Positions 1-64,000 of a stretch of DNA of 64,000 nucleotides are shown here, piece by piece (position 1 is the first letter of the stretch; each line of letters begins with the position of its first letter). The DNA lies in assembly GCA_003210795.1 (NCBI GenBank), contig QCUJ01000004.1, positions 1 to 64,000 of the forward strand. The letters run 5' to 3'. Below the pieces are notes generated by a model. It made no database searches and was not told where the DNA came from. It was given only the letters and a program-made list of their open reading frames with translations. The position numbers and the translations under genes were made by a program. The stretch comes from Synechococcus sp. AG-679-B05 (GTDB lineage Bacteria; Cyanobacteriota; Cyanobacteriia; PCC-6307; Cyanobiaceae).

Positions 1-641
1 CTCAGATGAGCCTGCCAGCGTTGCGCAATCGGTTGCAGTCGCTGCAGGGCCCTTTGACGACGTCGGTGGATTCGCGTGCTTACCAGAGCCATCTGCACGT
101 CGAAGGCATCCAGCAGGGCATCCCGCTCGCCCATGGAGCTGCGGGCGGTCTGCCGCCAGAGTTGACCTCGCTGGCGCAACAATCGGTTGAAACGACTGAC
201 CAGGTCGGCATAAACCGGCTCGAGTTGAAGCACCACACGATCCAGCCAGGATCGACGCAGTGAGGGCTCGCCCCGTACCAACTCCAGATCCAGGGCACTG
301 AACCCAATGCAGCGTAGCGGCCCAATTAGATCCAGCTGGCGCTCAAGGGTCTTCCCGTTACGGCGGGCCTGGCGCCCACCGGAGCGTCGCAGTTCCAGTT
401 CGATTCGGTCCCCATCATCCAGTCCGGCTCTCAGCAGTGCACGGGGCTCGTCCCATTGGATGAGATCGCGATCCTGACTGCAGCGGTGGGAGCGCAGGCT
501 GCCCAAGATCTCAACGGCCTCCAGCAGGTTGGATTTGCCGATGCCGTTCGGTCCAATGACGAGCAGGCGTGGTTGCTCCAGCTCCACCACAAGCTGGTTG
601 TGGTTTCTAAACCCCTGCAGCTGAAGCGTCTGGAGCCGGAT
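1..641 (-). CDS. recF: DNA replication/repair protein RecF (3' end outside window)
   Basis: This SMC-like ATPase helps load RecA at gaps in DNA. Translating the minus strand gives an N-terminus with QGFRNH, then a Walker A loop [13 protein letters not shown] and GSLRSHR, all typical of RecF. The C-terminal part, including Walker B, lies beyond the window edge. The frame is open up to a TGA at 708-710, but no ATG, GTG or TTG occurs in frame between that stop and the conserved N-terminus; ATC at 639-641 or 675-677 are the only near-cognate candidates, and an AGGAGG lies at 698-703. The end given is therefore the start of recognisable homology, not a proven start codon. Confidence 0.85.
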
Positions 642-727
642 GGGTCGTTGTGCGGTGTGTGGGTAAGGTACAGAGATCGGGTCGACCTGTCGGGAGACCT
701 CCTGCTGTCACTTCCAAGTGCACCAGT

Positions 728-801
728 GGGCATGTAGCTCAGTTGGATAGAGCATCAGATTCCGGTTCTGAGGGTCGGGGGTTCGAGTCCCTCCATGCTC
801 G
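728..801 (+). tRNA. tRNA-Arg (CCG)
   Basis: A full cloverleaf can be drawn. The acceptor stem GGGCATG pairs with CATGCTC, a GCTC/GAGC D-stem follows, the anticodon stem TCAGA/TCTGA encloses loop TTCCGGT with anticodon CCG, and the T-arm carries GGTTCGAGTCC. No CCA is encoded. It sits head-to-head with recF, whose leader it nearly abuts. Confidence 0.95.
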
Positions 802-809
802 TGATCAGT

Positions 810-1277
810 TCAATCTGAGGTTGATTTCAACCTCAGGCCCATGGCCCGGATGCCATTGGGATCAATGATGAATCCCTGTTGCTTCAGTTTGCTGACGGCG
901 ATCTCCGGTGCCGAAACCGAGAGGCTGCAGCCCGGCAGGTCACGGCGCAGGATATGCAGGGCGCGATGGACCAAGACAGCCAGCAGCTGACCCTGATCAG
1001 GACCTGGACGGGCGGCAAGATTCCAGAGATTGGCATTGAGTGCGAGGTCACTCGTCGCGCGAACAAATCCGATCAGCTCACCGGTTGCAGTGTCGATCAG
1101 GCTGATTTGCCAGAGACTTCGTTCAAAGGCACGGAGCCAGAGCTCCTCCGGGTGGGTGGATTCGCCGCATGAAGCGAGCAATGCATTGAGTGCGACAGGT
1201 GAAGGCAGCTTCTCGGTCTCGAGCCGACACCCCTCCGGCAGCTGTGGAATTTTGGTCTGCTGAAGAAAGGGAAGCAA
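810..1277 (-). CDS. GNAT-family N-acetyltransferase-like protein
   Basis: A 155-residue protein with a GNAT-like layout: a strand pair around ISLIDTATGELIGFVRATSD, then an AARPGPDQGQLLAVLVHRAL stretch that resembles the acetyl-CoA binding loop (Q/R-x-x-G-x-G/A) and following helix, and a C-terminal strand with KLKQQGFI. The acceptor is unknown. It starts six bases after the ppc stop and is probably the last gene of the trpE-gshA-ppc unit. Its last codons lie inside a perfect 10-bp inverted repeat (815-836). Confidence 0.6.
   Translation of the reverse strand: MLPFLQQTKIPQLPEGCRLETEKLPSPVALNALLASCGESTHPEELWLRAFERSLWQISLIDTATGELIGFVRATSDLALNANLWNLAARPGPDQGQLLAVLVHRALHILRRDLPGCSLSVSAPEIAVSKLKQQGFIIDPNGIRAMGLRLKSTSD
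815..836. repeat. Perfect 10-bp inverted repeat at 3' end of the GNAT gene
   Basis: CTGAGGTTGA and TCAACCTCAG are separated by two bases. The hairpin overlaps the last codons of the minus-strand acetyltransferase and lies 14 bases after tRNA-Arg. It has no long T tract, so it may be a weak or processing-type terminator for either strand. Confidence 0.5.
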
Positions 1278-1282
1278 GGGGA

Positions 1283-4200
1283 TCAGCCGGTGTTGCGCAT
1301 GCCGGCAGCGATGCCATTGAGGGTAAGCAGCGCTCCCCGCAACAGTTCGCTTCGGCTGTAGGTCCTTCTGTCTTCTGGCACACCCGGTGATTCGCTCATG
1401 GGCGGTTGCCGGTTCTGATCGCGCAGGCGACGCAGCAGGGCGACCTGCAGGAAACCAAGGGGAACGATCGTGCGATTGCGCAGATCAACCGAAAGTTGCA
1501 GATTCTGGTCCGCCCCCAGCAGACGTTCCTGGCCAGTGATGGCAAGCACCAGCTTGAGGGTGCGGTCGTACTCGTCGGCGATCACTTGGAAGATCGCTTC
1601 GAAAGCTTCGCGCTGCTCGGTTTTGCCGAGGCTTTTTACGTAGTGATGAGCGAGGTCAAGGTCCACCTTCGACAGGGTCATCTCCACCTTCGAGATCAGC
1701 ATCCGGAAGAAGGGCCATCGCTGGTGCAGCCGGCGGAGCAGATCGAGTTGTTCGGGTTCGGAATCGACCTCCGCGGCCAGGGCGGTGCCGACGCCGAACC
1801 AACTGGGAAGGAGAAACCGGCTTTGGGTCCAGCCGAAAACCCATGGAATGGCCCGAAGGCTGGAGAGGTCTCTTGCGCCGGTCTTTCGGCGAGCAGGGCG
1901 GCTGGAGATCTGCAGTTTGCTGATCTCCTCGATCGGGGTGACTTGCTGGAAGAAGGCAACCAGGTCTGGGTTGTCATGCCCCAGTGCGCGGTAGTGCTCA
2001 CGCGAACGGGTCGCCACGCGGGTCATCAGCTGGTTCCAGCTGGGGGTGGCATCCAGTTGGTTGGTCACCAGGCTGTTCTGCACCACAGCGGTGGTGACCG
2101 TTTCCAGGTTGTAGAGCGCCAGCTCAGGCAGGCTGTACTTCGAGGCCAGCACCTCGCCCTGTTCGGTGATCTTGATCCGACCCTGAAGGGTGCCGCTCGG
2201 TTGGGCCAGGATCGCCTGATAAGCAGGCCCTCCACCGCGACTCACTGATCCACCGCGGCCATGGAAAAGCCGCAGGGCGACGCTGTGACTGCTGGCCAAT
2301 TCCTGAAGCGCGATCTGGGCTTGATGGATTTCCCAGTTGCTAGAGAGAAAACCTGAGTCCTTGTTGCTGTCCGAGTAGCCCAGCATCAGCTCCTGCAAGG
2401 GCTGGTGTTGGTTGCCTACTACTGGCAAAAGCTTGCGATACAGCTCCGTTTCAAACAGGCCCTTCATCACCTCCGGTGCCCTCTGCAGGTCCTCGACGGT
2501 TTCAAACAGTGGAACAACAAGCAGTGAAGCCGTCCCCGCCTGGGGTTCCGCCAGGCCGGTCTCCTTCGCGAGCAGCATCACCTCCAGCAGGTCGGAGGCG
2601 GTGTGGCTCATGGAAATCACATAGGAGTGGCAGATCCGCTGACCGAATTCCTCCTGGAGGCGGTGCAGCATCCTGAACACAGCGAAGGTCTCGGCTGTGC
2701 TTTCCGACCATTCCATCGCAGCCGGAATGAGTGGTCGGCGCGTCTGCAACTCCTGCAGCAGCCATGCCACCCGCTCAGACTCCTCCATCGCGTTGTAGCG
2801 GCATGGAAGCTGGATGTAGCCAGTCAGCTCATCGATCGCGTCGCTGTGACGAGTGCTCTCCTGGCGGATGTCGAGCGTGGCCAGCGAGAACCCAAAGATG
2901 TGAACCTGATGCAGGAGGGTGTCGAGCTGCTCACAGCTCAATTCGGTGCTGACGAGGCTGTTACGGATCAGTTCGAGATCACTGCGGAACTGAGCAATTT
3001 CGGTGTAGTGAAGAGCTTCTTGGCCGTGCAGACCGTCCTGAACTGACCCATTGCTGAGGTCCTTCGGTGCCTGCCAGCCCGCCTCCGCCATTTGGTTGTT
3101 GCGGGCCAGGGTGCGTTGGAGGCGTTCCAGGATGTAGCTGAGCTTCAGCCGGTAAGGCTCCAGTCGATACCGCGCAGCACGCTGTTCGTAGATCTCCGGA
3201 AACCGCAACCGGTCCATTTCCAGAGATTCCAGCAGCGCAGGAGAAACCTGACTCCATTGCATGGAAATGCTCAGCTGGTTGCGCAGCGCCTGAACGGAAC
3301 TGATGTACAGCTCCAGCATCAGTTGGCGTTGATAACAGGCTGTCCGCCAGGTGATAGCTGGCGTGACCGAAGGATTTCCGTCTCGATCGGAACCCACCCA
3401 GGATCCGAAGGTGCAAAACGACGCCTGGGGGAATTGAACGTCTGGGTAGTGGCGTTGAAGTGCGGATGTCAGGCGCCGCCGCAGTTGCGGCATGGCGTCA
3501 AACAGCACCTGCTGGAAGTAGTGGAGGGTTGAATCAACTTCATCCAGAACGGTGGGTTTGAACTGGTGCAGCTCATCAGTGCGCCACCACAACTGGATCT
3601 CCTCTTCCAGCTGACGACGAAGATCATCTTCGTCAAAGCGGGTCAGCGGTGCATCGGACTGCAACCTCTTCAGCAGGTTGGCCACCCGCCGTTGCTTATG
3701 ACGAACGGTATGTCGAACGATCTCGGTGGGATGGGCGGTGAAGACCAGTCGAATGTCCAGCTCCCGCAACAGTGTCTCCACCTGCGCGGGTGGAACATTC
3801 ATCCGTCGCAGCCGCTCGAACACCGCGCCGAATGTCGCCGGGTCGGTCTGGCTGGCGAGAGGCGGTGCGAAGGGATCGAAGGGGTCCGATTTGACGTCGT
3901 TCTGGCCGGGACCCGGCTGAAGACTGTCGAGATAGCTGTCTTCCTCGATGCGCTGCTCGAGGATGTTGATCAACTGGAAGTACAGCGAGAACGCCCGGGC
4001 CGCGGCGATCGCCTCTGAGAGATCCATGGTGCGGATCAGCTCGACGATGGCCTCACTGCTGCTTTCACCGTCGCGGCCTTCCAAGGCCACTGGATCGCAG
4101 AGTTGCTTCAACCGGAGCAACCTTTCGCTCTGCTCAGGAGGACACTCACTGCGCAGAACCGTTTGCCAGAGGTCTTCGACCAGTTTCAGCCGGTGTTGAA

Positions 4201-4315
4201 GCAGACGACTGGCTCCCGGGCCGCCACCATTGACCCTGGGCTGTTCGCCTGCGGGGGCATTGGCGGTGGACTGGGGCATTGACGCTCCGCTTGTCTCGTC
4301 GTTACCCATGATCAT
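1283..4315 (-). CDS. ppc: Phosphoenolpyruvate carboxylase
   Basis: Carboxylates PEP to oxaloacetate to refill the TCA cycle; a cytosolic tetramer in this family. At 1010 residues it is full length. Visible signatures are [10 protein letters not shown] (catalytic His), [30 protein letters not shown] and the C-terminal MRNTG that closes the active site. The ATG overlaps the gshA stop by four bases (ATGA), which implies coupling; an internal ATG two codons on (4309) is an alternative start. Confidence 0.97.
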
Positions 4316-5454
4316 CCCAAAGCACCGCTCATGGGAGTGGACCGCTGCTCCTGGTCGCTCATGGTCAAGCTGCCCTGCTGCAGCAGGGCACGGATGCTCG
4401 TGCCGGTTTCGACGGCATGGATCCAGCGCATGGCCTGATTGCCGTTGCGGAGGAGGTCGTCCATGGGACGGAGCTGACTGAGCAGGTTGTGTTGTTGGGC
4501 CAGAGGTGAAATTTGATCGAGCAACTCCTCGATCCAGGCACGACAGGTCACGGAGGAGCCGTCTTGCCAGCGGTGCAGCGTGGCATCGAGGCTTTGATGT
4601 GCGGCGGCGGCATCGTTGGCATCCGCCATCGTTGCCAGCTCTTCGGCTGTGAGCCGGCTGGAGCGGATGGGATCCAGCTGTTGCGGTGCATCACGCAGCT
4701 GCAGCAGTCGCAGTTCCAGCAGTGCCGTGATTGCGATCAGTTCCGCGGGGTCGGTCACCAGGTCACAGATGCGCAGTTCCAGGCGGTTGAGGTCGTAGGG
4801 CCGGCGCGGTCCGTTCGGTCTGACCGAGGTCCAGAGGTGACGTTCATTTCGCATCAGTCCATCCGCCAGTTGCTCTTCCACCCAGCGGATGTAATGGCTG
4901 TGGTTCAGGAACAGGGGAACCTTCTCAGGGGTCAGGGGGAATTGCCTCCACCGCTGGGAGTGTTGACCCGTGACCTCGTCATCCAGAAAAGGAGAACTGG
5001 CACTGAGCGCCAGGAGCAGTGCTGCTTCGCAGCGCACAAGGCGAACAGCAGCGAACAGCCACTCGGGATCCGTTATGCCGAGGTTGATGTGGATGCTGGC
5101 GGTGACAACCCTCGTGCCGTAGCTCTGCTCGATTAAGTCGTGATAAGGATTGGTGGGGTCCGAACGTTCGAATTGACGGGTGTCTCCACGACTAAGTGTG
5201 CTCCCTGGAAGCAGGGTGAGGTTGCGTTGCTGCAACCAGTCGCGCAGGCGGCGACGGGGTTGCAGCAGCAGTTCCGGTAACTCGGCATAGGAGCTGGTCG
5301 GAGCGGTGATGTACTCGAGATTGCGATGGTCCGGCTCGGTGACGAAGTCGGGAAGTTCCTGCGCAACCTCCGCGGCAACGCCGACATGGGAGCCGTCATC
5401 GCGTCCGGTGAACAGTTCAACTTCGAAACCTTTGAGCAGCAGCGGGGTGCTCAT
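4312..5454 (-). CDS. gshA: Glutamate-cysteine ligase, cyanobacterial type
   Basis: Joins glutamate and cysteine, the first step of glutathione synthesis. The 380-residue length and N-terminal [19 protein letters not shown] match the cyanobacterial GshA group. Conserved stretches include the ASIHINLGI strand and [10 protein letters not shown], which in this family help bind metal and substrate. Overlaps of four bases with both trpE upstream and ppc downstream place it in a coupled operon. Confidence 0.88.
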
Positions 5455-6971
5455 GAATCGGAGGCGTTCAGGCAGGCCAGGGCCGTGAGCATGCCTTTGG
5501 CTTTGTTCAAAGTCTCCTCAAATTCAGCTGTTGGTTTGGAATCTGCCACTACACCTGCTCCGGCCTGCACTTTCACGCGGCAGCCACCTGCACCATCGGG
5601 CTGCACCACCATGGTCCGAATCGTGATGGCTGTGTTAAGAGCACCGCCAAGGTCCACCGAGCCGTACACCCCGGAGTATGGGCCCCGGGCATCGGGCTCC
5701 AGTTCATGGATGAGCTGCATGGCCCGTATTTTTGGCGCTCCGCTAACAGTGCCTGCCGGGAATGAAGCCATCAGCAGGTCCCAAACGTCGTGATCCGGCG
5801 TCAGCCGACCTTCTACCTGGCTAACGATGTGCATGACGTGGGAATACCGTTCGATCACCATCAGATCCTTCACGGAGACGCTGCCCGGCTGGCAGACGCG
5901 GCCCAGGTCGTTGCGGCCAAGATCCACCAGCATGACGTGCTCTGCGCGTTCCTTCGGATCCGCCAGAAGATCGGCCTCCAGCTCGCGATCCTCCAGCGGT
6001 GATCGTCCGCGGGGACGGGTGCCGGCAATCGGTCTCAGCCCGGCATGAACGCCATCGGCAGCTGGTTCCGCCTGCACCATCACCTCCGGACTTGATCCAA
6101 TCAGCTGCCAGTCGCCGAAATCGAAAAAAGCCATATACGGCGATGGATTCACCATCCGCAGACTGCGATACAGCTCCAGTGGTGTCTGCCGGACCTTAGT
6201 TTCCAGGCGCTGGCTGATCACCAACTGGAAAACATCACCGGCGGAGATGCGTTCCTTCGCTGTGAGAACCGCCTGCTCGAATTCATCTTGGCTGCGGTTG
6301 CTGCTCACCTCAGGAAGAATCTTGGCCGATCCATCCCATCGGAGCGGATCCACCGGTGGCAGCGGTGCATTCATCCTGTCTCTCAGCGACTGGATGCGAT
6401 TCAGTGCCACATCCCAGGCTTCATCCTCGTCGCGGCTGTCCGACAAATCGGCATAGGCAACAGCGGTAATCTGTCGTTTCACCTGATCGAAAATCAGGAT
6501 CGCGTCCATCAGCATCCAGATTCCATCCGGAGGATCAGCCGCCGTGCGGGGATGCACTGGAACCGTGGGTTCGATCCACTGGATTAGTTCATAGCCCCAC
6601 ATTCCGTAGAGCTGGCCAAGAGGTGGCAGGCCAGGCAGGCTGACGCAGTTGTATGGAGCCAGGCAGCGCCGGAGGCTTTCAAAGGGGTTGCCCTTCAGGG
6701 AGTCCTCACGACCATCTCGCCATCGGCGTTGGAGCAAGTCCCCACGGGCGCTTGCAGTCCACAGGGGGTCGCAGGCAATCACGCTCCATCTACCGAGGGT
6801 TTCCCCTCCTTCAACAGATTCAAGAAGGACGCCAGGTGGATGACCTGATCCAGCCTTGATCCAGGCGGTTAGAGGTGTCTCAAGATCCGCTGGCCAGCTC
6901 TGGGCCAGCGGTATCAGGTTGGCGCCAGAGGCTGCGGCCTTGTGAAAGGTGGCGCGATCAGGGCTGAACAT
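5451..6971 (-). CDS. trpE: Anthranilate synthase component I
   Basis: Converts chorismate to anthranilate in tryptophan synthesis, with a separate glutamine amidotransferase (TrpG) not seen in this window. The chorismate-binding half carries PIAGTRPRGRSPLEDRE, LVDLGRNDLGRV and FPAGTVSGAPKIRAMQ. The open frame extends upstream to 7070, but that would run into psaD; the ATG at 6971 (MFSPDRATF, 506 residues) leaves a 37-base gap after the psaD stop and is preferred. Confidence 0.92.
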   Translation of the reverse strand: MFSPDRATFHKAAASGANLIPLAQSWPADLETPLTAWIKAGSGHPPGVLLESVEGGETLGRWSVIACDPLWTASARGDLLQRRWRDGREDSLKGNPFESLRRCLAPYNCVSLPGLPPLGQLYGMWGYELIQWIEPTVPVHPRTAADPPDGIWMLMDAILIFDQVKRQITAVAYADLSDSRDEDEAWDVALNRIQSLRDRMNAPLPPVDPLRWDGSAKILPEVSSNRSQDEFEQAVLTAKERISAGDVFQLVISQRLETKVRQTPLELYRSLRMVNPSPYMAFFDFGDWQLIGSSPEVMVQAEPAADGVHAGLRPIAGTRPRGRSPLEDRELEADLLADPKERAEHVMLVDLGRNDLGRVCQPGSVSVKDLMVIERYSHVMHIVSQVEGRLTPDHDVWDLLMASFPAGTVSGAPKIRAMQLIHELEPDARGPYSGVYGSVDLGGALNTAITIRTMVVQPDGAGGCRVKVQAGAGVVADSKPTAEFEETLNKAKGMLTALACLNASDS

Positions 6972-7008
6972 GCGTTCATTTTGCAGCCCCGATGGACTCC
7001 CGGTGGAA

Positions 7009-7440
7009 TCAGGTGTCGAAGGTGTTCCGACCGCTGAACTTGATGTTGGCGGGGTTTGTGTTCTGGCCAATCCGGCGGGGGTTATGACCCACCATCGGGC
7101 GACCTTCGTTCACCTTCTCGGGGAACACACCATCTTTTGGATGCAGGAATTCAGTGTCACCACCGGGGAAGATGCGGTAAATCTTGAAATCTTCCATGCG
7201 GGGCTTGAACTTGGTCCGGAGCTGGGTGCCGAGAGCAAGGCATTGCTCTTTCCGCGCGAAATACATGATGTTTTCGCCGGCATTCATCATCGCGGCACCG
7301 CCAGTTGGCAGCTCAAAGGCTTGTTCGCTTTTGCTGGTCCAGGTGATCGCGTATTTCTCTTCAGTTTCGGCGGAGTTAAGAAGCCCCCCCGTGCTTGCAA
7401 TGAACTGAGGAAGCTGACCGTTCAGAGTCGAAGCTGTCAT
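7009..7440 (-). CDS. psaD: Photosystem I subunit II (ferredoxin-docking)
   Basis: Stromal PSI subunit that stabilises PsaC and docks ferredoxin. The 143-residue protein starting [13 protein letters not shown] contains the family core: [34 protein letters not shown] and the basic segment [13 protein letters not shown], followed by [10 protein letters not shown] and HNPRRIGQN. The open frame continues 28 codons upstream, but that stretch has no PsaD similarity, so the inner ATG is chosen. Confidence 0.97.
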
Positions 7441-7553
7441 GGCGCAGAACGCAAGACGGACGGTTATGACTGGAAAGTAGCACCGTGCATGCGCACCAAA
7501 GCCATCTGCGAAAGCATCCTTCACACCCTTGAATAAATCTGCTTCGTCAGCGG

Positions 7554-8939
7554 TCAGGTAGGGGCTGATGCCACCGGGAAAAAGACTGTCAGGTCTCTCT
7601 TCCGTCGAGCCTGGTAGCGCCCGCCGAGGCTCGCCATCAATTGCCGAGTGGCGTCCTGGCTGAGCTGGAGGCTGCCGGTGGTGGGATCCCAGCTCAGCAC
7701 AGTTCCCACCTGCTCCCTGTCGGCCTGTTCAGCGTCTACAAATTCAGTGTCGAGCGGATCCAGCTCTGCATCGTCCTCATCTGCAGAGCTGGAGGACTGA
7801 GATCGCACCTGGAGTTGAAGCTTGAGCCTCGCTCCAGCTGGCTGGAGCAGCAGCAGCAGCCTTGATCCCGGCGGAAGTCCGCGACTGACGCGATCAATCA
7901 GACCCCACAACATCGGTTCAAGACGCCGAGCATCGCTCAGAATCTCCGGCAGATCGTTTTCAATCCCCAGCTGCAGGGCCACTTCCCGACGGTCGAGTTG
8001 TTCACGCCATCCAGGTTCAAGGGTCTGAAGGATTGCGCCCAGGTCGGTACGGGCCAGCTGCATCTCGGATGGTTTCCGTTGCAGTTCAGCGGCCTGGAAG
8101 ATCAGCCCGAAGCGATCGATCTGTTCGCTGCACTCCGCATCGATCTGCTGAAGGCGGTTCTCGACCACCGAGGGCAGATCCTTCCGTCGCAGCAGAGAAC
8201 GGATCAGTGTGCGGATGGTGGCCAGTGGCGTTCGCACCTCATGGGTCATGGCTTCGAGCAGGCTCAGGTCATGGCTCGGTGTCTGCTGCGCATTCGAGTT
8301 GTCTGGTGCCGACTGCAAGGTCAGGCTCGGGGCCGACTCCGTCAGTTTCTCGGCTAAGCGTGGCCAAAAGCATCGGTCGAAGTCCGGATCATTCCGCAAA
8401 GTCCCAAGTCCGTTGAGTTGGTCACGCAGTTGATCGGCCAGGGCCGTTTTAGTCCCCTTGAAGCGTTCCCCGACCATCGTCAAGGCGTCGCTCAGGCTTT
8501 CAGCGTCGCAACGCATCAACAACTGTCGTTCGCCGGGTTTGCCATTGATGGCAAGGGCCAGCTGCAACTCGGGTGTGATCACCAGCAGCACTGGGTCGTC
8601 ACCGTCCCGAGGTTCAAGTGCCAAGCGGCAAAAGCCAGCGTTCTCCGAGGCAGTACGACCACTGCCCGGTAATGCGGCATGGAGCGGGCTCAGCCTTTCA
8701 AGACTTTCCGGCGCCCAGACCCAACCCTTCAGTTGACGCAGCAGGTCGGGTTCATACAGCGCCGGCAACGGAGCGGCCATCCAGAGCCCCGTTTGCACCT
8801 GCCGTTCCATCAGTGCCTCTTGAATCACCTCCAGCGCTCCCCACCACAGGCGTCGGACGCCGGCCTCATCGCAGTGTCCCGGTGTGATGTCGCGGGCCAG
8901 GCGCTGACGCAGGCCCAACAAGCTGGTGTCGTTCACCAT
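7554..8939 (-). CDS. Sensor histidine kinase-like protein with degenerate ATPase domain
   Basis: 461 residues starting MVNDTSLLG, with the ATG overlapping the rodA stop by seven bases. The N-terminal half (about 1-230) is a sensor region of no recognised type and shows no obvious membrane segment. A dimerisation/phosphoacceptor helix follows with [15 protein letters not shown] (H-box). The C-terminal domain, where an HATPase fold is expected, lacks a clear N-box asparagine ([12 protein letters not shown]) and the DxGxG and GxGLG loops; only the tail ([12 protein letters not shown]) is kinase-like. Histidine-kinase ancestry is secure, but whether it binds ATP is doubtful. No response regulator lies next to it. 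Confidence 0.75.
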
Positions 8940-10177
8940 TGACCGGGGAGCCCTCGGCGACTCCGACGAACCACCGACAAGCACAGACCCAGGCAGAGAA
9001 AATTCACGACCATGGCGGACCTTCCATAGCTGAGGAACGGCAGAGGGATTCCGGTGATCGGGCCCAGTCCAATGGTCATGAAGATGTTCACCACGACTTG
9101 GAACATCAGCATGGTGCCAATGCCCACAACCACCAGCGACTCGAAGTCGCTGCGGGCGTTGCGTGCAATTTGCAACAGCCTCCCCATCAGCAGAGCGAAG
9201 CCCAGCACCACCAGCAGGCAACCGATGAATCCTGTTTCTTCTCCCAGGGCACTGAAGATGAAATCGGTGTGCTGTTCAGGAATGAAACGCAGTTTGGTCA
9301 GCTGCCCCTGCAGCAAACCGGTTCCAAACAAACCGCCTGCCCCGATTCCGACGGTGCTCTGAAGCAGGTGGTAGCCCCCCCCCAGAGGGTCCTGTGATGG
9401 ATCCAGGAAAAGCACTAGACGATCCCGCTGGTAATCCTTCAGCCCGTTCAACCAGAGCCAGGGGGTGATTACAGCCATCAGACCGTGGATCGCCAGGGTG
9501 ATGCTGGCGGCGAGCCGCTTCCAGGGCAGAGCTCTGTAGGCCAGCACAGCCATCATCGGCATCCAGATGCCCAGAGCCCAGGGCAGCAGGCCCGAGATCA
9601 GTGCCGTTGCCAGGGGTGACAGCAGCAACACGACCCATTCAAAGGGCATGCCCGACCAATACAGCATCGTCAGCATCAGGGCCCCGAACACCAGTGAGGT
9701 CCCCAGGTCGGGCTGGATGAAAACCAGCAGCCAGGGGATGGCGATCACGCCGAGAGGGCGAAGCAGATCCACGGGGCGTTCCACCGGATGGCGGGACAGA
9801 ACCGCAGCCACCAGCAAAATTGCTGCGATCTTGGCGAATTCAGAAGGCTGCACATGGAGTGGTCCGATGCTGATCCAGCGCTGAGCTCCCAGGGCGGTGG
9901 TTCCGATCAGCCGCACGGCGATCAGGCTGATCACGGTGGCGCCGTAGATCGGAATGAGCAGAGGCCGTAACCGCTGCAGCGGGAGACGCTCGAGACCAAG
10001 GGCAAGCACGACCCCCACCGCGGCGGTGATCCAGTGGTGATACCAATCGGCGTAGTCGGCCTGGCGCTGGGTGCTGGCGATCAGCAGTCCCGCAAGCCCC
10101 ACCATGGCCAGCGGTACTCCCAGGAGAATCCAGTCTCTCGGAGTTTGCTGTCGACCGGGTTGGGCACGCATCGTCAC
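8933..10177 (-). CDS. rodA: SEDS-family peptidoglycan glycosyltransferase RodA
   Basis: Integral membrane glycosyltransferase that polymerises lipid II during side-wall growth. 414 residues with about ten hydrophobic segments. Diagnostic SEDS stretches are GPLHVQPSEFAKIA, FIQPDLGTSLVF, GLLQGQLTKLRFIPEQHTDFI split over residues near 285-305, ALGEETGF and GIPLPFLSYGRS. RodA is preferred over FtsW because of FGTGLLQGQLTKLRF and the non-division context. It overlaps mrp upstream by four bases and the kinase-like gene downstream by seven. Confidence 0.9.
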   Translation of the reverse strand: MTMRAQPGRQQTPRDWILLGVPLAMVGLAGLLIASTQRQADYADWYHHWITAAVGVVLALGLERLPLQRLRPLLIPIYGATVISLIAVRLIGTTALGAQRWISIGPLHVQPSEFAKIAAILLVAAVLSRHPVERPVDLLRPLGVIAIPWLLVFIQPDLGTSLVFGALMLTMLYWSGMPFEWVVLLLSPLATALISGLLPWALGIWMPMMAVLAYRALPWKRLAASITLAIHGLMAVITPWLWLNGLKDYQRDRLVLFLDPSQDPLGGGYHLLQSTVGIGAGGLFGTGLLQGQLTKLRFIPEQHTDFIFSALGEETGFIGCLLVVLGFALLMGRLLQIARNARSDFESLVVVGIGTMLMFQVVVNIFMTIGLGPITGIPLPFLSYGRSAMVVNFLCLGLCLSVVRRSRRGLPGQW

Positions 10178-11250
10178 ACCGTCGTTGACACCTGTTGCAT
10201 CACCGAATCAGCCAGGCTCAGGAACGCGGCTGAGCTTGCGGAGTTGGGGCGAGACAGCACGGCGGGTCGGCCGGAATCACCACCTTCCTGGACCGGCATC
10301 TCCATCGGGATCTGTGCCAGCAGGGGTACGTCGTAGTCCCCCGCCAGTGTTGCTCCGCCACCACTGCCGAACAGGGCATATCTGCGGTCGGGCAGGTCGG
10401 GAGGAATGAAGCAGCTCATGTTTTCAACCACGCCCAGAACAGGAATGTTCATCTGGCGGAACATCGCCAGTCCGCGACGGGCGTCTTGCAAAGACACCTG
10501 CTGGGGTGTGGTGACGATGACGACACCCGCCATGGGGACGGCCTGAGCCAGGGACAGCTGGGCATCGCCGGTGCCCGGAGGTAGATCAACAACTAAGACG
10601 TCCCGTTCGCCCCACTCCGCCTGATAAAGGAACTGCCGAATAATCCCGTTCAGCATTGGACCGCGCCAGATCACCGGCTGGTGTTCATCGATCAGCAGGC
10701 CCATCGAGACCATGGCGATGCCGCACGATTCGATTGGAACGATCCGCTGCTGATCCCCACTGCCCATCACTTCGGGGGTCTGGTCGGCAACCCCAAGCAT
10801 GGTTGGTGCGTTGGGTCCATAGATATCGGCGTCGAGGAGGCCGACCCTCAAACCCTTCTTGGCAATCGAACAGGCCAGGTTGACCGCAACTGTGCTCTTG
10901 CCTACGCCACCTTTGCCACTGGAGACTGCAATGACCTGGCGTACGCCAGGGATGGACTGGCGTTCAGCAGGTTGCCCGTGACCGGCCTGGCCGATTCCTC
11001 CCTGGCTGGGGGGCTGGCCGATTTCAATCTGGACGTCGTCAATGCCGTCGAGGCCCGTCAGCAGCTGGCGGGCTTCCTGAACAATCCGGTCGCGTTGCCC
11101 CTGAGCGAAGCCCGGCAGATTCAGACGGAAGACCGCTCGGGCATCGGCGACTCGGACCTGGTCGATCCAGCCCAGCTCCATGACTGGCTTGCCACTGCCG
11201 GCGTCGGTCACCTGCTGCAGTGCCTGAATCGCCCGCTCGGCCGAAATCAT
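10174..11250 (-). CDS. mrp: Mrp/NBP35-type iron-sulfur cluster carrier ATPase
   Basis: P-loop ATPase that carries Fe-S clusters to targets. Residues 1-90 form a MIP18/DUF59 domain (RAIQALQQVTD, VRVADARAVFRLNLPG). The ATPase part starts with the deviant Walker A VSSGKGGVGKSTVAVNLA, then DADIYGPNAPTMLG and VDLPPGTGDAQLSL, and it carries the ENMSCFIPPD loop. The ATG at 11250 (MISAERAIQ, 358 residues) is chosen over the 36-codon upstream extension, which has no family similarity. It is divergent from hemF. Confidence 0.92.
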   Translation of the reverse strand: MISAERAIQALQQVTDAGSGKPVMELGWIDQVRVADARAVFRLNLPGFAQGQRDRIVQEARQLLTGLDGIDDVQIEIGQPPSQGGIGQAGHGQPAERQSIPGVRQVIAVSSGKGGVGKSTVAVNLACSIAKKGLRVGLLDADIYGPNAPTMLGVADQTPEVMGSGDQQRIVPIESCGIAMVSMGLLIDEHQPVIWRGPMLNGIIRQFLYQAEWGERDVLVVDLPPGTGDAQLSLAQAVPMAGVVIVTTPQQVSLQDARRGLAMFRQMNIPVLGVVENMSCFIPPDLPDRRYALFGSGGGATLAGDYDVPLLAQIPMEMPVQEGGDSGRPAVLSRPNSASSAAFLSLADSVMQQVSTTV

Positions 11251-11370
11251 GCCCGTACTGGAATTGAGCCGGATCCTAGAGGTGGCATCCCGTGACAGTC
11301 CCTCACGGAGGCTTGTCGTGGACTTGTCTGACCTGTTTAGGTTTCTTGGTTGATTCAAGGCCCTATTGCC

Positions 11371-12459
11371 ATGGTCCGCTCGCTGATTCGCCGCGTTCTC
11401 GGCCGCCAGAAGAGTGCACCAGCTCTGCCATCACTGGAGTTACCTCCCGAAAACTCCCGTGACAGGGCTCGAGCAATGGTCATGGGACTCCAGGACGAAA
11501 TCTGCGCCGGCCTGGAAACTCTCGATGGCGAAGGTCGTTTTGTGGAAGAAGCCTGGGAGCGACCTGAAGGAGGTGGCGGTCGGTCGCGGGTGATGCGGGA
11601 AGGCCGCGTGTTTGAGCAGGGCGGGGTGAATTTTTCGGAGGTTCAGGGGCAGGAGTTGCCCCCCTCAATTCTCAAACAGCGCCCTGAGGCCAAGGGGCAT
11701 CCATGGTTTGCCACCGGCACGTCGATGGTGCTGCACCCCCGTAATCCCTACATCCCAACTGTTCATCTGAATTACCGCTACTTCGAAGCCGGTCCGGTGT
11801 GGTGGTTCGGTGGTGGTGCCGACCTCACTCCCTATTACCCCTTTCTCGACGACGCACGGCACTTCCATCGCACGCATCAAGCGGCGTGCGATTCGGTTCA
11901 CCCAGACCTGCATAAGGTGTTCAAGCCTTGGTGTGATGAGTACTTTTTCCTCAAGCACCGCAGTGAGACCCGTGGTATCGGGGGGATTTTTTACGACTAT
12001 CAGGACTCCCAGGGTGTTCTCTACAAAGGTCAGGATCCGAGTGGTCCCGCCGCTCGCGTGTCAGCGGATCTCGGCCCGCGGCCCCTTGGATGGGAACAGT
12101 TGTTTGCCCTTGGCCAAGCCAATGGCAGGGCCTTTTTGCCGTCGTACGCCCCCATCGTTGAGAAGCGCCATCCGATCGCCTATGGCGACCGGGAACGTCA
12201 GTTCCAGCTATACCGCCGCGGTCGTTACGTCGAATTCAATCTTGTCTGGGATCGCGGCACGATCTTCGGTCTCCAGACCAACGGTCGAACTGAGTCGATC
12301 TTGATGTCTCTGCCGCCCATGGTGCGCTGGGAATACGCTTACAGCGCTGATGCCGGCTCCCGGGAGGCTCTGCTGACCGAGCTATTCACCAAGCCGCAGG
12401 ATTGGCTGAACGACACCGGCCTTGATGACCGTTGCCGCCCCCATGGGGCGATCAACTGA
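11371..12459 (+). CDS. hemF: Oxygen-dependent coproporphyrinogen III oxidase
   Basis: Oxidatively decarboxylates coproporphyrinogen III to protoporphyrinogen IX, feeding haem, chlorophyll and bilin synthesis. 362 residues. Conserved blocks are [20 protein letters not shown] (20 residues, dimer/substrate region), [30 protein letters not shown] and [21 protein letters not shown] split across the C-terminal third. The preferred start is ATG 11371 (MVRSLIRRV); an in-frame ATG seven codons upstream also exists. Its 3' end overlaps the convergent amidase gene by eight bases. Confidence 0.97.
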
Positions 12460-13291
12460 CGCCCTTCACCAGGGCATCCACAACCCGCTCGGCCAGGCAG
12501 TTCACCGTTTGTGAGCGTGTCGCCTGGTCGCGCAGTTTGTCTTCCAGGGGTGGCTCGAGCATGGCCATTTCAAGAATGCCGATCCCCCGCCGAGGACCTC
12601 CCAGGCCGCCCCTGAAGTTTCTGGGAAAACGCCCGAAGGCTTGCCCAAGACTTTCATCCACGCTGTTGAGTGGTCGGTTGATGGCGGGGATCAGGCCCGA
12701 GCCGAACCCGTGAGGGCGGTAGGCATCGAAATGAATCTCCAGGATGTATTCCCCACGGGAGGACCACGCCTTGGCTCTGGACCAGTTGGTTCCTGGATTG
12801 TCGTCATCGAGGATGGTGATTGACGGTGGGGTGTAGGAGCGGATGGTCAGCCCTCGGGATGTCCCCAGACGCACCACCGCTGCCTGAACCTGTCGGTTCC
12901 AGAACAGTTCGTCGCGGATCCCGGCCTGCATCGGCGGCAGTCGGCGTTTGTCCACCGCGTAGCCGGGAGTGCCTGAGCTGCCGGTCCCCTGGGAGTCGGC
13001 ATGGCCTGCCATCACCACGATCGACAGATTTGCAGCGGCTTTGGTCCGTCCGATCCAGCGTCCCGGCATTTTGGTGCGAGGGCCGAGCAGCGGGTCCGGG
13101 TTGGCAGGAGCAGGACAGGCTGTTGATAAAGCCCGTGTTGATTGCTGCGCTGGCTTCTGGTTGGGCGCGGGTGTGCTGAGCCAGTTGCGCTGTTCAGCAG
13201 CTTTGGTCATCGCGATCGGTACCAGGGATAGCCCTGTGATGACGACCCCTGTGGCAAGGAGATGCCGTTGAACCCCGGCTGACAGACCCAT
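12452..13291 (-). CDS. N-acetylmuramoyl-L-alanine amidase-like exported protein
   Basis: 279 residues with an N-terminal hydrophobic segment (about 7-30) that looks like a signal peptide or anchor, a proline/alanine-rich linker, and a domain with [11 protein letters not shown] and [11 protein letters not shown]. These H and E/H positions fit the zinc ligands of Amidase_3 enzymes that cut the glycan-peptide bond. The C-terminal [14 protein letters not shown] segment is also amidase-like. It begins three bases after the neighbouring CCB-like gene, so the two are probably cotranscribed. Confidence 0.65.
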
Positions 13292-13294
13292 GGT

Positions 13295-13852
13295 TCAGAT
13301 CGGAGATGACAGCAGAGATCCATCGCTGGACAGTTCGAGCGACTCCGACAGCTCCAGTTCAATGGCGATCAATTCGTCGCGATGGGCTCGAAGCCGCAGA
13401 TTGCTGCCTTCCATTGCTGCGGAGGTTTCCAGAAGCCTCAGCTCAAGCGCTTCGGTGCGGGCTGATCGACGGGTGTAAATCCATCCTGCTGCAGGTCCGA
13501 TCAGCACAAGTGCCAGAGGCCACCACTGGAGTTGCGGTGCCAGTTGCCGCAGCACCAACCCGAAGCAGCTGCCACCGATTGCCGCCAGAGCTGAAAGCAG
13601 CACTGCCAGGGGGCGACTGGCTGTCACCTCTCCGCGGAAGCGAAGAACCTGGCGCTCTGCGTCGCCGCCGTCGCGGCTCCAGCCGCGCTGTTCCAGCCAG
13701 CTGCTGATGCCATTGAGCACCTCGAGTGGTGGTCGGGGAGAGTGCACATCCACAACAGTGGTTCGGTCCTTGCTGGCGGCCCGCAGAAAAAAAACGAGGC
13801 CAATGGCCAGCAGAACCGTGAGCAACAGTGTGGACTGGAAGCCCGATGGCAT
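13295..13852 (-). CDS. Cofactor assembly of complex C subunit B (CCB2/CCB4-like)
   Basis: Likely a thylakoid membrane protein needed to attach haem c(i) to cytochrome b6. 185 residues with a hydrophobic N-terminus (about 7-25), a soluble segment around SSWLEQRGWSRDGG and LRFRGEVTASRPLAVLLS, then two further membrane segments near residues 83-135. This layout fits the cyanobacterial homologues of algal CCB proteins. The assignment is from layout and a few motifs, so the exact subgroup is uncertain. Confidence 0.6.
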   Translation of the reverse strand: MPSGFQSTLLLTVLLAIGLVFFLRAASKDRTTVVDVHSPRPPLEVLNGISSWLEQRGWSRDGGDAERQVLRFRGEVTASRPLAVLLSALAAIGGSCFGLVLRQLAPQLQWWPLALVLIGPAAGWIYTRRSARTEALELRLLETSAAMEGSNLRLRAHRDELIAIELELSESLELSSDGSLLSSPI

Positions 13853-13899
13853 TGGGCAGCGACGGTGAGTGCAGCTTTTCTAGGCCGGCCGCCGCCGTT

Positions 13900-14283
13900 T
13901 TAGTTCAGCACCAATCGATGAGATTCCAGCCAGCTGTGCCAGGGCTGCATTAGTTTTTCGGCCTGCCCGCGGGCATCGGCCTGGAGATGGAGCATGCGCC
14001 GTGGGCGTCCCCGGCTGGGGCACCGCTGGGGATAGGAGCTGATGGATCCTTGCTGCTCGAGGAAATCCAGTGCCTGTTGAAGCACGGTCTCCGACAGTCG
14101 CAGCTGGGGCTCCTCACGCAGCAGCTTCTGCATCAGACCAGACGGGTAGTTGTCGTCCTTCAGGAGACATTCGAGCACCCAGCACACGGCCAGTTCCAGA
14201 TCCAGGAACTGCGGCGGTGGTTGTTGGAAGTACTGCTCGATATCAGCCAGGCAGGCGCTGGAGGGTTTGCGACGGGAGAACAC
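13900..14283 (-). CDS. PadR-like winged-helix transcription factor
   Basis: About 127 residues. The core LAVCWVLECLLKDDNYPSG and LSETVLQQALDFLEQQGSI pattern resembles a PadR winged helix (helix-turn-helix plus wing), followed by GRPRRMLHLQADARGQAEKL, typical of the PadR wing and last helix. No ATG fits; GTG at 14283 (MFSRRKPSSA) with AAGGGA just upstream is the likely start, though the frame stays open to 14400. It is divergent from the RNase D-like gene. The target is unknown. Confidence 0.6.
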   Translation of the reverse strand: MFSRRKPSSACLADIEQYFQQPPPQFLDLELAVCWVLECLLKDDNYPSGLMQKLLREEPQLRLSETVLQQALDFLEQQGSISSYPQRCPSRGRPRRMLHLQADARGQAEKLMQPWHSWLESHRLVLN

Positions 14284-14398
14284 AGCGGCAGGGACGCTTC
14301 CCTTATCTAAGGCGATCTCATTTTGAGATTCAAGGGGGAAGTGTGAGGTTTTTGGCGGCGGTGGCGATTCACACTGTCCCGGTATCCGGTTCGACGTC

Positions 14399-15043
14399 AT
14401 GGCTGATCCCCGCCCCGCTCCCGCTGAGTTCGCCGTTTTTGATGGGGATCTCGATGCCGACTGGACTGAGCGCTACATGAAGACGTCCCGCCTGGCGGTC
14501 GATACCGAAGCGATGGGATTGATTCACGGTCGTGATCGGCTCTGTCTTGTGCAGATCGCCGATGCAGAGGATCGGGTGAGTTGTGTGCGCATCGGCCTGG
14601 GCCAGAGCGAGGCACCCAATCTGCAACGGCTGATGGAAGCGCAGGCTGTCGAGAAGGTCTTCCATTTCGCCCGTTTTGATGTGGCTGCACTCGCCAGTGG
14701 CCTGGGGATCGCCGTGAACCCTCTGTTTTGCACCAAAGTGGGAAGCCGTCTGGGACGCACCTACACCCCTCGCCATGGTCTGAAGGATCTGGTGATGGAG
14801 CTCGTGGGGGTTGAGCTCGACAAAGGAGCCCAGAGCAGCGATTGGGGCCGGGTCGACGAACTCACGGATGTGCAGCTGGCCTATGCCGCCAATGACGTGC
14901 GGTATCTGCTGCCTGCCCGTGAGCGGCTCGAAACGATGTTGCGGCGCGAGGGTCGTTGGGATCTGGCGCTGCGCTGTTTCCAATGCATTCCTGTGATGTC
15001 CGAACTGGATCGGTTGCGTTTCCATCAGACCTTCGAGCATTGA
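14399..15043 (+). CDS. Ribonuclease D-like 3'-5' exonuclease
   Basis: 214 residues covering a single DnaQ/RNase D exonuclease domain with no HRDC tail. The DEDDy residues are visible: LAVDTEAMGL (Exo I), FHFARFDVAALA (Exo II) and QLAYAANDVRYLL (Exo III with Tyr). GLKDLVMELVGVELDKG matches RNase D. Such short forms are common in cyanobacteria and act in RNA 3' trimming. Confidence 0.88.
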   Translation: MADPRPAPAEFAVFDGDLDADWTERYMKTSRLAVDTEAMGLIHGRDRLCLVQIADAEDRVSCVRIGLGQSEAPNLQRLMEAQAVEKVFHFARFDVAALASGLGIAVNPLFCTKVGSRLGRTYTPRHGLKDLVMELVGVELDKGAQSSDWGRVDELTDVQLAYAANDVRYLLPARERLETMLRREGRWDLALRCFQCIPVMSELDRLRFHQTFEH

Positions 15044-15064
15044 TCGGGCGCCGCTGCATCCGCT

Positions 15065-15334
15065 TCAGTCTTCGATGATGAAATTGCCGTCGCCTTCGCT
15101 GACGCTCAGCAGGGAGTTCAACCGTTCGGGGTTGTCGGCATTGCTTTCATCGCTGTCGTTATCGAGGGCATCCAGCAGGGATTGCGCCATGGCGCGACGT
15201 CCTTCGACATCTCGGCGTCCTTCGCGGGCCGCGGCCTGATCCACGCGACGGCGGGCACTGGCCAAGCTGATGCTGAGGCGGGTGGCGAGCTGGGCACAGA
15301 GCTTGACGTAATTCTGGTCTTGGATGGCAGCCAT
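15065..15334 (-). CDS. Conserved small cyanobacterial protein of unknown function
   Basis: 89 residues from ATG 15334 (MAAIQDQNYVKLCAQLA). The middle is rich in Arg/Ala (SARRRVDQAAAREGRRD) and the C-terminus is acidic and ends FIIED. It shows no membrane segment and no recognised domain. It starts 19 bases after the LpxB-like gene on the same strand and is likely cotranscribed with it. Confidence 0.55.
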   Translation of the reverse strand: MAAIQDQNYVKLCAQLATRLSISLASARRRVDQAAAREGRRDVEGRRAMAQSLLDALDNDSDESNADNPERLNSLLSVSEGDGNFIIED

Positions 15335-15353
15335 GGATCGCTTCAGCAGACCT

Positions 15354-16565
15354 TCAGTATCCGTGCAGCCGTTCCAGCACCAGTTCCGCAAGCCGAGCGC
15401 TACCCCCGGGGCGACCCATTCGGCTGCGGCCGATTGCGGAGAGTTTCTGGCACAACTCCGGCGAAGTCAGCAGGGTTTCCAGGCGTTCACGTAGGTCGGC
15501 TCCACTGGAACAGGGCCTCACCGCTCCTCCCAGCAGTCGGGCCTGACGCATCGCGAAGGGCTTATGAAATTGTGGTCCCGGTCCCGGCAGGGAAAGAGCT
15601 GGGATGCCTAAACCCACCAGCTGTTCCGTTGCCGTTCCAGCTGTGGCCAGGCCAATTTCGGCCCAACCGGCCCATTGGGTGAATTGGTTCCTGCCCAGGA
15701 TCACCAGCAGTGGTCCACGCACCCAGCAGGCTTCTGCGCCGATTTGATCCGAAGGGGGGAGGCCGCGCCGGAAGCCCAGTTTTTTCAGGATCGGCTCCGT
15801 TTGTTCCGGTGAGGGCTGGGTCCCCAGGGCAACGAGCACAGCCAGTGGTGTGCTGTTGCTCAGCGGTGTGATGGCCGCAAGCAAACGTTCCAGGTTGCGG
15901 CAGGCCTCCGGCATGCGACTGCCGCACAGCAGCAACACGCGCCGGCAGCGCTGCAGGCTTGCTGGCGGTGGAGCCGTCTTCAGGTCATCCATCATCGGGT
16001 TTCCTGCAGCCAGGGCTGGGATGCCCAGGCGCTTCAGGCCCCGTGCGGTGAGTGCATCGCGCATGGCAACGAGGCGGCAGCGTCGGTGACGCATCAGCAT
16101 CCATTCCCATGGATCCCACTCGCTGCCTTTGCAACGGTGATATCGGTCGCTCAGTTGGCGTCCAGGCCCGCTGCGCCAGGTGTAGTCACTTTTTGGTGTG
16201 CCAATAAATCCATAGCGGGCACCGCTGCCCCAGGCCATCAGCAGTGGCAGCAGATCTCCCACGGCCAGAACGGTGGCTCCTTTACGGGCCCGCTGACGCA
16301 CCAGGCGCCACTGCCGCCAGCTGAGCAGGGGAAGCCCCGCACCAATGTCTGCCATCAGACCGCGCAGGCTTTGATTGCTGAACCCGCCACTGGGCAGTGC
16401 TGCTCCAGGCCCGATTCGCGTCAGCCACCCGGCTTGCGTGGCTGCCTCAAAAGCGCTTCCAATGCCCACCAGTGGGAGCACTTCGAGCCGGGGACGGGGG
16501 TGGTGGGTTCGCAGTTGTTCGAGAACGCGCAGGGCGATCAGGTCTTCCCCGTGACCATTGCTCAA
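15354..16565 (-). CDS. Lipid-A-disaccharide synthase-related glycosyltransferase
   Basis: About 403 residues resembling the LpxB/MurG fold. The N-terminus LSNGHGEDLIALRVLEQL is the hallmark of the cyanobacterial LpxB-related family, and the C-terminal half has TATEQLVGLGIPALSLPGPGPQF, the nucleotide-sugar binding region. The sugar substrate is unknown. There is no ATG: the open frame runs antisense through tRNA-Cys, so the start must lie below 16629, with TTG at 16565 the best candidate seen. Confidence 0.72.
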   Translation of the reverse strand: MSNGHGEDLIALRVLEQLRTHHPRPRLEVLPLVGIGSAFEAATQAGWLTRIGPGAALPSGGFSNQSLRGLMADIGAGLPLLSWRQWRLVRQRARKGATVLAVGDLLPLLMAWGSGARYGFIGTPKSDYTWRSGPGRQLSDRYHRCKGSEWDPWEWMLMRHRRCRLVAMRDALTARGLKRLGIPALAAGNPMMDDLKTAPPPASLQRCRRVLLLCGSRMPEACRNLERLLAAITPLSNSTPLAVLVALGTQPSPEQTEPILKKLGFRRGLPPSDQIGAEACWVRGPLLVILGRNQFTQWAGWAEIGLATAGTATEQLVGLGIPALSLPGPGPQFHKPFAMRQARLLGGAVRPCSSGADLRERLETLLTSPELCQKLSAIGRSRMGRPGGSARLAELVLERLHGY

Positions 16566-16628
16566 AACCAGTAGGGAAGGCGCGTCTCGGCTGATACGAT
16601 CCTGCTTAGGGAATGAGAGTTCCCCCCC

Positions 16629-16699
16629 GGCGGCATGGCCAAGTGGTAAGGCAGAGGATTGCAAATCCTTTATCCCCAGTTCGAATCTGGGTGCCGCCT
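16629..16699 (+). tRNA. tRNA-Cys (GCA)
   Basis: Acceptor GGCGGCA pairs with TGCCGCC, the anticodon stem GAGGA/TCCTT has one G-U, the loop TTGCAAA has anticodon GCA, and the T-arm carries AGTTCGAATCT. CCA is not encoded. Confidence 0.95.
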
Positions 16700-17046
16700 T
16701 CTGAAGATCGTTCCAGCTTCTCGAGTTGTTCTGCTTGCGGCTGGGATTTGTTGGCAACAGCACAGGTGAACTCTGGGCGTTAGTCGCCTTGATCGAATCA
16801 GTCTCCCAAATGCACGACGTTCAACCCTGATCTTCTGGCCGCTGCTCCAGCTGCTCCAGCTTGGAATCAGTAATCACTGTCGGCAACGCACATTCCTATG
16901 CAACGGATTCCATTGCTTGAGGTGCGTTGGCAGTGCTCACAGAGAACCTTCTCTTCTGCCTGGCTGGCTTCGGGCTGTGCTGAATCGGTGCCCAGCCCCG
17001 CGGTCGATGATTCGGCCACCATGGACCCCTTGTTGATGAGGAGATC
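16700..17046. other. Intergenic stretch without a convincing gene
   Basis: About 350 bases between tRNA-Cys and the aldo/keto reductase gene. A 58-codon plus-strand ORF from an ATG near 16899 overlaps the start of the reductase gene and looks random. No hairpin terminator, RNA gene or repeat was recognised. Confidence 0.5.
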
Positions 17047-18030
17047 ATGGCTGCCAGTGGCGGTGGTCCGTTGAACGGCATTGGATTCGGGACATGGGCC
17101 TGGGGGAATCAGCTGATTTGGGGGTATGAACCACAGCGGGACGATGCTGTTCTGGAGGCCACATTCCGTCAGGCGCTTTCATCGGGCCTGACCCTTGTCG
17201 ATACAGCCGATTCCTATGGCACCGGTCGGTTGAATGGCCGCAGTGAGCTTCTTCTTGGTCGTTTCACCGCAGCCCTGCCGGCGCCGCGCCGCGCTGAGCT
17301 TTGCATCGCTTCAAAACTGGCTCCTTTCCCCTGGCGTCTCGGGCGCAGGGGGATGGACCGTGCTCTTCGAGCCAGTCAGGAACGTCTGCAGGGATGCTTG
17401 AAGAGGGTTCAACTTCACTGGAGCACCGCCCGTTATGCCCCCTGGCAGGAGGCGGCCTTGCTGGATGGTTTGGCGGATCGCGTTCAGGACGGGACCGTGG
17501 CTGAGCTGGGAGTTTCGAATGTCGGCCCCCAGCGGCTGCTCTGGATGCACGAGCGACTCGCGAAAAGATCTGTTCGTTTGAGCAGTGTGCAGGTGCAGTT
17601 TTCGTTGCTCGCACCTGGAGAGCGTTCTGGAGAGGCTCTCGTCAAAATCTGCAGAGAGCGAGACATCGAGGTGCTGGCCTACAGCCCCCTGGCCTTCGGA
17701 GTGCTCTCGCAAAAACCGGGTGCTGATTTCTCCACGGGAACGGCTTTGCGGCGGCGGATCGTCCGTCGCCTACTTCCCGCCAGTGATGGCTTGCGGCAGG
17801 AGATGCATGAGATTGCTGACCGGCGTTCTGTGTCGATGGTTCAGGTGGCGCTGAACTGGTGTCGCGCCAAGGGAACAACCCCGATTCCCGGTTTGCGGTC
17901 ACCTCAGCAGGCACAGGATGTGGCTGCTGCTCTGGATTGGACGCTTCTTCCCGAGGAGGTTGAACGACTCGATCGACGACGGGAGCGATGCCCTGTTCGA
18001 ATGCCCGCAAATCCCTTTCAGAGTAGTTGA
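17047..18030 (+). CDS. Aldo/keto reductase
   Basis: NADPH-dependent oxidoreductase with a TIM-barrel fold; 327 residues. IGFGTWAWG opens the barrel. LVDTADSYG gives catalytic Asp and Tyr, IASKLAP the Lys, and VQLHWS the His of the tetrad. IPGLRSPQQAQDVAAAL near the C-terminus is the cofactor-phosphate region. The natural substrate cannot be told. Confidence 0.92.
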   Translation: MAASGGGPLNGIGFGTWAWGNQLIWGYEPQRDDAVLEATFRQALSSGLTLVDTADSYGTGRLNGRSELLLGRFTAALPAPRRAELCIASKLAPFPWRLGRRGMDRALRASQERLQGCLKRVQLHWSTARYAPWQEAALLDGLADRVQDGTVAELGVSNVGPQRLLWMHERLAKRSVRLSSVQVQFSLLAPGERSGEALVKICRERDIEVLAYSPLAFGVLSQKPGADFSTGTALRRRIVRRLLPASDGLRQEMHEIADRRSVSMVQVALNWCRAKGTTPIPGLRSPQQAQDVAAALDWTLLPEEVERLDRRRERCPVRMPANPFQSS

Positions 18031-18035
18031 GGAGT

Positions 18036-18674
18036 TCAGGCTTCCGCCGCTGTGGGCGGTGTGGGGCTGACCACCACCGGCAGGCTGTTGGATGGATCCT
18101 CCCCATGGAGAGGGATCACTTTTTTGGGAGGTTCCGGGTTGGTTGGAGGCTCAGATGTTTGGGCGGCCTGGTGCTGCTCGCAAGCCGTGAGTGCTTCCTG
18201 CAGCAGGGAGTCAAAGGTGCTCCCAGGCAGACGATGGCGAGCTACTTCCAAGAAAGTGCGCGGCAAGGATTCCCCTGCTGCGGTGCGCAGGGCAGGGTTG
18301 TTCTGCCGGAGTTGTTTCTCTTCCTCCAGAGCGCGAAGAAAGCGACGGGTCACATCGCGCTTTGTACTGGCTTTGATCAGGGTGTCGCGATCCTCTGGCC
18401 CTTGGCTGAGGGACTGCTCCAATTCGCCGATGCGACGTTCCAGGCTTTCCAGCACCTCTTCGGCTTCCTTGCAGATATGAGTGAGCTGGCCGTCGGATAG
18501 ATCCGGCATGTCTGCCACGAATACTTTCCCGTGGTCCCTGAGGGTGAGAAAAGTCGGACGTGTTGATTGCCTGTGGCCACCGGAACGATCGCTTGCGCCG
18601 ATGGGGCGGCGTGGTGGAACGGGTCCAGCAGAGCTCCTACGGCGCGTAACGCGCTGTGGTTTATCAAATGGCAT
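18036..18674 (-). CDS. Hypothetical protein with central coiled coil
   Basis: 212 residues from ATG 18674 (MPFDKPQRVTRRRS). A basic, proline-rich N-terminus is followed by a heptad-rich helix around residues 60-110 (ICKEAEEVLESLERRIGELE) and a Pro/Glu-rich tail. FLTLRDHGKVFVADMPD is a distinctive block. No known domain is recognised. An upstream in-frame start at 18740 is less likely. It is convergent with the aldo/keto reductase. Confidence 0.5.
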   Translation of the reverse strand: MPFDKPQRVTRRRSSAGPVPPRRPIGASDRSGGHRQSTRPTFLTLRDHGKVFVADMPDLSDGQLTHICKEAEEVLESLERRIGELEQSLSQGPEDRDTLIKASTKRDVTRRFLRALEEEKQLRQNNPALRTAAGESLPRTFLEVARHRLPGSTFDSLLQEALTACEQHQAAQTSEPPTNPEPPKKVIPLHGEDPSNSLPVVVSPTPPTAAEA

Positions 18675-18812
18675 CGGATTAATTCCTGACGTATCGGCGC
18701 TGCGCTCAGGGAAGTTCCCTGATGTGCTTGATAACACCATAGGGAAAACCTCGATGCAGATTTTGCATCAGGGTTTTCCCGTACGAATCCGATGCATTCA
18801 GGTCGGATGCAT

Positions 18813-19844
18813 TCAGGAGGGGATTCCCAGCAGGCCTTCTTCGGCCTGGCTTGCCTCAATGGCACCAATCTTCCAGGCTTCATGCCCAGTCTCCCGGCAA
18901 ATCGCCACGGCGGAATCGATGCCTTCGGGAGGGACCACCAGGCAGAAGCCGATTCCAAGATTGAAGGTGTTCCAGAGATCGATCTCGGGGATTTCACCCG
19001 CGGTCTGGAGCCAATCAAACAGGGCTGGTCTCGGCCAGCTGTCTGGAAACAAACGGGCCTGGCAACCATCAGGCAAACAACGCGGCAGGTTCTCCGGTAA
19101 ACCGCCACCTGTGATGTGAGCCATGCCATTCAACGGGATGTTGTTCTTCAGCAGGGCCTGCACCAACGCCGGATAAAGCTGGGTCGGTTTCAGCAGGTCG
19201 TTGATCAGAGAGCGTTGAGCGGGTCCGTAGCGCGTTGATTCATCAGCACCAGCCTTCTCCAGCACATTGCGCACCAGGCTGAAGCCATTGCTGTGGACTC
19301 CGCTGCTGGCCACTCCGATCACGGCATCACCCGCTTGGATGCGGTGGCCGTCGATCAGCTCGCTCTCCTCGACCACCGCAACGCAGAAGCCGGCGAGGTC
19401 GTAACGACCAGCAGGGTAAAAGCCAGGCATCTCGGCGGTTTCACCGCCCAGCAATGCACAGCCGCTGTCGCGGCATCCATCAGCGATTCCCTCCACCACC
19501 TCCGCCATGGCCTCTGGGCTCAGAGCCCCGGTGGCCATGTAATCGAGAAAAAACAGTGGTTCGGCGCCGGACGTGATCACGTCATTCACACACATGGCCA
19601 CAAGGTCGATGCCGACTCCGTGATGGGAGCGATGGTCCTGCGCCAGTTCGAGCTTTGTGCCGACGCCATCGGTTCCGGACACGAGCAGGGGCTGCCGCAT
19701 TCCACTTGGCAGCCTCATCATTCCTCCAAAGCCTCCGAGGCCACCAACCACCTCGCTGCGGTGAGTGGCTTCCACGGACGCTTTGATCCGTTGAACGAAA
19801 GCCCGACCGGCTTCAACGTCCACGCCGGCACTCTTGTAATCCAT
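18813..19844 (-). CDS. purM: Phosphoribosylformylglycinamidine cyclo-ligase
   Basis: Closes the imidazole ring (FGAM to AIR) in purine synthesis, using ATP. 343 residues beginning [13 protein letters not shown]. Signatures are [38 protein letters not shown] (25 residues near 75-100, active-site loop), [13 protein letters not shown] and [14 protein letters not shown]-like [10 protein letters not shown]. Full length. It is divergent from rlpA. Confidence 0.97.
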
Positions 19845-19959
19845 GGATCGCTGCGGCTGTTCCGATCCTCCCCCGCCGCCGGGCTCGTCGTGCCGGATGC
19901 AACTTGTCGCTCCCGCGACAAACCCCTACTGTCGCCACGACTTTTTTGGGCCGATCAGT

Positions 19960-20517
19960 ATGGGCATGGCTATGAACCTGATCGGCATCGGTGCTGCAGC
20001 GTCTGCTCTGCTGATGAGCATGCCGCTGCAGCTACTGGCGGCGGAGGACTTGGAGCCAGGCGCCCTAGGGCTGAGCAGTTGGCCTGGGCGGTTGCTCGAT
20101 TCCGTGGCGGTCCCAAAGCCGGACCAGAAGACGGTGCTGACCCCAGCGGAGATTCGTGAGGTGTCTCTTCCAGTTCCCGCTGCAATTCTGCCGCCGCCCA
20201 AATTGAAGCCTGTGCCTTCTGTGGTTCGGGTGTTGACGGGTGAAGCCAGCTGGTACGGCCCGGGCTTCTACGGCAACCGCACTGCAAACGGAGAGATCTA
20301 TCGCCCCGGCACGATGACAGCGGCCCATCGCACCTTGCCTTTCGGCACCAAAGTGAGAGTGACCAATCTGTGGAATGGACGGAAGGCCGTGATCCGGATT
20401 AACGACCGTGGTCCTTTCGTTGATCATCGCGTGATCGATCTGGGCCACGGAGCAGCCAGCCACCTCGGACTGACAGCGTCTGGGATCGCCCAGGTGAAAC
20501 TTGAGGTGTTGCGCTGA
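19960..20517 (+). CDS. rlpA: RlpA-like septal lytic transglycosylase
   Basis: 185 residues. A hydrophobic N-terminus (LIGIGAAASALLMSMPLQLLA, residues 5-25) ends in LLAAED, a signal-peptide cleavage pattern. The C-terminal double-psi beta-barrel carries GEASWYGPGFYGNRTANGE, AAHRTLPFGTKVRVTN and VIRINDRGPF, where the conserved Asp acts. No SPOR domain is present, as in other cyanobacterial short forms. ATGs at 19966 and 19972 are alternative starts. Its stop overlaps the proposed panC start. Confidence 0.85.
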   Translation: MGMAMNLIGIGAAASALLMSMPLQLLAAEDLEPGALGLSSWPGRLLDSVAVPKPDQKTVLTPAEIREVSLPVPAAILPPPKLKPVPSVVRVLTGEASWYGPGFYGNRTANGEIYRPGTMTAAHRTLPFGTKVRVTNLWNGRKAVIRINDRGPFVDHRVIDLGHGAASHLGLTASGIAQVKLEVLR

Positions 20518-22028
20518 CTCTGCGTCTTCTCACAACGGAGCAAGAGCTGCGCGGATGGTGCCAAGGTGCGGATGCCGCCGTGCAGTTCGTTCCCACCATG
20601 GGTGCTCTGCATGCCGGCCATGGTGCCTTGATTCAGCGTGCTGCGCAGCAGGGGCTAGTGCTGGTGAGCGTGTTTGTGAACCCCCTGCAGTTCGGACCTT
20701 CGGAGGATTTTGATCACTATCCGCGCACTCTCGATGCGGATTGTCTGATGGCTGAGGAGTGGGGGGCCGCGGCGCTATGGGCTCCCAGCGTGGCAACGGT
20801 GTATCCCCAGGATCGGCAGGTTCCCACCCGTGTCGCACCAGTGGCGTTGCAGCAGCATCTCTGCGGTGCCGGACGACCGGGCCATTTCGACGGGGTGGTC
20901 ACTGTGGTGGCAAGGCTTCTGGATCTTGTGCGACCGCAGCAGATCTGGCTTGGGGAGAAGGACTGGCAGCAGCTGGTGATCCTGCGTCGCCTGGTCCAGG
21001 ACCTCTACTTGCCGGTGAGGGTCTTCGCCGTCGCCACGTCCCGAGAGAAAGACGGGCTTGCACGAAGCTCTCGCAACAAATACCTCTCCCCGTCTCAGCG
21101 GCTTCAGGCCTCAGCCCTGCCGTTCATCCTGGGCCGTGCGGCTGCCGATTCTCCTTTGGCAGCGATTCGCCGCGACCTCACCGAAGCCGGTCTCGAGGTG
21201 GAGTATGTAGAGAGGGTTGACCCTCTTACCCTGCAACCCTGCGGAGCAGAGAAGGCGATTTCGCTGCTTGCAGCCGCGGTGCGCTGTGGAACGACCCGAC
21301 TGATCGATCACGTTTTCTTGATGACCCGCCAGCCCCTCGTCGCGATCGATGGCCCCGCTGGTGCCGGGAAAAGCACGGTGACCCGCTCGTTTGCTGAACG
21401 CCTTGGCCTTACTTACCTCGACACCGGTGCGATGTATCGCTCGGTGACCTGGTGGGTGCAGAAGAACGGTGTGGATCCCGCTGATGCTGCTGCGATCGAA
21501 CCGTTGCTGGCTCGGTTCGAGCTGCAGCTGCAGTCAAACCCCGGGGCTGGGCAGCTGGTGCTGGTCAATGGTGTGGACGTGAGCGAAGCGATCCGATCCC
21601 CGGAGGTGACGGCGTCTGTGTCTGCGGTGGCGGCGCATCGTTGCGTCCGCCAGGGGCTCACCGCTCAGCAGAAGGCCATGGGGGCCAAAGGTGGCCTGGT
21701 GGCTGAGGGGCGAGACATCGGTACGGCCGTGTTCCCCGATGCGGATTTGAAGGTGTTTCTGACGGCAACCGTGTCCGAGCGGGCCCGACGGCGCGCCCTG
21801 GATTTGGCGCAGCGCGGTTTCCCTGTGCCCGAGAGCGCCGAGCTGGAGGCCCAGATTGCTGAGCGGGATCATCTCGACAGCACCCGGGAGGAGGCGCCGC
21901 TGATCCATGCTTCTGATGCGGTGGAACTCGTGACGGATGGCATGGATATCGAAGCTGTGATCGAGGCCCTGATTGCAGAGTTCCGCTCCCGTGTTGCTGA
22001 GGAGGCCTGGCCTACGCCAGCGGGCTGA
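20514..22028 (+). CDS. panC-cmk: Bifunctional pantothenate synthetase / cytidylate kinase
   Basis: A fusion typical of cyanobacteria, about 504 residues. The PanC half joins pantoate and beta-alanine (VPTMGALHAGH, GEKDWQQLVILRRLV, TSREKDGLARSSRN). The Cmk half starts near residue 272 with a P-loop IDGPAGAGKSTVTRS, then DTGAMYRSVTWW and EGRDIGTAVFPDADLKVFL. Clear PanC sequence (LLTTEQELRGW) precedes the first GTG (20580), and no ATG/GTG/TTG lies in frame between the upstream TGA and that GTG. CTG at 20514, overlapping the rlpA TGA and seven bases after GAGG, is the best start seen. Confidence 0.9.
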   Translation: MTLRLLTTEQELRGWCQGADAAVQFVPTMGALHAGHGALIQRAAQQGLVLVSVFVNPLQFGPSEDFDHYPRTLDADCLMAEEWGAAALWAPSVATVYPQDRQVPTRVAPVALQQHLCGAGRPGHFDGVVTVVARLLDLVRPQQIWLGEKDWQQLVILRRLVQDLYLPVRVFAVATSREKDGLARSSRNKYLSPSQRLQASALPFILGRAAADSPLAAIRRDLTEAGLEVEYVERVDPLTLQPCGAEKAISLLAAAVRCGTTRLIDHVFLMTRQPLVAIDGPAGAGKSTVTRSFAERLGLTYLDTGAMYRSVTWWVQKNGVDPADAAAIEPLLARFELQLQSNPGAGQLVLVNGVDVSEAIRSPEVTASVSAVAAHRCVRQGLTAQQKAMGAKGGLVAEGRDIGTAVFPDADLKVFLTATVSERARRRALDLAQRGFPVPESAELEAQIAERDHLDSTREEAPLIHASDAVELVTDGMDIEAVIEALIAEFRSRVAEEAWPTPAG

Positions 22029-22491
22029 GCTCATCCAAAAGGTTGCTGCAGGCATCCTCGAGCAGATCAAGAACATGCTCAAAGCCCGCTTCACCGCCGT
22101 AGTAAGGATCAGGAACTTCCGTTTCCTTGAAACGACTTGCGTAGCTCAGCATTGGCTTCACGGTGGCCAAAGCATTTGGGCCTGCCTCCTGAGCCAGGCT
22201 TTCAACGGCGGCCAGGTTGTCGTTGTCCATGGTCAACACCAGATCGAAACTGGAGAAGTCGTCGAGGCTGATCTGACGTGCCCGACTCGGTAGGTCGATC
22301 CCCCGTCGGTTGGCGGCTGCTGTCATCCTGCGGTCGGCGGGGTTGCCGACATGCCAGCCGCCGGTTCCAGCGGAATCCACCACGAACTGATCAATTAGCC
22401 CCCGTTGCTTCAGCAGATGCAGGAAGACACCTTCCGCAGCGGGGGATCGGCAGATGTTGCCGAGGCACACGAACAGCAGCTTCTGGGTCAT
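22012..22491 (-). CDS. ptpA: Low-molecular-weight protein tyrosine phosphatase
   Basis: 159 residues with the phosphate loop FVCLGNICRSP near the N-terminus (nucleophile Cys, Arg), VDSAGTGGWHVG, and the general-acid DPYYGG loop. Such phosphatases act in exopolysaccharide control or signalling; the target here is unknown. Its ATG overlaps the rpcF stop by four bases, so it is coupled to the phycocyanin-lyase operon, and it is the customary border gene of the rod locus. It converges with panC-cmk. Confidence 0.92.
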   Translation of the reverse strand: MTQKLLFVCLGNICRSPAAEGVFLHLLKQRGLIDQFVVDSAGTGGWHVGNPADRRMTAAANRRGIDLPSRARQISLDDFSSFDLVLTMDNDNLAAVESLAQEAGPNALATVKPMLSYASRFKETEVPDPYYGGEAGFEHVLDLLEDACSNLLDELSPLA

Positions 22492-23120
22492 TCGGCGTTG
22501 AGGCGTTGAAGGGCGAGTTGGGCCCGGAGGCGCACCACCTTGACATCCTCGGAAGAGGAGGAGAGCTGCCGCAACAGAGCCAGGGCCTGATCAGTCATCG
22601 AACCCGACACGTTGGAGTGTTGCAGGCGCCGTTCGAGTCCGAAAGCAGCGGCGTAGCGGACCACCCATTCGTCGTCTCGGCCAGCCAGCAGCAGCCCGTC
22701 GCAGCAGCGACGGAGGGCATCAGCATCCCTGCTGTTGTTCAGGTCCAGCTCGGCCAGGCCCCTTGTTGCTGCTCGCCGCACACTCGGTGCGATGTCGGCC
22801 TGGAGAGCGTGTTCGAGAAGTTCGAGCCCCCTGGGGTCACGCAGTGTTGCAAGCACCTTTACCACCCAGGCCCGGGCGCCGTAGTTCCTGGCATCCAGGT
22901 TTACCAGCAGCTTGGGAACAACCGCGCATCCCAATCGGATTAAGCCCTCGGTCGCCACGTTGGCTACAGCAGGGTTGTTGAACCCCAGCACCTTGATCAG
23001 CGTTTCGGCAGCTTCCGGATCCTGGAGTGACGCGATGGCCTGGGTCGCCTGAACCAGTTCAGCCGTGCTGGTGGCCCGGTTCAACCGTGCAAACGCTGCT
23101 GTGAGCTCAGCTGTCGCCAT
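22488..23120 (-). CDS. rpcF: Phycocyanin alpha-84 bilin lyase subunit, F type
   Basis: 210 residues of HEAT-like helix pairs (PEAAETLIKVLGF, PAVANVATEGLIRLG, VRRAATRGLAELDLN, DEWVVRYAAAFGLE). It resembles CpcF, which with CpcE attaches phycocyanobilin to Cys84 of phycocyanin alpha. The NHCQG motif of PecF/RpcG isomerases is absent, so plain ligation without isomerisation is expected. Start and rpcE stop share one base (TGATG). Confidence 0.88.
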   Translation of the reverse strand: MATAELTAAFARLNRATSTAELVQATQAIASLQDPEAAETLIKVLGFNNPAVANVATEGLIRLGCAVVPKLLVNLDARNYGARAWVVKVLATLRDPRGLELLEHALQADIAPSVRRAATRGLAELDLNNSRDADALRRCCDGLLLAGRDDEWVVRYAAAFGLERRLQHSNVSGSMTDQALALLRQLSSSSEDVKVVRLRAQLALQRLNAE

Positions 23121-23899
23121 CAGATCAGCGCATCCATGGCTCGAAGCACCTGCGGATCCTCGCTGTGTTCCGCCAGGCTGCGCAAGGCCACGAGTTTGAG
23201 GCTGGGTTCCACCGCAGCTGCACAGATGGCCGAGCCTGCCCCGGTCCAGCCCGTGGCGCCCAGATCCAGCAGTGCACCTCGGCGCACCAGGGCCTCAGGG
23301 TGTTTGAGCAACTCGATCAACTGCACTCCCCAGCTGGAATCACCGGTCAGTTGGAGAAGGGCCCTGTAGGCGGCAGCGCGGATCAGAGGGCGCGGATGGT
23401 TTGCGAAAGGGCGAATTGCCGCCAGGGTTTCAGCGCTGCAAAGACCGATGTCACCGAGGGCCTCGATCAGCGCTTCGCAGGGCTCCTGAAGCAAGGGTGA
23501 GCCGGTCTGTTCGCCTCCAGCGACTGCGGTGCCGCTTTCAATCAGGCGTCGGATGCCGGGTACTGCAGCTGGATCCCTCAGCCGTCCGAGGCTGCGAGCT
23601 GCTTCCTCGCGCATGGTGTAATCGGTTGAGTTCAGCAGTTCGCACAGAGGGTTGCGGGCCGCCGGGTTTCCTAGTCGTCCGAGGGCACGGATGGCATTCA
23701 GCGCAACCCCGCGACGGTCTTGGTCGACCGGTGTCTGCTCCAGTGCTTTAAGCGTCTTCAGGAGCAGAGGTACCGCTTCTGGGTGGCGGCTTCGCATCTT
23801 CCCCAGCCACCAGGCGGCGTAGTACTGCGCGGATGGATCGGCGCTCATGCCGAGGTTTGCGATCACCTGAGTTTCGTTCAGGGGCGCCGTCACAGCCAT
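23120..23899 (-). CDS. rpcE: Phycocyanin alpha-84 bilin lyase subunit, E type
   Basis: 259 residues of HEAT/E-Z repeats. The N-terminal YYAAWWLGKM and REEAARSLGRLRDP blocks are typical of CpcE/RpcE. It works as a heterodimer with RpcF to attach bilin at Cys84 of RpcA. The presence of separate rpcE and rpcF, instead of the fused rpcG, predicts phycocyanobilin at alpha-84 (inference). It overlaps rpcT by ten bases. Confidence 0.88.
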   Translation of the reverse strand: MAVTAPLNETQVIANLGMSADPSAQYYAAWWLGKMRSRHPEAVPLLLKTLKALEQTPVDQDRRGVALNAIRALGRLGNPAARNPLCELLNSTDYTMREEAARSLGRLRDPAAVPGIRRLIESGTAVAGGEQTGSPLLQEPCEALIEALGDIGLCSAETLAAIRPFANHPRPLIRAAAYRALLQLTGDSSWGVQLIELLKHPEALVRRGALLDLGATGWTGAGSAICAAAVEPSLKLVALRSLAEHSEDPQVLRAMDALI

Positions 23900-24480
23900 G
23901 CGTTCGTCATGTCCGAAGCCCAGCTCTCGGTTCTGCGGAAGCGGAATTCACCGGCGACCGATCCCCAGCAGCGTTCATTGGTGATGGGGTCATGCCCCCG
24001 ATCCAGAGTCGCGAGGGCGTCGCCCTGGAGATGGAATCGACTCACCAGCACGGTGTCTTTGCCGTTGCGGTGCACGATGCAACGACAGCCCGGTTCCATG
24101 GCTCCGTGATATCCATCCGACTGCTCCACAACCTGGTAGTGGCATTGGTCCAGACAGATGAGATCGTCGTCACGAATCTCTTGTCGCTGGTGCGGATTAA
24201 AGGTTGCTGTTGCAAAGCGAGCTGGGTCGCGGAAGGTGTGGTTCCAGAGCTTGATCGTGCCTTTGGACTGCTCCTCCGCCCGAATCATTCGTAGCCGATA
24301 AGGGTTCTTGGGATCCACTGCATAGCTTTGCTCCAGCAGGATCGATCCTGGTTGTAAATGCTCCAGAGGTCGATAGCGCAGGAAAATGTGGGCGTACAAC
24401 GGTGGATTGTCGAACGCCTGCTGCTGATTGCTGTACTCACCACAAAGCAGAGTGAGGAAACGCCGGACATCGGGGGTCAT
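23890..24480 (-). CDS. rpcT: CpcT/CpeT-type bilin lyase for phycocyanin beta
   Basis: 196 residues from ATG 24480 (MTPDVRRFLTLLCGEYSNQ), with the family blocks HIFLRYRPL, LLEQSYAVDPKNPYRLR, MEPGCRCIVHRNGKDTVLVS and DRGHDP. CpcT-type lyases attach the bilin at Cys153 of phycocyanin beta. It starts just beyond the rpcA terminator and leads the overlapping unit rpcT-rpcE-rpcF-ptpA. The open frame runs 11 codons further upstream into the terminator, which is unlikely to be coding. Confidence 0.88.
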   Translation of the reverse strand: MTPDVRRFLTLLCGEYSNQQQAFDNPPLYAHIFLRYRPLEHLQPGSILLEQSYAVDPKNPYRLRMIRAEEQSKGTIKLWNHTFRDPARFATATFNPHQRQEIRDDDLICLDQCHYQVVEQSDGYHGAMEPGCRCIVHRNGKDTVLVSRFHLQGDALATLDRGHDPITNERCWGSVAGEFRFRRTESWASDMTNAWL

Positions 24481-24514
24481 CGCACGACTCGTTTGTGGTC
24501 CGGAAGCAAACAAT

Positions 24515-24545
24515 AAAAAAAGCCCCCCTTTGAAGGAGGGCTGAG
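24515..24545 (-). terminator. Rho-independent terminator after rpcBA
   Basis: On the minus strand, AGCCCTCC and GGGGGGCT form a stem followed by a run of seven T. It lies 18 bases past the rpcA stop and before rpcT, which should lower lyase expression relative to the phycocyanin subunits. Confidence 0.85.
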
Positions 24546-24563
24546 GGCATAGCGCAGCTCTGA

Positions 24564-25052
24564 TCAGATCAGGGCATTGATGGCGTAGTCGATGTAGCTG
24601 TTGGCTTCAGTGGCTGCGTCACCACTGAGACCATGGTTGGACTTGATGTGCTTTAGAGCTTCCACATACCAGGAAGGAGAGAGCTCGAAAGTGCGGTTGA
24701 TCTCGTCCAGGCCCGCGATCAGGTAGTCGTCCATGGGGCCGGTGCCACCTGCCACCAGGCAGTAAGTGATCATGCGCAGGTAGTAGCCCACGTCACGGGA
24801 GCACTTGGCTTTCCCTTCATTAGTGGAGGCGTAATTAGCGCCTTCCATCTGGGTGGTGTAAGGGAACTTGGTGTAAACGGCCTGAGCGGCACCGTTCACC
24901 AAGGCGTCAGCCTTGCTGGTGAGAGCCTTGGCAGCCTCCAGGCTGGCTTTGGCACGGTTGAAGCGGCCTGAAGCGGCTTGCACTTCTGTGTTGCTCAGGA
25001 AACGACCCTGAGAATCAGCTGCTGCAACAGCTTCGGTGAGAGGGGTTTTCAT
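24564..25052 (-). CDS. rpcA: R-phycocyanin alpha subunit
   Basis: 162 residues, starting [20 protein letters not shown]. Cys84 in [15 protein letters not shown] is the bilin site attached by RpcE/Rpc[19 protein letters not shown] and [12 protein letters not shown] complete the alpha globin-like fold. Phycocyanin forms the core-proximal disc of the rods. It follows rpcB by about 40 bases in one transcript. Confidence 0.97.
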
Positions 25053-25093
25053 GAATCTGTAAAAGGATTAATGACGTCGAATCCAGGCGCCGA

Positions 25094-25612
25094 TCAGGCG
25101 ACAGACGCGGCCGCGCGATCGAAGTAAGTGCCGATCTCACTGCTCAGTGAGGCACAGTCTCCAGCGGAGATGTCAGCTTTGTCGTTGATGATTGCCAGAG
25201 CGGTTTCCTTCATCAGGTTCACGCCAGCTGCCACAGAAGCACCAGGGGTGCCAAGGGCGAGATAGGTCTCGCGCAGACCGTTCAGGCAACGGTCTTCCAT
25301 CACGGAAGCATCACCGGTGAATGCGGAGTAGGTGACGTAGCGCAAGATGATTTCCATGTCGCGCAGGCAGGCAGCCATGCGACGGGAGGTGTAGGCATTA
25401 CCGCCGGGGGCGATCAAGGCCGGTTGCTGAGCGAACAACTGGCGTGCTGCCGAAGCCACGATGGTGGAAGCACTGCTGGAGATGCGATTCACGGCATCCA
25501 GACGCTTGTTGCTGTCAGAAACCATGGCAGCGAGAGCATCGATCTCGCTGGTGTTGATGAATTGTCCCCGGGCGTCGGCCTGGGCGACAACCTTGGTGAA
25601 GGCGTCGAACAT
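25094..25612 (-). CDS. rpcB: R-phycocyanin beta subunit
   Basis: 172 residues, starting [17 protein letters not shown]. Cys82 ([12 protein letters not shown]) and Cys153 ([11 protein letters not shown]) are the two bilin sites. Asn72 (PGGNAYTS) is the residue methylated in this family. First gene of the rpcBA unit, with a leader of about 170 bases after the pebB stop. Confidence 0.97.
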
Positions 25613-25788
25613 GGTTGTTGTCCTGTTAACTACGTCTGGAGAGGGATCTCAGACTCAGATGGGATGGAAAAAAGCTATTGCCCTCATCCCGTCGTTGGTG
25701 ATTCTGACCAAAGAGCCGGACGCTCCCCGAAAGCTGTTCATAATGCTTAACTCCCTTGCCACGACAAGGAAGTCAGCGGTTTTACAGC
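25613..25788 (-). promoter_or_regulatory. Leader/promoter region of rpcBA
   Basis: About 175 bases between pebB and rpcB, both on the minus strand. It holds a CCTTG...CAAGG hairpin without a T run just after pebB. Given the strong expression expected of phycocyanin, the rpcBA promoter should be here, but no -10/-35 pair can be named with confidence. Confidence 0.4.
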
Positions 25789-27883
<2,095 letters not shown>

Positions 27884-27927
27884 TGATGTTGCCGAGCATT
27901 GATACTAATCGGTTGTCAAATTTTCAC

Positions 27928-28209
27928 TCAGTTTTTTGATTGCTGGGCATTTCTCTGGGCCACTAACTGTGACATAACCTCGTCAAGTCGATTCAGTTCT
28001 TGATGTTCGGCAATCGTGGCGTCGATTTTCTTTTGAGATAGCCTCAACTTTTTCCCGAGGCTCACAACATCTTGAAAAAGACGCTCTTTGTATAAAGCTA
28101 GTTCGTCTATCGATTCTTGTAATTCTTTGATGCTTGGGGGCTCGGAGTGAGGTTGTTCCATGACGTCAAGCAATGTTTTGTGTAGTTTACTTAGCCCCTG
28201 GGCTGACAT
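27928..28209 (-). CDS. Small coiled-coil protein of the rod locus, unknown function
   Basis: 93 residues (MSAQGLSKLHKTLLDVM), almost entirely helical, with heptads through IKELQESIDELALYKERLF and KIDATIAEHQELNRLDEVM. No cysteine, membrane segment or known domain is seen. It precedes cpeU on the same strand and is divergent from cpeBA, so a link to phycoerythrin assembly is plausible by context only. Confidence 0.6.
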   Translation of the reverse strand: MSAQGLSKLHKTLLDVMEQPHSEPPSIKELQESIDELALYKERLFQDVVSLGKKLRLSQKKIDATIAEHQELNRLDEVMSQLVAQRNAQQSKN

Positions 28210-29043
<834 letters not shown>

Positions 29044-29099
29044 TTGATCTGAACTCATTTTTCATCAAACATTCAGCACCACTATTTAAGGCTTCTTAA

Positions 29100-29594
<495 letters not shown>

Positions 29595-29616
29595 ATCAAA
29601 GATAGATTCAAATTCA

Positions 29617-29642
29617 GGGTGGTCTTAGACCACCCTTTTTTT
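29617..29642 (+). terminator. Rho-independent terminator after cpeBA
   Basis: GGGTGGTC and GACCACCC form an 8-bp stem with a three-base loop, followed by seven or more T. It lies 22 bases after the cpeA stop. Confidence 0.92.
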
Positions 29643-29742
29643 ATGCCCAAAACTATTCGTAGCCTTTGCGTTCTCACGGTTGGCGGTGGGGGGAGGCTTC
29701 ACGAAGGAGAACAAAACCCATTATGATCATAATAAAGTTAAA

Positions 29743-30168
29743 ATGACAACGTTCATCCTTTCCCACAACCTTCAGGTTCAATCCGAAGGAGTCCCAGCAT
29801 TTATCAATCAAGAACTGGCGGAAGGTTTAAAATCTTGCTCTAATTCAATATCCAGTAGTGAAGTGATTAATCATCCACATTGGATTATTAAAATCACTTC
29901 CTCTCTATCTCATTCAGAGTTGGCTGTTGAATTAGTAAAAGCGTGGAAAGCCTATAGAGCAAAGCAGGGCCATCAAACAGACCATACAATTTTGGCTCTG
30001 GGTGGCAAGAAAGATACTGATGCAATGCCAAATGCCCCTCTTCAGAAAGATTTTTGGGGGGTTGATTTGGTCGAAGTTGACGACAAATCGGCTTTTCTTG
30101 AAGCTATAAATTGGGAGATGCTTAAGGCATCTCGCAATCCTGATAATATTTTTGAAGTTTATCTATGA
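29743..30168 (+). CDS. DUF2656-like protein of the phycobilisome locus
   Basis: 141 residues from ATG 29743 (MTTFILSHNLQVQSEGVPAF). The N-terminal MTTFxLSHNLQVQ block is the mark of a family (DUF2656) found in phycobilisome-containing cyanobacteria. It has no signal, membrane segment or cysteine. The function is unknown. It lies past the cpeA terminator and so needs its own promoter or readthrough; its 3' end faces the CpcD-like gene. Confidence 0.65.
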   Translation: MTTFILSHNLQVQSEGVPAFINQELAEGLKSCSNSISSSEVINHPHWIIKITSSLSHSELAVELVKAWKAYRAKQGHQTDHTILALGGKKDTDAMPNAPLQKDFWGVDLVEVDDKSAFLEAINWEMLKASRNPDNIFEVYL

Positions 30169-30181
30169 AATTGATTTGTTT

Positions 30182-30535
30182 TTAGCGAGCCTTGCGCCTC
30201 CCTCTTTTGCGGGCGGGTTTTTTCTCTTCGGTATAGCTCTCTTCTGCTTTTACGGAATCCTCTTCTTTGCCTTTGCTGCTCGGTTTCGTTGCTACAACTA
30301 CCTTTTCAAGTAGTTTTTGGGATTGAGCCTTCAATTTTTCGCCGGTATTTTTAGCGCTTTTTCCTGGCTTTTGGTCAGGTTGGACATCTGTAATTATGCC
30401 TCCATTTTGCATAAAAGATGTCATCCATCTGCTCATCAATCGCGTATCGAGGGAAATTGTTTGTGGAGTAGTAGGCCTCGAATCAGGCATTACACCAACT
30501 GATACCCTTAGAAAACGACCTGGGAAGGGACCCAT
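30182..30535 (-). CDS. Small CpcD-like protein with basic C-terminal tail
   Basis: 117 residues. Residues about 7-55 (RFLRVSVGV, then SLDTRLMSRWMTSFMQNGG, then IITDVQP) follow the CpcD/ApcC pattern: an edge strand, a helix and a GG-x-I-x-x-V-x-P end, as also seen at the C-termini of MpeD and CpeE in this window. The rest is a charged Lys/Glu tail ending KKPARKRGRRKAR. A role as rod-capping or accessory linker is inferred from the fold only. It is divergent from cpeY. Confidence 0.55.
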   Translation of the reverse strand: MGPFPGRFLRVSVGVMPDSRPTTPQTISLDTRLMSRWMTSFMQNGGIITDVQPDQKPGKSAKNTGEKLKAQSQKLLEKVVVATKPSSKGKEEDSVKAEESYTEEKKPARKRGRRKAR

Positions 30536-30696
30536 ATTCAGATGTTAGAACTTTATGCATTATCTTTTGCATTCCTGATATTGCAAGTCAAATAACATTT
30601 TTCTTAGCCTGGCTAGTGGTCTTTGGCTTCTAGGGCTTTGGCTGGTCATTTAGCGATTCAAGGATGTAAAATTAGTTAATAGCTTATTTGATCTTG

Positions 30697-32013
30697 ATGT
30701 CAGGCGCACTTGACAATATCCATCCTGAATTAGATCAGTCAAGCACGATTAATATTCTTTCAAAAGATGTCAATGATGTTGATAGCGAAAGCGATTATTA
30801 TATGGCTGTTTCACATTTGGTGAATTTTCCAGACTCAGTGTCGATTCAAGCATTAATGAGTTTTTTGGAATATTCATCACCAGCTAGATCTGTTCTTCTT
30901 GCACAAAGGAAGGCTGTAGAGGTTTTGGCTCGTTTAGATGCCGTCGAGGCAGAGCCTGTCATTGCCTCTTGCCTAAGAAGTTTGGATATTTATATGATAG
31001 AGAATGCAGCGTGGGCCTTGGCCGAGTTGAATTGCCAAGAGCCATCAGTACATTCTTTGATGACAGAGTTGGTGCAAGATACTAGCCAAAATCAAAGAGT
31101 CTTAATTCAGAGTCTGGCCAAATTAAATGTAACTCTAGCTATTCCAGCCATAAAAAATTTGCTGAAAAGTGATCAGCCATCGGTACGTGGTGCTGCAATC
31201 GCAGCGATGGTTCGGTTAACAGGAGAACGTTCTAACTTACAAGACCTCGGTGAACATTTATTTGATCCCAATCAGATGGTACGCCAGTGTGCGGTTCAGG
31301 ATATTATTGATTCTGATGCGTCGGAACTATTAACCGACCTATTGCAGGCACCAATTTCACCTTCATTTCGGCTAAGAGCTATTCGATCTTTCATCAACCA
31401 AAAGAAAAATTCAGAATTAAATCAACCATATATTGCAGCAATTGATCAAGTGCTACGCGATGATCCCAGAAAGATTACTGTATTGCATTCTTTCTCTGAA
31501 ATTATTCCAGTCGAGATTTTATTGCAAAATTTATTTCATCCCGACTTTAGTCGCTGCTATCTTGCAATGAATTCCTTGCTGCAGTGCTCTCCAGATGAAG
31601 TATGGCGTCATGTGGAAGAAATTTGGAATTCAAAAATTCATAATGACTACGGTGCTCATTATTTTTTGATTCAATTATTCGGATTGATGAATGGGTGGAA
31701 TCTTAAGGATAAGAATTTAATTTGCCCATTGCTTTTAGAGGCGGTTTTTGATCTCCGGCCTCAATTCAAGAAGTCACCTCCTGCAGCGTTGTTGTCGCTT
31801 TCTCGATTGTTCCCTGGTGAATGTGATCAAATATTCCAAATTTGGCTTTTACCTTCTCAGACATCATCGTGGATTTATAGATACTCTGCTCTATTGGCTA
31901 TAGAGTCCGATCACTCTTTGGCTGTCTATTCTGATCAAATCAGGGAATTGGCTTTGTCTGACCCTGCATTTTTAGTACGCTGCAAGGCTCAGAGTATTTA
32001 TGACACTCTGTAG
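30697..32013 (+). CDS. cpeY: Phycoerythrin alpha-82 bilin lyase, CpeY
   Basis: 438 residues of E/F-type HEAT repeats (RKAVEVLARLDAVEAEP, IENAAWALAELNCQEP, VRGAAIAAMVRLTGE). CpeY, helped by CpeZ, attaches phycoerythrobilin to Cys82 of CpeA in characterised strains. The C-terminal region (HNDYGAHYFLIQLFGL, YRYSALLAIESD) matches the CpeY/MpeY group. ATG 30697 (MSGALDNIHPE) is chosen; TTG 30688 is in frame upstream. It is followed by cpeZ after about 55-70 bases. Confidence 0.88.
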   Translation: MSGALDNIHPELDQSSTINILSKDVNDVDSESDYYMAVSHLVNFPDSVSIQALMSFLEYSSPARSVLLAQRKAVEVLARLDAVEAEPVIASCLRSLDIYMIENAAWALAELNCQEPSVHSLMTELVQDTSQNQRVLIQSLAKLNVTLAIPAIKNLLKSDQPSVRGAAIAAMVRLTGERSNLQDLGEHLFDPNQMVRQCAVQDIIDSDASELLTDLLQAPISPSFRLRAIRSFINQKKNSELNQPYIAAIDQVLRDDPRKITVLHSFSEIIPVEILLQNLFHPDFSRCYLAMNSLLQCSPDEVWRHVEEIWNSKIHNDYGAHYFLIQLFGLMNGWNLKDKNLICPLLLEAVFDLRPQFKKSPPAALLSLSRLFPGECDQIFQIWLLPSQTSSWIYRYSALLAIESDHSLAVYSDQIRELALSDPAFLVRCKAQSIYDTL

Positions 32014-32066
32014 AAACGATTTGTGAGTCGTTTCGCCACTTCCTCCTCAATGCTATATTTAAATTA

Positions 32067-32729
32067 TTGCATTTACTCATTGCCTTGAGCAACGATCAGT
32101 CTAATCCTGCTATCGATACACTATTCGAAGACTTGATGCATCCCAATCCTCGGATTCAAGAAGATGCTTGCCTTCAGATGGCAGAGAATTATGCATCAGA
32201 AGCTTTACCTCGTCTCCTTGAATTGTTTGAGCATGAAGACCCCAAAGTTTACCGTGGAGCAGTGAAGGGTGTCGGATTCTTTGGTTATAAAGCCTTTTTG
32301 CCCATCATTGAGCTTTATGGTCGAACCAAGAATCAAACCGCAAGACGATGTTGCCCAAAGGCATTTGTTCAGTTGTTCAAGAATTTTCCTGATCAGCCTT
32401 TTCCTGGCGAGGTGATGGAGTTGCTCAGGGATTCGATCGCAGACTCAGATATGGTTGTTGTTCAAGGAGGATTAATGTGCCTTGGACAGCTTGGTAAGCA
32501 GCAAATTGGTGGTGATGAAGCCGTTCAGCTCCTTATCAATGTGCTTAAAAATGAGAACGTTGCTTTGGTGTTCAGCGCAACGCAAGCTTTAGCAGATATT
32601 AATCATCCGCTCGTTGCTAGTTCATTGAAGTCTCTGATGGATTCATCCACGGATCCCTTGATTAAGGAAGCTGCCGAATCTGGATTGGCACGACACGAAA
32701 ATCTAGTGGCGATTTCTAAGCAGGAATAA
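32067..32729 (+). CDS. cpeZ: Phycoerythrin lyase partner/chaperone CpeZ
   Basis: About 215-220 residues of HEAT repeats: FEDLMHPNPRIQEDAC, PKVYRGAVKGVGFFG and VFSATQALADINHP. CpeZ stabilises and assists CpeY. No ATG is available: TTG at 32067 or TTG at 32085 (MSNDQSNPAID) are the candidates, and neither has a clear Shine-Dalgarno. The 3' end overlaps the convergent fused lyase gene by 14 bases. Confidence 0.85.
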   Translation: MHLLIALSNDQSNPAIDTLFEDLMHPNPRIQEDACLQMAENYASEALPRLLELFEHEDPKVYRGAVKGVGFFGYKAFLPIIELYGRTKNQTARRCCPKAFVQLFKNFPDQPFPGEVMELLRDSIADSDMVVVQGGLMCLGQLGKQQIGGDEAVQLLINVLKNENVALVFSATQALADINHPLVASSLKSLMDSSTDPLIKEAAESGLARHENLVAISKQE

Positions 32730-34104
32730 AGCTACTTCTTGCGCGACTTGTCTTTGATTCGGCAATGGCCATTCTAATATCAATAATTGGATCAGTTTGG
32801 CGGGACTTGTTTGAGTCGGTGAATAGTTCAAAATCTACTGGCTTTTCACAAGCGATCACCTCATATGCCATCACTGCCGAGTAGCGCAGGCCCCAATCAT
32901 CTGGTTCAGTTAATGCCCAATGCAGGGTGGACTGAATCGACGATCGGGTGTCTTGTCCTTCATCAAATTCGTGGTAAATCTTCCCTAACGCCAATAGAGC
33001 GACGCGTCGAATCTTTCCCTGGCAGTGGTTTGCTATTTCAAGCCCGATCACTTGTTGGAGAGCAGCTGCCGCCTGAGTGCATTTCATGTAATACAGAAGT
33101 TGCACAATTGCGGCACGAATGTCTTGATCGTGATTTTCAAGACATGCTGCGCAAATCTGCGTGCAATCAGCTGCTTCATCCTCTTGTAGTGTATTTAGTA
33201 GCTGCTCATGACCAACAGGGTTTTGTTGAATCAGCTTGATTAAATGCTGTTTCGTCAGCTGAAGTGGGCTTACCCCCACAGTGCTGTTGTTCTGGACGTG
33301 GTTTGTGGAGGGTAGATTCCCTTGAAATGCGTCTGTGATCAGAGAGTCAATCTTTGAAATTAGGGTCTGGATTGTATTGTCGGATATTAATTTTCCTGAG
33401 CTGGCGAGATTGCTTTCTCTGATATATGTCTCCAGAATCTGTTTCAATGCTGCCATTTTTACATTGTTTGGAAGTTCGGCGGTTGCTATTATTTCGTCCA
33501 GATTGGCATCATGGCACTGAGCTATATCAAATGCCGCTGATTGCCTTAGGAAAGCATTCTGGTCTGATAAATTATTGATGATAATTTTTAGATACTGCTT
33601 ATCCTTCGTCATCCTGTAAAAATAAACCCCTGCAGCTCCTTGGATTCGTTTTGAGCTGTCATTCAAATATGGACTGATCAAATCTTCCACCTCCCATATC
33701 TCAAATGCAGCTAATGCCTCGATTAGCACCTCCATGGGCTTTGGAGAGGATGCTGCCTTGAGATATGCAATCAAACTTGGAGCAGCTCTTGAATCATTAA
33801 TTGACTTCAAAGCAAGAATCGCGGCTTCCTGAAGACGCAAATCAGTTGAATCCAGTGACTGGATTAATGAGGGCACGGCCTGCGAATTCGCGATCATTCC
33901 TAGAGATCGTGCAGCTTGCCGACGCAAGGGATATCCTCCTAATTCTGTTTGATCATTATCTTCATTGAGAACTTCACATAGGACTGTCAGTGCTTCTAGT
34001 GCTTTATTTTTTCCAACCCACCAGATTGCATGGTATTTAAGGGCAGTGTCATCACTCTTTTTAATGACATCAAGAGCTGAACTTATTGAATTAATGACAG
34101 CCAT
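32716..34104 (-). CDS. mpeU: Fused E/F-type bilin lyase, probable lyase-isomerase (MpeU/RpcG-like)
   Basis: 462 residues. The N-terminal half resembles RpcE (YHAIWWVGKN near 24-33, RRQAARSLGMIANSQAVPSL) and the C-terminal half resembles RpcF (DDWGLRYSAVMAYE near 402-415). Residues 359-363 read NHCQG, the active-site motif of the PecF and RpcG isomerases that turn phycoerythrobilin or phycocyanobilin into its isomer during attachment. It is therefore expected to attach phycourobilin. It lies far from rpcBA and close to mpeC/mpeBA, so a phycoerythrin target is more likely; the mpeU name is tentative. Confidence 0.65.
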   Translation of the reverse strand: MAVINSISSALDVIKKSDDTALKYHAIWWVGKNKALEALTVLCEVLNEDNDQTELGGYPLRRQAARSLGMIANSQAVPSLIQSLDSTDLRLQEAAILALKSINDSRAAPSLIAYLKAASSPKPMEVLIEALAAFEIWEVEDLISPYLNDSSKRIQGAAGVYFYRMTKDKQYLKIIINNLSDQNAFLRQSAAFDIAQCHDANLDEIIATAELPNNVKMAALKQILETYIRESNLASSGKLISDNTIQTLISKIDSLITDAFQGNLPSTNHVQNNSTVGVSPLQLTKQHLIKLIQQNPVGHEQLLNTLQEDEAADCTQICAACLENHDQDIRAAIVQLLYYMKCTQAAAALQQVIGLEIANHCQGKIRRVALLALGKIYHEFDEGQDTRSSIQSTLHWALTEPDDWGLRYSAVMAYEVIACEKPVDFELFTDSNKSRQTDPIIDIRMAIAESKTSRARSSFIPA

Positions 34105-34171
34105 CTATGCTTTACAGGGTTAAGGACTTAATAAACAGCGACTGCTTGAGGCCAGCTTTCTGAGTTCCTTG

Positions 34172-34510
34172 TCAGATCGGCTCGAGTCCTTGGTAATACC
34201 CGCCGGCACGGAAGTCGTACCGTTCAACCTCATCTTCTTTGCTGCACGTTGTTTGGGAGTATTCCAGTAGTGTTTTAAAGCCGGCCGGGACAAGTTTTGG
34301 GCATAACTCACCGATGTCGTTTGCAAATGGACAGAAATACACTCCTGCCCATCGGTTCAGAAATCGACCTTGAATTTCTTCTGAAAAAACAAAACCATGA
34401 ATCTTGGCAAGCCTGAGTATTTCTTCTGGCTGTGCTTCGGCAAATTGACCTCTGAGATCGCTGTCTTCCCTAAGTACACCAATGAAACGAATGAATTCGG
34501 CTCTTGACAT
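34172..34510 (-). CDS. Nif11-domain small protein
   Basis: 112 residues. Residues 1-55 (MSRAEFIRFIGVLREDSDLR, then EEILRLAKIHGFVFSEE) match the Nif11 pattern of a helix, a D-x-x-L step, and A-x-x-x-G-F-x-F/I. The C-terminal half has cysteines but no double-glycine cleavage site, so a peptide-precursor role is doubtful. It sits between mpeV/cpeF and the fused lyase on the same strand. The function is unknown. Confidence 0.68.
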   Translation of the reverse strand: MSRAEFIRFIGVLREDSDLRGQFAEAQPEEILRLAKIHGFVFSEEIQGRFLNRWAGVYFCPFANDIGELCPKLVPAGFKTLLEYSQTTCSKEDEVERYDFRAGGYYQGLEPI

Positions 34511-34642
34511 GTCTGAAGACCAAAATCTCTCTTGATTTTATCAGTAGACTGTTGATCGCCTTGACCTTGCTTTGCTTTTCATTATGCTTCTACAAGGACA
34601 AATGAAATTCGTTGATAGAGATGTAATTAGTTGAAATTTTAT

Positions 34643-35542
34643 CTATTCATTGCCTGCCTTTAGAATTTTAATTGCAACATCAATCACTTTCTTGACATCT
34701 GAATCTTCTTCTGTATTAGCCGCCTTGCTAAGGCCTTCTATCGCTTGAAAAGCAGTGAGCTTCATCAATGAGAGCGCTGTATTCTTTCTCACCTGTGGAT
34801 CTGTGTCGCTCAGTTTTTTTATCAGTAGATCCTGAACATCTTCTGCATCACAGGATTTTCCAATCAAGGTGACTGCTTCGGCTCTTACCTCACTGCTCTG
34901 GTCATCGACTGCTTTAATAAGGCGGTCCATTGCTTTGTTGTCTTGCAAGGCTTGGATTTGATCTCCAAGTGCTGAGATGGCTGCTACTCGCACTTCTGCA
35001 TAGGGTGAATCACATGCTTCCAGTAATGCTTCTGGTGCTTTTGCTCCAATAAATGTGAGCGCTAGATTGATCAATCCAACCTGGAATGGCGTGCATTCTG
35101 GATTCACCAGTATTCCCAACAGTGATTCCAATGCATCTGGACCAATGGTTGCCATTGCTCCTGCTGAGGAGCCCAGAACGACCGGATCATCGTCTTCAAG
35201 AAATGCTTCTAGGAGATAGGGCAATGCGGTTTTACTACCAATTAAGTTCAGCGTTTTTGCTGAGGCTCGTCTAACAACAACGTTTTCATGTTTTCGTAGA
35301 GCTGTGCACAAAATTGGGATTGCCTCTGTTCCAATGGCGCCTAAACTTTTTGCGAATGTAAGTCTTAATTTACCCCGAGTATCACCTAATCCTGCCACCA
35401 TTTTTTGTATGGACTCTTGATCTGAGCTTGGTGTTTCCCCCTCCATTAACTTGTTAGTGAGTTCATCGGCCAATTGAAGAGCCTCTTCTTCCGTCAGCTG
35501 ACTATTGCTGATGGACGAGAGGTCTGAGGGACTCTGCTGCAC
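34643..35542 (-). CDS. mpeV: E/F-type bilin lyase of the CpeF/MpeV group
   Basis: 299 residues with at least five HEAT repeats (GDTRGKLRLTFAKSLGAIG, NVVVRRASAKTLNLIGSKT, AEVRVAAISALGDQ, SSEVRAEAVTLIGKS, DPQVRKNTALSLMKL). The size and repeats match CpeF/MpeV, which place the doubly linked bilin on Cys50/61 of phycoerythrin beta. The NHCQG motif is absent. Cpe versus Mpe naming cannot be settled from sequence alone. It lies downstream of mpeC, beyond a terminator. Confidence 0.75.
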   Translation of the reverse strand: MQQSPSDLSSISNSQLTEEEALQLADELTNKLMEGETPSSDQESIQKMVAGLGDTRGKLRLTFAKSLGAIGTEAIPILCTALRKHENVVVRRASAKTLNLIGSKTALPYLLEAFLEDDDPVVLGSSAGAMATIGPDALESLLGILVNPECTPFQVGLINLALTFIGAKAPEALLEACDSPYAEVRVAAISALGDQIQALQDNKAMDRLIKAVDDQSSEVRAEAVTLIGKSCDAEDVQDLLIKKLSDTDPQVRKNTALSLMKLTAFQAIEGLSKAANTEEDSDVKKVIDVAIKILKAGNE

Positions 35543-35637
35543 TGCTCTTATCAGAGTTTTGTTGATTCCATCTAGTCTATAGCAATAGGGAATTATCTTG
35601 CTTTGCGCTCTTCCTATGTGATTAGAAAATCGACAAG

Positions 35638-35666
35638 AAAAAACTCCCTATTTTGGTAGGGAGTTG
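35638..35666 (-). terminator. Rho-independent terminator after mpeC
   Basis: On the minus strand ACTCCCTA and TAGGGAGT form an 8-bp stem with a six-base loop, followed by TTTTTTC. It separates mpeC from mpeV/cpeF. Confidence 0.85.
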
Positions 35667-35717
35667 ATTGAATCAATAGTAAAAGTAATCTCGATTGAGT
35701 TCGTCTTACTCGATTTT

Positions 35718-36578
35718 TTAGAAATGAACTCCAAATGGTCGGAATGACGCTTTACCTGTGACCTTGGGTGGGTTGTGACCAGAGTATTTCTGCACTGGCA
35801 GTGAAGGTACTGGCTTCATTGTTGTTGTATACATTGATATTGCTGCTGTTGCTAGTTGATTTGTTGTTCTACTTCTTGCACCTTGTGCACTGTCGCTGAC
35901 AGCCACCTTTGTGCTGCCCAACTCTCTCATCATGTTAAATGAAGAGGTCATCATGCCAGCATAAGAATCACCTGTTCTCCAATAGGGAACTATTGATGAA
36001 CCAAACACTTCGGAATACTCAGCAGAATCCGTCAAACTATCGATCAAAGCTTCAAATCCTTCTTCAGCTTGCAGCTTGATGCTGTTCTGAATCTCTTCTT
36101 GATTCAGTGGTGCTCTACCAAGCAAGTGTTTGAAATTTAATTCAATACCCCTTTGAGGGGCGACAGAATGAAAATAGTGCTTCTTGTAAAATTCAGATTT
36201 TGCAAGACCATTCACGAAATCACGTACTGTGATTTCACCATTCATTAATCGCGCTTCTAAGGATGTGCATCTTTCTAATTCAGTCGGTGGTTGATTACCA
36301 TACACTTGGCGATACCCAGACTTGATAGTGCGTTCCAGCGCAGCTGAGTCACTGGGATGATATTCATCAAAAACTGAACCGAATGGACACTCACTATGAA
36401 GCCTAGGTCCAATGCCTAAACCCATTGACGAGCATGTGTTTCGCTTGAAGTCTGCAATAGATCCAGCAACTGTTCTTGCTACTGTATTTTTTCCTGCCTT
36501 GCTTGCTATTGAATACGAAGCTGACCTTGTTTTGTTTGTTGAGGCCATTCCAGCAGGACTGGTTTGCGTACTGAGCAT
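35718..36578 (-). CDS. mpeC: Phycoerythrin II gamma subunit / rod linker
   Basis: 286 residues. The N-terminal extension carries Cys49 (FKRNTCSSMGLGIGPR), the known phycourobilin site of MpeC. A Pfam00427-type rod linker domain follows (SGYRQVYGNQPPTELER, FVNGLAKSEFYKKHYF, GIELNFKHLLGRAP, EYSEVFGSSIVPYWR). There is no C-terminal CpcD domain. It joins phycoerythrin II discs at the distal end of the rod and absorbs blue-green light itself. It is bounded by terminators on both sides, so it has its own promoter. Confidence 0.93.
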   Translation of the reverse strand: MLSTQTSPAGMASTNKTRSASYSIASKAGKNTVARTVAGSIADFKRNTCSSMGLGIGPRLHSECPFGSVFDEYHPSDSAALERTIKSGYRQVYGNQPPTELERCTSLEARLMNGEITVRDFVNGLAKSEFYKKHYFHSVAPQRGIELNFKHLLGRAPLNQEEIQNSIKLQAEEGFEALIDSLTDSAEYSEVFGSSIVPYWRTGDSYAGMMTSSFNMMRELGSTKVAVSDSAQGARSRTTNQLATAAISMYTTTMKPVPSLPVQKYSGHNPPKVTGKASFRPFGVHF

Positions 36579-36855
36579 GATGAGGTGGGAGGTTGGTGTT
36601 CAAGATATCTTTCCCTCAGAATGAGCATCAGTACGCAAATGCGTAGCTAATTGCCTTTATTCGGAGAAAAAAAATTTCTGTTTTGACGAAGGATTCGAGT
36701 TTTGATAGGTCAATTATCTATTTCTATAATTGCGTTCTCCGAGGAGTCGCATTTGTTGATCGAATTTATTTGACCAAAGATCTTAATATCTTCGATCAGG
36801 ATTTCATTGGTTGATACAATGCAAATACCTCCTTAGATGCTTCTTGAAATTCGTT
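36579..36855 (-). promoter_or_regulatory. AT-rich leader and promoter region of mpeC
   Basis: About 275 bases between the mpeA terminator and the mpeC start, very AT-rich. It holds short inverted repeats such as AAGATCTTAATATCTT near 36778-36795. No gene is seen. The mpeC promoter must be here, since the upstream terminator is strong, but its boxes are not assigned. Confidence 0.4.
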
Positions 36856-36885
36856 AAAAAAAAGGGATGAGCCTTAGCTCATCCC
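36856..36885 (-). terminator. Rho-independent terminator after mpeBA
   Basis: On the minus strand GGGATGAGC and GCTCATCCC form a 9-bp stem with a four-base loop, followed by eight T. It lies about 40 bases beyond the mpeA stop. Confidence 0.93.
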
Positions 36886-36926
36886 CTCTATCACTTAAGA
36901 AACATCAGTTTCAACGGAACTGAGAA

Positions 36927-37427
<501 letters not shown>

Positions 37428-37470
37428 TTAGAAGTGAAATGTTGAAATTTACTAGGATTCAGTCTGTGAC

Positions 37471-38046
<576 letters not shown>

Positions 38047-38096
38047 TCACGAATGACAATAGCCTTGCTTGTTTGGACAGATTCTCAGACCCGCTT

Positions 38097-38145
38097 GTCA
38101 GGACACACAAGTTGACAAAAGAAAAGTCAGTACACATTCGTTGAC
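38097..38145 (-). promoter_or_regulatory. Tandem 20-bp direct repeat upstream of mpeBA (candidate operator)
   Basis: On the plus strand, GTCAGGACACACAAGTTGAC (38097-38116) recurs as GTCAGTACACATTCGTTGAC (38126-38145), with a 29-bp period. Each copy has inverted ends GTCA...TGAC. It lies about 90-140 bases upstream of the mpeB ATG, where an operator would sit. Promoter function is inferred. Confidence 0.5.
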
Positions 38146-38197
38146 ATACGAAGTAACTTTTTTCACGGATTGGCCTTTGTCTCAATCTTGATTTCCG

Positions 38198-39391
38198 TCA
38201 CATCTGCTTAAGAACATGTTTGCAAGTCCATTTCAATGGTATCCATGGGGCCTCTTCCGCCAATTCTTCAAGTAAAGGTTTTTGATCAGTGAGCCCTAAG
38301 TTGAGGCATCCCCAAGCAGCAGCAATTCTTGATTTTGTGTATTGAGGGATTGTTTCTGCTAGTGCCAAACGAATCAGCTCAGCCTTGCTTTCTATTTTTT
38401 GAAGGCTAACCACGGACGTTAAGTAATAATGGGTTACGTAGTCGCTCCAAAGTTTTTCTTTTATTTCATCTATTAGTTCCAGTCTTTTTGGTATTTCTAG
38501 TCTCATTAGGCTAAGTGCTCCACCATATTGTCTTGCTTCGTCTCTGTGCTGAAGATTGTTGACGATGTCCTCTGGATTAATGTCGCAAATCCATTCAGGC
38601 CTTAAATTTAATTTCTCAGGATTATCTTTTAGAAGTTCGCATATAAGAGATTCATGCTCTGCCGCAACATTTGCGGTTTTCAATGGGTCTACTAAATTGA
38701 ATGCACTTCTGGCTCGTAAAGACATCGATACAGGGGCATAAACGATATCCTTTATTCGGTGAACATCACCTGCATCGCCCAAATCAATGACCGCAGATCT
38801 TCTTCTTCCTGCAGTCTTGTCACTAAGTTGCGGAATCAAATCATCAAGTTTTTCGATTTGATCATATACTTTTGCAAGATATGCCTTTGCTGCACCCGAT
38901 ACGAGCGGATTGGTGTCATTGCTTAGTAAATCTATCTTCGGTTTCGCATTGGTAACTTTCATTTTGCATAGGGCCTGAATTGCAGCACGTTTTTGAATAT
39001 CTTCACCTTCTAAGGTGTTAATCAGAAGTTTCTCCTCATCTTTTGTAAGTTCTTTGCCGAGTTTTGTTATTGCATCGATAGCATTGATTACCGCTGCCTC
39101 ATCTTCGCCGGATAGAACTTTGATGAGATATGGCTTCGCTCTTGGGTCTTTTCTTCTCCCCAAAGCATCAATAGCCTTGCGTCTTGTTATACGGTCGTAT
39201 AAATTTTCTGGGCTCAACTCTGTCGCAGCTAGTAATACTTGCAGTGATTCTTCTGTGTTGCTTGCACCTAGTCTTGTCGCAGCCATGTATTTATCAACGG
39301 GGCGATCTAATTTTTCAGGGTCTGCCAGAATCAAATTGATTGCCTTTTCTTCGGTAAGACCTTCAGTCAGATTGTCAAAACGTTCCGCCAT
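38198..39391 (-). CDS. mpeY: Phycoerythrin II alpha-83 bilin lyase, MpeY/MpeQ type
   Basis: 397 residues of E/F-type HEAT repeats ([53 protein letters not shown]). The C-terminal [17 protein letters not shown] and [13 protein letters not shown] match the CpeY/MpeY/MpeZ group. Its position beside mpeBA points to Cys83 of MpeA as target. MpeY adds phycoerythrobilin and MpeQ adds phycourobilin; sequence reading alone does not tell which this is. Confidence 0.8.
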
Positions 39392-39593
39392 TTTGTGAGA
39401 AAGCTCGGCCGCTGCTCTTAAATTTTTTATATCTTACTGGATTGATATTCTGTTGATTCTATAAGTTTTACAATTTACTATATTGATCGTCGCCCCCATC
39501 AGTCTTGTCTGTTCCCGGGGTGCGTTCACTGTCTACGTGAATTTTTCGTTAATCCATGTTTCTGTTATAGTGCTTCGATAGGCTTATATGATT

Positions 39594-39914
39594 ATGCCAG
39601 CTTCCCCTGAACGCGAAAAAGCTTTATCGCTATTTGTGGATCGTATTACCGATAATCCTAGCCTGCAAAATAATCTCAATCTAATTAATGATGCAGCGGG
39701 ATTAAAGTCTTTCGTTGATGGAATTGATTCATCGATTACTGGCATGGCATTAATACCGTTAGAACAGGCAACAAGTCCACCAAAAATTACTGTCGATTCT
39801 GGCATTCTTGAGGCTAATATTCCTTGGCGCCTTTTACGTTGTCCAGGTGGTCCGCTGGTGCTGCAGATGATTTGTAGCAAAGTTAATTTCGCTCTTTGGA
39901 TTGAATCTTGTTGA
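39594..39914 (+). CDS. Divergent Nif11-like small protein
   Basis: 106 residues from ATG 39594 (MPASPEREKALSLFVDRITD). The first 50 residues follow a loose Nif11 pattern (LSLFVDRITDNPSLQNNLN, AAGLKSFVDGI). The C-terminus holds RCPGGPLVLQMICSK with three cysteines in the last 25 residues. The match is weaker than in the next two genes. It is divergent from mpeY and overlaps or abuts the next small gene. Confidence 0.5.
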   Translation: MPASPEREKALSLFVDRITDNPSLQNNLNLINDAAGLKSFVDGIDSSITGMALIPLEQATSPPKITVDSGILEANIPWRLLRCPGGPLVLQMICSKVNFALWIESC

Positions 39915-39918
39915 TTTG

Positions 39919-40197
39919 ATGGATTCTCAATTACTTGAATTCGTTAATGCTGTCGTTTATGACCACAGTATTGCTACTGGCCTGAAGGCTTGTAAAACTG
40001 ATCACGACATTGTCGACTTTGCAGAATCCAAGGGCTTTATTTTTTCCCAATCTCAGTGGAATGATTTTGTCAGTAATGATCTGTCTTTATTGAGTTCCGA
40101 AGATCTCGATGTTGTATCGAATACTGCAGCTGATCATTGGACATGGGCTTTTCGAAGAGTAAAGCCCTGGCGTAATATGTTAATGCCTGGTGTTTGA
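39919..40197 (+). CDS. Nif11-domain small protein
   Basis: 92 residues from ATG 39919 (MDSQLLEFVNAVVYDHS). The Nif11 features LLEFVNAVVYDHSIATGLK and DIVDFAESKGFIFSQSQW are clear. The tail is Trp- and Arg-rich (HWTWAFRRVKPWRN). There is no glycine-glycine cleavage site. An in-frame TTG at 39901 overlaps the previous gene. Second of three adjacent plus-strand Nif11-like genes. Confidence 0.65.
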   Translation: MDSQLLEFVNAVVYDHSIATGLKACKTDHDIVDFAESKGFIFSQSQWNDFVSNDLSLLSSEDLDVVSNTAADHWTWAFRRVKPWRNMLMPGV

Positions 40198-40253
40198 TCT
40201 CAAACGCCACAACAAGGATTGAATTATGTTATGGTTATAAGAAATCCTTTCTG

Positions 40254-40484
40254 ATGTCAGCCGATTCATCTTCTATTCAAGACTCAAATCTCGAGGCATT
40301 TATTGCACTTGTTCTTAGCGATAATGAGCTAAAGACCGAGATTAAATCTGCGTTAAATCAAGATCAAGTGATTTCAATAGCTGCTTCAAGAGGTTATGAA
40401 TTTGATTCTTCGGCTATACTTAGAAAATGGAGTAAGCATACTGATTTTGCCGCTGACACGTGGATGGGTTGGTTTGATGATTAA
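40254..40484 (+). CDS. Nif11-domain small protein
   Basis: 76 residues from ATG 40254 (MSADSSSIQDSNLEAFIALV). Nif11-type sequence LEAFIALVLSDNELKTEIK and VISIAASRGYEFDSSAI runs almost to the end, followed by WMGWFDD. It converges with cpeR, four bases apart. The frame is open 20 codons upstream but without Nif11 similarity. Confidence 0.62.
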   Translation: MSADSSSIQDSNLEAFIALVLSDNELKTEIKSALNQDQVISIAASRGYEFDSSAILRKWSKHTDFAADTWMGWFDD

Positions 40485-40488
40485 ATCT

Positions 40489-40794
40489 TTAACTGCTAAT
40501 GTCTGAATATCTAGTTTGTCGACTCCCTTTTTTTGCCCAATAAGTCACTATATGTTCGCCTCCAGGTCTTGGTACGCTACAAGTAGCTCTTAGTATTTTA
40601 AATGATCTTTTCGGACCCATTGGCCAGTTACCTACGGCTTCTATTTTTCTAATTCTTCCTCCGATTGATTGTATACACACTTCAAACTTATCTAATTGAG
40701 TCTGGTCTACCGTTTCAAAAATAAAGTCTGTACCAACGCATATGAGATGCTGTGATCTGACCCATGTTTTTAATTGTTTTAGTTTGTCTTCCAT
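40489..40794 (-). CDS. cpeR: CpeR, phycoerythrin biogenesis factor
   Basis: 101 residues with LKTWVRSQHLICVGTDFIFE, FEVCIQSIGGRI, NWPMGPKRSFKILRA and YWAKKGSRQTRYSDIS, which match CpeR. CpeR was first described as an activator of phycoerythrin genes and later as a helper of the CpeY lyase. It overlaps cpeT by 16 bases, forming a cpeS-cpeT-cpeR unit. Confidence 0.9.
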   Translation of the reverse strand: MEDKLKQLKTWVRSQHLICVGTDFIFETVDQTQLDKFEVCIQSIGGRIRKIEAVGNWPMGPKRSFKILRATCSVPRPGGEHIVTYWAKKGSRQTRYSDISS

Positions 40795-41414
40795 TCTTCA
40801 ATTTTTCCTTCATTAAATTGCTCTGCTTTTATTTGATCAGAGTAGCTTGCAATTCTTTTGAAGACTAGTTTTCCATGCTCGGAGCCCCATACTTGCTGAT
40901 CATTTTTGGGATCGTAGCCACGGTCTCGACTTATCCATTGATGTTTATTGACTTCGACTTCGCTAACAAGATAAGTTATTTTTCCATCTCTTGGAACTAA
41001 ACATTTTTTACCAGGCTCAACTTTGCCAGTATAATTACCTGGCAAGTTTTCTCGAAAGTGCATTGAACATCCACACCTTTGCGTAAGAGTATCTTTGTTT
41101 AGATGTTTGAGCAGATCTGGATTTTTACCTGCCCCCGCAATGCGTTTAGCATTGTCAAAGCCGTAGTTGTTAACAATAAAGATGTCATCTGAGATTTCAA
41201 GACTATGTACTCCTTGTCTGTAGGGTTCCCATGGAGCAAATTCATAAATTTGTTCTGAATAAAAGCCTATACCATTGAATATTTCCCATGGAAGAGGCCT
41301 GAAATATATATGTATGCGAGCAAAATCTTTTGGATTATCCTGTGACTGCTCAATATTATCATAACAACCAGCCAATATTTTCGCAAAATTCACCATTTCC
41401 TGAGTTGTTTTCAT
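40779..41414 (-). CDS. cpeT: CpeT bilin lyase
   Basis: 211 residues of the CpcT/CpeT family: LAGCYDNIEQSQDNP, HIYFRPLPW, YSEQIYEFAPWEPYRQG, CGCSMHFRENLPGNYTG, VEPGKKCLVPRDGK and SRDRGYDPKNDQQ. CpeT attaches phycoerythrobilin at the last cysteine (159/165) of phycoerythrin beta. It starts five bases after cpeS. Confidence 0.92.
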   Translation of the reverse strand: MKTTQEMVNFAKILAGCYDNIEQSQDNPKDFARIHIYFRPLPWEIFNGIGFYSEQIYEFAPWEPYRQGVHSLEISDDIFIVNNYGFDNAKRIAGAGKNPDLLKHLNKDTLTQRCGCSMHFRENLPGNYTGKVEPGKKCLVPRDGKITYLVSEVEVNKHQWISRDRGYDPKNDQQVWGSEHGKLVFKRIASYSDQIKAEQFNEGKIEEWKTN

Positions 41415-41419
41415 TTTGT

Positions 41420-41995
41420 CTACAGGCTAATTATTTTAACTTCTGAAGCAAATGATGTCTGTAGTATTCCACTGCCTTCTGAGGTTTTTAAAATGGAGGA
41501 TCTACATCTTACGTTCTCACTGACAAACCATATCCTTTCTTCTGCAATTGATTGTTCATAATGTGTTTTTAGGACCAATGTCCCATCGCTCGAAAATTGA
41601 TAGTTTGACTGTGCTATCTGTGACTCGACATAGCCTATGCTACGTATTAACAAACCACTTTCATCATCTCTTTTAAGTGGAATAATTATACAATTTCCCG
41701 AAGAGACTTCTGATGGATCGTCTGGTTCCCAGTCGCTCTCCGCAGACCAGCTCATTTTAAATGGTTGAATAAACGTATGTACTTCAGCCTCATTTTTTTT
41801 GTAATTTTGGTATAACTCATTAACCCCTTTTTCATTTTTATCAATTTTTTTAATCGTTATTTCACTAAGCACTTCTTCGAATTGTTGAAATGCAAGTGAA
41901 TGACCCGATCTCATTGATCTCCAGGATCCTTCGCTTTGAGCAATGAATTGCTCAATTGTCATTGATTGACTATCTGAAATCGGTTTTACGCTCAT
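41420..41995 (-). CDS. cpeS: CpeS bilin lyase
   Basis: 191 residues of the S/U clan with MTIEQFIAQSEGSWRSMRSG, HSLAFQQFEEVLSEI, FKMSWSAESDWEP, LIRSIGYVESQIAQSNY and ERIWFVSENVRCRSS. CpeS attaches phycoerythrobilin at Cys82 of phycoerythrin beta. The N-terminal 11 residues precede the usual start (M12), so the start may be at the inner ATG. A small upstream ORF overlaps its beginning. Confidence 0.9.
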   Translation of the reverse strand: MSVKPISDSQSMTIEQFIAQSEGSWRSMRSGHSLAFQQFEEVLSEITIKKIDKNEKGVNELYQNYKKNEAEVHTFIQPFKMSWSAESDWEPDDPSEVSSGNCIIIPLKRDDESGLLIRSIGYVESQIAQSNYQFSSDGTLVLKTHYEQSIAEERIWFVSENVRCRSSILKTSEGSGILQTSFASEVKIISL

Positions 41996-42134
41996 CCAGC
42001 TTTGAACGGTTTATCTGAATCATATTAACCATAGAATCGACCATCAGGGAAACCGCCATTGGCGTTGACGAGACAGACTGTTCAAATTCTGTTTGATTGT
42101 CTTGATTTTTTGGACTTGAACGATAGATTGGCAT
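41970..42134 (-). CDS. Possible small ORF between cpeE and cpeS
   Basis: 54 codons from ATG 42134 (MPIYRSSPKNQDNQ), or 71 from ATG 42185, overlapping the cpeS start by 26 bases. The protein has a mildly hydrophobic middle (TPMAVSLMVDSMVNMIQ) and no known domain. No clear Shine-Dalgarno is seen, and a TCTCAC-GTA-GTGAGA hairpin lies just upstream. It fills an otherwise long gap in a dense operon, which is the main reason to list it. Confidence 0.35.
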   Translation of the reverse strand: MPIYRSSPKNQDNQTEFEQSVSSTPMAVSLMVDSMVNMIQINRSKLDERKTDFR

Positions 42135-42224
42135 TACTAATAATCTGAAGGTTTTAGATTGTTGTTTTGATTGTCTAGTTATCATCTCACGTAGTGAGAA
42201 TTCCTAGGCTTTAAAGCGTAAAAA

Positions 42225-42959
42225 TTAAATTTTTGAAATAGAAACGATTTTGCCGCCTTGGGACAGGATCGTTTTAATTGTCGCAGACATTGATGTTTGA
42301 GCTATGACTGAACGCTGCTCAACGCGACGATTAGCACCTACCTGGCGATTTGATGTCCAACAAATTGTGATTTTATTGGAGAAGCCAACACCTTTTCGTT
42401 CAACCGTTGCTGGCGCACTATCCATACAAAGACTTTTCAGAAGCTTGGAATCCTTGGATGCATTATCATAACCAGCAAAACCTGCATCTAATGCATTAGA
42501 TCTTGCGTAGTTTAATGTTTTCCCACCAATCATGCTTTCGTTGGCCCGATTATAAGGGACTTTGTCAACACCAAAGGCGGCATAGTATTCGTCAGAATAT
42601 GTATAGCTTGTTATTTCTGCTTCATATCCTTCTTCCTGAAGAAGCCTTACATGACTCATCAGTTCAGCTTGGTTATGTGGTGGCCTTCCTAAAAGATGTT
42701 TGAAATTTAATTCAACAAACCTGTAGGGGTTATTCGTTTCTAGAAATAATTTTTTGTAGGTATCGGATTGAGCCATTGCCGTGACAAGGTCTTGTACTGA
42801 CAAGTCACCATTCATAAACAGAGCTTCAATAGATGGATTCTTGTCCAGCTCCATCAAGTGTTTATTGCCGAAGACTTGCTTGTAGGCTTGATTGATGACA
42901 TCAGCCGAATGACTGATGTCTACATTGGCTTTTGACGAAAGAGTTGTGATTTGAGACAT
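42225..42959 (-). CDS. cpeE: Phycoerythrin I rod linker CpeE
   Basis: 244 residues. Rod linker domain near 20-150 (NQAYKQVFGNKHLMELDKN, YRFVELNFKHLLGRPPHNQ, EYYAAFGVDKVPYNRAN) plus a C-terminal CpcD-type domain (NKITICWTSNRQ ... SQGGKIVSISKI). This two-domain layout fits CpeE, which joins phycoerythrin I discs. It is preceded by a terminator after mpeD. Confidence 0.85.
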   Translation of the reverse strand: MSQITTLSSKANVDISHSADVINQAYKQVFGNKHLMELDKNPSIEALFMNGDLSVQDLVTAMAQSDTYKKLFLETNNPYRFVELNFKHLLGRPPHNQAELMSHVRLLQEEGYEAEITSYTYSDEYYAAFGVDKVPYNRANESMIGGKTLNYARSNALDAGFAGYDNASKDSKLLKSLCMDSAPATVERKGVGFSNKITICWTSNRQVGANRRVEQRSVIAQTSMSATIKTILSQGGKIVSISKI

Positions 42960-42981
42960 TGGTTTTTTGTTATGTATGCAA

Positions 42982-43007
42982 AAAATAGGGGTCGTATTTG
43001 CGACCCC
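42982..43007 (-). terminator. Rho-independent terminator after mpeD
   Basis: On the minus strand GGGGTCG and CGACCCC form a 7-bp stem with a six-base loop, followed by TATTTTTT. It lies between mpeD and cpeE. Confidence 0.85.
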
Positions 43008-43028
43008 AATTATTTAGTGATTTATTGG

Positions 43029-44678
43029 TTACATCACTTCTGTAATTGACGTGATTGTGCCACCCCGAGCATGAATGTATTTCATTTGGCTGGACATATC
43101 TTTGCCAGAAACAAGGTATGTGTTGCCTGCTGTTCTTTGTCGTGTTCTTGCTGACTGAGTCGATACAGTGATTCGGAATCGCTTCGTTGTTTGATCTGCC
43201 GATCCCGATTGAGTACCTGTACGATTAATTCTGGTTGATGTTTTGCTCCATCCACTGGGCACACTATTTGTAGCCACCGATCTCACGAGGCTGGATCCGG
43301 TCAGTACGGTATCGCTTGCAGCGAAGCCTTCTGCCAAGCTGAGATGTCTGTTGAACGATACCTGAGCTCGACCATTTTCGCTAAGGATGCGAGCATAAGG
43401 AACAGTATCCTCTCCATAAACATTTTGATATTCACTACTATCTACATAGCTGCTGATTTCAGCCTCATACCCACCTTCTGCCAAGATCTTGGTGTGTTCA
43501 CTGATTTCTGCCTGAGATTGAGGCGCTCTACCGAGAAAATGTTTGAAATTCAGTTCAATGAATCGATACGGCGCATTGCTTTCAAAGAATCTTCTCTTGT
43601 ATTCGGCAGACAGTCCGATGGCACGAACCAGTTCTCTTGTGCTTAAAAATCCTTCTGCATACTTGCTTTCTGCACTGATAGCCCTTTCAAATTCCATCAG
43701 ATGGGGGTTGCCCATCACGTGCTTGTAGGTTGCGCGGATTAGAGCATTGATTTGATCCGCTGTATCACCAGGGCAGCGTTGGTATTTTTCCTGCTCTCTT
43801 TGCGCTAATCCGAATGTTACATATGTATCGCCTCTCAGTGGGCCAGAATCTTTCCCACTTGTAACACCAGGTGCTTTTGCAGCGAATTTTGTTGAGGTAA
43901 TACTTGCTTGTGTTGGTGCAAAGCTGAAGGCTTGGCTTGGAACACTAATTCTTGGGGCAACACCACTAGCAAGGTTTCTTGTTAGTGCTGGGCTACCACC
44001 CCTCGCACTATCACTTCCTGCAAAGCTTCTGGAAAGAGCTGCCAACAGCGGAAATGCCGCTGTTGATAGGTCAGCTGGAGAATTCCAAGAGCGTGCGTAT
44101 GGAACAACATCGCTCCCAAAAACTTCTAAGTACTCTGCGGAGTCGACAATGCTGTCAACGACTGTGTCATATCCACTGGATGACAAGAGCTCAATCTTTT
44201 TGGAAACCTCACCCTGATTCTCTGGTGCGCGACCCAGCAAGTGCTTGAAATTCATTTCAATGCCGCGTTGAGGGGCAACACTTTCAAAGAATCTCTTCTT
44301 GTAAAAACTTGATTTGGCAAGCCCTTTAACGAATTCCCTTACTGTTAAGCGACCATCTTTTAGTTGAGCTTCTAGTTCTGTGCAACGCTCGAAATCCATC
44401 ACATGAGCATTACCAAAGACTTGTCGGTATGCAGCATTGATCGTTGTCGCAAGCGCAGAAGCGTCATCAGGGCTGTAGCACTCACTTGTCACCCTATGGG
44501 GACAGTCGCTGTGGGATCGTGGCCCCACACCAATCGCCATTTGGTCACAGGATTGCTTTAAAAATTCTCCGGGTGTTAAAGCTGCCTTTTTCTCCTTTTT
44601 ACCTTTATGTTGAAACTGAACTGGTTGATCCCATTTCTTTGTCGCACCGAACACTTGAACTTGCTGATTGTTAGACAT
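43029..44678 (-). CDS. mpeD: Two-domain phycoerythrin linker MpeD
   Basis: 549 residues. Residues 35-200 resemble MpeC, including Cys44 in FLKQSCDQMAIGVGPR at the place of the MpeC bilin cysteine. A second rod linker domain near 305-450 resembles CpeE (ATYKHVMGNPHLMEFERA, YRFIELNFKHFLGRAPQSQ). A CpcD-type domain ends the protein (KRFRITVST ... HARGGTITSITEV). A hybrid of phycoerythrin II and I linkers fits the junction of PEI and PEII discs. The name follows marine Synechococcus usage and is less certain than the domain reading. Confidence 0.8.
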   Translation of the reverse strand: MSNNQQVQVFGATKKWDQPVQFQHKGKKEKKAALTPGEFLKQSCDQMAIGVGPRSHSDCPHRVTSECYSPDDASALATTINAAYRQVFGNAHVMDFERCTELEAQLKDGRLTVREFVKGLAKSSFYKKRFFESVAPQRGIEMNFKHLLGRAPENQGEVSKKIELLSSSGYDTVVDSIVDSAEYLEVFGSDVVPYARSWNSPADLSTAAFPLLAALSRSFAGSDSARGGSPALTRNLASGVAPRISVPSQAFSFAPTQASITSTKFAAKAPGVTSGKDSGPLRGDTYVTFGLAQREQEKYQRCPGDTADQINALIRATYKHVMGNPHLMEFERAISAESKYAEGFLSTRELVRAIGLSAEYKRRFFESNAPYRFIELNFKHFLGRAPQSQAEISEHTKILAEGGYEAEISSYVDSSEYQNVYGEDTVPYARILSENGRAQVSFNRHLSLAEGFAASDTVLTGSSLVRSVATNSVPSGWSKTSTRINRTGTQSGSADQTTKRFRITVSTQSARTRQRTAGNTYLVSGKDMSSQMKYIHARGGTITSITEVM

Positions 44679-44720
44679 TTGTTGAGTAAATTGAGTTGAG
44701 TAAGTTGTTGAATCGAAAAA

Positions 44721-45605
44721 TTAGTTCACAGGAGTGATGCTTGCTATTTTTCCACCTTCCTTGTGAATTCTTTTGAATTGTTCGGAAAGTTTATCAAATG
44801 GAACGTAGAAGATTCTATTACTTCTTGTGTATCTAGAAATTCTACGAACATTGTTTGCGCTGTAGGCAGTGACTTCGACTCGGTATGTAATTCCTTGCTC
44901 TCCAGCACCCACGCCCAATCTTGCTGGTGCATCCTGCAAGTTTGTTGCTGGTCGGAAGCTCCATCCCTGGGTTTCAGTGGATGATGGTGGAATGACAGCT
45001 AATGGTTTGTTTTGGTAAACAGCACCACCTAATTTGCTCTTGATACCTGAAAGATCACCTTTAAGGCTGCTGCTGCTATTACCTCGAAGTAGCTGAAAAC
45101 TCCAGGTAAATTCCTGCATTGTTCCGCAGCTTTCTGTCTTCCATCCTCTTTGGTATGGAACCACCCATTCACCAAAGTAATTTTGATATTCTTCGGAATC
45201 GAGGAAGCTATCAATATCAGCTTCATAGCCTTGGCTATCGAGTCTTTCTGAATGAGCTCTCATTTCTTCAAAATCTACGGGAGCTCTTCCAAGTAGATGT
45301 CTGAACGTCAATTCAATGTATCGATATCTGGCACAACTCTCAAAAAATCTGCTTCGATAAAGGTCGCTTTTTGCCAATCTCCTAATGAACTCTCTGACAC
45401 TGATCTCTCCCAGTTTGAACTGAGACTCTGAGACAATTTGTCGCTCGCTGTCCATGACGTAAGCGTTACCAAGAACTTGCTTGTACAAAGAGCGAATGAT
45501 TTCCTCTTTGTTGGCGTCAGTTGCTCCTGGCAAGAGTTCGACAGGTGCTTCGCTGTCCTGAGAGAAGCGTTCGACCCCAAGTAGCGAGGCAGGACCGAAG
45601 GGCAT
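44721..45605 (-). CDS. cpeC: Phycoerythrin I-phycocyanin rod linker CpeC
   Basis: 294 residues beginning MPFGPASLLGVERFSQ, the start shared by CpcC/CpeC linkers. A rod linker domain (RSLYKQVLGNAYVMDSERQ, YRYIELTFRHLLGRAPVDF, YQNYFGEWVVPYQRG) is followed by a CpcD-type domain (GITYRVEVTAYSAN ... HKEGGKIASITPVN). It is expected to join phycoerythrin I to phycocyanin. It lies 42 bases upstream of mpeD in the same direction. Confidence 0.87.
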   Translation of the reverse strand: MPFGPASLLGVERFSQDSEAPVELLPGATDANKEEIIRSLYKQVLGNAYVMDSERQIVSESQFKLGEISVREFIRRLAKSDLYRSRFFESCARYRYIELTFRHLLGRAPVDFEEMRAHSERLDSQGYEADIDSFLDSEEYQNYFGEWVVPYQRGWKTESCGTMQEFTWSFQLLRGNSSSSLKGDLSGIKSKLGGAVYQNKPLAVIPPSSTETQGWSFRPATNLQDAPARLGVGAGEQGITYRVEVTAYSANNVRRISRYTRSNRIFYVPFDKLSEQFKRIHKEGGKIASITPVN

Positions 45606-45801
45606 GGATGAACTCGCGTTTCGCCTTGCAATGATCGTCTAGATGGCTTGGGGCCAACCGCTTTCTTTATAAACCTCAATCAATTGTGTTCATATGTTGC
45701 CTGTCGTGCGCTATGCATTGAATTGCGGCTGTCTGGCGTGCAACAACTGCGACTTTGTATGCAGCTTTGTAAACAATCTTTCTTCTGCTCTCCTCGCCGT
45801 G

Positions 45802-46494
45802 TTAAATGAGGGATTCAAGGCTGGTGCGTGTTGTTGACCTGGTCAATGGGTTCCAGCAATCCAGCTCGGCACTCGGACGGTTCAAGAGATGTTGAACTTG
45901 CTCTTCCAATCCTGTGCATAAAGTGAAATCAGCACCTTTGATCGATTCAACATTCTCTAAGTTTGCTCCTTGAAGATTTGCTCCCCTGAGATCTGTCATA
46001 TTCAACTCACTAGTTCCAAATCGTGTATCTCGGCACATTGCTCCTCTCATAATGGCTGATCGGAGATCTGCACCAGCCAGTGAAACACCATCCAGCAGTG
46101 CTCCTGACAGGTCACTTCCACTTAGGTAGGCGCCCATCAAGGACGATCTTCTTAGGTCCATTTCCCTTAAGTCAGTGCCGTTGAGATAGGCACCATTGAG
46201 CTTTGCCCCCGGACCAATTGCTCCACTTATCGATATATCGAATTCATCAGGGAATTTTGTATCACTATCGTATTTCGCTAAACGTAAATCTGCTTCATTT
46301 AACTGGCATAGTGACAAATCGGATCCCCGTAGATCACATCTACAGAGTTTTGCTTTCGTGAGATTGAGCTTGCCTAATTTAATCCTTCTCCAATCTGCAC
46401 CTCTCGCATCAACGATTCCGGCTTCCAGTTGCTCTGGACTAGTCTCTTCTGGTTTTTTCCATTGACTTAAATCAAGGACTTCTGATACCGCCAT
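45802..46494 (-). CDS. Pentapeptide-repeat protein of the rod locus
   Basis: 230 residues. A(D/N)LxG-type pentapeptides run from about 45 to 190 (LNLTKAKLCRCDLRGSDLSL, AYLNGTDLREMDLRRSSLMG, TDLRGANLQGANLENV), which should form a right-handed quadrilateral beta-helix. The first 25 residues are unrelated. The role is unknown. It starts nine bases after cpcL and is probably cotranscribed with it. Confidence 0.8.
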   Translation of the reverse strand: MAVSEVLDLSQWKKPEETSPEQLEAGIVDARGADWRRIKLGKLNLTKAKLCRCDLRGSDLSLCQLNEADLRLAKYDSDTKFPDEFDISISGAIGPGAKLNGAYLNGTDLREMDLRRSSLMGAYLSGSDLSGALLDGVSLAGADLRSAIMRGAMCRDTRFGTSELNMTDLRGANLQGANLENVESIKGADFTLCTGLEEQVQHLLNRPSAELDCWNPLTRSTTRTSLESLI

Positions 46495-46503
46495 ACTGGT
46501 TTC

Positions 46504-47268
46504 TTAAGTTCTGAGCATTGATACTGCAATTGTAATCAATAGACGTGTGATTTCGATACCTCCAGCAACGATGAGAGCAAGCCAAAGCCTTAGTGCAAAT
46601 GTTGGGACCTTTCCATTCACCCAATTGGCAGATATTTCTGTAGGTGTTTCCATGGCAAGTTTCCCTTGTGCAGAGGGAGCTCGCATTTGTAGTGAGTCAC
46701 GCCAGTCTATTCCATAGCGTGGATATTTTTGATAAATTGGCAATTCACCAATACTTTTCCCTGGCAGTATTCTTGAACGTTGTTGTGGTACGAGGTCGTA
46801 ACCAAAGCTTTCCATGTATTCATTGCTTTCCAGTATCTCGTCCACAAATCGTGTGAATCCTTTCTCTCCTATTAACACGGCCCATGACCTTCTTTCCGCA
46901 TCGCCGTGGACTGGTCTGCCTAATACACGCCCAACGACCTGGTCCACCATTCTGTAGTTGGAACTGCATTGGTAGTAACCCTGTTGAAACCTCTCAGAGA
47001 GAAGTAATCCCCGAATAAAGTCTCGAACGGTAATGTTATTACTTCTGAGCTGTGATTCGAGATTCGGGTCTCTATCACACCTCATTGCGTGAAAGTAAAT
47101 CTGCCGATATGCCCGTTCGATTAATTCATCGACGGTCGTTCTGACCCCATCGCCACCTGCCGCTATGGATCCAATGTTCTGTGTCTGGATCGTGCTGTTA
47201 TCACCCGCCAGATCTGTTACACGGGAATTTTGAGTTGATAGCGGGTGTTCAAGTAGCGGGATTCCCAT
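46504..47268 (-). CDS. cpcL: Membrane-anchored rod linker CpcL (CpcG2)
   Basis: 254 residues. A CpcG-type linker domain (MGIPLLEHPLSTQNSRV, IERAYRQIYFHAMRCDRDP, YRMVDQVVGRVLGRPV, YGIDWRDSLQMR) is followed by a C-terminal hydrophobic helix at about 227-252 (RLWLALIVAGGIEITRLLI). That tail defines CpcL, which ties core-less rods to the thylakoid near photosystem I, as opposed to CpcG1, which docks on the core. Confidence 0.9.
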   Translation of the reverse strand: MGIPLLEHPLSTQNSRVTDLAGDNSTIQTQNIGSIAAGGDGVRTTVDELIERAYRQIYFHAMRCDRDPNLESQLRSNNITVRDFIRGLLLSERFQQGYYQCSSNYRMVDQVVGRVLGRPVHGDAERRSWAVLIGEKGFTRFVDEILESNEYMESFGYDLVPQQRSRILPGKSIGELPIYQKYPRYGIDWRDSLQMRAPSAQGKLAMETPTEISANWVNGKVPTFALRLWLALIVAGGIEITRLLITIAVSMLRT

Positions 47269-47337
47269 GCGTGATTTCTGAGTATATGTACCTTATTCTA
47301 ACTTTCTGGAATTTCGCTTGTGCCTTGATGGGTCTTA

Positions 47338-47937
47338 TCAGGTCTTAACAGCAGCTATATTAAGCTCTTGCATGAGATGCTCAAAAATATTTGTCAGTTG
47401 TGCTTTACCCTTGGCAGTTCCCACCACCTCTAGTGTCAAAATTTCCAGGTATCTGAGAGCTGTGCTTAGCCCGCTCATGGGAACACCCATTTTTTTATAG
47501 AGTTCTCTTAGTGCAGCCATTCCTTTCGGGTTGGTGAATTTTGTTCTGTTGCATGCATAGGCATAATTAATAACTCGAAGAAATTGCCAGCAATCACTCC
47601 AGCAGGCTTCTGCGCGTTCAGGTGGATAAAGTGCTCCTCCTGGCTTTACTAGATCAGGCTGTTCCTCCAGCAGTTCCTTTTTTGATGCTGTGACCAGATC
47701 TTTTGATTTGGTTTGAATCAATGATATATCTCTTGTACTTGTTCCTGAGATTTTGCAAATCTTTCTGATCTCCTCTTGCGTCAAATGTCTTTTCTCTTTG
47801 TCGGCGTTTTTTATGGCTGTTCTTACTTGAAAGTCCAGAGTTAGATCATTACTCAATTCTTGAACTTTGGCTATTTTAATTAATTCATTGATTGCCGCAT
47901 TTTTTTTATTCATGCAATTATTCAACTTTTCATTCAT
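47338..47937 (-). CDS. aplA: AplA, allophycocyanin-like phycobiliprotein
   Basis: 199 residues, a divergent phycobiliprotein. PDLVKPGGALYPPERAEACW aligns with the chromophore helix of phycocyanin beta, placing Cys112 at the Cys82 position, with Cys116 four residues on; WQFLRVINYAYACN and KKMGVPMSGLSTALRYLE continue the fold. AplA is not a main rod component in other cyanobacteria and its role is unsettled. It is divergent from mpeE across a 400-base gap. Confidence 0.8.
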   Translation of the reverse strand: MNEKLNNCMNKKNAAINELIKIAKVQELSNDLTLDFQVRTAIKNADKEKRHLTQEEIRKICKISGTSTRDISLIQTKSKDLVTASKKELLEEQPDLVKPGGALYPPERAEACWSDCWQFLRVINYAYACNRTKFTNPKGMAALRELYKKMGVPMSGLSTALRYLEILTLEVVGTAKGKAQLTNIFEHLMQELNIAAVKT

Positions 47938-48337
47938 TAATCTACGCCCTTTGTTCGTTCGTTATCTGCTTGGTTTTATTTCTTTACTTTTGCCTGCTCG
48001 CATTTTTTGGCGCCGTTGGATTTGGCTATGCGGCTGACAATTATTATCAACTTGCTCTCGTTTCTTGTCATCGGGACCTTTGGTTCTATGGAATGCTTCT
48101 GTGCTGTGCAGCGTATCCATCTTATCTTCTGTGGTTTTTTATTTTTACATGATCGCTAGTTCTTTTATTTGATCCTCTTAGTTGCTTTTTGCTATATCTT
48201 TTCTCTTTTTCAGCGCCGTATTCTGTTCGTTGAGCCTCTTTGGAATGCTAGAGCTCTGGGTCGTGCTTGAACTATTGCAAAGATTTTTCTCGTAATCTCA
48301 TAATCCACTGTATTTTCTCCATATTCACATCTTTTTT
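47938..48337. other. 400-base divergent intergenic region, aplA/mpeE
   Basis: It must hold the promoters of aplA and mpeE. It also holds a plus-strand ORF (47970-48152 from a TTG, about 60 codons) coding two hydrophobic stretches (LFLYFCLLAFFGAVGFGYA and YGMLLCCAAYPSYLLWFFI). T-rich DNA gives hydrophobic codons by chance, so this is listed as a candidate only. No terminator is seen. Confidence 0.35.
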
Positions 48338-49195
48338 ATGCCAGCCCTTAAGTACAAGAGAGACTTCACCCATCAGCAAACAGTTTCTTTTGCGCACTCC
48401 AATTCTGTTGATGCGGCTAAAGGATCTGCTTCTTTCAAGTCAAGGGCTGCTGCTACGCCTGCTGAGTTTAAGCAAAATCAATGTGCATCAATGGGCATTG
48501 GGATCGGCCCGCGTCTTCACGAGGTTTGCCCCTTCTCGGCCGTTAATCATTCCTATGCCGCTGTAGGTGAGTCATCTCTCGAGCTTGCAATTTCTTCTGC
48601 CTACAAACAGGTCTTTGGCAATATCAGTATTAATGACAGCCAACGGCTGACATCTTTGGAGGCTTTCTTGAGGGACGGCCGCATCAAGGTTCAAGGATTT
48701 ATGGCTGGATTGGTTAAGTCTGAGTTGTATAAGTCTAAGTTCTTCCATTCTGTTTCACCTATTCGTGGTATCGAACTCACCACCAAGCATTTGCTCGGAC
48801 GTCCTCTTATCGATCAGGTTGAAATCGGAGCTTCTGTGAAGTTTATTGCGGATCATGGGTTTGATGCCTTTGTTGATTCTTTGGTGACTTCCGAGGAATA
48901 TCTCGAAACTTTTGGCACTGATACGGTTCCTTACCTGCGTGCATTTAAATCAGAGGCCAGAGCTTCATGCTCAACATTCCTTGGCATGGCAGAGGTTACG
49001 CCAGCTAACGCTGGTTCCGAAAATGCCATGGGTGGCATGAGCCTGCTTGTTTCTTACCTCAATAAGGGTGTCAAGCTGCGTGCTCCCGCTTTTGTTTCGG
49101 ACTCCGGTCCTTTCACTTACACAAGAGCTGTTGGTGATGCTCGTAACGCAGCATTCCAGCGTATGTACGGTGGAAAGTTCAGCTACGGCAATTGA
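48338..49195 (+). CDS. mpeE: Phycoerythrin II gamma-type linker, MpeC paralogue (MpeE)
   Basis: 285 residues, collinear with MpeC. Cys49 (FKQNQCASMGIGIGPR) matches the MpeC phycourobilin site. A single rod linker domain follows (SSAYKQVFGNISINDSQ, FMAGLVKSELYKSKFF, GIELTTKHLLGRPL, EYLETFGTDTVPYLR), with no CpcD domain. It should bind bilin and join distal phycoerythrin II discs. The exact letter (mpeE versus mpeF/G/H) is uncertain. Confidence 0.82.
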   Translation: MPALKYKRDFTHQQTVSFAHSNSVDAAKGSASFKSRAAATPAEFKQNQCASMGIGIGPRLHEVCPFSAVNHSYAAVGESSLELAISSAYKQVFGNISINDSQRLTSLEAFLRDGRIKVQGFMAGLVKSELYKSKFFHSVSPIRGIELTTKHLLGRPLIDQVEIGASVKFIADHGFDAFVDSLVTSEEYLETFGTDTVPYLRAFKSEARASCSTFLGMAEVTPANAGSENAMGGMSLLVSYLNKGVKLRAPAFVSDSGPFTYTRAVGDARNAAFQRMYGGKFSYGN

Positions 49196-49215
49196 TCTTC
49201 TCTGAATGATTTCTT

Positions 49216-49245
49216 GGGGGTTGGCTTAGGCCAGCCCCCTTTTTT
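49216..49245 (+). terminator. Rho-independent terminator after mpeE
   Basis: GGGGGTTGGC and GCCAGCCCCC pair with one mismatch around a TTAG loop, followed by six T. It starts 20 bases after the mpeE stop. Confidence 0.93.
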
Positions 49246-49294
49246 GTCTATTTACCAATCATTCCATTATTTGCACTTTTCTTAGTTCTGTTTG

Positions 49295-49720
49295 CTAGCC
49301 TTTTGTTCGCGAAACCGGAGTGGCAGTTAACCAGCCATGTCTCTCTAAGTAGAATGCCCACACTAGGTCTTCTCCTAAGCCTGGGCAATAGTTAGCTGCT
49401 TCTTTCGCAACTTCCTCTATCACGCCCATCTTGGTCAGTAGTTTTGCCGCTTCTAAGGCATTATTTGCATTTGCTCCTCTGATGGCTGATCCCACAACCC
49501 AGGTCAGTTTGGTGGTGATCAAATCGCCACTGTTTTTATCACAGGCCAACAATAGGTTGTCTTTAGATTTGTTTTGTTGAAAGGTTTGCTTCCAGAGGTC
49601 GATATTCTCGTTTAGGAGATTAATCTGAAAGTAATTCTCTCCGATGGCATAGTTCAGTTTGCCGTTATCCCCTGCGTTGTCTCGAAGGGATTCAATTCTT
49701 GGATCCGTTAGCACATTCAT
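49295..49720 (-). CDS. Conserved hypothetical protein at the rod-locus border
   Basis: 141 residues from ATG 49720 (MNVLTDPRIESLRDNAG). Blocks of note are NYAIGENYFQINLLNENIDLW, split near residues 25-45, NLLLACDKNSGDLITTKL and GLGEDLVWAFYLERHG. Soluble, with no known domain recognised. Composition is AT-rich like the locus rather than the GC-rich flank, so it belongs to the pigment region. Confidence 0.6.
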   Translation of the reverse strand: MNVLTDPRIESLRDNAGDNGKLNYAIGENYFQINLLNENIDLWKQTFQQNKSKDNLLLACDKNSGDLITTKLTWVVGSAIRGANANNALEAAKLLTKMGVIEEVAKEAANYCPGLGEDLVWAFYLERHGWLTATPVSRTKG

Positions 49721-49768
49721 CCGGGGCCTTCCGATCGAAGTCAATGTAAGGCAGCTTGAGGTTCTTGG

Positions 49769-50425
49769 TCATACCTCGATTTTCTCTTTTGCTTTCGACT
49801 TGTTCTTGAGCACACCAGTGAGAGTTGCCAATGCGAACATGGCCAGAAGGGCGAGGCCGAGGGTGATGCTTGCTCCTTGGGCCGCACCGGCTCCCACGGC
49901 AACCAGAATTGAATCGCTGATGAGCACGCTGATCAAAAGGGCCGGTGCAAAAACCTTCCAATGGGTCTGACTGATCCCAATTGCGTAGCTGAGAAAGTCG
50001 AACAGCCCTGTCATCAGCAGTCCGGTCATTAAAAAGAAGTTGCCTTCTAGCTGGTTCTTGGAGAATCCGTCAATTTTGTACATCGCACGAGCTCCTACCA
50101 AACGGCTTACCGGGCCTCGTCCCCACCGTCGTGCGATGAAGAAGGCTGAACTGCAGAACACCAGATCCGACAGGATTATCGTGATGTAACCCAGTTTGAA
50201 ACCGAGCAGAGATCCCGCGAATAGCGAATAGACGGAGCTTGGTAAGGCTGGAAGAATGATGCTGATGCCCCGCAAAAGAAACAGACCCAGGGGTGCCCAG
50301 AAGCCCATGTCATCCACGGCCTCCTTTAACGGACCAATTCCGTAGCGCTGCAGATACACCACAGCAATAATCAAAACGGCCACCCAGGCGCTGATCTTGA
50401 GGATCCTTTTCCACTGCCAGGCCAT
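49769..50425 (-). CDS. TVP38/TMEM64-family (VTT domain) membrane protein
   Basis: 218 residues with five to six hydrophobic segments. LFLLRGISIILPALPSSVYSLFAGSLLG is the conserved VTT/DedA-like re-entrant block (residues about 48-75), followed by DLVFCSSAFFIARRWGRGPV. The basic C-terminus (KNKSKAKEKIEV) is cytosolic. Such proteins act in lipid scrambling or transport in other organisms; the substrate here is unknown. Confidence 0.85.
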   Translation of the reverse strand: MAWQWKRILKISAWVAVLIIAVVYLQRYGIGPLKEAVDDMGFWAPLGLFLLRGISIILPALPSSVYSLFAGSLLGFKLGYITIILSDLVFCSSAFFIARRWGRGPVSRLVGARAMYKIDGFSKNQLEGNFFLMTGLLMTGLFDFLSYAIGISQTHWKVFAPALLISVLISDSILVAVGAGAAQGASITLGLALLAMFALATLTGVLKNKSKAKEKIEV

Positions 50426-50541
50426 TTTGTTCCGATGTCAACCGAGGGAATTTAAGTCAGCCCTTCGTTGAGCTCTTGGTGTTTACATGCCAAATAGCAT
50501 CGATACCATCGGCGAAATCTCCTTTCCACGAGGCCAGCCCG

Positions 50542-50922
50542 GTGACCACCTCTTCCCCGCGCTCTGCTTTTGAGCAGCAGCTTTGCAGTCAGCTGTTGAG
50601 TCTCAGCGGAGTCGCTGAGATTCTTGCTGACCGGGTGATGGCCCTTGAAGCCAGGCTGGCCGAAGTTGAGGTACAACGGCGGGCGGATGTGGCAGACGTT
50701 GCCATCAACGATGACGCCGATGAGCTCCTTTCCGCAAGTGAGGAGAAAGTTCGCATACTGCGGGATCGGTTGGCACCGGTCGAGCTGACAGAGCCTCAGC
50801 CTGAGGAGTCAGCTGAAGTGATCCAGTTGACGCCTGACAATGAGGACACTGCAGAACCGAACGCTTCCAGTGATGACACTGAGTATGTCGATGACCCTCA
50901 GATCGACCTGATGACAGCCTGA
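50542..50922 (+). CDS. Hypothetical acidic protein
   Basis: About 126 residues from GTG 50542 (MTTSSPRSAFEQQLCSQLLS); the frame is open a further 22 codons upstream. A helical N-terminal half with heptads (VAEILADRVMALEARLAEVE) is followed by an acidic, low-complexity tail (PEESAEVIQL ... DDTEYVDDPQIDLM). No known domain is recognised. It converges with the next small gene, with stops one base apart. Confidence 0.5.
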   Translation: MTTSSPRSAFEQQLCSQLLSLSGVAEILADRVMALEARLAEVEVQRRADVADVAINDDADELLSASEEKVRILRDRLAPVELTEPQPEESAEVIQLTPDNEDTAEPNASSDDTEYVDDPQIDLMTA

Positions 50923-51162
50923 TCAGTTGAGATCGAGGAGCCGGATCCGAAAAGCGGCCACCTGTCTTGCCATCTCTGGCGAGCTGATCAGGAAAGGGTG
51001 GTCGGTCATTTCGGCTAAGACCTGTTCGACAAAGTCGATCTCGGTCGAATCTGCTGTTGCTTGACTCTTCAGACGCTTCCAGGTTCTGTCAAAAACCATG
51101 GCAAAGCTGTCGGCGTTGTCGAAGACTCGATCCGTTCCGGCATCCGGTGAGATGTACGACAC
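50923..51162 (-). CDS. Small conserved hypothetical protein
   Basis: 79 residues from GTG 51162 (MSYISPDAGTDRVFDNAD). The open frame reaches 51213 but would overlap tRNA-Phe. The C-terminal EQVLAEMTDHPFLISSPEM and RIRLLDLN look like a folded, soluble protein. The function is unknown. Confidence 0.5.
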   Translation of the reverse strand: MSYISPDAGTDRVFDNADSFAMVFDRTWKRLKSQATADSTEIDFVEQVLAEMTDHPFLISSPEMARQVAAFRIRLLDLN

Positions 51163-51183
51163 GAAATGAGTGCAAACATTGCA

Positions 51184-51256
51184 TGCCAGGACCCAGATTT
51201 GAACTGGGGACACGGCGATTTTCAGTCGCCTGCTCTACCAACTGAGCTATCCCGGC
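51184..51256 (-). tRNA. tRNA-Phe (GAA)
   Basis: Acceptor GCCGGGA pairs with TCCTGGC allowing G-U, the D-arm is GCTCAGTTGGTAGAGC, the anticodon stem/loop is GCGACTGAAAATCGC with anticodon GAA, and the T-arm carries AGTTCAAATCT. The final A of TGGCA is the discriminator. Confidence 0.95.
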
Positions 51257-51286
51257 TTGTCGTTTTCACGACACTGCGATCCTAAA

Positions 51287-51912
51287 TCACCGCCTGGGTC
51301 GGGGGTTCGGTGTACGGGCCAAACAGATCAGGCCACGCACGTGGTGGCCTGCTTTTGTGAGGGCTGTCTGTGCTGCCAAAGTCGTTGCTCCGGTGGTGAG
51401 AATGTCATCCACAAGCCAGAGCTTCTGAGGCTGATTGAGGTTGGGCTTTGAAAGGCACCTTTCAGGTTGATCAGCCGCTGGCGACGATTGAGATGGTGCT
51501 GGCCAATCCCGGCTTGCGAACGTTGCAGCAGATCGCGCTGCACGTCGCCCAGCCCAGCGGCTATTTTCAATGGCAACAGATTGCCGCGCCGGCGTTTCCA
51601 GTTTGGAATCGGCACCAGCCCCTCGCCCTCCGTTTCAGGGAGCATGGGTTTGAGGTTGTTCAGCAGGGCGTTCAAGACCCGTTCGTAATGGGTCCGCTTG
51701 AGCTTCAGCAGGCAGCAACGGAGTGCACCGTCGTAATTCCCTAATGCCCACCAGGGCAGGGGATGGAGGCCTCGGCATCCAGTGCTGGAAAGCTGGAGAT
51801 TGTCTCGACAGGCTGGGCAGAGCCCGAGGCCGGCGTCGGGGAGGGTGTGACTGCACAACGGGCAGACCGGCTGAATCAGCAGTGTTTGACCGATTTCAAT
51901 CAGAGCACGCAA
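51287..51912 (-). pseudogene. comF: ComF-family phosphoribosyltransferase, interrupted by a -1 frameshift
   Basis: ComF works in natural DNA uptake. The first part, from TTG 51912, has two CxxC zinc pairs (CPLCSH, CPACRD), LKRTHYERVLNAL and VPIPNWKRRRGN, ending LINLKGAF. From 51451-51453 (codon TTT) the expected continuation is in the -1 frame: LNQPQKLWLVDDILTTGATT (the PRPP loop) to a TGA at 51287. One extra T in the TTT run would restore a full gene. It may be a natural mutation or a sequencing error. Confidence 0.82.
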
Positions 51913-51946
51913 CTTTGCTGGCGTCGATTCGCCTGAAGCGTTCCCC

Positions 51947-52222
51947 TCAGCCCTCTTCCTTGGGCATCGCCCGCAGCATCGCCACGAGGGTGCGATGGGC
52001 ATCCTCGCTGTCGGTCAGGGTGTGATCGAAGGCGATGCTCAAGTTGCTGCCATCCACCTCGATTTCCATCGCATCCGGCTTCACGGCCAACATGCGGGCA
52101 GACGACGGATCGCTCACGCCGCCGTAATGCTGTGCATAGGCCAGCACCGCTTCGGCGTGATCGTCGTTCATGTGTTGACAGATCCGTGTGCTTACGGCGT
52201 CGTTCAGGGGGTCAGCGGTCAT
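51947..52222 (-). CDS. DUF2470-domain protein
   Basis: 91 residues: ICQHMNDDHAEAVLAYAQHYG and AMEIEVDGSNLSIAFDHTL are the DUF2470 pattern found at the C-terminus of haem-utilisation/pyridoxamine-oxidase-like proteins. Here the domain stands alone, as is common in cyanobacteria. A haem or tetrapyrrole link is inferred from the family only. Confidence 0.85.
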   Translation of the reverse strand: MTADPLNDAVSTRICQHMNDDHAEAVLAYAQHYGGVSDPSSARMLAVKPDAMEIEVDGSNLSIAFDHTLTDSEDAHRTLVAMLRAMPKEEG

Positions 52223-52263
52223 GACAATGACGGGTTCTTAGTTGGATCTTTGCAGCAATTGGA

Positions 52264-52377
52264 TCAGGCGAAACGTTGCCAGAGCAGTAATCCGAGGCGG
52301 ATGCCACTGAATCCGACGTACCCCGCAAGTACCACAAACAGCCCGATCGCCATAAATTCGCTCAGTTTGGTGGGCAT
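52264..52377 (-). CDS. Single-pass small membrane protein
   Basis: 37 residues from ATG 52377 (MPTKLSEFMAIGLF) with one membrane helix (IGLFVVLAGYVGFSGIRLGL) and a short C-terminal tail. The size and layout are like the small photosystem- or complex-associated peptides of cyanobacteria, but it matches none that I recognise. It follows the FGGY kinase with one base between stop and start. Confidence 0.5.
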   Translation of the reverse strand: MPTKLSEFMAIGLFVVLAGYVGFSGIRLGLLLWQRFA

Positions 52378-52378
52378 C

Positions 52379-53635
52379 TCATCGGTGCTGCTGTGCCGAT
52401 TCTCCCTTGTGCAGGGCCTGTAATGCCAGCCTTGCCACACCAGCGGCCGGTGGCAAGGTGCAGCTCCGCACGGGGCAGCCCAGCCTGCGTTCCCGCAGGC
52501 GACGCCACTGTGGATTGCGAGCCCCTCCCCCAAGGCTGATCACCCGCTTGGGTGGTTCCGCACCCAGTTCTTCCAGGCGCTTCCAGCCCTGCGCTTCAAT
52601 CGCTGCGAGCCCTTCAAACAGCCCATGCAGAAACAAGGCATCACTCACCGGCCTCGGTTCCAACACTGGCATCAGGCCGGGATCGTCCACAGGGAACCGC
52701 TCGCCCTTGCCAGGCAGCGGAACGTATCTCAGGCCGCTTGAACTCTCGGGGTCAATCTGGCGGCTCAGTTCCCGCAGCTGGCTGTCATTGAAGAAGCGTC
52801 GCAGTACCCCTGCTCCTGCATTGGAGGCCCCTCCGCAGAGCCAGCGCTCTCCCACACGATGGTTCGTGATCCCGGGGGCGAACAAAGGCCTTGCTGTGAA
52901 TCGCTTCATCACCAGGGTCGTGCCCAAAACAGTGACGCCATCGGCTTCTCCAGGGTCCGCTGCCAGAACAGCTGCATTGGAGTCGGTTGTTCCGGCTACC
53001 ACCATCAGCTCAAGGGAAAGTCCCAGCTCGACCGCCAGGTGGCTGTTGATGCAACCCAGCACCGTTCCACTGGGCTTGATGCTGGGCAGTGCTGGCGCCC
53101 AGCGCTGTTGGGCGATTGCCCCGTCCCAATTGCCCTGCTGCGGATTCCAGCCCAGCCGGAGGTTGTTGCCCTCTTCGCCCCAGCGCCAGTCCTGCAGCAA
53201 CCAGCCGTTGATCCAGTCGGCCTGGTGGCGCAGCAGATTCTCCCCCGGGATCTGTTGCAACAGCTGCAAGGCCCGGGCCAGGCTGCCGCTGTTGCTGGCT
53301 GCGGGGCTGGTGGCCGGCACCAGAGCTCGAAGCAGCTCTGATTGTTCGGGGCAGGCCTGGAAATAGGGCAGTGCCTGCCCGATGGGACTGCCGTCAGCAC
53401 GGCAGGCCAGCAGCGTCCCGGAGGTGCCGTCCACGGCCATGGCCCGAAGCTGGCTGCGCAACGTCTCCGGCATGCCGAGAATTAGATCGCGACAGGCCTG
53501 GGACCAGTCCTCCGCATGGGGGAGACCTCTGGTGTAGGTCGTGCTGGAGGTGTGCAGCAACTGTCCTGTTGCGTTCAGCACAGCCGCTCGTACGCCACTA
53601 GTGCCCAGATCAAGGCCGAGCACCAGAGGCTTCAT
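52379..53635 (-). CDS. FGGY-family carbohydrate kinase
   Basis: 418 residues. VLGLDLGTSGVRAAVLNATG is the phosphate-1 loop of the actin/hexokinase fold, AMAVDGTSGTLLACRADG is the second block, and VISLGGGARNPQWRRLRERR is the FGGY C-terminal signature. It resembles xylulokinase, and some cyanobacterial members act on D-ribulose; the sugar cannot be fixed from sequence alone. Confidence 0.82.
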   Translation of the reverse strand: MKPLVLGLDLGTSGVRAAVLNATGQLLHTSSTTYTRGLPHAEDWSQACRDLILGMPETLRSQLRAMAVDGTSGTLLACRADGSPIGQALPYFQACPEQSELLRALVPATSPAASNSGSLARALQLLQQIPGENLLRHQADWINGWLLQDWRWGEEGNNLRLGWNPQQGNWDGAIAQQRWAPALPSIKPSGTVLGCINSHLAVELGLSLELMVVAGTTDSNAAVLAADPGEADGVTVLGTTLVMKRFTARPLFAPGITNHRVGERWLCGGASNAGAGVLRRFFNDSQLRELSRQIDPESSSGLRYVPLPGKGERFPVDDPGLMPVLEPRPVSDALFLHGLFEGLAAIEAQGWKRLEELGAEPPKRVISLGGGARNPQWRRLRERRLGCPVRSCTLPPAAGVARLALQALHKGESAQQHR

Positions 53636-53641
53636 GAAGGT

Positions 53642-54868
53642 TCAGGCCTTGCGCAATTCTGCGGCTTTGGCCTCAACGTTTTCCCAGGGGGCCTTGAGGT
53701 CATTGCGCCCGAAGTGGCCGTAGGCAGCCGTGTCCTGATAAAAACGCCCGCCGCGTTGTTGGGGCAGGTTGCGTAGCTCGAAGGCCTCGATGATGGCGCC
53801 AGGGCGCAGGTCGAAATGTTCCTGAACCAGGCTTGTGAGGGCGTCGTTGCTCAGCTGGCTGGTTCCAAAGGATTCCACCAGGATCGATACCGGTTTGGCC
53901 ACTCCGATGGCGTAGCTCAGCTGCACCTCGGCTCGTTCCGCCAGACCAGCTGCTACGAGGCATTTCGCCACATAGCGAGCGGCATAGGCAGCCGAACGGT
54001 CCACCTTGGTGGGGTCCTTGCCGGAGAAGGCTCCCCCTCCATGGCGGGCATAGCCACCGTAGGTGTCCACGATGATTTTGCGGCCGGTGAGCCCCGCATC
54101 GCCTTGGGGACCGCCGACCACGAATTTGCCCGTGGGGTTGACCAGATACTTGGTTGATTCGCGGCTGGGCTTCAGGGCCAGATCTGCTGTGGCTGGACCG
54201 ACAACGTGGGTCCAGAGGTCCTCGGTGATCCGGTCGCGAATGCCCGGTTCATCGCTGATCCCTTCAACTTCAGCTGTGTGCTGAGTTGAGATAAGGATGG
54301 TGTCGATTGCCACAGGCTTGTCGTTCTCATACACCACGCTCACCTGGGTTTTGCCATCGGGGAGCAGATAACTCAGGGTGTCGTTGTGGCGCACTTCCGC
54401 TAGCCGCCGCGACAACCGGTGAGCGAGGCTGATGGGCAGCGGCATCAGTTCCGGCGTTTCATTGCAGGCGTAGCCGAACATGATTCCCTGGTCCCCGGCC
54501 CCTACCAGATCAAGGGGGTCGCCGGCATGGTCATCGGCTTCATTCACTCCCTGAGCAATATCCGGAGACTGCTGGTCGAGAGCCACCAGCACTGCACAAC
54601 TGTTGGCATCGAAGCCACCGGCACGGGCGCCGCTGTAACCGATCTCCTTGATCACATTGCGCACCAGGTGGATGAAGTCCACCTTGGACTTCGAGGTCAC
54701 CTCGCCAGTGATCATGCATAAGCCAGTGTTCACCACGGTTTCGCAGGCCACACGGCTGGCAGGATCCTGCGCCAGCAAGGCATCAAGTACCGCATCGCTT
54801 ACCTGATCACAGATCTTGTCCGGATGCCCCTCGGTCACCGACTCGGAGGTGAAGACGTAACGGCTCAT
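53642..54868 (-). CDS. metK: S-adenosylmethionine synthetase
   Basis: Makes SAM from methionine and ATP. 408 residues with [38 protein letters not shown] and the phosphate loop [19 protein letters not shown]. Full length and intact. It ends six bases before the FGGY kinase start. No SAM riboswitch is seen in the 24-base gap upstream. Confidence 0.97.
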
Positions 54869-54892
54869 TCAGATCGCGCCAATGGCGCGACT

Positions 54893-55663
54893 TTACGGGT
54901 TGGCGTTCAAGCCAAGATCACGCCAGTGATCAAGCAGATGCGGCGCCGATGGGAGCACCGGTGGCAGGGTCCAGCCGCCTCGATAGCCGATCACACAGCC
55001 GATACCGGCTTGACGGGCCATGGACAGATCGGTTTCGGCATCTCCAATCAGAGCGCAAAGTTCAGGCTCTAGGTTCATGCGGTTGCAAAGTTGATGCACC
55101 GCCTCCGGATCCGGTTTACGAGGTGTGTCATCAGCACTCCAGCTGTCGCTGAACAGATTGGAAACAGCGTGGTGATCCAGAAAATTCTGGATGCCAAGAC
55201 GTGTGTCGTTGCTGATCACTGCCAGTTGCACCCCACCGGCGTGCAACTGGCGAATCACTGTTGCCGCATGCTCCATCAGCGGGCTGGAATCTGGCTGGCC
55301 TATCGGCTGTTGATCAACGCTGTTAAAGCAGCGATCCGCCAAGGCCAGGCCCTCCGCCCAGCTGCAGCCCAGCAGACAGAACACCGTGGCAGTTGAGGTC
55401 AGATTGTCCTGTCGCGCTGCGACGGCCAAGGTGCCTCCTGGGTGTAAGGCCTCGTTGTGAAGGCCAAAGGCTCGGCTGAGGAGATGGCGCAGATCCTTTG
55501 TTGGTGTCCCTCTGGTCGCGCTCCAGAGGTCCACGGCAGCGCTGATGCGGCGCTCGGCCAGATCCAGTAAGTGGGGTTCGCTATGAGAAAGGGTGCCGTC
55601 CTTGTCGAACAGCACCCCGTGGATGGTGCCGATGGGGTGTCCCTTCAGCAGCAGTTGAGCCAT
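54893..55663 (-). CDS. HAD-superfamily phosphatase
   Basis: 256 residues. Motif I GVLFDKDGTLSHSE (nucleophile Asp), motif II AVISNDTR, motif III with KPDPEAV and motif IV LIGDAETDLSMA are all present, with a helical cap between I and II. Phosphoglycolate-phosphatase-like, but the substrate is unknown. Five bases separate it from the rpsA stop. Confidence 0.87.
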   Translation of the reverse strand: MAQLLLKGHPIGTIHGVLFDKDGTLSHSEPHLLDLAERRISAAVDLWSATRGTPTKDLRHLLSRAFGLHNEALHPGGTLAVAARQDNLTSTATVFCLLGCSWAEGLALADRCFNSVDQQPIGQPDSSPLMEHAATVIRQLHAGGVQLAVISNDTRLGIQNFLDHHAVSNLFSDSWSADDTPRKPDPEAVHQLCNRMNLEPELCALIGDAETDLSMARQAGIGCVIGYRGGWTLPPVLPSAPHLLDHWRDLGLNANP

Positions 55664-55668
55664 CAGGC

Positions 55669-56769
55669 TCAGACCATCATCGAGCTGATCGGATCCTCAC
55701 CATCCTCCGCTTGTTCCATCAGCATCTGCTTGTAGCGGGCTGCCATCTCTTCCGCCTTCTCGAACACCTTTTGGGGATCGGTCAGCATGTCGCCCGGTTC
55801 GGGCTCGAGGGCCTTGGTCGAAAGGGAAATCCGGCCACGTTCCGCATCGAGGTCGATGATCATCACCTTCATCTGATCATTCACGTTCAGCACCGAGTGG
55901 GGAGTCTCGATGTGCTCGTGGCTGATCTCGGAAATGTGCAGCAAGCCGCTGACGCCACCGATATCGATGAAGGCGCCGTAGGGCTTGATGCCGCGGACGG
56001 TGCCGATCACAACTTCACCCACCTCCAGGCGGTTCATCTTCCGCTCGACCAGGGCGCGGCGATGGCTGAGCACCAGGCGGTTGCGCTCTTCGTCCACCTC
56101 GAGGAATTTCAGAGGCAGGAAGTCGGCGACCAGTTCTTCCTTCGGCTTGCGGGTGCTGATGTGGGAGCCGGGGATGAAGCCCCGCAGGCCCTCAACGCGC
56201 ACCAGGGCACCACCACGGTTGGTGGCGAACACCTCGGAGTAAATGGTGGCATCTTCCTTCTGAAGCTGACGAACCCGCTCCCATGCCCGCTGGTATTCGA
56301 TCCGGCGGATCGACAGGGCCAGCTGACCGTCCTCGTTCTCCTCACTCATGATGAAGAACTCACGGATCTCGCCGGGCTGAAGCACGTCGCTCAGACCCTC
56401 GACCCGGTTGATCGACACCTCCTGCAGAGGCATAAATGCGGCGGTCTTCGCACCGATGTCGATCATGGCGCCCTTCGATTCAAGGGCGAACACGGTCCCG
56501 TTGACGATGTCGCCGGGCTTGAAGTTGTAGTCGTACTTGCTCAGCAGAGCCGCGAACTCATCCAGAGTGAACCCGGCATCCTCAAGGTTGCGGGGATTGG
56601 CTCTGCTGGAAGGATCGTCTGCAGAGGGGACATCCTCAGGGATGGCCAATTCCTCGGCTTCAAAAGCTTCTTCAACAGAGGCTACGGCAGCCGTGGAGTC
56701 CGTACCGGCCTCTTCGATTGCATCGGCTGTTACGTCCTGGACCTGGTCCTCGGTGGGAGTCGCAGACAT
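55669..56769 (-). CDS. rpsA: 30S ribosomal protein S1
   Basis: 366 residues with an acidic N-terminal extension and three S1 domains: PGDIVNGTVFALESKGAMID near 100, IYSEVFATNRGGALVRVEGL near 185 and VIGTVRGIKPYGAFIDIGGV near 270. Three-domain S1 is the usual cyanobacterial form. It binds mRNA and helps initiation. Confidence 0.93.
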   Translation of the reverse strand: MSATPTEDQVQDVTADAIEEAGTDSTAAVASVEEAFEAEELAIPEDVPSADDPSSRANPRNLEDAGFTLDEFAALLSKYDYNFKPGDIVNGTVFALESKGAMIDIGAKTAAFMPLQEVSINRVEGLSDVLQPGEIREFFIMSEENEDGQLALSIRRIEYQRAWERVRQLQKEDATIYSEVFATNRGGALVRVEGLRGFIPGSHISTRKPKEELVADFLPLKFLEVDEERNRLVLSHRRALVERKMNRLEVGEVVIGTVRGIKPYGAFIDIGGVSGLLHISEISHEHIETPHSVLNVNDQMKVMIIDLDAERGRISLSTKALEPEPGDMLTDPQKVFEKAEEMAARYKQMLMEQAEDGEDPISSMMV

Positions 56770-56870
56770 CGGGTTTGGGCGGTCTACCTCAGGTGGGTAG
56801 TTCGAATGAGTCGCAAAAGCGCCCGCCAGCGCTTTGCGGAGAATGTCCGATTTTACAGATCGCTGGTTCT

Positions 56871-57353
56871 TCAGCCGACGGCTGCCAGATGGCCCTTGCC
56901 TTGGTCTTTATTCATGGTCTCCAAGGTGGAGATGAAATCATCGATGCCGCGGAACTGCCGATAAACGGATGCAAAGCGGATGTAGGCCACTTCGCTGACG
57001 TCCTTGAGCTGGCTGAGCACGATTTCACCAATTTCAGTGCTGCTCACCTCACGGCCACTGCGTTGCTGCAGTTTCAATTCCAAATCTTCAACCAGGGTTT
57101 CGAGCTGTGTGGTGCTCAAGCCGGTCTTTTCGCAGGCTCTGTTCAAACCGTGGAGCAATTTGCTTCTGCTGAAGATCTCCCGACTTCCGCTGCGTTTCAC
57201 CACTGTGATCGGCACTGTTTCCACCCGTTCGTATGTGGTGAAACGGACTTCACAGTTCAAACATTCCCTTCTTCGTCGAACGCTGCGACCACCATCAGCA
57301 GCGCGAGATTCAAGGACGCGGCTGTCTGTGTTTTGGCACGAGGGGCACTGCAC
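56871..57353 (-). CDS. nrdR: Transcriptional repressor NrdR
   Basis: 160 residues. A zinc ribbon ([17 protein letters not shown] ... [17 protein letters not shown]) and an ATP-cone ([20 protein letters not shown]) are present. It represses ribonucleotide reductase genes according to dATP/ATP level. It is intact and alone between rpsA and psbT. Confidence 0.96.
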
Positions 57354-57525
57354 GCCCTAATCACCCAAAAAGATGTACCAACTTTAGACATTGATTTGAG
57401 TCTTGAGAAGGGCCTTCAAGCCAACAGTCTTATGGATGAGCTGCTGAGATTGTTTGCACTGGAATGAGACTCGACGTTTTTAGGACCGATGACGAGATTA
57501 TTGGCCAATGGAATTCATGAAGACA

Positions 57526-57556
57526 TAAAAAAAAACCCGCCGAAGCGGGGTTGATG
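57526..57556 (-). terminator. Rho-independent terminator after psbB-psbT
   Basis: On the minus strand CCCCGC-TTCG-GCGGG forms a tight hairpin with a UUCG tetraloop, followed by nine T. It lies 15 bases past the psbT stop. Confidence 0.93.
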
Positions 57557-57569
57557 AATCGAACTTGAA

Positions 57570-57665
57570 TCACTTTCCGATCTTTGGGGGATCGCGGAAG
57601 GCAATTGCAAAGAACAGGGTGGCAATTGCCAGAGTGAGAATGAGGACGTAAGCAAAGCTTTCCAT
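57570..57665 (-). CDS. psbT: Photosystem II reaction-centre protein T
   Basis: 31 residues, [19 protein letters not shown] followed by [13 protein letters not shown] single membrane helix at the PSII dimer interface. It lies directly downstream of psbB with a GGAG Shine-Dalgarno, in the usual psbB-psbT pair. Confidence 0.97.
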
Positions 57666-57686
57666 CGGAACACTCCTTGGAGGGAA

Positions 57687-59246
57687 TCAGTTAAGGGGGC
57701 TTCCTGCGGGAGGTACGTAACCCTCGGGAAGACGGCGGGTGGATTTGTCGCCAAGTTTCTGGAACAGGCCGAATTCAACCTGATCTCCGAGATCAGGATC
57801 GATACCGGCAAACACATCCCGGTATAAGGTCCGAGCTCCGTGCCAGATATGACCGAAGAAGAACAGCAGTGCGAACGTTGCATGTCCGAATGTGAACCAG
57901 CCACGGGGTGAGCTGCGGAACACACCGTCGGAACCGTAGGTCTCACGGTCGAAGTCGAAGGCTTCGCCCAGCTGGGACTTACGGGCTAAACGTTTGACGT
58001 CAGCTGGTTCCGTGAAGCTCTGTCCATCGAGGGCACCTCCGAACACCTGGGCTGTGACACCCACCTGCTCGAATGAATACTTGGCTTCAGCCCGACGGAA
58101 GGGGATGTCAGCTCGAACGATGCCTTGCTCGTCCTCGAGGACGACTGGGAAGTTCTCGAAGAAGTTGGGAAGTCGACGAACCTGAAGTTCACGACCTTCC
58201 TTATCGGTGAAGACAACATGACCAACCCATGAGGTCGCGAGACCATCACCATTAACCATTGGACCTACTCGGAATAGGCCACCTTTGGCAGGGCTGTTGC
58301 CGACGTAATCGTAGAAAGCAAGTTTTTCTGGAATGGCCGCATAGGCGTCCTGGCGACTGAGGCCGTCGTCCATCGCGGTCTGGACACGGCGATTGATTTC
58401 AGTCTTGAAGTAGCTCTGATCCCACTGATAACGAGTGGGGCCAAACAACTCAACAGGTGTAGCTGCGGAGCCGTACCACATGGTTCCAGCAACGATGAAT
58501 GCTGCGAAGAACACAGCTGCGATCGCACTGGCAAGAACTGTTTCGATGTTGCCCATCCGAAGAGCCTTGTAGAGGCGCTCAGGTGGACGTGTCGTGATGT
58601 GGAAAATTCCAGCAATGATGCCGACGATGCCAGCTGCAATGTGGTGGGCAACGATGCCACCCGGGTTAAAAGGGTTGAAACCCTCTGGACCCCATGAAGG
58701 TTGAACTGCCTCCAGATGCCCTGTGACGCCGTAGGGGTCTGAAATCCACATGCCAGGACCAAACACACCCGTTAGGTGGAAGGCGCCAAAGCCGAAGCAG
58801 CCAAGGCCTGCGAGCAGGAGGTGAATGCCGAAGATCTTTGGCAGGTCTAGTGCGGGTTCACCTGTGCGTGGGTCTTGCCAGATCTCAAGATCCCAGAAAG
58901 TCCAGTGCCAGATGGCGGCCAGCATCAACAGGCCTGAAAAAATGATGTGAGCGGCAGCAACGCCCTCGAAGCTCCAGAAGCCGGGGTCGACACCGGTTTC
59001 ACCGGTGATGCTCCAGCCTCCCCAGCTGCCAGTTACGCCCAGCCGGGACATGAAAGGCATCACGAACATGCCCTGACGCCACATGGGGTTCAGGACAGGA
59101 TCGGACGGGTCGAAGATGGCGAGCTCGTACAAAGCCATGGAGCCGGCCCAGCCGGCAACTAGGGCTGTATGCATGAGGTGCACTGCCAGAAGGCGTCCCG
59201 GGTCATTGATGACAACGGTGTGCACCCGATACCAGGGCAATCCCAT
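57687..59246 (-). CDS. psbB: Photosystem II CP47 chlorophyll apoprotein
   Basis: 519 residues beginning [20 protein letters not shown], with six membrane helices and a large lumenal loop between helices five and six. Histidines that bind chlorophyll occur in [27 protein letters not shown] and [13 protein letters not shown]. Core antenna of photosystem II; full length. Confidence 0.98.
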
Positions 59247-59434
59247 GGGTAAGGTTCGGGGAACAGGACCACGCTCGGGCGCAGTCAGACGTTGCCGATC
59301 GTAGAGGCATCAACTCGGATACCGACTGAAGCTCTATCAGCTGAAACGTGCGGTGACAGAATTTTGCCCTGATCGGTATTCACAAAATGCAACGCTTTCT
59401 CTCATAGGGTTGGCGCGCTTTTGACATTCCTTCC

Positions 59435-59899
59435 ATGCCGGTCATCCGTTTCGTTCGCGAAGGCCGAGATGTGGAATGTTTCCCTGGTGAAAATCTTCGG
59501 GATATTGCCGTTCGGGAAGGAATTCAGCTTTATGGCCTCAAAGGCCAGCTCGGGAACTGTGGAGGCTGTGGTCAGTGCAGCACATGTTTTGTTTCGGTTG
59601 TCGACGAATCTGGGCGTGAGGCTTTGACGGCTCGAACCGCCGTCGAAGAAAGCAAATTGCGTCGTCGGCCTGATGAGTGGAGGCTGGCCTGCCAGGCCCT
59701 GGTGGAACGATCTGCTCTGGTGCTGACCCGCCCGCAAGTGCGTTTGCCTGAGGCCGAACAACGACTCCAGGCTGCCCGTCAAGCTCCCCTTCCTGAGGGA
59801 CCGGTTGCATGGCCCACTCCCCCCGGAATGGAAGAGTCGGATGAAGAACTTGATGGGATGTCGGAAGCGATCACTGCAAAGGCCGATGAAGAGGCCTGA
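59435..59899 (+). CDS. 2Fe-2S ferredoxin-domain protein
   Basis: 154 residues. The N-terminal 90 form a plant-type ferredoxin fold with cysteines in GNCGGCGQCSTCF and WRLACQALV, matching the Cx4-5CxxC...C cluster pattern. An acidic, proline-rich tail of about 55 residues is added. It is not the main photosynthetic ferredoxin; partner and role are unknown. It is divergent from psbB and 59 bases upstream of psbM. Confidence 0.85.
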   Translation: MPVIRFVREGRDVECFPGENLRDIAVREGIQLYGLKGQLGNCGGCGQCSTCFVSVVDESGREALTARTAVEESKLRRRPDEWRLACQALVERSALVLTRPQVRLPEAEQRLQAARQAPLPEGPVAWPTPPGMEESDEELDGMSEAITAKADEEA

Positions 59900-59958
59900 C
59901 ACTCGTGTGAGATCAATGGACTCCCGGTGATACGTTCGCCTGGACCCTTTCTGCGGCC

Positions 59959-60057
59959 ATGGAAACCAACGATCTCGGATTCGTAGCCAGCTTGCTGTTC
60001 ATTCTGGTGCCGGCTATCTTCCTGATCGTGCTTTACATCGGCACGAACGACTCCTGA
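59959..60057 (+). CDS. psbM: Photosystem II reaction-centre protein M
   Basis: 32 residues, METNDLGFVASLLFILVPA then IFLIVLYIGTNDS. A single membrane helix at the PSII monomer-monomer interface. Its stop converges with the universal stress protein, three bases apart. Confidence 0.96.
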   Translation: METNDLGFVASLLFILVPAIFLIVLYIGTNDS

Positions 60058-60060
60058 ACT

Positions 60061-60930
60061 TCAGTTGCGCTCTGGTTCTCGAACCAGCAGAACTGGAGTG
60101 GGTGCATGCACGCGAATGTAATCGCTGACTGATCCACCAAGAAGTTTGTCCAGATCGACCAGGCCTCGGGCTACAAGGGGGCGTCGATCCTGGGATGCAA
60201 TCACCAGTAGATCGGCGTTGCATTCGAGAGCACCTCTGCAGACCGATCGGCCAATGTCCTTGCCCTCGACGGTGAGGGGTTTGAACTCGATCCCGTAAGA
60301 ACGTGCTTTCTGAGCGGCAGCCTCGAGAAGTTTATCGGCTTTGCTTTTCCCGCCACGAGAAGGGGATGTTGCCTGAGCCACAACATGGACTCCAGTCAGG
60401 ACTCCATCGGGAATATCCCGGACCATCTCGCAGGCAGTGCGAAGGGCGTCTTCACCCACGCCTGTGCCGTCGATGGTGACCATGACGCGATTCACACGGC
60501 GGACGTACAGGTCGTCCCGGACCAGCAGCATCGGTCGCGTTGACAGCTGGAAAACGTATTGACTGGTGCTGTTGGCCAGAATCGATTGGAGTCTGCCCAG
60601 CCCGCGAGATCCCATCACGATCAGGTCGCAGTTCTCCTCTTCGGCAACTTTTAAGACGGTCTGCTTTGTATCGCCTTCGCGCACGATTGATTTGACGCGA
60701 TTGGGGTCCAGACCCATCCGAGTGATTGCACTTTGGATCAGGTATTCAGCTTCAGCGCGGTGGTCATCAGCGCCCGCCTGCATCTGCTCCGGCACCACAT
60801 GCAACAAGCTCACTCCAGCGGCTTTCAGGCTGGGGATGTCCTGAAGCATCCGAACCATTTCTTCCACATGCCCCTTGCCGGAGTCGGCGATCAGCAGATT
60901 TCGAAACACGGGAATCGGGCAGTCTTCCAA
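60061..60930 (-). CDS. Tandem universal stress protein
   Basis: 289 residues with two UspA domains. The first (NLLIADSGKG ... CDLIVMGSRGLGRLQSILAN) partly keeps the GxxG ATP loop. The second (VMVTIDGTGVGEDALRTACE ... DLLVIASQDRRPLVARGLVD) ends VRVHAPTPVLLVRE-like HAPTPVLLVRE and lacks the GxxG serine/threonine loop. The role under stress is inferred from the family. Confidence 0.87.
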   Translation of the reverse strand: MEDCPIPVFRNLLIADSGKGHVEEMVRMLQDIPSLKAAGVSLLHVVPEQMQAGADDHRAEAEYLIQSAITRMGLDPNRVKSIVREGDTKQTVLKVAEEENCDLIVMGSRGLGRLQSILANSTSQYVFQLSTRPMLLVRDDLYVRRVNRVMVTIDGTGVGEDALRTACEMVRDIPDGVLTGVHVVAQATSPSRGGKSKADKLLEAAAQKARSYGIEFKPLTVEGKDIGRSVCRGALECNADLLVIASQDRRPLVARGLVDLDKLLGGSVSDYIRVHAPTPVLLVREPERN

Positions 60931-60953
60931 GAAGCCTATGGGGAAGATTTCAA

Positions 60954-61397
60954 ATGAATGGAAAGCTGCCGAACAGCGTTACGCCCCAACCATGGCGACT
61001 TGAAAAGAGGGTTTTGCCGCAGCACACGGATCATGCCGGTGTGATGTGGCATGGCGCCTATGTGGCCTGGCTGGAGGAGGCGCGAGTTGAGGCACTGGCG
61101 TCAGCTGGTCTCGATTACTCCGTGATGACGGGGATGGGGATGGAGATGCCCGTGGTGTCGCTTCGGCTTCAGTACCGCCGAGCCTTGCGCCATGGCGATT
61201 GCGTGACGCTTGAGAGTCGATGCCTGCCACCCTCTGGAGTGCGCTGGCCCTGGCACTGCTCCCTTTTGGTACAGCGCCAGCTGATGGCCGAGGCCGAGGT
61301 GGATCTGGTCTTTTTGCGGGAAGGCCGTTTGTTAAGGAGGGAGCCGCCAGCCCTGGCTGAGGTGATGCAGGCTCTGCGGCGTGGTCCGCAGAACTAG
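60954..61397 (+). CDS. 4HBT-type thioesterase (possible DHNA-CoA hydrolase)
   Basis: 147 residues from ATG 60954 (MNGKLPNSVTPQPW). Hot-dog fold motif QHTDHAGVMWHGAYVAWLEE with the catalytic Asp, then RLQYRRALRHGDCVTLES. Related cyanobacterial enzymes split 1,4-dihydroxy-2-naphthoyl-CoA for phylloquinone synthesis; that role is possible but not proven here. Confidence 0.75.
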   Translation: MNGKLPNSVTPQPWRLEKRVLPQHTDHAGVMWHGAYVAWLEEARVEALASAGLDYSVMTGMGMEMPVVSLRLQYRRALRHGDCVTLESRCLPPSGVRWPWHCSLLVQRQLMAEAEVDLVFLREGRLLRREPPALAEVMQALRRGPQN

Positions 61398-61433
61398 CGA
61401 TCGGCGCAATAGTTCACATGTACTATTAGTGCT

Positions 61434-62509
61434 GTGATGGGTTGTTGGTGGTGGCTTTGGAGCGGATGTCCGAGGCTTGGTGCTGCTCGTATGGCGGCTC
61501 TGCGGGCCGTTTCGATCGAGCAGGATTCCGGCTTGGACGAGCTGTGGAACTGGCCTGGACCGCGCCTGCAGCGAACGCTGGGCTGGCCCGATTCGGTGAT
61601 GGCGTCGCTTTATCGCTACCGGTCCAGCTTGGGACTATCCCCAGATCTGACGGTGCCGGTTGATGTGTTGTTGCCGATGGATCCCAATTGGCCGACCAGC
61701 CTGAATCGGCTGGAGCGACCTCCCGTGGCTCTTTATCGCCAAGGAGACGATGGCCTCTTGCCGTCTCTGGCGAAGCGGCTAGCCATCATCGCGGTGGTCG
61801 GCATGCGTGCGGCTTCCAGCCATGGCCTGCAAATGGCTGAACAACTGGGCCGGTCTCTGGCAGGGGCTGGCTGGCCGGTGGTGAGTGGCTTGGCCGAAGG
61901 GATTGATGCTGCTGTGCATCGTGGCTGTCTATCGGCTGGAGGTTCTCCCGTCGCTGTTCTGGGTACTCCCTTGAGCCGCACCTATCCAAGCCACCACATT
62001 GCTCTTCAAGAGTCGGTGGGTCTCAGGGGTTGCTGCTCACTGAGCTCAGGCCAGGTCAACGCGTTCAACCGGGCCATTTCGCAGCACGGAACTGGTTGCT
62101 TGTGGCCATGGCTTCGGCGCTGGTGGTCGTGGAGTGTCCGGAGCGCAGTGGAGCGCTGATCTCAGCACGGTTGGCTTCCACCCTGAATTGCCCGGTCTGT
62201 GTGATCCCGGCAGACGCTGCGCGGTGGTCGGCCCGCGGGAGCAATCGTTTGCTGCAGGATCAGGCGGCTGCGCTCCTGCCCCCTGAGGATCTGATCGATC
62301 AGCTGGGCTGCGGGCCACAGCAGCTCAATGAAGTTGATTGCAACATCACTGGCTTGCTTGATGCTCTGGGAGAGGGCGCCAATCTTGACGAGCTCGTCGC
62401 CACTCTGAACCGACCGGCTCCAGGCCTTTTATCGGATCTCGTTTCGCTGGAACTGTCTGGCCGAGTGGTGTGTGAATCTGGATTCCTCTGGAAACCCTCA
62501 CAGCGGTGA
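61434..62509 (+). pseudogene. dprA: DNA processing protein DprA, interrupted by a frameshift
   Basis: DprA protects incoming single-stranded DNA and loads RecA in transformation. The first frame holds an N-terminal SAM-like region and the Rossmann part (VGMRAASSHGLQMAEQLG, VSGLAEGIDAAVH, TYPSHHIALQESVGLRG). At 62026-62029 (GGGG) the frame shifts; the second frame continues LLLTELRPGQRVQPGHFAAR and VVVECPERSGALISARLA to 62509. One more G would join them as GLRGLLLTELRPG. A natural mutation or a sequencing error. Confidence 0.85.
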
Positions 62510-63396
62510 AGGAAGACCAGGCTCTGACCGGAGCCTCATTGCTGGAATGGCGCCGTCAGCAGCTCTTACGCGGAGGGAGGGCCGTTGATCTCGACTGGTT
62601 GCTGGATCTGTCCGGTGGAATCTCCTGGTCGTCCTTGCAGCAGTTGCGCATTGACCCAGATCGCACGGTTCAACCCAACTGTTCGTTGAGGATTCTGGAA
62701 GAGCAATGGAATCAACACCTCGCTAAAACCATCCCGCTCCAGCACATTGTTGGGCGCTGCCCTTGGCGTGATGTGGAACTGGAGGTCTCACCAGCAGCGC
62801 TGATCCCTAGACAGGAAACTGAGTTACTGCTGGATCTGGCGGTGCAGCGAATCGGGCGAACACCGATACGGCGTTGGGCTGATCTGGGTACTGGTTCCGG
62901 AGCCCTGGCGGTTGTGCTGTCGAGTGAATGGCCCGAGGCCGACGGCCACGCCGTCGATCTCAGCTCTGCTGCACTGTCTCTGGCCAAGCGTAATCTGCAG
63001 CGATGCGTGCCGCTGCATCACTGCCGACTTCACTGCGGCAGTTGGTGGGAACCGCTGAAAGATTGGTGGGGGCAGTTTGATCTGGTGCTCACCAACCCTC
63101 CTTACATCCCTTCAGGTCTCGTAGCCGGACTCCATCCCGTGGTTCGAGACCATGAACCACACCTGGCCTTGGCCGGTGGCGAGGATGGTCTGGATGCCAT
63201 CCGTCGGGTGCTGGCGCATGCGGGTTCGGCCCTTTCGCCTGGAGGACAGTTGTTGCTGGAGCACCATCACGACCAGAGTGCAGCAGTCCTCGAGCTCATG
63301 GAGCAAGCCGGCCTTGTGGAGCGGGAGGCTGTTCCTGATCTGCAGGGTGTGTTGCGTTTTGCCATCTCCGGTCGTCCAGCCGCAGGAATCACATGA
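62506..63396 (+). CDS. prmC: Peptide chain release factor N5-glutamine methyltransferase
   Basis: 296 residues. Methylates the GGQ glutamine of release factors. IPRQETELLLDLA and DLGTGSGALAVVLSSEWPEA form the SAM site, and LTNPPYIPS is the NPPY catalytic motif. It starts with GTG overlapping the dprA TGA by four bases (GTGA). Confidence 0.93.
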   Translation: MKEDQALTGASLLEWRRQQLLRGGRAVDLDWLLDLSGGISWSSLQQLRIDPDRTVQPNCSLRILEEQWNQHLAKTIPLQHIVGRCPWRDVELEVSPAALIPRQETELLLDLAVQRIGRTPIRRWADLGTGSGALAVVLSSEWPEADGHAVDLSSAALSLAKRNLQRCVPLHHCRLHCGSWWEPLKDWWGQFDLVLTNPPYIPSGLVAGLHPVVRDHEPHLALAGGEDGLDAIRRVLAHAGSALSPGGQLLLEHHHDQSAAVLELMEQAGLVEREAVPDLQGVLRFAISGRPAAGIT

Positions 63397-63998
63397 TGCG
63401 TGACACTCCAACCGTTCTCAGCCCGGAACACCTGACACCCCATCTGATGGGTGGTGGCGTTGCTATAATCCCTACCGACACTGTCGTCGGTCTGGCGGTC
63501 GCTCCTGTCTGGGCATCGAAGATCTGGAGATTGAAGCGCCGGCCTGCGGATAAACCCCTGATCCTGATGGGGGCCTCAACGGATGCTCTCTTGGACCAGG
63601 TCTGCGTGGAATGCCACGACGATGCCCAAAGGCTTGCCGAGAAGTTCTGGCCTGGAGCTCTCACCTTGGTGCTCCCTGCCCAGGGACAGGTGCAGGATGC
63701 TCTTAATCCTGGGGGCAGCAGCCTTGGCATGAGGATTCCGGACTGCCAGTTGACGCAGTTGCTGCTGGATCGAACCGGTCCCCTGGCCACCAGTAGTGCC
63801 AATCCATCCGGGGAACCGTCTGCCATGACAGCAATGGCCGCCTCCTCTTATTTCCCAGACCTGCCGCTGCTGGGTCCTCAGCCTTGGCCAAAAGTCTCCG
63901 GTCAGGCCAGCACCGTGATTGCCTGGAGGGGGCCGGGTCAGTGGCAGCTGCTGCGTCGCGGTGCTGTCATCCCCTTGGAGCTGGAGACACCGGATTGA
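63393..63998 (+). CDS. tsaC: Threonylcarbamoyl-AMP synthase (Sua5/YrdC family)
   Basis: 201 residues. GGGVAIIPTDTVVGLAVAPV is the nucleotide/bicarbonate pocket, then KRRPADKPLILM, AEKFWPGALTLVLPA and PLATSSANPSGEPS. First enzyme of the t6A37 tRNA modification. It overlaps prmC by four bases, and the stop falls just before the window edge. Confidence 0.92.
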   Translation: MMRDTPTVLSPEHLTPHLMGGGVAIIPTDTVVGLAVAPVWASKIWRLKRRPADKPLILMGASTDALLDQVCVECHDDAQRLAEKFWPGALTLVLPAQGQVQDALNPGGSSLGMRIPDCQLTQLLLDRTGPLATSSANPSGEPSAMTAMAASSYFPDLPLLGPQPWPKVSGQASTVIAWRGPGQWQLLRRGAVIPLELETPD

Positions 63999-64000
63999 TC

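Follow-up and report, generated by a model that had tools for sequence, protein, structure and literature searches.

CpcD is reported to cap phycobilisome rods and so to stop their growth, and large FNR has been placed at the core-distal ends of rods (PMC10696076). In published structures, a rod linker attaches to a hexamer through its CpcD-like part in much the way that free CpcD attaches to the outermost hexamer (PMC9205905), and the linker domain of FNR has its strands and helix in the same order as the Unk11 model presented below (PMC6479007). Six et al. (2007; PMC2246261) reported that cpcC and cpcD are both absent from every phycoerythrin (PE)-containing strain. They also described unk11, a conserved hypothetical gene of the PE-I region which adjoins unk12, is very variable, notably in length and at its 3' end, and occurs in all nine PE-containing strains and only in these. 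The available text of that paper gives unk11 no domain or function; Unk11 was not identified in gel bands, ApcC and CpcD being likewise undetectable in those conditions. A Red Sea metatranscriptome (PMC5069720) placed a start site of the CC9605 unk11 gene at position 425184, on the reverse strand. In activity it ranked there with the start sites of cpeBA, mpeBA and rpcBA, which lead the phycobilisome island.

The gene described here is this unk11. The first-pass annotation had held that a separate small linker at this place would be new; that part falls, since the gene has been on record since 2007. Three other parts of its interpretation are supported: a CpcD-like domain, no rod-linker domain attached, and PE-type genomes of the genus without cpcD; the rod-cap or accessory-linker role is, as in that annotation, a candidate one. 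What we add, the CpcD-like assignment and the conserved basic tail, seems new. We found no domain or linker assignment for unk11 in the literature on this gene, which was covered in part, some papers being available in part; nor did the literature on capping of PE rods, on proteins like CpcD and on the structure of marine phycobilisomes, also covered in part, visibly offer a CpcD-like reading of it. PE-containing marine Synechococcus are major ocean phototrophs and lack cpcD. For a gene with strong transcription that has carried the label unknown since 2007, the assignment provides a concrete structural identity, and it makes rod termination directly testable.

The unk11 gene and its surroundings

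The window is the whole stretch of DNA analysed, 64,000 nucleotides of Synechococcus sp. AG-679-B05, from an assembly of 1.88 Mb with a completeness of 77%. The name unk11 was given on the basis of position and neighbours, as in PMC2246261. The gene sits downstream of cpeBA, among the following features:

28447..29594, forward strand: cpeBA, phycoerythrin I subunits (NCBIfam CpeB and CpeA, both over cut-off; the cpeB start at 28447 is a GTG taken from the ORF tool)
29743..30168, forward strand: unk12 (DUF2656, PF10847; Pfam E 3.7e-35), convergent with unk11 and adjacent to it in 68/68 loci
30182..30535, reverse strand: unk11, 117 aa, CpcD-like domain plus basic tail (from the ORF, homologues and gene order)
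30185..30376, reverse strand: residues 54-117 of Unk11, Lys/Glu-rich tail with a predicted helix (62-83), a disordered stretch and an Arg/Lys cluster
30377..30535, reverse strand: residues 1-53 of Unk11, divergent CpcD-like domain (hhalign with controls; AlphaFold and Foldseek)
30697..32013, forward strand: cpeY-type lyase gene, divergent from unk11 (CpeY model E 2.2e-90; 303 bits, below the model's cut-off of 600; start taken at an ATG, the ORF listing beginning at a TTG at 30688)

The open reading frame proposed earlier, 117 codons from an ATG on the minus strand, is borne out by homologues, conserved order and a strong start site, and the forecast of a 13-kDa basic protein agrees with a predicted mass of 13.05 kDa and pI of 10.3. 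Only three codons separate the ATG from the upstream in-frame stop, so that the start is well fixed. Among homologues with E<=5.2e-9, one has 96% identity (a copy of this identity is carried by Synechococcus sp. AG-679-D13) and others have 34-44%. The arrangement of unk12 forward, unk11 reverse and cpeY forward recurs in all 68 phycobilisome-region loci, which are 68 of the 72 profile-match loci examined; the remaining four hold the second copy of genome G147 (L015), two FNR-type genes (L098 and L099) and a CpcD gene (L100). In genome G216, presumably CC9605 given the matching unk11 coordinates, the ORF starts at 425167, 17 bases past the published start site. The homologues, the fixed gene order and this strong start site make unk11 more than a chance reading frame. 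Substitution rates are too weak to add much: the window gene compared with that of L002 gave dN 0.022 and dS 0.053, which is weak evidence, and in seven further pairs, over the first domain, dS exceeded dN in five and was zero in two.

Several other observations were made around the gene. The hexanucleotide TAAGAA, noted in the window (30601-30606, minus strand) and upstream of unk11 among L001-L017, lies 69-72 bases before the unk11 ATG in 16 of the 21 upstream regions listed; the flanking sequence varies, and the motif may be a promoter element or an activator site, either for unk11 or for cpeY on the other side. The window has two occurrences of GGCTAAGAAA and no more, one ahead of cpeB and the other ahead of unk11; as a general promoter element shared with cpeB it was rejected, having no fixed place in 19 other cpeB regions. 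Genome G147 carries two unk11 copies, L178:8916-9233 (G147:C1:818415-818732, minus strand) and L076:4159-4431, one in the phycobilisome region and the other far away; phmmer found no phycobilisome gene of the window within 9 kb of the far copy. In the PE-II region, a Nif11-domain protein is encoded at 34172-34510 on the minus strand (E 7.5e-8), with the same motif, PF07862, as reported for Unk7 and Unk8 (PMC2246261). An AlphaFold model of Unk12 was set aside (mean pLDDT 45).

A divergent CpcD-like domain followed by a basic tail

Across 72 distinct Unk11 sequences, about 53 residues align without gaps. By hhalign, Unk11 matched an alignment of 27 CpcD domains at 97.0% (E 8.9e-11, 48 columns), the kinship extending over the whole domain. 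These 27 rows come from rod linkers, CpcD, ApcC and FNR, and four of those labelled FNR (G009, G037, G077, G092) belong instead to further proteins of linker or CpcC type that end in CpcD, G009 and G077 being relabelled from reading and G037 and G092 by likeness. The controls all scored low: the best of 200 column-shuffled CpcD alignments gave 5.8%, the reversed CpcD alignment 0.12%, and the best of 84 slices of other families from the same loci 3.5%, the slices being drawn from those of 12 families tried that had enough members. The 57 sequences outside the window-like groups again gave 97.0%. Small subsets scored 37.9% (the window pair), 1.25% (five high-PUB-like sequences) and 4.98% (four sequences from L012-L016); with the window pair at only 37.9%, the CpcD assignment of the window protein rests on its clear orthology to the other members.

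A profile of Unk11 built without any CpcD matched 24 of 338 class genomes at E<=0.001, and seven of these genomes belong to other families. Five of the seven matches there are proteins over the Pfam CpcD cut-off, and we read the other two as large FNR with a CpcD-like domain. Within the family, the profile also matches FNR CpcD-like domains (G092, E 0.001; G009, E 0.0026). Against PDB sequences it gave four matches at E<=10, none significant, headed by dynein (E 0.49) and then two FNR CpcD-like domains (0.64 and 1.1).

The window Unk11 has no Pfam CpcD match at E<=1, whereas 8 of 27 single members scanned do, three in a set of 17 (best 0.058) and five in a set of ten (best overall 0.0045); the PF01383 gathering cut-off of 27 bits is listed as reached by none of the 27, the 17-member scan having reported E-values only. 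Among the ten, which are diverged members, two have a family other than CpcD as best match (E 0.0059 and 0.013) and four have no family. Searched by itself, the window protein had no useful match in Pfam, NCBIfam or PHROGs; a Pfam SPATIAL match (E 0.074) was discarded, as it spans residues 38-113, mostly low-complexity tail.

AlphaFold, run blind on two near-identical rows, predicts strands at 8-15 and 25-30, a helix at 31-43, a strand at 46-53, a further helix at 62-83 and a disordered end, with modest confidence (mean pLDDT 63.5, pTM 0.41). The strand-strand-helix-strand order is that of the CpcD fold. In Foldseek, every one of the 34 best PDB matches is to a phycobilisome or allophycocyanin entry, though individually the matches are weak (E 0.23 or more, none at 0.001). 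VIA-align places phycobilisome chains at ranks 1-10 (best Z 6.5, 3.2 Å over 50 residues), and designed Top7-type proteins score Z 4.9-5.6, the 5.6 coming directly after the phycobilisome chains, so that a Z of 5-6 is no proof by itself. Residues 1-53 of Unk11 are thus a highly divergent CpcD-like domain. The first-pass annotation had assigned the first 55 residues in this way and had proposed structure prediction against CpcD as a check; hhalign, Foldseek and the out-of-family CpcD matches agree with it.

The Lys/Glu-rich tail closing in an Arg/Lys cluster, described earlier for the window protein, is also there. Unk11 proteins as assigned have 84-148 aa and a pI of 9.7-12.0. The length of the tail varies; its basic character is conserved, the last 15 residues holding five to nine Lys/Arg in all 72 sequences, and a simple pattern for a basic end fits 65 of the 72. 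Among four CpcD proteins read from picocyanobacterial relatives that lack PE-type CpeA, three likewise finish with a few basic residues, which makes the Unk11 tail an enlarged version of a CpcD feature.

Distribution among genomes and relation to cpcD

We found unk11 in 72 of 90 genomes with PE-type CpeA and in none of the 210 other genomes sampled. PE type was defined by a CpeA match at E<=1e-83 and cpcD by a score >100 bits, both cut-offs being set after viewing the lists, which were transcribed by hand, and the 210 include many genomes whose CpeA has diverged further (one at 3.1e-83). With the single protein as query, 65 of 300 family genomes had a match at E<=0.1, and the weaker of these matches are mostly due to chance. 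A 17-row profile (A1) also matched 65 of the 300, at E<=0.01, and 61 of these were counted as Unk11; set aside were G009 (FNR-like), G049 (a CpcD gene) and, both unread, G275 (a frame of 401 aa of the G009 kind) and G160 (18 aa with stops). Another 11 diverged copies were added from cpeA neighbourhoods. For the 18 PE genomes counted without unk11, 14 were read near cpeA and six gaps were read in all frames; G133, G176 and G188 were counted as lacking the gene unread, G049 was unread at cpeA, and absence is less sure in G083 and G084 because no cpeY lies near the cpeA copy read. The set of 72 sequences excludes L110 (ambiguous letters) and L098-L100. Two scans of viral contigs gave no relative of unk11.

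It had been suggested that marine strains lack a classical cpcD, and none of the 23 PE-type genomes of the genus has one, in agreement with Six et al. for PE-containing strains. The idea that unk11 and cpcD strictly exclude each other was tested and rejected: seven of the 72 unk11 genomes have both and 17 PE genomes have neither, so unk11 is not a strict stand-in for cpcD. In two places cpcD seems split into two frames (G140:C1:2610043-2610272 and G127:C29:31071-31294); G140 also has unk11.

Possible roles and comparison with known systems

The following linkers are encoded in the window:

35718-36578: linker beside mpeBA; PF00427 present, CpcD domain not found
42225-42959: CpeE-type linker; C-terminal CpcD domain, Pfam E 7.4e-4 (below cut-off)
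43029-44678: MpeD-type linker; CpcD domain, E 1.4e-8
44721-45605: CpeC-type linker; CpcD domain, E 8e-18

The CpcD domains to which Unk11 had been likened, in CpeC, CpeE and MpeD, are therefore real, that of CpeE lying below the cut-off, and Pfam finds no PF00427 rod-linker domain in Unk11, as had been stated.

The best explanation, to which we give a probability of about 0.55, is that Unk11 serves PE rods as a stand-alone linker, of a capping or accessory kind. Computation shows how the domain is related and folded, that the gene goes with PE genes and that the tail keeps its basic character; that the protein is part of the phycobilisome, that it sits at the end of the rod and what its tail does we infer. 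The CpcD-like domain would occupy the central opening of a PE hexamer where the CpcD domain of a further rod linker is absent, Unk11 would thereby close or steady the outer end of the PE rod, and the basic tail might grip the rod or a neighbouring part. With no CpcD domain in the linker beside mpeBA, there is a place left to fill, and cpcD is missing from the PE-type relatives in this genus (0/23); a CpcD-like protein that stands alone and goes with PE genes would suit this place. By analogy, stand-alone CpcD-like genes in the PE-type linker clusters of G049, G428 and G570 would support the role. In distant cyanobacteria, G428 (L174:8303-9228) and G570 (L173:7833-8270), such clusters have a stand-alone CpcD-domain gene beside cpeS, and in G049, a PE genome where the profile finds no unk11, a small CpcD gene lies between a rod linker and cpeS. 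We counted in favour the kinship, Foldseek, the PE-only distribution, the lack of cpcD and the strong start site, and against it the candidate status of the phycobilisome location, the low hhalign values of the three subsets, the modest AlphaFold confidence and the missing gel-band identification. Such a cap is evidently not needed by all PE genomes, since seven have both genes and 17 neither.

A possible, if unlikely, alternative is a docking adaptor resembling large FNR, whose CpcD-like domain would serve only as an anchor at rod ends and whose tail would do the work by linking the antenna with something acidic, for instance the membrane surface, a second phycobilisome, a protein or RNA. There is a precedent in large FNR itself, which couples a CpcD-like domain with a different function and binds rods at their core-distal ends (PMC10696076, PMC6479007), and a basic end kept in 72/72 sequences of varying tail length would suit such a task; the tail holds no conserved partner domain, however, and three of four picocyanobacterial CpcD proteins also end basic, so that a basic tail needs no separate job. 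We are doubtful, too, of a stronger form of the linker reading, in which Unk11 is a dedicated picocyanobacterial PE-rod terminator, a fast-evolving offshoot of CpcD that replaced CpcD when PE rods were acquired and sets rod length; its tail would then bind outside the rod, to neighbouring rods, antennae or the membrane.

More improbable is an assembly factor that would act with Unk12 and CpeY, holding PE subunits or hexamers while chromophores are attached or rods are built, and would not be a lasting part of the rod. It would account for the fixed position between unk12 and cpeY (68/68) and for six PE-containing loci of genus g8 (L120-L125) in which neither unk12 nor unk11 was found between cpeA and cpeY. 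Against it, the start site matches those of the structural genes in activity (PMC5069720), which suggests that the product is made in structural quantity, and six genomes (L101-L105, L112) retain unk12 and cpeY with unk11 undetectable. The lack of both genes in L120-L125 is, as an observation in its own right, a hint of joint retention or loss.

That the CpcD resemblance is convergent or an artefact, and the job of the protein unrelated to rods, we regard as very improbable: the Pfam cut-off reached by 0/27 members, dynein as best PDB sequence match and Top7-type designs close behind the phycobilisome chains (Z 5.6 against 6.5) are outweighed by shuffled, reversed and real-protein controls that are all low, out-of-family matches that are CpcD-domain proteins, and a blind fold search that returns 34 consecutive phycobilisome or allophycocyanin entries.

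As a capping or accessory linker, Unk11 stands nearest to CpcD (PF01383), with which it shares a stand-alone CpcD-type domain, no PF00427 and, for three of four CpcD proteins, a basic end. It differs in being very divergent, in being encoded with the PE-I genes, in its longer tail and in a start, MGP, that is constant in nearly all copies; in keeping with this, it does not reach the curated PF01383 cut-off, and a profile of five CpcD sequences from the same bacterial family found no match in G000 at E<=1e-8. Large FNR resembles it in the domain (hhalign 93.1% against a subgroup in which three of seven rows are FNR) and in the order of strands and helix; unlike large FNR, the 117-aa Unk11 has none of the FNR enzyme domains, no FAD- or NAD(P)-binding family being found by Pfam at E<=1. 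The genes of G428, G570 and G049 likewise encode small CpcD-domain proteins among PE-type rod linkers, and the G428 and G570 copies have charged tails, as Unk11 does; these two copies exceed the Pfam cut-off, unlike Unk11, and all three genes adjoin linker genes and cpeS, whereas unk11 lies between unk12 and cpeY. That place beside cpeY in the PE-I region, with unk12 as neighbour and a distribution restricted to PE genomes, identifies the gene with the unk11 of Six et al. (2007), to whose description a CpcD-like domain and a conserved basic tail are added here.
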